Assembly (NCBI GenBank): GCA_963924555.1
Contig: OZ004586.1
Span: 6,592,501-6,656,500 of the forward strand
Direction: 5' to 3'
Source of the DNA: Crambe crambe
Taxonomy: Eukaryota > Porifera > Demospongiae > Poecilosclerida > Crambeidae
DNA length: 64,000 nucleotides
In this document: piece by piece, positions 1 through 64,000 of the stretch
Layout of the letters: the number at the start of each line of letters is the position of its first letter
Numbering within the stretch: the first letter of the stretch is position 1
The notes under the pieces: model-generated
What the model was told of the DNA's origin: nothing
The model's database searches: none
Seen by the model: only the letters and a program-made list of their open reading frames with translations
Translations under genes and position numbers: made by a program

Positions 1-178
1 GAGGTGTACTGGTCAGATGCTGTGGAATATGACACTTCCCTCAAATCTGGTGGCAATATTTACCAGAACTGCAAGGGAGAAGGCCCTGCAGATGAAGACC
101 TGGCTAGGATTCACAATGGTGGTCCCAATGGATACCAATACATTAAAGTACTGGGAGAAAGTGCAGAAGTATTTGTAG
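1..178 (+). pseudogene. i-type lysozyme pseudogene, truncated copy 1
   Basis: The DNA matches the intact lysozyme gene at 27905-28641. It starts inside the equivalent of exon 2 (EVYWSDAVEYD...) at the window edge. The end of exon 2, the intron and the start of exon 3 are missing, so GEG is followed directly by DEDLARIHNGGPNGY. A further 7-nt deletion after GPNGY shifts the frame. The ancestral stop (TAG, 176-178) is therefore read out of frame and the open frame runs on to 198. The i-type lysozyme signature HNGGP is still readable. This is a dead copy in the left block of the tandem duplication. The upstream part is outside the window. Confidence 0.8.
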
Positions 179-198
179 AGACTCACACCATGAAGTGA

Positions 199-765
199 CA
201 CACAATTATAATGATGATTAAGGGTACAATTTTTTATGCACTGGAAAGAAAATATTTTAGTTATTAAAATTAATTTTATATAATCAATTTTCTTCAAAAA
301 GAGTATGTATACTACTTGTATGTATCAGTAAATAGCATGCAAAAAGTTGAGGCACTCGTTGCCCCACTTCGCATGTGCAGCAAGGGGTTAAGCAATCAGT
401 TGGGACTAGATATTATATTATGTCTGGGGCCAAAAATTTTGAAAACTTGTAATAACTACTAAAATACATGCTTATTCGACACAGTTTGCAACATATTTCA
501 TACTTGCAACGTTTTCTTGAAGCCATAATGCTGATAGCATTAAGAACAGCTTGGTAGCTTGAATGCGTGTTTTCCTTGCTGGCTCTGCTTCCAAGGCTAT
601 CAGTTAATTCGATCCTGCCGGATATCGATATAGATTGCACGTGCTAAAATATTAATATAGTAAACTTTCAGTTGAATTGTTTGTTCACCTAGCTACTACC
701 TTTCAGTTGAATCGTTTGTTCATTCTGTTACAGTATATCTACTGCAATCATAGCTTACAGAAATC
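199..765. other. non-coding spacer between lysozyme copies
   Basis: No open frame resembling a gene is seen. The last ~100 bases (TTTCAGTTGAAT..., CAGTATATCTACT) match the region just upstream of the other lysozyme pseudogene at 29190-29290, so this is the ancestral promoter side of copy 2. Confidence 0.5.
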
Positions 766-1325
766 ATGGCAGGTTGGTCTTTCTCCTTCTCTCCTTAACT
801 CTCTGAATATGATATGTTCTCTCTCCCTGTGTCACTCACTATAGGACCTATATCTTCTAAACTCTTCTATGCTCTTAAGATGGTTGAAAGTGGTGGAGAT
901 GTAGATGCTGTTGGAGATGGAGGATTAGCCATTGGTCCATACCAGATCCATGAGGTGTGCTGCAAAGATGCTGCAGAACGTGACCCTTCCCTCAAGTCTG
1001 GCAGCAAGACTTACCAGAACTGCAAGGGAGAAGGCAGCGTGGAGTATTCAGAAAAGGTCATGCAGGTGGATAAGACATAAGAGTGACACTACATGAGATG
1101 GAAGTTATATAATGTTTACTACAGGCCTACATGAGCACATTATTACATATAATGTAGATCTGTCACAGATGCTTCTGCACTTCTTTAATGTAGCTATTGG
1201 GATTCTTGTATCCATTGGGACCACCATTGTGAATCCTACGTAGCCAGGTCTTCATCAGTGTGGGAGTGGCCTAGTCTGGCTTCAGTTGCATAAAGATTCA
1301 GGTGTGGCTTATTTTGGTCAAATTA
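766..1325 (+). pseudogene. i-type lysozyme pseudogene with inverted last exon, copy 2
   Basis: Exon 1 is the 7-nt ATGGCAG (766-772). Exon 2 (845-1065) is open for 221 nt, exactly the length of the intact paralog, and keeps the glutamate of MVESGG. The conserved YW of EVYW is changed to CC. The expected last exon is absent downstream in the plus orientation. Its sequence (DEDLA...HNGGPNGYKNPN) is found at about 1160-1300 on the minus strand, so a segment of about 200 bp has been inverted. That inverted exon also has an extra ACGT in GCTACGTAGGATT and an internal deletion, so it would not translate. The gene is dead. It lies next to minus-strand RTK exon 3 (1618-1686). Confidence 0.8.
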
Positions 1326-1617
1326 CTGTCAATAACCACACAGATGTAATACTTATTGCTCAGTTACTGGCAGTATGATCATTGCAGTCATGCATGTAAC
1401 ACTAGCTAAGCAGAGTATGGGTTGTTTAATCATTCTCCAATTTGTGACTTCCTGTGGCTAGTATTGTTCATGTAGTTATTAGCTAATTCTCCTCACTTCC
1501 CATAAAGCCACGTAGCTCCCCCTCCACCCCCCCCCTTCCCAATAAAAAATAACATAAACTGCAAACTGTGAGTCTTATATTGAATGAGAATAATAATTAC
1601 ATATTACAATAACTCAC

Positions 1618-4560
1618 AAGTTTGGCAGAAATCTGTTCCGGAGGTCCAGCAAAACCCATCAGGACATTGTGAGCAGTCAGACAATTCTAATGAGGAAATG
1701 GTGCATGTGCATGCAATCAGTCAGATGCTAATCACCCCAGCTTTTTAAATTCAGCATTCTGCTAGAATGCTATAAGTTGCACCCTTGGAATATAAATTAG
1801 ACTCACCTACCAGATTTTTGTTTGTTTTGTATCTCTTTCTTGTGAAAGTTACATTTGTATCCAATATGCTATTATCATTGCCATGTTTATGCTTTCAAGT
1901 TATTGTTTGGAAAGGACACATGCTGCCTATGTGCATACATGCTGCCTATGTGCATACATAAATAAATGCTCAATGTTGTCCAACATTCAGAAGACCCAAA
2001 TTGATTACACCATACCCTGTTGAGTGGGAGCTATGCAGGAATTATCCTCCAACTGTCCATCATCAATAATATCTGTCCACTTTACTCTCCTGAGATTGCA
2101 TAAACGTTTATCTGAGGGCTGGTTGAATTGCACATTCCCATGAGTGATCTCTGTTAAATTAGGGAGAATAAACTCTCCCACACTGACATTCATTACAGAC
2201 ATGGCATAGCGTGACAACAAAGCATTGCCTCGAATGATTCGAAGATTTGGAAGGATGATGCGACTGGTCGTTGGAATACTGCTGAACGTCAGGACTTCAG
2301 TTATCTGCTCCAAGTGATAAAGGAAATTAAAGTCATCTTCAGTGAAATTCCTGGATGGCAACTGAGTGCTTGCCATGCTGATCCTCACACTCCCAATCAC
2401 ATATGTGCAGCCACAGAACCGATTATGGAGATTCTGGAGGATTTCCTCAGCTGTGTGTCCAGTCTCAAAGGCACCCCTTATGTTATGGCCAAGGCATGCC
2501 ACACCTATAAAAATTAAATTGAATTGGTAATAAACTTGAAAGGAAATTAAAAAAACAAAACAACTACATTCACTAGAATTAAAGTTTCAAGACAGTAGAG
2601 AAGGGAGGGAGAGGAACAAGTGAGGAAGGGAGGGGAAAAGATGGGAGGGGAGGGGGAGGAAACAAGTGAGGGAGGGAGGGGAAAGGAGGGGAGGGGAGGG
2701 GAGGAAACAAGAGAGGGAGGGAGGGAGGGGAAAGGGTGGAGGGAGGGAGGGAGGGGAGGGAACAAGAGAGGGAGGGAGGGGAAAGGAGAGGAGGGGAGGG
2801 GGGAGGGAACGAGATAGGGAGGGAAGGAGAATGGGGCAGTGGACATATTTATAGCTGGGAAAAGCTTTAGGGGGAATTCAGGGGGACAAATGTAGTGTCA
2901 TACGTAGGTACTTAGTATGAACATGCTCATCTGATCATGTAGGGTATCAGAGAGTACGATAGCTAGTACTCTCTAAGTAGCGATGGCACAGATTGCCAGC
3001 TAATACTTAACTCCAGAATACTTCTCTCCTACTGTCAGTAACTCCCAACTTGAAGACAGAACACTAACCTGAAATAAGTCATATCTAGGCTGACACAGTG
3101 AGGATGAATTACGAAGCCTATGAATCTTATAGATAAGCATTACCCATTAAATTTTTAGCCTATTATTCCCCAAGCAATGCAAGGATAGGCTATTATTTCT
3201 CTAAGATTTTCAATAGAGTCACAGCTATAGGCTAAGTGTAAAAAATTGAGTTGGTACAGAATTCAAGCTTCTACATAATCTTGTAGCTAGTGCTCTGTCT
3301 CAAACCTTCATGAACCCCATGAGGATGAAGGAGAAGCCAAATAATAGTTAGACACTGAGACGAGGGATCTACGGCATTTAAAAGACCCTCAGGCCCTTAG
3401 TAGTGACCTCGCTGTGCTCGGTCACTACAGCCAAGGGCCTTTGAATCTTTTAGGAAATGTGAGAAAACTATTTTGTACAGGAAAAAAAATGCCATTGCCA
3501 TCTGCATTCACAGTAAACATGCATTCCATAGAAACAACCATGCCCTTAGAGGCAGGGGACTAAGTGAGCTACTTAGTGCCCGCTGCCAGGGATGACAGGC
3601 ACTAAGTGAAAGCAACGGTCACTAAGTGAAATAAGAGCCCTGCGACTGACCAATCAGATCGCTCCATTCAAATCAAGTATAGTCTAACCAGCATTACACT
3701 CCAGACTGGACTACATATAAGTTGACTCACTTAAAGAAAGAATTCTAGTAGGCATCAGTGCAATATCCAGTAACAAAGTGAATACAGACTTCTTCTCTTG
3801 CTATATTAGCTATACAGCTAGTTGCCGATAATTATATCCTTGGTACGAAAAGCCACTCCTATAGCGTGACAAGAACTAGAGCATTTGTTTACCGTTTCTG
3901 TACAGAGCTGCTATATCAGCTGTACACTAGGAGGCGGGGTAAATTGATCGCACGTGACCTGTGACGTCAAATGAAAAAAAACTCTATACTCAGGGTTCAT
4001 GACAGTCTCTGGGATAGGATTCAACTTAGACTTCATGAGGTGACTATAATGCACTACAATCACCTCCAAGATGACTGTGTGTAGCTATACCAAACTGTCC
4101 CATTAAACTTTTTCTTGCTACACCTTAAGTCTTGAATGCAATGCACACTCATTGTTGCCAGGTTGCTCTCTTAAAAAATCCACAGACAGATAGACATCCA
4201 TAGATATTCATAGACATTTTTCTTATCCAAAAATCTACAGATTGTGGATAAATCCATGAACCTGGCAACACTGAATTACGTATATGCCTCCACACCTCCA
4301 CATGGCTTTAAACTCACCAGGTGCATAATGCATCACAGCAAGTTGTCTGACACTATATTTAGGAGACTCAGTTCTTAGCTACAGAGCTATACATAAAAAA
4401 ATGGCCTCCATGTCCAGCAGGCTAGACTGTGTAACAGCTCACCACCATAATGCACTATGATATTACCTCTTTTCACGGTACAGCTTGGAGCAGAGAGGCC
4501 CTGCACATCAGAGATGGAATGAAGAGTTAAAATCGTAGACAAACACCGAATGATCGACAT
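1618..4560 (-). CDS. EGFR-like receptor tyrosine kinase paralog, 5' exons only (partial)
   Basis: Three exons match exons 1-3 of the complete RTK at 12105-38988, with the same lengths and phases for exons 2 and 3. Exon 1 (4467-4560) encodes a hydrophobic leader starting MSIIRCLSTILTLHS and ending SAPSCTVKR. Exon 2 (2016-2504, 489 nt) encodes a receptor L domain (HNRFCGCTYVIGSVRI, LPNLRIIRGNALLS, LCNLRRVKWTDI). Exon 3 (1618-1686, 69 nt) starts the cysteine-rich region (CSQCPDGFCWTSGTDFCQT). All three are open and have consensus splice sites. The remaining exons should lie left of base 1, because the lysozyme pair that sits in intron 3 of the other copy occupies 1-1325. I cannot tell whether this paralog is complete. 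Only exon 1 to exon 2 spacing differs strongly: about 2 kb here, about 7.4 kb in the other copy. Confidence 0.75.
2593..2833. repeat. purine-rich GGGAGG/GAAACAAG minisatellite
   Basis: About 240 bases of nearly pure G and A on the plus strand, with imperfect units of GAGGGAGGGAGGGGAAAGG and AACAAG. The long open frames across it (Gly/Glu/Arg-rich on plus, Pro/Ser-rich on minus) are by-products of base composition. Runs of G in fours could form quadruplex or triplex structures (inference). Confidence 0.85.
3347..3460. mobile_element. foldback/MITE copy, same family as 22257-22401
   Basis: GTTAGACACTGAGACGAGGG opens the element and CTCGCTGTGCTCGG lies at its centre. Flanking arms (GGCCCTTAGTAGTGACC / GGTCACTACAGCCAAGGGCC) are inverted repeats. 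The same start and centre occur at 22257-22401, where both ends are intact. The right end of this copy is degraded. Confidence 0.65.
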
Positions 4561-4974
4561 AGCCAGCTACGTAGTCTCCTACTGCGCATGAGTTGGTATA
4601 GCGACTCCTCAGCCCCCACCCACAAGATTAAAAAATGCTAGCCCATAGATATAAGAGGGTTTACCCTCTTCTATAGCTAGCCACACCCACCAGTGGTGGG
4701 TGTGGCTAGAGCTAGGCACCAGATTAAGTATGAGTCATCACCGCTCAGTTGTGTACGCTCTAAACAAAAGCATCAGCATTGAGATACATGTATAAAAGCT
4801 ACGTACCGTAGTAGCTTGCTTGCTTGCATGCTTCTGTTAGCGATTAGGCCACTAGAACCTGAGACTAGCCATTTAATATGGAGAGGAATTAGCATATCAT
4901 ATTCATAGCTTATTAATCGTACACAGCAGCCTAGCGATAGTTGAATCACAGCAGTGGAAAACCAGTGGAAGCAG
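4561..4974. other. upstream region of the left RTK paralog
   Basis: Holds ACTGCGCATGAG (about 4581) and a short inverted repeat GTGTGGCTAG/CTAGCCACAC (about 4676-4710). No gene seen. Confidence 0.4.
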
Positions 4975-5124
4975 TGATCTGTCATGCCAAAAGTGGACCG
5001 GGAAAAAAGTGGACCCCCCGGTCCACTTTTGGCAGAAAAAAATGGACGGGGGGTCCACTTTTTTCTGCCAAAAGTGGACCTGCCTTGCCAAAAGTGGACC
5101 TGGTCCATTTTGTCAAGAAAAAAG

Positions 5125-6430
5125 TGGACCCGGTCCAGTTTTGGCAGGGGAAAAAAGTGGACCTGGTCCAGTTTCGCCGTCAAAATCTAAACAGGTCCGT
5201 TTTTGGCAGGGGAAAAAAGTGGACCTGGTCCAGTTTCGCCGTCAAAATCTAAACAGGTCCGTTTTTGGCAGGGGAAAAAAGTGGACCCGGTCCAGTTTCG
5301 CCGTCAAAATCTAAACCGGTCCGTTTTTGGCAGGGGAAAAAAGTGGACCCGGTCCAGTTTCGCTGTCAAAATCCAGGCAGGTCCATTTTTGGCAGGGGAA
5401 AAAAGTGGACCCGGTCCAGTTTCGCTGTCAAAATCCAGGCAGGTCCATTTTTGGCAGGGGAAAAAAGTGGACCCGGTCCAGTTTCGCTGTCAAAATCCAG
5501 GCAGGTCCATTTTTGACAGGGGAAAAAAGTGGACCCGGTCCAGTTTCGCTGTCAAAATCCAGGCAGGTCCATTTTTGACAGGGGAAAAAAGTGGACCCGG
5601 TCCAGTTTCGCTGTTGAAATCCAGGCAGGTCCATTTTTGGCAGGGGAAAAAAGTGGACCCGGTCCAGTTTCCTGCCGAAATCCAGGCAGGTCCATTTTTG
5701 GCAGGGGAAAAAAGTGGACCCGGTCCAGTTTCCTGCCGAAATCCAGGCAGGTCCATTTTTGGCAGGGGAAAAAAGTGGACCCGGTCCAGTTTCCTGCCGA
5801 AATCCAGGCCGGTCCAATTTTGGCAGGGGAAAAAAGTGGACCCGGTCCAGTTTCCTGCCGAAATCCAGGCAGGTCCATTTTTGGCAGGGGAAAAAAGTGG
5901 ACCCGGTCCAGTTTCCTGCCGAAATCCAGGCAGGTCCATTTTTGGCAGGGGAAAAAAGTGGACCCGGTCCAGTTTCGCTGTCGAAATCCAGGCAGGTCCA
6001 TTTTTGGCAGGGGAAAAAAGTGGACCCGGTCCAGTTTCCTGCCGAAATCCAGGCAGGTCCATTTTTGGCAGGGGAAAAAAGTGGACCCGGTCCAGTTTCG
6101 CTGTCGAAATCCAGGCAGGTCCATTTTTGGCAGGGGAAAAAAGTGGACCCGGTCCAGTTTCGCTGTCGAAATCCAGGCAGGTCCATTTTTGGCAGGGGAA
6201 AAAAGTGGACCCGGTCCAGTTTCCTGCCGAAATCCAGGCAGGTCCATTTTTGGCAGGGAAAAAAAGTGGACCCGGTCCAGTTTCGCTGTCGAAATCCAGG
6301 CAGGTCCATTTTTTGCAGGGGAAAAAAGTGGACCCGGTTCCAGTTTCGCTGTCGAAATCCAAGCAGGTCCATTTTTGGCAGGGGAAAACAGTGGACCTGG
6401 TCCAGTTTTGCTGCTGAAATTTAGGCAGGT
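5125..6430. repeat. 62-bp minisatellite, about 20 units
   Basis: The unit runs GTGGACCCGGTCCAGTTTCG, then a variable CTGTC/CTGCCG segment, AAATCCAGGCAGGTCCATTT and TTGGCAGGGGAAAAAA. The period is 62 bp. The unit contains the small palindrome TGGACCnGGTCCA. Two interleaved unit types differ at the TTTCGCTGTCGAAA versus TTTCCTGCCGAAA position. Because 62 is not a multiple of 3 and the unit has no stop codon in some frames, long open frames of 236-404 residues appear in several frames on both strands. They have no gene-like structure and should not be annotated as proteins. Confidence 0.92.
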
Positions 6431-6479
6431 CCAGTGGACCTGGCTTTGAAGATTAACCCACCCTCCTCCCAATAATTAT

Positions 6480-6790
6480 AAGTTAATCAAGTCTATTGAA
6501 GTTTGTAAAGTTGTTTTTTCCTTGAAAGGATACCTATGTAGGAATATAACTGCATGCTATATAAAATTCACTTGTTGACTATCTGGTTATTATTTACATG
6601 TAGGACAAGACTACAGATATGTTATTCATGTAATGTCACCAGGCAGCATCTCAAGTGATATTAGACTTTACTCAAGGGTCACAAATCAAGGAGTGAACAT
6701 GTGATACAAGATTACGTCATAAGTGAAATCACAATGATGATTACATAACAGTTAGTAATGATAAAAGTAATAATTTATGTTACTGTCACA
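6480..6790 (-). repeat. putative 3' LTR of the gypsy relic
   Basis: On the minus strand the integrase relic is followed by a purine tract (GGAGGAGGGGGTG, about 6791-6804) and then TGTGACAGTAACATAA, as expected for a polypurine tract next to the TG start of a 3' LTR. A TATATAG motif lies inside. The outer end could not be fixed and no second LTR was found, so the assignment is tentative. Confidence 0.35.
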
Positions 6791-6799
6791 CACCCCCTC

Positions 6800-7510
6800 C
6801 TCCAGTTAGAGCTTGCCCCGAGCTTACTTTCTTCCATAGTAGAGGGATGGTCAGATAACTAGGGTAACTCAGATTTAAGTGTACATGAATAATATCTTTT
6901 GAAGTGTAGACACGTTTTCCTGCAATGCCGGTTGGAGTCACCTCAAAAACTCAATATATATAGGGTCCATGCCACAGACGAGATAACTTCTGAAACTTCC
7001 CGGACTCTTCCTGAGGAAATCGAAATAGGACTAGACCGCCAATCTTGAACTGCATAGGAGAACATTTGTTCACCTTATTATAGTACTTTTTGCAATGCTT
7101 CTGGGTTTTCTGGATTGACTGAGTATCTCAGTGAGTTCCTGTCGCATCGGTAGCCTGTCAGGTCAGCCCCTTCTACCTCATTAGCAGGAAGAAATGCAGC
7201 TTCAATAGGATAGCTACCATAAAGAAGGTAAGATGGCTTCTCGCCTGTTGCCTCATAGGCATCCCATGTAAATACTTGTCCCACTGCTTCCCATAGACAT
7301 CAACATGCTTGCATATCAGCGTCTTTAGAGTACGAGAGTACGATTAAACCTCTCGGTGAGGCCATCACACTGAAGATGGTATGCTGTAGTATTCAATTTC
7401 GTAATTCCAAGAAGACTGCATACATCGGTCATCAGGTAGGATAGCTGATTGGGTCCCTTCTCCGATAGTAGACTTTCTGGAACACCACACACATGATCTC
7501 AGCATCAGTA
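6800..7510 (-). pseudogene. Ty3/gypsy-type integrase C-terminal relic
   Basis: Minus-strand translation in shifting frames gives a recognisable retroelement integrase. ESLLSEKGPNQ lies at about 7450-7485 and SYLMTDVCSLLGITKLNTTA at about 7385-7445. AYHLQCDGLTERFNRTL follows at about 7340-7390, covering the end of the DDE integrase core. YEATGEKPSYLLYGSYPIEA lies at about 7195-7255, and GGLVLFRFPQEESGKFQKLS with WHGPYI at about 6960-7045. Several frameshifts and a TAA after FNRTLVL break it. The reverse transcriptase, RNase H and gag parts are not present, so only the 3' part of an old element remains. Confidence 0.75.
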
Positions 7511-8052
7511 TGTCCACTATTAAACCATACAGCCTTTTGGTCAGGGATAGGGAAAACCCAAGGTCATCAGAATGATATTTGATTTGATTATTTATTTGAA
7601 GAGAATAGCTGGGTAACTTGGTACATAGCTAGCTACAGCTACAGGCAAATTTCATGAGCTTCTTTTACAGAGGCCAAAAATCTGGTACAGATACCATAAT
7701 TATACTGTGCAGTAGATATATAGTATCTATGCTGGTAGCCAGTAAGGCCATAATTAAGTAGAATCACCATGATTGCATCAAGCATAATAAGCACCTATGA
7801 AAAATCAGGTCTTACCACGCTCTTCTTTTTCTTCTTGATGAAAAGAACTCCCTTTCTTACATTGAACATAGCTGCTTTCTCTCCAATAGCTCTCTTTTTG
7901 TCTTGACTACAGTCTGGTGGGTAGCGCTGCTCAGTTATGTATAAGCTGATATGCCCGGATAACTTTTGGTAAAGGCGGTCCACTTTTTTCATGGAAAAAA
8001 CTGGACCCCCGGTCCAGTTTTTTCCCCGGTCCAAATTTTTCGTGACAGATCT

Positions 8053-8819
8053 CTCAGGGAAGACATGTAGCTATATTATAAAAGTGTGAACAGTGAATAT
8101 AGCTAGTGAAGGCGGTGCATGGCACATTGCTTTCATACTATTCATAGAGGCAAGAGATGTGATCATATTGGATCACCTGTTACTACTAGTACTACGTATA
8201 ATTATTATCAGTTCCCTGAGGATGTTTACTGAGCAATGATTAGCTTCCTACAGGAGAGTCCAGGAAGATACATATCTATTATATCACTTGAAGGTATAGC
8301 TCAGGAGCCTATACTCACTTCTCTTTGGGTATACATGACCCTGCTTCATACCCTTTCATGTACAAAATGTTTGACATGGTTGGGATCAAGTTATGATAGA
8401 ACTTTGAACTGGCTCATAAGATTTCAAATGTAGCTACATGGTGCTGTGCATGAATCTGGTGTGATTCCTCACAAGAGATAATTCATACCTTAGCAAACAA
8501 GACTTCCCATGCACTTCTGATATAACGTCTTTCAACTAACTTCTTTTGGAGAAGACTGTCGAGTGCAAAACATTAGCTATTATGTTGTGCATTCTTTACC
8601 CAAACTCTTTTTCCTTTTTTTTCAACAATATGACGACACTTGATGCAAAACCCCCCACCAAGCTTCATGTCAGAAATTATTTATTTCTCACAAATCTTTG
8701 CCAGCAGTTATTTAAATTTTTACCAAAAAAAGAACACCCTAGCTATATATTTTTAAAAGTAATAGTTAATACAAGACTAATATGCAGTGCTATAAATTAA
8801 TGCTTGAAAGGTCCGCAAC
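8053..8819. other. intergenic, no gene recognised
   Basis: AT-rich DNA between the composite repeat block and the TRIM-NHL relic. Short open frames at 8236-8433 and 8546-8800 have no family features. Confidence 0.5.
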
Positions 8820-10565
8820 TCAGAATATTTGAACACGATTATTAGACCTGTCACATACATATACTACTCCATCGCTATCCACTGCTACACCACAAGGATA
8901 ATAAAGCTCTCCTGGCTCTGACCCACGATGACCAAATAATCTCACAAACTGACCCTTGGAGGTGAATACAGAGATACGATTATTGTAACATAGACTATAT
9001 CATCTCCGTCAATAGCAATACCACTGGGGTGGTATGGTTCCACCAAGCCTGTACTATAATTATTCCCCAAAAATCATGCAGAACTCTCCCTTAGCTGTGA
9101 AGACTTGGATGCGATGGTTATTAATATCAGTCACACATATCTTCCCAGTGCTGTCACAGGCTATACCATGAACTACATCAAACTGTCCCTTGCCATTGCC
9201 TTTCTTTCCAAAGCAGCTGGAGAAGTTGAAGTCGGAGTTCAGAACCTGAACACGATGGTTGTGACTGTCTGCCACATACACCTTGTTATTAGTGGGATTG
9301 TAGGCAATGTCTGATGGAAGGTAAAACTGTAAAAATCCCTTACCTTTAGTGCCAACTGTGGAGAGAAACTGGCCATTTGCCGTGAACTTCTGTATGCGAT
9401 TATTTTGACAATCTGCCACAAGAATATTATCTTCACCATCCACTGCCACCCCCCAAGAACCACGAAACTGTCCCTGACCAGTTCCATGAGTACCAAATGT
9501 AAGAAGTTTCTCACCACTGGGACTAAAGATAGAAATGCAATGTTTATTTTCCTCTGAGATCACAACCTCCCCCCTCTGGTTGACAGCAATTCCCCATGGG
9601 CGTATTAGTCTATCAATACTTTGGATTGGAGTGCCAAGCTTCTCAACTGGTAACTTTACAGATACAATGAATGGACTTCCTCTGATGTGTGTGTCTTCGA
9701 CTTTAATACTTAGAAGGTGTTTCCCCTTGACAGTGGGCTGGTAGCTGATCTCATGTTGATCTTGTCCTTTGTGTTTGTAATTTCCTCTCTCGGTAGTACC
9801 TGTTATTTTAGACATTAGTTCACATTTCAATGAATCGATTACTCTCATACATGGTTCACCATTAAAGTCAATAGCTTGCAGTAAGACTCTAGACTTCTCC
9901 CTAACCACTGCCACCTCCAAATCCCTACCTGTAGCTGTAAATTTTGATGGATCAGGTGACCCTGGTAAGAATACCTGTCCATAGTTCTGACACTTCACTA
10001 TCATGTCTTGTGATGCTGAAAACTTCATGTCAGGTTTTTCATTAGGATTCAGTGCATCTGGTTGGAAAGGTGAAGTCAGTTCCTTGACTTGGTTCATTAT
10101 ATATATCTTCATCATCAGCACTTCTCCCTGACTGTCTGTTTTCAGGCTTTCCCTGACAAAGTCAAGACAGCTGCTCAGCTGTGCCAGGATGGTCTCCATC
10201 TGATCCCTCTGGACCGCAAGGTCTTTCAACTTTCTCTGAGTGATTTGATGCAACTGGCCAATTAGCTCGGTCTTCCTGATGTTGAGGGTTTCCTGGAGTT
10301 GTTTGAAAGTGTCGTGTATATTGGCTTCGATAACTTCCCGCTGGTCAGATATCTCCCCACTACACTTATCCAACACTGTTAGTGCTTCCTTGATAGCCAC
10401 CAGTTTCCCCTCCATCGGCACAAGTGATGGTGCAACCTCTCCCTTGTGCCTCTCATATGCATCATCCAATAGATGATGATTGTGATCATGATGCTTCCCC
10501 CCTTTAATAACACACTTAAAACGGATCAGGTCCTCACATGTCTCGAGTAAAACTGTCGTTCCGTG
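8820..10565 (-). pseudogene. TRIM-NHL protein gene (B-box, coiled coil, filamin, NHL), broken at both ends
   Basis: The central open frame (9060-10469) encodes 469 residues. In order it has a coiled coil (about 20-150), a filamin-type Ig repeat (about 180-285, ending HIRGSPFIVSVKLPV) and NHL repeats with the usual GxWGVAVD, NNRIQKF and NHRVQVL cores. This is the architecture of TRIM2/3/71-like proteins, which act as ubiquitin ligases or RNA regulators. Upstream of the first ATG, CEDLIRFKCVIKGGKHHDH and, in another frame, EHKGTERQFY are pieces of a B-box 2 zinc finger split by a one-base deletion (TACTCGAG). No RING is visible. Downstream, a four-base insertion after FGE creates a stop, and two more NHL repeats continue in two frames to TGA at 8820. 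A frameshift on each side makes it likely dead, although a shorter protein from the middle frame is possible. Confidence 0.75.
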
Positions 10566-12104
10566 CCTTTGTGTTCAAATTAATGAGTAATAATTAAGCC
10601 AAGCAAACTTGATTATTAGTTTCTTAACTCATTTCTTGTTAAATAGGATGTGGGCGGGCGGTTATTATTCATTATTTCATTATACTTCCTGTCTTGAAAA
10701 AATATTACAACAACGGCAGTATAAGGAAAACAGTGAAAAACATGTTGAGGCCATCCACAAGTTCAGATGCAGTTCCACAATAGATACAATATCTTCATAC
10801 CCAGCTAAATTTGACATGCTGGCCAAATAACTTGCAGACATCATCCAAGATCAGCTTCTCGTCCACAACACTGACTGGCCATTAAACACCTTCTCCAGGC
10901 TAGACCCAGACATGTCTGAGATCCACCAATAGCTTTGCAAAGACCTCAGAGAAAGTTAGCCCTGTTTCAACAGGCTTCGATTGTTACTTGAAACGGTAAG
11001 GTTTATCAGGGATCACGATTCTGTAAAAATTCTGCAGGTAGCTATTAAAGATGGCACACACTATCTCTAGCTTACACACAGCTGAGCAATCCACAGGGAG
11101 AGGGGAGAGACTCTGCTGCTGTGCCGCCAGAGTATGTAGCATTCACGTGAGAATATTGAATAATGAAAATATTAGGAAGTTCAGGAAAAGAATGCGGGCA
11201 GTGATGCTTGGCTTTATATAGTGTTCTCTCTTCCCCAGCCCTCACCCCCTCTTCCTCCGAAAAAAAATAATTAATAACTAAAGGCAAAAGAGAGGTGAAT
11301 TAACTCTTCAAATTGACTATCTTGTACTAATTAATTTTTGTTCTAATAGACCAATGATCCCTTTTCCCTCCATGCATGGAAACACAGTTTGATGAATTCC
11401 ATTTCTGCTTAGCTAGTTGGAGAACAACAATGTTGCAGGTGTCACACTGTCAGCTGACACACCCACAATCAGCTCATTCACACTGTCAATGACACTGGAC
11501 TGCACACAGGCACTACAGGTGGTGGTTGCTGGAAAGTAGATTCCTTGATTGAGAAGTTTATTACATATGCTGATATCATGTAATCTCCAGCAGCAATGTC
11601 ACTGAATGTATTAAAATTGATGGAGGCAGCTCTGTTTAATACAATGCATGGATACTGAATTATTGAAGTCCACGATGTGAATAAGACACCCTGAGCCATG
11701 CATATTATGGTGTTCCTGCAGTAAGTGGCAGTAAAATTTTAACTAGCTACCAGAGGTCTCAGAAATTTGGTGAAAGTGTCAGAAGTGAATTAAACTAATA
11801 AAATGTTAGGTAGCTAAGTGTAATCAAGAAACTGTTATTCTGCCATCTACACATACATAATGTGTCCCCTCCTTAAGAGGTTGTAGTTCAGCCTCAGATA
11901 TTAACCAGCACAACCACTGTCTGTGGGGTGCATTATCAATAATAACATTGCAGGATGGTGATCAAAATTAATAGCCAATAAAGTGAGTTTGTCCATGCAT
12001 ATGAATTGTTCACATAATTATTAGCTGTAATAAACAAGAAATGAAAGCAAGATACTATAAGGTATGACAGGTAGCTACTACTATGATGAGGCACATCTAA
12101 TTAT
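10566..12104. other. intergenic between TRIM-NHL relic and RTK 3' end
   Basis: Mostly featureless. At 11440-11700 on the minus strand two adjoining frames read like a degraded extracellular domain (CIVLNRAASINFNTFSDIAA..., then VNELIVGVSADSVTPATLLF). It may be a relic of an adhesion-type repeat. I cannot name the family. Confidence 0.35.
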
Positions 12105-38988
<26,884 letters not shown>

Positions 38989-39496
38989 ACACAACCAATG
39001 CACCGGAAGTCTATTGTCATTATAAATTTCAAACGGTATTCGTAAAATTACTGCAAACTCAGCATGAATAGCCATAAAGAATGGCAGCTGTTTAGTATTC
39101 TGCAAAAGATAGCAAACGTGGATTGAAAGATATCCAAGTTAGCATATTGTAGTTTATCCTGAGGCTCAGCCGCTGAGATTGCACCTATGTAGTCTAAGGT
39201 GTACAGGCTGAAAGTAGCTACGTACCAGTGGAGAGAGTGGTCTCCATGAATTAGGAATTTGACTTTTTGATAGTGCTAAGATGTATCATTCCTGCCTGCA
39301 TATTTTGTTTTATTCTGAGTATTTAGCTAATGTGATGCAAATTCTGTTCCTAGCTACTTTTTTCACAAAATTACTTCAATGTCATTTCATTGCAAGACCC
39401 CAAGAAGACATTTCCCCCCATGGAAAGAGTACTACAACATTTGATCTTTCCTGAGCCTAGATTCATGTGATATAAGACAGACTCAACCAGCTATTT

Positions 39497-39855
39497 CAGG
39501 CCCGTACGCAGGATTTTGAAAAGGGGGGTTACTAGGTTAATACACATGGAAAACCACACCCATTTTAATGATCTCACCCCTTTAATTATAGTTAACAAAG
39601 AAATCAAATGAGTTCATCTTAAATAGGTGTTCAACCGTTACGTCATGTGATTGTCACTGTCAAAGTTATTTAATAAATAGGGAAAGTGGAAATACACATT
39701 CCTACATGCATACACTGTTACTTTGATCATCAAGTTGTTATTGTGTAGATCATTTCAAGGGAAACAGATTTCTAATTAATGAATTCATGAATATCATTAA
39801 TTTCAAAGGGGGGTTACCAGTAACCCCCCCAAAACCTCCCCTGTGTACGGGCCTG
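39497..39855. mobile_element. 359-bp MITE with CAGGCCCGTAC termini
   Basis: The left end CAGGCCCGTACGCAGGATTT is matched by the inverted right end (CCTGTGTACGGGCCTG). Inner GGGGGGTTAC occurs near both ends. TATTT flanks both sides and may be a short target duplication. Confidence 0.65.
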
Positions 39856-40189
39856 TATTTGGTAACAGCTGACATACCTAACACAGTGTGGGCGGCAGTC
39901 AGAAAGTTTGATCATGCATGCACACACTTTATTGGAACAAATAAGATAATATATACCATGTGAACATCTATTGAGTCAATGCATGTCTTACAATGAACAG
40001 GAAAAATGGTTTTTTGCTACTATTAGTATTTTTATAATTTCATGCACTGAGAATTTATTTAAAAAGGTCTAGAGGAGGGTGAAGAAGTTCAGAAGTCATG
40101 ATAGCCATAAGTGGAGAGTAACCAGCACACTGACACACCCGCTTCTTTAAGGAATAAAAATTGCGCCCATTACATGACTTCCGTTTGTT

Positions 40190-41060
40190 AATGCGTTCTT
40201 TTTTCTTTTTTTTCAATCAATCAAGCAAGCAATGTAAAGCCCAAAGGGCATATGCAAAATAAACAGGGAAAAAAGAATGTCAAGTGACTGAGGGAGGCTA
40301 CTCAGGTGTAACATAAAAATGATTTATAACAAGTGATAAGTCAGGTTCTGATGATGACAGAGCAGAGAGGATCCTGTCCACATTCATGAGGGAGGAGTGA
40401 GTTGTGATATAGTGTTCAAAGTACGAATTGCCCTTCAAATCTGACACATCACATCGAGGGCAAGGGCTGGAACCATATGAGGGCCTGGTCAGCTCCCTAT
40501 ACAGGTTCTATAAGGCAGTGGTGCCAGCTGTGCCTCTATCCAGGGCTGCGTCCCAGAGTTTTATCCAGCTAGACTCCTTAGCAACCGCAGCTGCTATTCT
40601 GGTACTCGTGTGCTCTTGACAGGATGATAGTAGCAGTTCCATGTCTCTATTAGTCACTTCACTCTTCAGCTCAGCTGTAGAATACATCATCCCTTCTTCA
40701 CCAAACCATCCAAACCCAGACGAGATTCAAGAAACTGGGACCCCTCTACGATCTGAAGTGGAACTTCACTGGGTGTGTCTCCCATGAGATGAGTGAGAAA
40801 TAGATGACCGAGGGACTCTTCATTTGTGGATGCACGTTGGATGAAGAGGAGTTTCCGCTGTAGTATGCGTGCTGTCATTGAGGGCCACTCCAGAGCGAGT
40901 CTAGTAGCCCTGCCAGAGTGATGTCGGGGCAGTTTCAAGATTCGACGGCCGATCTCAGCTTGGAAAGATTCAAGCTTATCCAATAGAGATTCAGTCAAGT
41001 ACCAGTTTTCACTCCCAAATAGCAGGACTGGGACGACACAAGTTTCCCTCTCAAGTTCTT
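40190..41060 (-). pseudogene. LINE (non-LTR retrotransposon) ORF2 3' end
   Basis: Minus strand: VLLFGSENWYLTESLLDKLE runs into the open frame 40687-40998 (FQAEIGRRILKLPRHHSG...), the typical stretch after the reverse transcriptase domain. A frameshift near 40690 and one TAG near 40510 interrupt it. The frame then continues LYRELTRPSYGSSPCPRC and ends in a CxxC...HxxxxH zinc-knuckle (CPRCDVSDLKGNSYFEHYIT + TH). After the stop comes a 3' UTR closing with TTGATTGATTG and an A-rich tail (about 40195-40225). It is 5'-truncated as LINE copies usually are, and carries few lesions, so it is fairly young. Confidence 0.75.
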
Positions 41061-41067
41061 CTCATAA

Positions 41068-41079
41068 TGCGCATGCGCA
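41068..41079. promoter_or_regulatory. NRF1-type palindrome upstream of the adaptor gene
   Basis: TGCGCATGCGCA matches the NRF1 consensus (YGCGCAYGCGCR) perfectly on both strands and lies about 95 bases before the adaptor ATG. A similar site (CGCGCATGCGCA, 53440-53451) is about 135 bases before the first deacetylase gene. Binding is an inference. Confidence 0.45.
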
Positions 41080-41173
41080 TAAAGCTTCCCTCAGCTAGCC
41101 CCACCCTCAAAAAATTTAACGGGCCGGGCTAGATTATTAAATTTTATTATCGAGTGTTCAGGAGTCTGAGAGA

Positions 41174-43966
41174 ATGGCATCAGCAGGTAAGCACTTATTG
41201 GATCGCTTCTTAATTGTTTGTCACGTAGCTAACTATAGCAAATAGCTATAGTTATAGCTAGGCCATTGAAACTTTGTAGCTAGGAAATTGCTAATATACC
41301 TGTAAATTATAAACTAATTGAAGTAGGTTTTGTGAAGTTATTGTATACTATAGCTATAATATGAAACTAGATTGATTTTCAATACAGAAAAACTTGATTT
41401 ATTGGGGATGCTTTGGTACCACGGAATAAAGTCTCTGAAGGAAGCGGAGAACTTACTTGAATCATGCCTAGAGGACAACTGTTACATGGTACGAGAACAC
41501 AAGAATATGTTGTACCTGTCAGCCAAAGCCAGTCAGATGTACAATCACCTACCCATCCTCAAGAGCAAATATGGCTACACACTGGAAGGCCACCATAATC
41601 AATTCAAAACTCTGCAAGAACTCATCAGACACCATCAGAAGAATCCTGTGTATGTGGACACAGGGGACTTCACCCTACAAGTTTGTTGCCATAAAGGTAT
41701 TCTACTAATAAGGGAACTCCATAAGGAAGTACTAATAAGGATTATCCATGTACACTATTTGGAGTAAAGTGATGCATAAATGGTATTGAGTTGTACAGAC
41801 TGACCTTTAAAGTCTTGACAAATTTAGCTTAATTTGATATGGCATGGTGGCTCACCTGCTGAATGGACACAATATTGGTCCAGTCTTGTTGGCAGCTACC
41901 CCCATTTCTGTACCGTGGGGGTAAGGAACTGCCCCCCAGCGCAGTGGCGCCCTCCCAAAATTCACAGTAATTAGCATTCTTTTTACTAACCAGGTGCATT
42001 GAAACCACTTATTGTACGTACAGTAGCTAAACATCTTGTTTATCTTGTTCATTTAAGTTTGCACAACTTGGTGCTAGTCAGACAACGAAACAAGTATCAG
42101 CATGAAGTTCAACTGCAATTGTTTTGCACCGACAGCAAAATGTAAAATGTATGAATCTCTTGAGCAATCATGCACCTACGTATGTATATATGTAGGCTAT
42201 TATCTACGTATAATGTAAATGGCTACTTTGTACTATGTATGTTACAATTATTATAGCTATTAGCTAATAGCTAGCTATTATGGCCATGGCCACAGTTTAA
42301 ATAGGCATGGTCAAATTTATAGAGAACTACGTATAGTGCACCATTTTGCTACAGGCCTGGTTTTTGGGGACGAAACGGGGGTGAAGCTTCCCCCCCCCAA
42401 ACTGACACTAAGAATATAACATGAGAATGTTATTATCTGTATATAAATTAACAATACTTATAATACTTCAAAATTATTTACGTACTCAACTAATAAAATA
42501 TGTAGTGATTATTTATACTGTAATTCTTTTTTTCAATAGAGTTTAGTGCATTCGTTATGACGTATGTAAACGACTTCAAAGGCCCATGCTTGATTCAAGT
42601 GAAAGGTGATTGCATCATCATCAAACAATTAAATAGGAGCCTTATTGGTAACTGGCCATATGGAGTCATCAGAAAGTTTCGTTTTGATGATGACAAAAAA
42701 CAATTCTCATTCGAATCTGGCAGACGTGGACCATTCGGGGTGGCCGAATATCTCTTCAAGCTCAACAGTAGAACTTATTTCTACCTGCGGGAAACAGTCA
42801 ACAGAATAGCGGAGGGAAGATCTGGCACTCAACCTGTTGCTGACTTGAAGGATAAGCCACCAGTTCCTCCTCACGGCAGAAATAGTGACTACAAAAGACG
42901 CCACAAATCTCAAGATCATCTACAAGAAATACCTGTCATTCGTTCTTTGCGCAACCAAAGGAGTACCAGTTATCCTGACCTGTCCGATAACCTCTCCGAG
43001 AAATATACTCCAAGAAGCAATTCGGGTTCCATTAGGAGTACAAGGAGCAATGAATCTCGACGTGACTCAGACGGAACTTTGCCATCTATGAATCAAGACT
43101 ATCAAGTCCCCAGGGCAGCAACAGAAAATATCTACTGTACCCCACGCTTGAGGAATGATCCTCGAAACGATTACCAAATACCAAGACCCATGGAAAAAAC
43201 TTATATGGTTCCTACACCATATGTGGAATCCTCTTTAGTTTCCAAGTCAAATTCTGATATTTTTGTTCCCCAATCATCTCTTCAGCAAACAATTTTAGAG
43301 TCTTCTCAGGAGTTTGCGGCATCCCAACCCATTCTGGAACCACCTTCTAAAGAGTTTGTTGTCCCTAAACCAATTTTGGAACCACCTTCTCAAGAGTTTG
43401 TAGTTCCTAAACCCATTCTGGAACCAGAGTCTGCAGTCCCTAAACCCATTCTGGAACCACCTTCCCAAGACCCTGCATCTCTCCTACCAGCTTCTCAAAT
43501 TCTAGAACCTTCCAGAGAACCTGGAATCCCACCCATTCTCAACGAGTGCCTTCAGGAGCCAGTTTCTGAATCTGCACTAATTTCAGAGCCTGGAGTTGTC
43601 CCCCAGTCAGTGTCCGAGTCAGCTGTCCCCCAGTCAGTGTCCGAGTCAGCTGTCCCCCAGTCAGTGTCCGAGTCAGCTGTCCCCCAGTCAGTGTCCGAGT
43701 CAGCTGTCCCCCAGTCAGTGTCCGAGTCAGCTGTTCCCCAGTCAGTGTCCGAGTCAGCTGTTCCCCAGTCAGTGTCCGAGTCAGCTGTTCCCCAGTCAGT
43801 GTCCGAGTCAGCTGTTCCCCTGTCAGTGTCTGAGTCAGCTGTTCCCCAGTCAGTGTCAGAGTCAGCTGTTCCCCAGTCAGTGTCTGAGTCAGCTGTTCCC
43901 CAGCAAATCACAAGGACTATTGAACACAGTTATGAAGACTTGGAAAATTATATGAACCAAAAGTAG
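41174..43966 (+). CDS. SH2 + IRS/DOK-type PTB adaptor protein
   Basis: Exons 41174-41186, 41388-41696 and 42540-43966 join in frame to 582 residues starting MASAEKLDLLGMLWYHGIKS. Residues 14-100 form an SH2 domain: WYHG start, YMVRE with the phosphotyrosine-binding arginine R40, LYLSAK, and YTLEGHHNQFKTLQELIRHH. Residues about 110-205 match the IRS/DOK PTB fold (NWPYGVIRKF, FSFESGRRG, YLFKLNSRTYFYL). A basic proline-rich linker (KPPVPPHG) follows, then a tyrosine cluster with four YxxP sites (YQVP, YCTP, YQIP, YMVP; Crk-type SH2 targets), PILEPPSQEFVVPK repeats, eleven SVSESAVPQ repeats and a C-terminus SYEDLENYMNQK with a YxN Grb2-type site. There is no leader or catalytic domain, so it should be a cytoplasmic scaffold linking an activated RTK to Crk/Grb2-like proteins (inference). 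It is head-to-head with the RTK. Confidence 0.85.
41697..42539. other. intron 2 of the adaptor gene
   Basis: AT-rich with TAGCTA runs and one G/C-tract patch (42355-42410). No gene seen. Confidence 0.6.
43607..43903 (+). repeat. 27-bp coding minisatellite, 11 units
   Basis: TCAGTGTCCGAGTCAGCTGT + CCCCCAG is repeated 11 times without a frame change, giving SVSESAVPQ each time (one unit ends VPL). Synonymous T/C and T/G changes grade along the array. Repeat number is likely to vary between individuals. Confidence 0.95.
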
Positions 43967-44438
43967 TTTACTGATAATAATTAATTTGCAGGTAATTAGA
44001 TACTAAAATTTGTGGATGAAATGATTATGATGAAGAGCTACAATGGTAAAGGGTCTCCAACTGTATAAAATTGAGTCTGATAATGATAGGTATGGGTCAT
44101 CACTACATTAAGTGATAATTATCAGTTGGGTAGGAGTATGAGTCTTTGCTTGGGAAACTAACACCAACTGCAAGAGAGCAATATATCTTCAATGCAGGAA
44201 TGCAGGCATCCTTGTGATATTATGTTGTATTGAAGGGTAAACAGGTGGTCCTAAATAATTATATTTTTGGAGGGGGGAAGACTACAGCTATGCTGCTATT
44301 GTTAGCTGAATTATTTTCCTGGTTATAGCTAGTCCCATGGCATTTCCACCTGATAGTCCTGATGAAATCTCTGGATCTCTGATTATAGCTAGCTAGCTAT
44401 AACAAACATTGGGACTGAAATATTTGGTGCAGAGCATA
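43967..44438. other. intergenic, adaptor 3' side
   Basis: AT-rich, with no ORF and no repeat recognised. Ends at the transposon target duplication. Confidence 0.5.
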
Positions 44439-44447
44439 CCCGGTACC
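44439..44447. repeat. left target-site duplication (9 bp)
   Basis: CCCGGTACC immediately precedes the left terminal inverted repeat. An identical copy follows the right one at 49098-49106. Confidence 0.85.
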
Positions 44448-44472
44448 CAGAGGAGGTTGCGCACGCGTCATC
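44448..44472 (+). repeat. left terminal inverted repeat
   Basis: Begins CAGAGGAGGTTGCGCACGCG. Matches 49073-49097 in inverse orientation with one mismatch (C/T at position 13). Confidence 0.88.
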
Positions 44473-44538
44473 TGTTCTCACGTGCACTATGCGTAAATTC
44501 AACCTAATCCAACCTAGCTACCTAGATCTCAACCAGTG

Positions 44539-47500
44539 ATGGAAAAACGTATCAGGAGTACTCCAACTTTCAATACTCCTGTACGACCCCACAAAAGGAG
44601 ACCTCTAAGAGAGCTAGTTCAGGTAGAGGGGCTCGACCTTCCTCGAACAAGACTTTATTCTGAACATAACAGCATCAGTACCAAAGGATCAAGCTCATGG
44701 AGTCAGGAGGAGATCAAAGCTCTGCTTCAATTTGTTCTTCTCCATTCTGATGGTCTCTCTTGGCCCACTCATCATAATATGGCTATATGGAATGCTGCTG
44801 GATCTTTTATCAAAATGAAGCTGGGGACTGAACACTGCAGATCAGGTGAGGAGATTAGTTACTATAGTTAGTTCTGCCTGGATTGTCCTGTGTTTGGGTG
44901 CATCACCTGCTGTGTACCTACAGGTAATTCTTGTCGCTACAAAGTTGTAGGCTGGTTGAAAAAAATGGTTTCCAAGTCCTAAAGATGCGGAAGAAATCTA
45001 TCTACGTATACAACAAACGACAGGCATTGCACAGTCAGTGTGCTCTGGATCTCACGTTCACAGGGAGACTCAAACTGAAGGTATAAATTTGGAAGCCTTA
45101 TCATTCGACTTTTCTCAATTATGCAAGAGAGATTTTGGCTTAGAGGTTCCCAACGATTTTCTACTCTATGCCACTGCAGCAATGTGTCAACTTACTGATT
45201 CTGGCCGTTCAAATGTATTATACAACTTAGCAAAGGGTATTGGCAGTAAACGTGAAGATAAGGATGACTCACGATTTCCCACAAAGCGAATGCCCATGGG
45301 ACTAATTGAGTATTCTGCCAATTTTTTTGTAGCTGAAGACATTAATCAGGTTTATTTAACTGAATTAGTACCCTAGAATTGCATATAACTATATTTTAAT
45401 TGCATAGGTTCCAAAGTGTCCCCAAGACTATCGATCATGGCAACAAACTATGTACTGTCAGTTTGGACAAAAGTGGGCAAAACTTCATCATGGGCCCATG
45501 TGGAGTGTGTCACAGCTTCAGGGTAATCAGCGAACAATAATGATGGTAATAATATTTTATTCTGGCTGCATATGGGTAGAAATTGAATATCATCCTGTCT
45601 TTAAATAGCTTAATTGAATGGATGATTTCTCAAACATGCTTTGATGAAATTGTCCCAAACTTCTGTTCTAATCAATGTGTCTATATTTGATTTCTACCTG
45701 TGACTGTAATTGTGTATTTCAGGCTCTCCCAAATATTCCAGCTCTTTCTGAAAGCACCATCCGACGTGATATAGCTAGTAGTGGTATCTCTATGGATGCA
45801 AAAATTCAGGTAGCTATATTGTATAATTATGTGAATGTCCCTCCTGATTCTTAATTTCTATAATTATGTAGGAATCAGTTCTAGATGAAGCAGCACGCTC
45901 CCATCCAAATTCTTGGTGGTGGATAAAAGCAGATGGGTGTGATCTTGTGAGCGGTCTGGGTGAATCTATCAGTGGCAAATGGAGTGGTGATGTGAACTTG
46001 AAAGAAGGAGTTTTAGACAAGTTGTATATGGAGTATAAAGCAAGGCTAGATTTTGTGGCAGGATTCGGTCTTGGAGAGAGGAGTGATGATGCAATATTTC
46101 AGCAGGATCTTGGTGATATTAAGCAGCATTTAATGGATGATATCAATTTCATTACTTCTGGTGAGCATATGGTGCAATCTCAACATAGATCTTAGCTAGC
46201 TACTTTTTATATATTTTTTGCATGTAGTACTTTGTAAAGTAAATGATGAATATGAGAAGAAGCAAGAAGAAGGAAAGCAAGGAAAGGAGATGTTTGGGTT
46301 AGCTTGGGACATAAAGGAACTCACAGACCTGAATGAAGAGGGAAGACAGATTATCGTTGACTGTTCTACCCTTGGAGACAGGCTTTCTGACATTAATTAT
46401 GACAGAATTTCCAACAATTTGGCTTCTCGTTGTCAACATATTCGAGAGCGTATTCTATCATTTGTGAAGAGGACAGTGAAGTACAGACGTACAGCAGCTA
46501 CCCATGTCTTAGTGGTGATGATCAGCCCTGAGGAGCGTAATTCAAAACCGTATGCATTAACCATTCAATGTATTGCATACAAGAGCATTAAGGACTCTGA
46601 AATTCGGGATATCTGCAATAATGTTGTGAAAAAGATGACTTTGAGGGAAATGAAAGTTGCAGGTTAGTTTGCTATTATGGATGATTATTAAGTGAATAAT
46701 ATTTTTACAGGATTTTGTACTAATGGAGAATGGAATAGCTTACGCTCTAAGGGTAACACTCGACCATTATCCATTTTTGAAATACGGTCAAGAGCACGGA
46801 ATTATTGTAGTCGTCTTTCGCTTAAAAAAATGTTGGGAATGTTAACACCAGAACGTAAGCTGATACCAGCATTATTGCTATGTGTATGGTTATGTTTACT
46901 ATGATATTGCAGAAGGAGAAGATGGAATTTTAAGAGCTGCAGTTCCAAATCCTGCTGTTGGAGAAAAATTGCTACAGGAAATATCGACATGGATGGAGGA
47001 AGGTTGCACAATGGAAGATGTCGTACTTCGACTCCGGTTAAGAACAGTACCCAATGGTTATGAACCTCATAACTGGTGTGAAGGTAGCTAACATTTTAAA
47101 ATTAATGTATTATTTTTGATTATAGCCACTTATTTTTCAGATAGATCGGAGACATTTTCTGAAAAGTTAAAATCCATTTTAGCTCAATTGGTATATGTAC
47201 GTCAAATTGAAGAATGGGAGGCCAAAGGTGTGCCATTCAAGACTCATCTTCACGTTCCTGAATGTCACCCACTTACTGGAAAACTTTTCTGTGAGAGAGA
47301 AGATGAAGGTCATGTTTTCAAGGTATAATTATGATAATAAGCCCCAACTATAATGATGATTTTGTGTGTGTAGAGAATAGCAAATAGTTTGCGACGAGGA
47401 GCTGACAAAGATATAAGGTTGGAGAAATTTGTTGAAGCACTGAAGGAACCTGAAACTGGACTGACATATCCTGCCCTTACTGGAGTTAGGAAACAATCTG

Positions 47501-48034
47501 TTGAGGATGTCGAAAGATTATTTGGTGATGGGGTAATCAAATTTATGAAGAAAAAAGGTTATCAACCTGAAGCTAAGTATTTGCAGACAGTACGAAATTG
47601 GAGACAAGCAGTTGATGAAAGAGGACTACCTGATGCTACACGTCAGAAGTTTAGTATGGAACTTCTAGATTTTATTGTTAAAGATCTTATTCCTTGGTGC
47701 TCAGATGGAAATAGAGATTATCGCTTGTTGGAAGTTAATCGGTAAGCTAGCTTTCATTGGATGCCCCCTCATTGTAATGCTGTAATAGCTAGTAGTTATA
47801 ACTTTTTTGTTTTGTTTTGTTAGACCACTTAACAATGTTCGAGGATTAACAAGGGAAACACTAATAGCTCTAGCTGCTGATATTGAAACAAGGGTTAAAC
47901 GAAGTGAATTTCTCCGAGAACAAGGACTACCAGCAGAGCACCCACGCTCAAGCACTACAGATGATGTAGAATGCTTTTTTAGTGTACTTCGTGATACTGT
48001 GGGAAAAGATTTTACATCAAACATTTTAGAATGA
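44539..48034 (+). CDS. putative transposase, 11 exons, one homopolymer frameshift
   Basis: Exons: 44539-44845, 44924-45349, 45408-45545, 45723-45809, 45872-46160, 46228-46662, 46711-46854, 46913-47083, 47141-47322, 47374-47741, 47824-48034. All joins are GT-AG and in phase. The one lesion is an A7 run (44959-44965) in exon 2: one A too many shifts the frame between WLKK and FPSPKDAEE. Without that base the product is about 918 residues. Residues about 50-110 look like a Myb/SANT-type DNA-binding domain (SSWSQEEIKALLQFVLLH, CRSGNSCRYKVVGWLKK). Mid-protein WWWIKADGCDLVSGLGES and SGKWSGDVNL give candidate acidic residues, and the C-terminus has STTDDVECFFSVLRD, resembling the last acidic block of some DDE-type transposases. 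Position inside inverted repeats supports a transposase role; the catalytic assignment is inference. The stop follows soon after VGKDFTSN, so the C-terminus may be slightly short. Confidence 0.75.
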
Positions 48035-48114
48035 TTATCAAACAAATTGAATCAAACATTTTGTGTAAATGAATGCATCATCAAACAAACAAATCATGCC
48101 AAAAAATCAATATG

Positions 48115-49026
48115 CTAAAATGAACTACTGCATCGTACAACTTCTTTAGGCCATTCTCCTAGTTTTGAAATTTTTATTCCGCAGTACCATCCAGCTCCTG
48201 AACGACTCCAGTGTGTAATAAATCGTATCCACTCAAATTTAATGGATAATATTTTTTTTGAATCTATAGCTTCATGCACACTATTTAAGGCTTCCTTGGC
48301 AACATAGCCAATTAATTCCCAATCATTTTTTAGCTTGCAGTCAAAGGCAATTGCACGAGAATCCTTAGGATTTTTGGGTTCTTTTCTTAACATAACACCT
48401 ACAGATTCTTCTTTTTTCAATTTCTGAGCAGCTTCAGCCAATATTTCTTGAGACCGAACAGTTTTGGTTGCACCCATACATTTGAAGATTACTGAATGAG
48501 TTAAAAGTGATGTATTTAAATCAGCATCGTTATCTTCACCACTGCTCTCTCCAATACTTTCATCACTCATATTGCCAGTACTCTCCTGTTCAATATCTTC
48601 TGCTGATTCCTCCCATGTCCATTTCCATATTACAAATACTTTTTTCTCATAGAAAATCTTGTCACCAATTGGAATACAATGATCAAATTCATCTGGATCA
48701 ATAACAAATGCATTGGTGTATCCACTGCATAACTTAAGCAGTGCAGGAAAAGATCTTTTTAGATTTGGAGTGTCCCTTATATAGCCATCATAATATCTGC
48801 AGTCACGATCGTCCAAGCCCTGAAACTTGACTTCTCTCAAGTTAGCAGAAAAAACAGGGAAACTTGGTACAGTATACCTAATACTAGAAGCTCCTACATT
48901 CAAGATAGTTATGAACGTATGGTCATCCAACCTTTCAGAGCAATCCTCGCAAACGCTTCTTTTGCTTCCATCATAAGTCGCCATCTGTGCTGTTGCTGTG
49001 TTGCTGCGCACTATATCGTACATCAT
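48115..49026 (-). CDS. HIRAN-domain protein of the two-gene transposon
   Basis: Intronless, 303 residues from the first ATG (49026). A second in-frame ATG (MATYDGSKRSVCEDC, 48984) may be the real start. The N-terminal half (about 20-135) is an unrecognised domain with CEDC and several aromatic residues. Residues 139-170 are acidic and serine-rich. Residues about 178-265 match the HIRAN pattern: VIFKCMG, SVGVMLRKEPKNPKDSRAIA and WELIGYVAKEA. HIRAN domains (HLTF, Rad5) bind DNA ends with a free 3'-OH. In this setting it may recognise transposon or target ends, or a repair intermediate (inference). It has no helicase or nuclease motif. It converges on the transposase gene and its start is about 70 bases from the right terminus. 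Confidence 0.72.
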   Translation of the reverse strand: MMYDIVRSNTATAQMATYDGSKRSVCEDCSERLDDHTFITILNVGASSIRYTVPSFPVFSANLREVKFQGLDDRDCRYYDGYIRDTPNLKRSFPALLKLCSGYTNAFVIDPDEFDHCIPIGDKIFYEKKVFVIWKWTWEESAEDIEQESTGNMSDESIGESSGEDNDADLNTSLLTHSVIFKCMGATKTVRSQEILAEAAQKLKKEESVGVMLRKEPKNPKDSRAIAFDCKLKNDWELIGYVAKEALNSVHEAIDSKKILSIKFEWIRFITHWSRSGAGWYCGIKISKLGEWPKEVVRCSSSF

Positions 49027-49072
49027 GTCCTCGCGGCCTGCGCCGCGCCTGGAATGTAAATATCACATGACT

Positions 49073-49097
49073 GATGACGCGTGCACAACCTCCTCTG
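49073..49097 (-). repeat. right terminal inverted repeat
   Basis: Reads GATGACGCGTGCACAACCTC + CTCTG on the plus strand, the complement of 44448-44472 with one mismatch. Confidence 0.88.
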
Positions 49098-49106
49098 CCC
49101 GGTACC
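49098..49106. repeat. right target-site duplication (9 bp)
   Basis: CCCGGTACC, identical to 44439-44447. Confidence 0.85.
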
Positions 49107-49119
49107 CAGGACCCTCCAA

Positions 49120-49185
49120 TAGTCTGGCGGCGCCGACCCTTTACCTCCTTTTTCTTGGGGGCGGGGGGACGGCGCCGCCAGACTA
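49120..49185. mobile_element. 66-bp hairpin MITE with 16-bp perfect ends and 9-bp duplication
   Basis: TAGTCTGGCGGCGCCG at the left is the exact complement of CGGCGCCGCCAGACTA at the right. ACCCTCCAA flanks both sides (49111-49119 and 49186-49194). The 34-bp centre is GC/pyrimidine-rich and non-coding. It lies 22 bases outside the two-gene transposon and shares its 9-bp duplication length but not its terminal sequence. Confidence 0.85.
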
Positions 49186-49194
49186 ACCCTCCAA

Positions 49195-52163
49195 ATGAAA
49201 TCAGGGACAAAGCTCAATGAATATAATATTAAATAATTATGAATATGATATGCATGGAGAGGATGTGGCTCTGTAAGGAGTTCTGAAAGTTCAGCATCTT
49301 TATAATAATGTGTATCTGCTTAGGTGGCTTGTAGGTGAACAAATCACAGCTAAATGTAGAGCCGGCCAGACAGGGTGCAGGTATAATTATAATGCAAGCT
49401 AGCCAATGACTGGCCATGTATACATATTGTGGTGATTAGATCATGACAAATCAGGAAACATTCCCAATAGCACTGAGTAATTGACCTTTGATTATTCATA
49501 ATATTATAGCTATGAGTTCCAGCTTATGGAGGAAAAGGAAGCTAGCATGGCTACTTTGATACATAAGTTTAAAGAGCTAACTATGCACTTATAGGTATTG
49601 ACTGAATTGACCTGAAGTAACTATGGCATGCAGCTATGTATTCACCCAGGATGTACACATAGGATACTGATATCACTATAATGTAGCTAGTTGTAAAAAT
49701 ATATATATATGATAATATCCTGTAAGGGTGCACATAACCTTGACTCAGCATAATCTTCTATTGATTTTAGCTAATTTCCCTAGCTCTATATCACGCCTAT
49801 AGCTAATAATGTGTTGCTACTATGCTACATTGCATGTGACACTTGAGATGTATTTTTGAAGTCCATACAGCAGATCAAGCATCTTAGTGATAATGGACTC
49901 TCAGAGGTGTGGAAGCAATGATGTGAAGGAATTATAGGGCCAAGCAAACTTAGACACCCCAATTTGTCAGCAAAATATTGAAAAAATACTTATAATAACC
50001 CCCCAAAATAGTAGCTGATCCGACCACCTTTGGAGCCAGCAGAAATGTCCTGATTAGATAGGTGACCTCATAAGTATCCTGAATACAGGGGTGGCCTTAT
50101 TTCAGGGGTCCTGATTAGAGGGAGTTCACTGTAGAGGCCTCAGCATTTTATTCTTAAAATTCAAGTAGGCTTGGTTATCCAAAGTATAGTAAAACTGATT
50201 ATTGAATATTGAATATTGACCTGAAAAATTTAATCTTGTGACAATAAACAGCACATTTATTAGCTTGTGTGACCTAATGAGGTTTATCAGTAGCTATAAT
50301 AACAAGGGAGAATTTGTATTAGCTAAGTGGTAGGATTCACTTTTTTTGGTATAGCTATGCAGCATGCACCTCAAGTAGCAATGCTTTGGTGTCAAGGGTA
50401 TATAAGTAGATTTTTTAAAAATCAGAACTGCATCAAACTAATACGTAGTTTCCCCATGAGTCACAGGGGTGTATCCACAGAAGTTTGAGTGGTCCGGCTG
50501 GTGTGCTTGCACTGTAAAAATGAAAGTGTGTCGTGGACACCATTGGTGTCCGTATTGGGACATTTTGTCCCAATACAGACACTTTTCACACACCCAAGTG
50601 TGTGTGGAAAATTTTTGGATGGACATGCCCACTTTACCCTTTATCAACCACACCCACATGCTAGTGTGAATTTTGTAAAAATGGATTCTTTGGCATCAAT
50701 AGTTATGACTTCCATGTCCAACCACCTGTGAGATCTCAATGAAAATTAAATGATTAAGGCGTGCTTGGATCATGGTGTTTCATAGGTGGGATAAAATTGG
50801 ATAATAAAAGTGGTCTGGTGAAAACCGGACCAACCGGAGTGGTGGACGTGCATACACGTGCCGTGCACCCCTGTGATGGTCATCACTAACACTATCACGC
50901 TAGCTAACAAAGTTTTAACACAACACAAAAGTCTCCTATATTTATATAGCTACTGCTAGCTAGCTATATATATGTAAGTTCAGAATCTTACAGAGCTACA
51001 AACAGAGATCCAATACATGCTCTGACACTTATTTTCTTTTAACAGCTAACCAGTGTTAATTCCAAGAAGGACAGCCTCTCTATAATTGACACAACAGTTG
51101 TAAAGCTGGTTAGCTATTAAAAGAAAATAAGTATCAGAGCATGTATTGGATCTCTGTTTGTAGCTCTATGACTCTGAACTTATGTACCAGTATATCTTCA
51201 AAAAAATTTCCCTCATGAAGCCATCTCATCAAGTTCTTCATTCCTCTAGCTTTCTGTGTATCCTACAGATAGAAACACTTCAGAGTGCACTGTTTAAGTT
51301 TTGTACATGACTGTTGTGGTAACATATGATGTCTTACTGTGTGTTATGTCTTGCTCATCCATATTACTGACAGGGTCATGAGTACATGTAAATGCGTGCT
51401 AACATTAGGGGTGGCATAGCCAATAGCTAGGTGTAAATCCATACCACTTTTATAACTTGTCAGGCAGAAGCATAGCTAATACTATCACAGGGGAGGCTCC
51501 ATGGGGGGGGGCAGGAGGGGCAACTGTCCCCCAACTGGTAAATAGGGGGTCATTGCCCCCCCCCCCCCCCCCCAATGAGAATCTAAGAATTGTGTAACAT
51601 GATTTAATTACTATGCAAGCTGTACAGCTTATGCATGTGGTTTCAGCATGTGGCTTCACTCATTAGCTATAGTAGTTACAGCTGGCAACTCTGAGACATA
51701 TCCTGTCTTTTTGCACCCCCCCCCCCCCCCAACCTAAAATCAGTGGAGCCACTCCTGCATTACAAGCTAGCCAGCTGTTAATTTACCCACTGCAACACTA
51801 ATGCTTTTTCCTTTCATGTGTCTTTTAGGTATTTTAAAATGGGTGAAGCATCATAATTTTTTTCTTGGTACAACTGTACATGTAACATGTTTCAAGTGTA
51901 GCTAATTATGATTTTCTAGCTATATAGCTATAGCTATAATAAGCCTCACAGTTCATTTTTCTTCCACCTGCGAGCGCGAATAAAGCAGGCCTGCATACGC
52001 ACATAGGCTAAGCTATATAATCTTCATTATTATTAAGTATTTGCCTGCCCCCATTCATTGTGAATGACAATAATATGTAGAAACTTCATTCAAAATAATA
52101 TCATGTCTGTATAATAAGCATTCAACTACAGCTGATACAAATTAATTATTGTCCATAATGTAA
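49195..52163. other. intergenic, repeat-rich
   Basis: No gene recognised. It holds pieces of the GTCCTGATTAGA repeat family (about 50020-50130), a hairpin around GTATTGGGACA/TGTCCCAATAC (about 50552-50576), an inverted repeat (50973-51185) and G/C-tract repeats (about 51480-51570 and 51710-51740). Confidence 0.55.
50973..51185. mobile_element. 213-bp inverted-repeat element
   Basis: The left arm (TAAGTTCAGAATC..., AGAGCTACAAACAGAGATCC, AATACATGCTCTGA) and the right arm (CTGGTTAGCTATTAAAAGAA ... CTCTGAACTTA) are complementary over about 85 bases each, around a 40-base centre. It has MITE-like size and structure. The target duplication is unclear (AT-rich flanks). Confidence 0.8.
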
Positions 52164-53306
52164 TCACTGTCCAGTGGGGTTCCCAGGGGTTGGGTAGTTG
52201 GGAGGACATGGAGCAGTGCATGAAGCCAACTGGAAAAACCCGTTTTGCTGATAAAACCTTTGACAGGTAGGAGTAGTAAAGTTGCATCGTGGAGCAGGAC
52301 GAGTTGGACACTGCCAGGGAGTGAAACTCTGTATTTGACTAAGTGGGGTAGGATTACGGACCCAGTCGATCACCTGAGAGTGAGTGACTAGATACACATC
52401 ATCCATAGTGGCCAGCGTGTCCAAGAATCTCTTCATAGCATTAACTCTTGCAGGCCCAAAGAAAAACCAAGTTGCATGGGAGTAAATTCCAAATGGAGAT
52501 TTGTTGTCATTGTAGTGGATGTTGAAGTTATCCATGAGAAAGTTGAACCAGTCGTCCTCTGTGATTGGAGCAGTGCATGCATCGAGCATACCACAATTGA
52601 AACCATTTGACTGCCTGAAGACACGGTTTGGAATAAGCCATAAACCTGGGTAAGAGTTAGCAGGACAAGTTGCTGGAGCATTGCAAAGAGGAGACTGGAA
52701 GTCCAACGTGAAAGGCCAATAGTTCACTGTTGTGGGCATGGATGCTTCATAGGTGAAGTTATTTGAGTGCAAGACTTTGAGTTCATTTTCGGAAGTTGCT
52801 AAGAATGGAGCTCGATAACCTTTGACCTGACCATCAGCAATCCCTCCGAATGTGTTGAGAATGGTTTGTTGGCCCACAATCTCCTCTGTTAATTGCTGTT
52901 CAGTAGCTCCAGTCCAGAATGTGGTTGGTGTTCTGTGTGAGACACTGTGACTTGCAAATTCCCAGCCATTGATACGGTTGACATGTTCAACAAGAGCATA
53001 ATCGGTGTGCTGGTGTGAATTGAAGAAAGTGAGACCTATTTTGCAGCCATTTGGATTAGTGCGGCCTTCGAATACTTGCGAGTAAAATAGCTGGTAGTCC
53101 AGACGACGAAAGGCATCGTCAAAGCTAATGGCGACTATCTGAGGAATGCTTGAAAGGTTGAGGTTTCCTGGAGTAGCTGTGCTGGCACAACGACAGTTTG
53201 GCAGGAGGCACTGAGTTGGGTCACATGGTCTAGTAGGCATTGGGAAAGCTTCAAGCAGTGCCAGCTGCAGGGCTAAAATTGCCATGATGAAATTAGCCAT
53301 CATCAT
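52164..53306 (-). CDS. secreted polysaccharide (chitin) deacetylase-like protein 1
   Basis: Single exon, 380 residues, with a leader MMMANFIMAILALQLALLEA. A cysteine cluster (CDPTQCLLPNCRC) precedes a NodB-type deacetylase domain. Motif 1 is SFDDAF (D63 base, D64 metal) and motif 2 is HSVSH (H120, H124 metal). Motif 3 is YRAPF (R165) and motif 5 is THSQVIDW (H309). All metal and catalytic positions are kept, so activity on chitin-like N-acetylglucosamine polymers is expected, outside the cell. There is no chitin-binding peritrophin domain; the C-terminus has its own cysteine pairs (CPTRPAPRCNFTTPTC...). It is clearly more diverged from the other two copies than they are from each other. A TATA-like CTATAAAAG lies about 80 bases upstream. 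Confidence 0.9.
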   Translation of the reverse strand: MMMANFIMAILALQLALLEAFPMPTRPCDPTQCLLPNCRCASTATPGNLNLSSIPQIVAISFDDAFRRLDYQLFYSQVFEGRTNPNGCKIGLTFFNSHQHTDYALVEHVNRINGWEFASHSVSHRTPTTFWTGATEQQLTEEIVGQQTILNTFGGIADGQVKGYRAPFLATSENELKVLHSNNFTYEASMPTTVNYWPFTLDFQSPLCNAPATCPANSYPGLWLIPNRVFRQSNGFNCGMLDACTAPITEDDWFNFLMDNFNIHYNDNKSPFGIYSHATWFFFGPARVNAMKRFLDTLATMDDVYLVTHSQVIDWVRNPTPLSQIQSFTPWQCPTRPAPRCNFTTPTCQRFYQQNGFFQLASCTAPCPPNYPTPGNPTGQ

Positions 53307-53386
53307 CTTTAGTGCTGCTTTGTTGTTCTTCTCTTTCTTCTTTTTCTTCTCACAGTGATTTTAATCCTCAAGCTTGATGGGGCCTA

Positions 53387-53395
53387 CTTTTATAG
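53387..53395 (-). promoter_or_regulatory. TATA box of deacetylase gene 1
   Basis: CTATAAAAG on the minus strand, about 80 bases before the ATG at 53306, giving a plausible 5' UTR of about 50 bases. A perfect NRF1-type palindrome (CGCGCATGCGCA) lies about 45-65 bases further upstream. Confidence 0.55.
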
Positions 53396-53451
53396 CATAT
53401 GAAGTCTCATGCGCGCGCATGCTCAAACGATCGTTTCTACGCGCATGCGCA

Positions 53452-54065
53452 TAATATATCTATTCTGAACTCCTACTTTTACACTTATATGCTCACTGGG
53501 CCTTTACAATGAACTTTGACTTGACTTTGTTTGACTTTGACCATGACAACATGCATGCCTAGCGGCGACCCTTACCAACCTGGGGATAGGTAAGGGTCGC
53601 CGCTCAACTCAGCTTTGTAAACTAAATTACAGGTACTAGGTTGTCATGATAAGACCAAATAATTATACTTATACTTCTGCATGCACTGAACAATTATTCT
53701 ACTTCCTGGTCAGTTCATTACAGTGGGCATGTACGAAATGCTTAATGATTCTTGATTAACAGGGGCTGGGGGATTATATTTTATGCATAGCCATGCTACA
53801 ACAGATTTAATGATTGATATGCTCAAGTGGGTGGAGTTAATAGGTTTGGAAGTGTATGCCCCAACCTTAAGGACTCGGATGGGAATTCCTTAGGAGTCAT
53901 TGCTCTTAATAATGACTTGCACTTCAAATTCCTCTGGTGGATATGCTATACGTAGCTAGCTACTTTCTTATGCAGTCCCTTTTTGGACCTACTTTAGATC
54001 CATTAGCTAGCTATAGCTAGCTACATAGAAAACACAATCACAGATTTTCATCAGTTCAGCTTCTT
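53452..54065. other. intergenic upstream of deacetylase gene 1
   Basis: Holds a short hairpin AGCGGCGACCCTTACC...GGTAAGGGTCGCCGCT (about 53561-53602) and AT-rich DNA. No gene. Confidence 0.5.
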
Positions 54066-54552
54066 GCATGTAATTAATTTCGCCAATGGTCTATGGCAAA
54101 CAGTTTACCTATTGATATTACATCTCCTCAAATGACATTATGCAGTGGATATGTTTATCTCTCTGAAATTGAATGCACTATATTCTCTTGTTCTGTGGAA
54201 GAACTCCTCCAGTCTTGCCAACTGTATCCCCACAAGCCTGCCTCTACCAACAGCAGTAAGAGTGGCTCTATATGGACTAGACAAGCAAGAATTCCTCTAG
54301 CTGGTGGATGTGGTCTAGTAACACTGGGAGAACATGTACTAGCCATAGGAGGAGAGGATCTCTATCCAACATCCAATATAATACCGTTATGATAGAGCCA
54401 CCAATTCATGGAGTGAGATAGGAGAGATGCCCACCCCACGATGTAACGTCTTAGCAGTATATTTCCCCAGCAGTGAACTGGTAGTGGTGGGAGGATCAGG
54501 TGTTATGGATAATGATACTACTGAAAATGCAATAGGAAACATGCTGAAATAA
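54066..54552 (+). pseudogene. kelch-repeat protein fragment
   Basis: The open frame 54093-54392 reads MANSLPIDITSPQMTLCSGY with CSVEELLQSCQ, IPLAGGCGLVTLGEHVLAIG and G. After a one-base frame change near 54385 it continues YDRATNSWSEIGEMPTPRCN and LVVVGGSG. These are blades of a kelch propeller (GG doublets, conserved Y and W six residues apart). No start, BTB/BACK domain or complete propeller is present, so this is a broken fragment between two deacetylase genes. Confidence 0.65.
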
Positions 54553-55210
54553 TTTTTAAAACCCACATTTTATACACATTGATATTGCTATTCATTTGCT
54601 TGCTCACATTGAGTCACGTGATAATCAAAGACGAGCGGGCCACACCCATTGCTTTAGCTGCAGTAAGACTTGGTAGGTTGAACCAGACCCTACGCTAGTA
54701 ATGTAGTTTTAAAATTCTTCAGTAGCTATTGGTTGCATTATAATAATATCAAAAAAGTATATTTGCATAGCTACTTTAGCTACCCGGCGATAGATTATTC
54801 ATAGATAATAGAGCTCTATTATCTATGGATTATTGAGAATTGATCAACCAAGAGGTTTAGAATTCAAATTCCCACCTTTGGGGTCAAATGTTTGCATCTG
54901 CACAATAGATCTCTGTTAGGGAGTGAGTCTTGACGTCTTTATCATCTCCGCTATTCCACTTGTTTCATGCATGCAGTTTCATCAATGATAATAGTTGGAT
55001 CACACATTAGACACAAAAAAAGAGGTTACGATTTTAGCAGGTTCTAGCTCTAGCTGGCTACATGTACCATAATAATAAATGTGTAAGAACAACCCATTTT
55101 AGGTTATCTGAGTTCCAATTTGCAACTCAGATAATCTAAAAATGGGTTGTTTTTACACAATAATTTTTTACAGTGATATAGCTACAGTGGTAGCCCAAGG
55201 GCAAAGGCAG
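54553..55210. other. intergenic between kelch relic and deacetylase gene 2
   Basis: Contains an 80-bp hairpin element (55080-55159). Otherwise AT-rich with no gene. Confidence 0.5.
55080..55159. mobile_element. 80-bp hairpin (possible MITE)
   Basis: TGTGTAAGAACAACCCATTT is matched by AAATGGGTTGTTTTTACACA in inverse orientation. The arms continue through TTATCTGAGTT/AACTCAGATAA around a 10-base loop. It lies about 50 bases beyond the 3' end of deacetylase gene 2. Confidence 0.8.
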
Positions 55211-56383
55211 CTAGTTTCCCAAAGGGTTTCCATAGTCTGGATACTTAAGTGGGCAAGAAGAGGTGCATGATTTAAGTGATTTATTTTCAGAGTACGTCTT
55301 TTGACAGGTGGGAGCCGTGTAGTTGCACCTTGGAGGAGTCAGAGGGGGACATTTCCATGGGGCGAAATCCTGAATTTTATTGAGTGGTGTTGGATTACGA
55401 ACCCAATCCAACATCTGAGTGTGAGTTACAATGTAGACATCTTTCATATCGGCCAGTTTGTCAAGAAATCTCTTCATTGCACTTGCCCTCGCTGGCGATA
55501 AAAGAAACCATGTGATATGTGAGTACAAGCCAAATGGGGACTTGTTATCTTTGTAATGGATGTTAAAGTTTTCCATGAGGAAGTTGAACCAGTCATCCTC
55601 TGTTACTGGAGCAGTGCATGCATCAAGCATAGCACAGTCATATCCACTGGACTGTTTATAAAGGATGTTTGGAACAATCCACAAACCAGGATATGAATTA
55701 TTTGGACAAATGGCAGGAGAAGTGCAAATAGGGGACTTGTAATCCAGCGTGAACGGCCAGTAATTGGTATTGGTTCCCATCGAAGCTTCATAGAGAAATT
55801 TATTCTCATGCAATACTTCTATTTCTGTCTCACTTGTTACCAAAAATGGACTCCGAAAGCCTTGGATTTTGTCTATCTCCACCCCTCCCCAGTGACTGAG
55901 AATTGTTTTCTGGTCCATAATCTCATGAGTCCATTCTTCGTCAGTGGCTTTCTCCCACCAAGTGGTAGGCACTCGGTGTGTGACGCTGTGATCTGCAAAC
56001 TCCCACCCATAGACATGATTAGCCTGTTCCACCAGAGAATAGTCGGTGTACTGGTGCGAAGTGAAAAATGTCATCCCAATTTGGCAACTGTTTGGGTTCT
56101 TACGTCCTCCAAAGATAGGTGAATAGTAAGTTTCATAATCAGTATCTTGGAAATCATCATCAAAGCTGAACATAACTATCTGAGGAGTGTCTTGAATTGA
56201 TAGACTTCCAGGTATGTCTGTGTTGGCACAGCGACAGCTAGGCAACTGACATTTGCTTGCATTGCAGGACTGAGCAGGGTCCAAAATTGTAGGTGAAACT
56301 CTTCCACTTGTGTTGAAAGGCTTTGCATCAAGCAGTGTCAACTGCATCATGGCTACTACCAGCACCAGAATTATTTTCTCCAT
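55211..56383 (-). CDS. secreted polysaccharide (chitin) deacetylase-like protein 2
   Basis: Single exon, 390 residues from MEKIILVLVVAMMQLTLLDA (leader). An upstream in-frame ATG at 56425 would hide the leader and lies beyond an AT box, so it is not preferred. A cysteine cluster (CNASKCQLPSCRC) precedes motif 1 SFDDDF (D75, D76), motif 2 HSVTH (H132, H136), motif 3 FRSPF (R177) and motif 5 THTQMLDW, so the active site is complete. It is nearly identical in length and sequence to the next copy (57193-58365), indicating a recent duplication. It is more distant from copy 1, mainly in the leader and N-terminus. TATATATA at 56409-56418 is too close to the ATG for a normal 5' UTR, so its promoter role is doubtful. 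Confidence 0.9.
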   Translation of the reverse strand: MEKIILVLVVAMMQLTLLDAKPFNTSGRVSPTILDPAQSCNASKCQLPSCRCANTDIPGSLSIQDTPQIVMFSFDDDFQDTDYETYYSPIFGGRKNPNSCQIGMTFFTSHQYTDYSLVEQANHVYGWEFADHSVTHRVPTTWWEKATDEEWTHEIMDQKTILSHWGGVEIDKIQGFRSPFLVTSETEIEVLHENKFLYEASMGTNTNYWPFTLDYKSPICTSPAICPNNSYPGLWIVPNILYKQSSGYDCAMLDACTAPVTEDDWFNFLMENFNIHYKDNKSPFGLYSHITWFLLSPARASAMKRFLDKLADMKDVYIVTHTQMLDWVRNPTPLNKIQDFAPWKCPPLTPPRCNYTAPTCQKTYSENKSLKSCTSSCPLKYPDYGNPLGN

Positions 56384-56425
56384 TATGCACCAGTAATTGC
56401 AGCAGCTATTATATATAACTAGCAA

Positions 56426-57192
56426 GGTTGTATCTGTAGCTATAATTATTATACAGTAGCTATAGCTAGTTGTTTTTTGATATCTATACGTAAGCTTACT
56501 AGCTATATCACCAAAAATATTTCCCTTCTATTCATACATACATGAATGGAACCTATAGTACTCTGTGATCAAAATATGGCTTATCTTTTATCTTCTTCTC
56601 CTAAATAGCATAATTCTGTATAATAATAGCTAGGTACTCCCCCTTTAGTGTGTGCACTGCAGCTACACTATGAGACAGTTGTAATAGTATAGCTTCTTGT
56701 TATACAGTAAGAATTTTTTCATTAGTAGCTATAGAAGTTGCCATGATTGCTAGAAGATGCAAATTAAAGTAGCTAGATAGATGCATGTGTCTTTACCATC
56801 ACTTGCAATAATAGTCCAGTTCTGTACTTACGCTTAACCATCTCTTCATCTATGACAACTATATAGCCAGCTATGCTTTTATATCCAGGCTTCTTTCATC
56901 ATGTCAACTTTTTGTCATGCTCTTGTAATTGTTTCTCAAGGTTATGATTAGCTTGATGTAGCCTTGTTCCCAGGCTATAAATGTCACACAAGATATTAAT
57001 GTCTATAGATCACCAATCAATTTAATAATTAGCTAATCATGACCAGGGTGAAATTAATCATCAATCAGTAATTATTCAAGCACAGAAACAATAACAAAAA
57101 TAACAAAAACAACTTATGATTCTAACTCATGCTCCAGCAGCTCTATATAGCTACATGTTTAGCCCAAGGCTATATATGGCTAAAGTCAGCTG
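56426..57192. other. intergenic between deacetylase genes 2 and 3
   Basis: AT-rich with TAGCTA motifs. No gene or clear repeat seen. Confidence 0.5.
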
Positions 57193-58365
57193 CTAGTGTC
57201 CCAAAGGGTTTCCATAGTCGGGATACTTAGGTGGGCAAGGAGAGTTGCACGATTTAAGTGATTTATTTTCAGAGTATGTCTTTTGACAGGTTGGAGCAGT
57301 GTAGTTGCACCTTGGAGGGGTCAGAGGGGTACATTTCCAGGGGGCGAAATCCTGGATTTTATTGAGTGGTGTTGGATTACGAACCCAATCCAACATCTGA
57401 GTGTGAGTTACAATGTAGACATCCTTCATATTGGCCAGTTTGTCCAGAAATCTCTTCATTGCACTTGCCCTCACTGGCGATAAAAGAAACCATGTGACAT
57501 GGGAGTATAAGCCAAATGGGGACTTGTTATCGTTGTAATGAACATTAAAGTTTTCCACAAGGAAGTTGAACCAGTCATCCTCTGTTACTGGAGCGGTGCA
57601 TGCATCAAGCATAGCACAATCAACTCCACCAGACTGTTTGTAAAGGATGTTGGGAACAATCCACAAACCAGGATAGGAATTGTTCGGACAAGTAGCAGGA
57701 GAGCTGCAAAGTGGGGACTTGTAATCTAGCGTGAACGGCCAGTAATTGGTGGTGGTTCCCATTGTAGCTTCATAGAGAAATTTATTCTCATGCAGTACTT
57801 CTATTTCTGTCTCACTTGTTACCAAAAAGGGGCCCCGAAAGCCTTGGATCTTGTCTGTCTCCACCCCTCCCCAGTTGCTGAGAATGGTTTTCTGGTCCAT
57901 AATCTCATGAGTCCACTCTTCTGCAGTGGCTTTCTCCCACCAAGTGGTAGGCTCTCTGTGTGTGACGCTGTGGTCTGCAAACTCCCACCCATAGACACGA
58001 TTAGCCTGTTCCACCAGAGAATAGTCGGTATACTGGTGCGAAGTGAAAAATGTCATCCCAATTTGGCAACCATTTGGGTTTTTACGTCCTCCAAAGATAG
58101 GTGAATAGTAAGTTCCATAATCGATATCTCTGAATGCATCATCAAAGCTGAACATGACTATCTGAGGAGTATCTTGAATTGATAGACTTCCAGGTATGTC
58201 TGTGTTGGCACAGCGACAGCTAGGCAACTGACATTTGCTTGCATTGCAGGGCTGAGCAGGGTCCAAGCTTGTAGGTGAAACTTTTCCACTTGTGTTGAAA
58301 GGCTTTGCATCAAGCAGTGTCAACTGCATCATGGCTACTACCAGCAACAAAATTTTTTTCTCCAT
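57193..58365 (-). CDS. secreted polysaccharide (chitin) deacetylase-like protein 3
   Basis: Single exon, 390 residues from MEKKILLLVVAMMQLTLLDA (leader); an ATG 12 bases upstream (MCCIMEK...) is less likely. It has the same domain as its neighbour: CNASKCQLPSCRC, SFDDAF, HSVTH, FRGPF and THTQMLDW. Differences from copy 2 are scattered substitutions (for example FRGPF for FRSPF beside the active-site arginine, SFDDAF for SFDDDF, VENFNVHYND for MENFNIHYKD), with no indel inside the mature domain. It is the third tandem gene on the minus strand and is divergent from the CUB gene, with about 280 bases between the two start codons, so the two may share a control region (inference). Confidence 0.9.
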   Translation of the reverse strand: MEKKILLLVVAMMQLTLLDAKPFNTSGKVSPTSLDPAQPCNASKCQLPSCRCANTDIPGSLSIQDTPQIVMFSFDDAFRDIDYGTYYSPIFGGRKNPNGCQIGMTFFTSHQYTDYSLVEQANRVYGWEFADHSVTHREPTTWWEKATAEEWTHEIMDQKTILSNWGGVETDKIQGFRGPFLVTSETEIEVLHENKFLYEATMGTTTNYWPFTLDYKSPLCSSPATCPNNSYPGLWIVPNILYKQSGGVDCAMLDACTAPVTEDDWFNFLVENFNVHYNDNKSPFGLYSHVTWFLLSPVRASAMKRFLDKLANMKDVYIVTHTQMLDWVRNPTPLNKIQDFAPWKCTPLTPPRCNYTAPTCQKTYSENKSLKSCNSPCPPKYPDYGNPLGH

Positions 58366-58647
58366 TATGCAGCACATAGCAATTTGCTAGCAGAGCTGTA
58401 ACTATAGTTCTTTGACTGTACCTTATAACTATAGCTAGATATTTCCCTTCTATTTAAAACTTATACCTGAATGGAATCCATAGTACTCTGTGAGCAAATA
58501 TGGCTATCTGAATAGACTATGGACTGATCTGACAGCTAGACAGCCAATGACGTCATGGGTATTATGACTGCACATGCTCAGTCTTATTAATCCGGGTATA
58601 AAAACAAGCTTGCAGGTTCTTTGAACAACCTATTATAGAGACTTCGT
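58366..58647. promoter_or_regulatory. divergent promoter region of deacetylase 3 and the CUB gene
   Basis: For the plus-strand gene a TATA box (TATAAAAA, 58597-58604) lies about 45 bases before the ATG and TGCACATGCTCAGTC about 20-30 bases upstream of it. A related GCGCATGCTCAG also occurs near 35297 and 37626. TGACGTCA, a perfect CRE/ATF palindrome, lies at about 58549-58556. On the minus-strand side no convincing TATA box was found. Confidence 0.55.
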
Positions 58648-61600
58648 ATGCTATTCATATCTATGGCTTACTCTTGTGCAAGTCACTTCAGAAACCTGCT
58701 CTCATTGGCCATAATAACATTGATCTTGCTACTAATCAGAGTGCCAGAGAATTCCTGCCAAGATGACACAGATGTCAGTTCCATCCTCACAGAGTGTTCG
58801 ACTATCAGACCAAGATTCCCAGAGAAACCAAAGTAAGGATATTTTTTGCATCCACTTACTTAGCACTTTAGAGATATCTAGCTATTTGTTTAGTCAAATG
58901 AAGTAGTATATCCTCACTGATGACTATTTCAGTTCAAAATTCTAACAAAGTATAGAGATAGGCTCTTGGTTCCAACAAGAAACCAACTTGGTTCATCTGT
59001 TCAGTTCAGTAATGGAAAATGTTCTGTTACGACTATTAGCTTTCTAGCTCTATAGTTGTACAAATGGAAAACCAGTAGCTAGCAGCTTCTAATTTACAAA
59101 GGAATGATGAATTTAATGTTTCCCATATATAGCACTTTTGCTTGCTATCGAACAAGAATACGACGGGTTGGACCTTTTCAAGTGTGTGAGGCTTCTTTGG
59201 TAAGGGAGGTGTCAATTTCTACTGTTGACAGGAGTGAGAACTATACACTGCTCTATGTCCACTCACCTGGAAGACTAAGAAGACGGGATTACAACAACAG
59301 GTCAAATAGAGCTATAATAGCTGTATGCACATAATAGAAAAGTGAATTTATTGATTCATAGTTACCACATACGTAGCAGGCTACCACAATCAATAAAAGC
59401 TACATGTATAATAGTACTGTATATACAGCTCTAAGAGGCATAATGTATGTAGCCAGTGATTCTGTGAAACCAGTGGATCTAATAATGATGAACTGGTGTA
59501 TTTCCAGTGTGCTTCGGTGGCAGTCAAAAAGCTAATGCATGACTATGAAATAATCATTATTGCTACATGTACATAGCTAACTAGCTATTAATTTTTCATA
59601 TTATGATCAGGTTGCTATGTCGATGGAACATTGAGTGCCCTAGGGATCAGCTCATGTATTTGGACATGGCGGAACATGATATCGAATCACAAGTCACCTC
59701 TCAATTATTTCGAGTAATTTCCCTTATAGCTATAGCTATGTATGCATACGTAGTAGCTAGTACAAGGAATAAATGTTTTACTTCCAGCATGACAGTTTTT
59801 TGTAAATGAAAGTGATTGGAGGTTAACTGAATGATGATACGAAAAAAACAACTTATGGAACAAGCAAAAACTCATACTTTTATCTATCATTATAATTTTA
59901 TATATCTAGAATTAACAGAGATAAAAATATGTAGCTATCTTTGACTCTCTTGGAGTAGAGAAGGTTATTTCACAAAGTGCTTAATGAATTCTTAATTCAT
60001 GAACAAATTTGATGTGATCTTTAACTTATTTTGAATGAGAAAATGTGTGTGATTTTTCAGAAAGAAGTTTGTGTGGACTATTTGAAGAAGTTCAGGGACT
60101 TTGGCATGGAGGAATCATGTGGTAAAGCTCCGCCCAGCTTTGTATTGGAGCCCCATCGACTCAGACTAGAGTTCCGTTCAAATCAAAAGTAAATGTGAAT
60201 TTGTTAGCTAGTGTGTTTCCTATAATATGATCCACAAAACATGGTTTTCACAACTTGGCATTAATAATTTTTGATCAAGTAGAGTCTGTTTTATCTGACC
60301 ATGACTTTCCAGAATTCGACGGCCTGGTTTCAGATTTCAAGTGGCCTGCTTCAATCCTAGACTACAAAATGTGGATGGCTGTCAGTTGGAGATACCTCTT
60401 CCTCCTGGACACAATAGAGGAAAGAGGGTGAGAGCCATGAAGACAGGAATAGCTAGAGTCAGGGGACACATGCCACAATACATGCGTGCATGTGTATAGC
60501 TATAGTATTCTTGTTTGGCCCTATGGCACATGTTTATAATAACTTTGTGATAGTCCAAGGTAAAAAAAAACATTAGCCATTGATGAAATTGTCTGAACTT
60601 CTGTTGTATTGCACTAAAATTTCAGCCCCAACATGATAGAGAGCTCAAGGATGAAGGAGTGGCCAAGTTCTACTTGGGACTATCAATATTGGGTCAACAA
60701 TAAACACCTTCCACTCTAGTACATATTTCACAGGCTATCATTTATTCAATTCTCATAGTCTTATACACTATCATGATAATTGTACTTGTTTCAGAGAGCT
60801 GCTGAAAGTAGCTTTTTCATGAGAGAAACTTCGGAACACGATGAACCTGTATTCGATTTTCTGGAACCGTTCCAAGATATCATGATAGAGGTAAATCTAC
60901 TAGCAAGCTGTTTCAACTACTAGTGATTCTTTTAATTCCCTTGAAATCTCATGCACGTAACGTAGATAGAGAATCAAATTAATAATTGTGAAGTCTTGAC
61001 CTGATAAACCATTGTTAGCCTGACCAAATTTGAAGTAACTTTCTCTTATAATTTTTAAATTGGTTATCACTGTAATGTTATGTGTATGCATATGTACATG
61101 CATGTATACACACTGTAGCTAGATATCTTACTTGAGAAGTTCACATAACATTATGCAACTGATACAACATGGTTCTTAATTGCAGCAATACAGGCTGTGC
61201 TACACACAAATAAGAAGTTCACAGTAATTGCACATCTACGTAACTGCATAATTGGTTCTCAAGTGCATTTTGATTGATAATACCACCCACTCCATGGATG
61301 CACAAAAAGGTTTACTGAATGATCCATTCTCAGCTGTTCCATGGCAAAAAAACATAACAATGCTGGCATTCCACCAGCATAGACACACTCTCTGTCGCCC
61401 ACCCACTACTAAGATATCAATAGCTCATCAAATGATCGAAGAGGCACTGGTCTGTTAGTGCATGTTTTCAACACCATGGTATCATTGCCAGCCTATAATA
61501 TAGTACATAATGGCACGAATGTTGTGGCTAGGAGAAGCAGCGTGGTGCTGAACGATAAACAAAGTGAATTCATGTGGGCATGAACTTAGATAAGATGGCT

Positions 61601-63783
61601 GCACTTAGTGATACAATATCCGTGTAGTCTAAACATTAATTTTAAAGCACTGGCTACCTTCCCATAATGAGATTATGAACTAATTGGGTATAAAAAACAA
61701 CATAAATCTGCAGAGATTAGCTAGCCATTTTGAAACTTCAGTTAGTAGACAAGTGATAATAATTTGTGTCTATTTTTATTATTACAAAACTTTCATATTG
61801 TTAAAAATTTCACCATCATTGGTAGTAATTATGAACTGTATGTATGTACACTAGTGGATGGTGTCTGAGTGAGCTTTATTTTGATTATAGCTAAATCTCA
61901 GAGTTGGAGTGGTTTCCAGGCTTCCAGTTAATCAGACGCTATGACTGTGTCAAATCCTAGCAACAGCTATAGCTATACAATACTACACTATGGTATACAC
62001 AATAAACACCACTGCAATGAAATAATGCCTTATTATGACCATGAGGATGTCAACGTAGTTCTGCAGTGGTAAAAACAAGTCGCGCAACACTGTGGGGAAG
62101 GTGCATGTCTTAATGAGTGTTATTATGGGGGTATCCATGGATTATTACTAAGGGTGTGTTATCTTGACTAGTAATAACATGATTGCAAGTAGCTATATGT
62201 ACATAGCTAAGTACAGTGGAACCCTCTGAATAACGTGACCCAGCCTTTTGTCCTTTGTTGAGAAGTCATCCTTTATAATAGTTTGTTAGAGAATATCTTT
62301 TCATATATTCACTGTAGTACATTGTATTAGCTATATCACTTCATCCTCTACCATTAGAAGAAGCACTTTACCATATTATACATAAAAGTAATGGTATAGT
62401 AATTTTGTTGGTATAGGAATAATACCGAGCTGTATAAACATAATAGCTGTAAACAAACAAACAAACAAATAAACAAACAATAAACAAAGCAAGCAAACAT
62501 GGCTCACCATGGTAAGCTCTCCCAAATGGTTGAGAGCCACAAAGGCATAGAGCTGCTCCAGGGCTCAGATGAGCATCTCTGGAGGAGGGGGAGACATGTA
62601 GTCAAAATGAATGTTATACTTTACTTTAATATAATAAAAGCACTTATTAATGCACACTGAGGAGAATTTTCAGTGTACCAGAGTTTCATTATTCCCACAG
62701 GTGGTATAAGTACACTCTTTTCCCCACTCAAATACCACTTTTGTCGGGATATTTGTTACACATATGAAGGAAATTATTGTTCTTTGGTCTCTCTCTTCTA
62801 GGATGAGCCAGCAACTCTCCCAGTTAGGATGCGGAGGAGGATAGGAATGAGGCAGCTCCGGGTTCCAGCCAATGATAGTGTGGCTTACAAAGAATCGGAA
62901 ATCATGGTATGTGCGTATTAGCTAATTGCAAGCTAGGCTTTGCTTTCTGATTTCAATTGACAATAATGTAGACCCAGAGAGGTAGCTACAACAGTGCTAT
63001 TAATTTTTATTCCTAATAATTATATTTCTTCTTCAATGAAATTGTCCCGGGCTTCAGTAATTATAATATTCTGGAATGCATTAGCTACTAATTTTTTCCA
63101 CACCAAAATTCAGCATTGATTCATGGTGAGCTAACTATAAAGAAGTGGCATGAATGTTTGATTCAAGTTGTACCTCCATGGGGTTCCTAGTTACTGCATG
63201 TCACTGTTTTCTATTAACTGATATCATACATACGTAGGTCATGGATGGGGCTAAAGAAGCCGAGTTCATCTTCAGAGGGATCACATCCCTGCACACCTAC
63301 AGCAGTTATGAAGGTGTTCACAGTTACTATCAGCGTCCGTACCGCAACTTAGCCGACGCCCATCAATTCAGAGGACATGGTTTGTGTAGTATAACAATAC
63401 AGTACGTCACAGAAAATATTATGTCCTAAAAGACTGAACTCACTCTTATATGATTACACACCACTTACAATGATCTCTGCTATAATTCACCATAATTATT
63501 TCAATTGAACTCACTCTTATAATGATGATACGCATCATGTACTGCATAATGATCTCCACAGCTATGCATAATATTTAATGAACTCAATCTTACGATTAGC
63601 TACCTATAGCTATTATACGTACGTACATGTGGTGTTCTTAATAATGATTATATTATTACTGTATTACCATTTCCAGTAAACCTCAATTGACTCTTGTATG
63701 ATTACACATTATTATGTATTGTAGGTGTCCTTACTTTGGTGCGGTCTGTTGGATACTATTACATGTTTGGAGTGGATCCAAGG
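58648..63783 (+). CDS. secreted CUB-domain protein, multi-exon, right end open
   Basis: Exons: 58648-58832, 59133-59300, 59611-59713, 60061-60188, 60313-60427, (60626-60703 alternative), 60795-60890, 62802-62906, 63238-63379, 63725-63783. Frame is kept throughout. The N-terminus has a leader-like hydrophobic stretch (NLLSLAIITLILLLIRVPEN). Exons 2-5 fit a CUB domain: an early cysteine, QLMYLDMAEHDIES, CVDYLKKF, ESCGKAPPSFVLEPHRLRLE, FRSNQ and RRPGFRFQVACF. CUB domains bind proteins, glycans or calcium outside the cell. The following exons are basic, then rich in acidic and aromatic residues (FMRETSEHDEPVFDFLEPFQ; YSSYEGVHSYYQRPYRNLAD; VRSVGYYYMFGVD), and I do not recognise them. No membrane helix is seen before the last exon, but the gene probably continues beyond 64000. 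Confidence 0.7.
60626..60703 (+). other. possible alternative terminal exon of the CUB gene
   Basis: After a good acceptor (AAATTTCAG) a phase-0 open stretch reads PQHDRELKDEGVAKFYLGLS + ILGQQ and stops at TAA (60701-60703). That TAA lies inside AATAAA (60699-60704). Exon 5 ends in phase 0 and exon 7 begins in phase 0, so this exon is not needed for the long form. No good phase-compatible donor exits it. Confidence 0.5.
60891..62801. other. large intron of the CUB gene
   Basis: About 1.9 kb of AT-rich DNA with a CAGTGGAACCCTCTGAATAA end (62213, MITE family of 17580-17755) and AAACAAACAAAC repeats (about 62450-62490). No gene. Confidence 0.6.
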
Positions 63784-64000
63784 GTGAGACGAAACAATCA
63801 CATCATAATGTATATAGCTATATACAAACAATTGTCACGAGAAAAAATCTCCATCCACATTAATATGAAATCAGCTGGTTGACTAGGATGGTCCATGGTA
63901 CAGGGAAGATCATGAATGTGATAGTAAATTTTGACCATGTGGCTATGTAACGCCATAGTTTTGTCAAAATTTTAAGGCTGAATGAAATTCACCGCAAGCA
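63784..64000. other. right edge, probably intron of the CUB gene
   Basis: After the donor at 63784 no further exon is recognisable before the window ends. Confidence 0.4.

Follow-up and report, generated by a model that had tools for sequence, protein, structure and literature searches.

The window (the whole 64,000-nucleotide stretch of Crambe crambe DNA analysed) contains a cut-and-paste DNA transposon at 44448-49097, with inverted ends, a 9-bp target-site duplication (TSD), a spliced transposase gene and a convergent HIRAN-domain gene. Its features are listed below; unless stated otherwise, exons are based on splice borders and the gene model.

44439-44447, unstranded: left TSD, CCCGGTACC, read from the sequence
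44448-44475, + strand: left terminal inverted repeat, CAGAGGAGGTTGCGCACGCGTCATCTGT, from comparison of both arms
44539-44845, + strand: transposase exon 1, Myb/SANT-like region; splice borders, with PF13837 sub-threshold in the homologue C17 and the exon itself unmatched
44924-45349, + strand: transposase exon 2, with a frameshift at an A-run near 44957
45408-45545, + strand: transposase exon 3
45723-45809, + strand: transposase exon 4
45872-46160, + strand: transposase exon 5, with the putative first catalytic Asp (WWIKADG, codon 45932-45934), mapped to P D230 by motif
46228-46662, + strand: transposase exon 6, with a lineage-specific insert between catalytic positions 1 and 2, followed by predicted RNase H strands (ATHVLVVMIS..KPYA)
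46711-46854, + strand: transposase exon 7, with Asn at the putative second catalytic position (46722-46724) and a conserved Glu (46728-46730)
46913-47083, + strand: transposase exon 8
47141-47322, + strand: transposase exon 9, with the motif EDEGHVFKRIA, aligned by eye to DxPHLxK..RN of P
47374-47741, + strand: transposase exon 10
47824-48034, + strand: transposase exon 11, its 3' part lost at 48015/48016, with the putative catalytic Glu of TTDDVE at 47969-47971
48115-48984, - strand: single-exon gene, convergent with the transposase gene, for a HIRAN-domain protein of 289 aa, the domain (PF08797) lying in its C-terminal 134 aa
49070-49097, - strand: right terminal inverted repeat, complementary to the left at 26/28, from comparison of both arms
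49098-49106, unstranded: right TSD, CCCGGTACC, read from the sequence

The first-pass annotation had described 25-base inverted repeats with one mismatch and a perfect 9-bp flanking duplication. Both are present: the arms match at 24/25 positions (26/28 when extended to 28 nt), and CCCGGTACC is perfect at both flanks, with no further occurrence in the window on either strand. A scan for inverted CAG ends with flanking 9-bp repeats, allowing up to 1 mismatch in the repeats, returned the element as the sole match at its locus. With up to 3 mismatches allowed, its end pattern occurs at 5 places in 143 Mb, and the reversed control at none. An empty site for this insertion was not found in the same genome; among the matches listed, the flanks matched themselves and a neighbouring repeat.

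The 11 transposase exons have GT-AG borders and form one long reading frame when joined, save for one frameshift, in agreement with the heavily spliced DDE-type transposase proposed earlier. The gene is broken, by the frameshift near 44957 and by deletion of the last exon. A C3 copy 98% identical to the window element, likewise broken and without its left end, has about 390 bp, including a twelfth exon, missing from the window at 48015/48016. Therefore, the '11-exon' gene is a remnant of one that had 12 exons or more: its splicing was recognised correctly, but the damage had gone unnoticed. The proposed SANT-like N-terminus stays tentative, with PF13837 matched in one of five members (E 8e-4, under its cut-off) and window exon 1 finding no Pfam match at E≤1.

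The HIRAN partner was also identified correctly. Against PF08797 (curated cut-off 24.7 bits), the window protein scores 25.6 bits in full length and 27.3 bits with its C-terminal part alone, and 4/5 HIRAN-protein members match at E≤0.1. The predicted structure of the HIRAN part has a mean pLDDT of 79.8, with yeast Rad5 as its top, not significant, PDB match (E 0.15), while the full-length model (pLDDT 44.9) gave no usable structural match. By sequence, the HIRAN part had one PDB match, a prenyltransferase (E 0.0038), which was judged to be chance. By Pfam, the domain is common to HLTF and Rad5; however, the window version is small, stand-alone and transposon-encoded, with no helicase or RING part in its 289 residues. 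A HIRAN partner in a transposon was not described among the literature matches listed, the HIRAN term probably having caught other words beginning with 'hiran', nor was the window's transposon group described among those listed for P relatives, 9-bp and other superfamilies, or HIRAN function.

About 20 related loci are scattered over the same genome, bearing out the expected multiple copies, and they include further two-gene elements with inverted ends and 9-bp duplications, as anticipated for a DNA transposon of this kind. All six elements with both ends carry both genes, with a convergent HIRAN gene and a transposase of at least 12 exons. Their ends start with CAGAGGAGGT in five cases and with CAGGG in the sixth, and four are flanked by perfect 9-bp duplications, all different; C17 and C6b have no TSD. 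Two copies at different sites (C10 and C3) are 99.7% identical over 5.7 kb, with 109-bp inverted ends and different TSDs (TACGTACTG and GATATGAGG), and their movement is therefore recent. The C6 copy has the TSD GGGCAAATT; the ends of C6a are G-rich and match at just 11/14 positions. Short derivatives are found as well, among them one of 472 bp with the TSD CACCCATAT. Eight of the 11 independent ones with the CAGAGGAGGT terminus have perfect 9-bp TSDs, one has 8/9, one 7/9 and one none. For the C14 derivative, empty sites with joined flanks and a single CTCATGCCC were found (9 exact paralogous ones and one with 3 mismatches).

Both genes are present and convergent at 11/11 modelled loci, which were picked via HIRAN matches; for loci picked via transposase matches, a HIRAN match within about 5 kb is listed for 11/18 and none for 7/18. 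Between the window and C17, pN is 0.40 and pS 0.74. The dN/dS pairs C10a-C6c and C6b-C9b were excluded as misaligned, rearranged copies, and close pairs have too few changes. Outside this genome, none of the pattern places could be confirmed: 54 for the new transposase and 110 for local P ORFs in viral contigs, and 22 in contigs of bacteria and archaea. A comparable C-terminal motif is present in proteins of corals.

The first-pass annotation could not assign a superfamily. On sequence comparison, by PF21787 and by profile, the window transposase is a remote relative of the P-element/THAP9 transposase. PF21787 is matched at E≤1 by 3/5 members, with 29.9 bits for C17, the only one known to exceed the cut-off of 24.6, and 15.0 bits, under the cut-off, for C10a. 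An hhalign comparison of the new family with four ordinary P ORFs from the same genome scored 43.2 (E 3e-4, probability 38.6%), against 25.5 for the reversed profile and at most 26.7 for 59/60 column shuffles. The remaining shuffle scored 133 and was judged an artefact, since its alignment lies at the profile edge with a posterior sum of zero. The four P ORFs themselves find 6p5a, a solved P transposase, at E 4.6e-7. The C17 transposase had no PDB match by sequence, the new-family profile had three chance-level PDB matches with no solved P transposase among them, and an NCBIfam search matched unrelated names only. In common with P/THAP9 are an RNase H-like catalytic domain related by sequence, the motif order, inverted ends and internally deleted derivatives. 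In our view the window element is probably a defective member of a group of two-gene cut-and-paste transposons that is related to the P-element superfamily yet separate from it.

According to PMC7776569, the catalytic D-D-E of P transposase consists of D230, D303 and E531. The first-pass annotation had pointed to acids in KADG, SGD and DDVE: KADG and the DDVE Glu correspond to positions 1 and 3 by motif alignment, but SGD does not fall on position 2 in our alignment. The first Asp and the Glu thus appear to be kept, the alignment of the Glu being weak, with 3/100 shuffles reaching its score, while the canonical second Asp is not. Position 2 aligns with an [N/D]GE motif (46722-46730 in the window), with Asn in 12/13 readable copies and Asp in C17 only. 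The Glu two residues on is kept in 12/13 copies, and Gly-Glu follows the Asn in all copies but one decayed one. Between position 2 and the Glu of position 3 lie 328-336 residues, without a Pfam match inside (E≤1 scan). PMC7776569 describes the use of GTP, and the inserted domain that binds it, as confined to P transposase.

Asp being found only in C17, where the gene model is free of stops and frameshifts, the Asn-type transposases might be inactive, with an Asp-type enzyme, for example that of the C17 lineage, mobilising the elements in trans. We give this somewhat less than an even chance, as Asn is found in 7/8 lineages (our own grouping), four of them 45-50% identical to C17, with the Gly-Glu retained as described; moreover, the most recently moved pair (C10/C3) is Asn-type, and its ends diverge from those of C17 after ten bases.

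Rather than a distinct group, the elements could be ordinary members of the P superfamily in which 9-bp duplications and SANT in place of THAP are minor variations. The catalytic-domain family is shared by Pfam and profile comparison, and the order D1, D2, DxxHxxK, DxxExFF is, by eye, that of P. However, the spacing between catalytic positions 1 and 2 is 221-228 residues versus 102-104 in P (about 120 extra), and position 2 is mostly Asn. The THAP model is not matched at E≤1 in five members (four with an N-terminus) or in window exon 1, the N-termini being taken from homology-guided gene models. The duplications are 9 bp (4/6 full elements, 8/11 independent short derivatives) versus 8 bp in the P superfamily, and a HIRAN partner is present. 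In this genome, one ordinary P element has a 7-bp direct repeat and 34-bp ends that begin with CATAGATAT; P ends begin with CAT, those of the new group with CAGAGGAGGT. According to a Repbase rule stated for non-autonomous elements (PMC4455052), termini within a superfamily are alike over the first 11 positions. Here these are CAGAGGAGGTT in the new group and CATAGATATAT in one local P element, which are not alike. Ordinary membership is therefore considered rather unlikely.

Duplications of 9 bp are typical of Mutator, as in maize Mu (PMC2774946), and are common to Mutator-like elements and the new group; yet the transposases are unrelated in Pfam scans, so that membership of Mutator, or of another superfamily with known 9-bp duplications, is very improbable. 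In these scans, run at E≤5 for the two spliced proteins and at E≤1 for five members, the only matches besides PF21787 were unrelated noise and a Myb/SANT model under its threshold; Mutator (MULE), hAT, KDZ and Merlin were rejected, as none of their models appeared. KDZ elements (Zisupton/Kyakuja/Dileera) resemble the new group as DDE transposons that may have an extra gene, in fungi a TET/JBP enzyme gene (PMC12730594), but their duplications are 7-8 bp and the new transposase has no Pfam match to theirs. Multi-exon genes under purifying selection might also suggest a host gene pair, either domesticated or lying by chance within inverted repeats. This is extremely improbable: the loci are scattered and some copies are broken, recent copies are almost identical yet have different TSDs, short derivatives share the ends, and empty sites exist. 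For the whole family, the copies, duplications and empty sites refute it.

Under the reading as a separate P relative, the transposase would bind the element ends via its N-terminal SANT-like domain and cut with an RNase H-like domain that is split by two insertions. The freed 3' ends would then be joined to target phosphates staggered 9 bp apart, with host repair filling in. In most lineages, the nearly invariant Glu may substitute for the canonical second Asp two residues before it, where Asn is found. In HLTF, the ligands of the HIRAN domain are single-stranded DNA and junctions resembling forks (PMC4666394). The HIRAN protein would be an accessory factor, probably binding single-stranded 3' ends or junctions from the reaction, or recruiting the element to forks. 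It is a speculative, rather doubtful extension that the group forms a separate superfamily sister to P, in which a Glu two residues downstream of the canonical Asp position has taken over as second metal-binding carboxylate and the element brings its own HIRAN protein for 3' DNA ends.

This transposon group would place HIRAN inside a mobile element. Being a distant P relative that differs in stagger and at one catalytic position and has a dedicated HIRAN partner, it may offer a comparison point for what the P machinery needs.

The inverted ends, flanking duplication and gene content described in the first-pass annotation are all present in the window. The ends (44448-44475 and 49070-49097) match at 26 of 28 positions; a perfect 9-mer, CCCGGTACC, flanks the element and occurs in the window at just these two places. 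With up to three mismatches, the end pattern is found at five places in the 143-Mb genome, and the reversed control gives none. These five comprise the two ends of the window element, one end of a copy on contig C3 that is 98% identical to it, and both termini of a 472-bp C3 derivative with its own perfect flanking 9-mer, CACCCATAT. The long frame of the window transposase runs over eleven exons with GT-AG borders. Since exon 2 is frameshifted and a deletion at 48015/48016 has removed the 3' part, the window element appears to be a remnant that would be mobile only if the enzyme came from elsewhere. The 98%-identical C3 copy keeps the exon missing from the window and is broken too, without its left end. 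Starting 14 bases past the right duplication lies a GC-rich hairpin (TAGTCTGGCGGCGCCGACCC..., 49120-49185, 20-nt arms, 95%), which is probably a separate short repeat, as part of it matches at least 44 further stretches of the genome.

Transposase matches were found at a minimum of 18 loci, plus at least three weak ones, and at least one additional locus has a HIRAN match without a transposase match; all these counts are lower bounds. Eleven loci, picked for their HIRAN hits, were modelled using a home-made spliced aligner, and both genes were found facing each other in all 11. Starting from the transposase hits, at least 11 of the 18 loci have a HIRAN match within about 5 kb among the matches listed, while the remaining seven have only partial transposase matches. 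Looking for other copies with ends, both genes and 9-bp duplications, as proposed earlier, yielded three such elements, on C10, C3 and C6.

Elements with both ends
Window: perfect 9-bp duplication
C10:7542070-7547759: perfect 9-bp duplication
C3:4623111-4628793: perfect 9-bp duplication
C6:6759089-6764690: perfect 9-bp duplication; G-rich ends beginning CAGGG, 11 of 14 positions match
C17:6336030-6341138: no duplication
C6:7824535-7831894: 7.4 kb, identical 61-bp ends; no duplication

The ends start with CAGAGGAGGT in five of these six, the exception being C6:6759089-6764690. The elements on C10 and C3 share 99.7% identity and their duplications differ; judged from their sequences, this lineage has therefore moved recently. 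C6:7824535-7831894 exceeds its relatives in length by roughly 2 kb, which might reflect recombination of copies or an insertion nested inside it.

Next, short derivatives were analysed. The pattern CAGAGGAGGTNNNNCA occurs 122 times in the genome and its reversed control 46 times. From the matches listed, all facing pairs shorter than 500 bp were taken (n = 19); nine derivatives on C14 have one flank in common and were counted as one, giving 11 independent insertions. The 9-bp duplication is perfect in eight, 8/9 in one, 7/9 in one and absent in one, and neither 8 nor 10 bp fits the perfect cases. The suggested search for an empty site succeeded for the C14 derivative: its flanks joined by a single CTCATGCCC have ten matches in the same region, nine of them exact and one with three mismatches; six of the exact ones lie about 2 kb ahead of a filled copy. 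These matches are empty sites, showing directly that the 9-mer comes from the target and is duplicated on insertion; that they are sites of precise loss is less likely. The nine copies of this ~102-bp derivative, spaced 35 to 128 kb with an identical flank, together with the six empty paralogues, indicate that C14:2083399-2575025 is a repeatedly duplicated region.

The Pfam model PF21787 covers the N-terminal RNase H half of TNP-type transposases; the C17 protein scores 29.9 bits against it (cut-off 24.6, residues 496-565). At E<=1 it matches three of five members (C10a, a member on C10: 15.0 bits). Its 151 exon-level matches in the genome presumably come mostly from ordinary P elements. Such elements are abundant in this genome, e.g., L047, L054 and C9:1805139-1810087. 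A profile built from four local P ORFs finds the solved P transposase 6p5a with an E of 4.6e-7, via the LDEMK/FDEMK and DGA/SDLGTGN motifs. The same profile matches the new family with a score of 43.2 (E 3e-4, probability 38.6%), the alignment spanning ATH..PYA..[D/N]GE vs ATH..PYA..DGA, compared to 25.5 for the reversed profile. Among 60 column shuffles, 59 scored 26.7 or less and the remaining one was an edge alignment (133) with zero posterior sum. Towards the C-terminus, TTDDVEcFF aligns with QDPLENFF of the local P elements, a step that depends on motif order, as three of 100 shuffles score equally high.

The P element is described with 8-bp duplications, 31-bp ends, the residues D230/D303/E531 and a GTP-binding insertion (PMC7776569), and an 8-bp duplication is also given for a zebrafish P element (PMC10983969). 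In one 4.9-kb copy of an ordinary local P element the ends measure 34 bp (CATAGATAT..) and are flanked by a 7-bp repeat. The first two catalytic positions are 221-228 residues apart in five of the new transposases, whereas this spacing is 102-104 in the four local P ORFs. A comparison of one pair places about 120 additional residues after the GDVDL strand. No THAP model is among the Pfam matches of the new transposases (five members, E<=1), and a weak N-terminal Myb/SANT match is seen in C17 only. The transposon group is thus real and P-related, yet without several defining P features, for which reason it is not classed as a P member. The first-pass annotation could assign no superfamily; PF21787 and the profile match now supply a remote relation to P, although the group is still not filed there.

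The second catalytic position, placed by alignment, is occupied by Asn in 12 of 13 readable copies (window included), or seven of eight lineages in our grouping; C17 has Asp instead. Two residues further on, a Glu is kept in 12 of 13, a decayed copy having Lys. As the Asn is common to diverged lineages and is also present in the recently moved C10/C3 pair, a relocated carboxylate seems somewhat more likely than trans-mobilisation of Asn-type elements whose own enzymes are dead.

The HIRAN domain of the partner protein exceeds the Pfam cut-off. The structure predicted for its 134-residue HIRAN part is fairly confident (79.8), with Rad5, itself a HIRAN-containing protein, as best PDB match, but at a non-significant E of 0.15. 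Genome-wide, 53 HIRAN matches were found at E<=0.01, most of them away from the new transposase, e.g., C20:4919381, C16:5887508 and C5:4469640 with equal-scoring copies on C9 and C16. Three matches have equal scores and stops, as in repeat copies, and the genome may hold additional HIRAN-carrying elements. The HIRAN domain of HLTF is described as binding single-stranded DNA and fork-like junctions, with 3' end recognition reported (PMC4666394). By analogy, we infer that the partner protein might act on the transposition intermediate, at its junctions or exposed ends.
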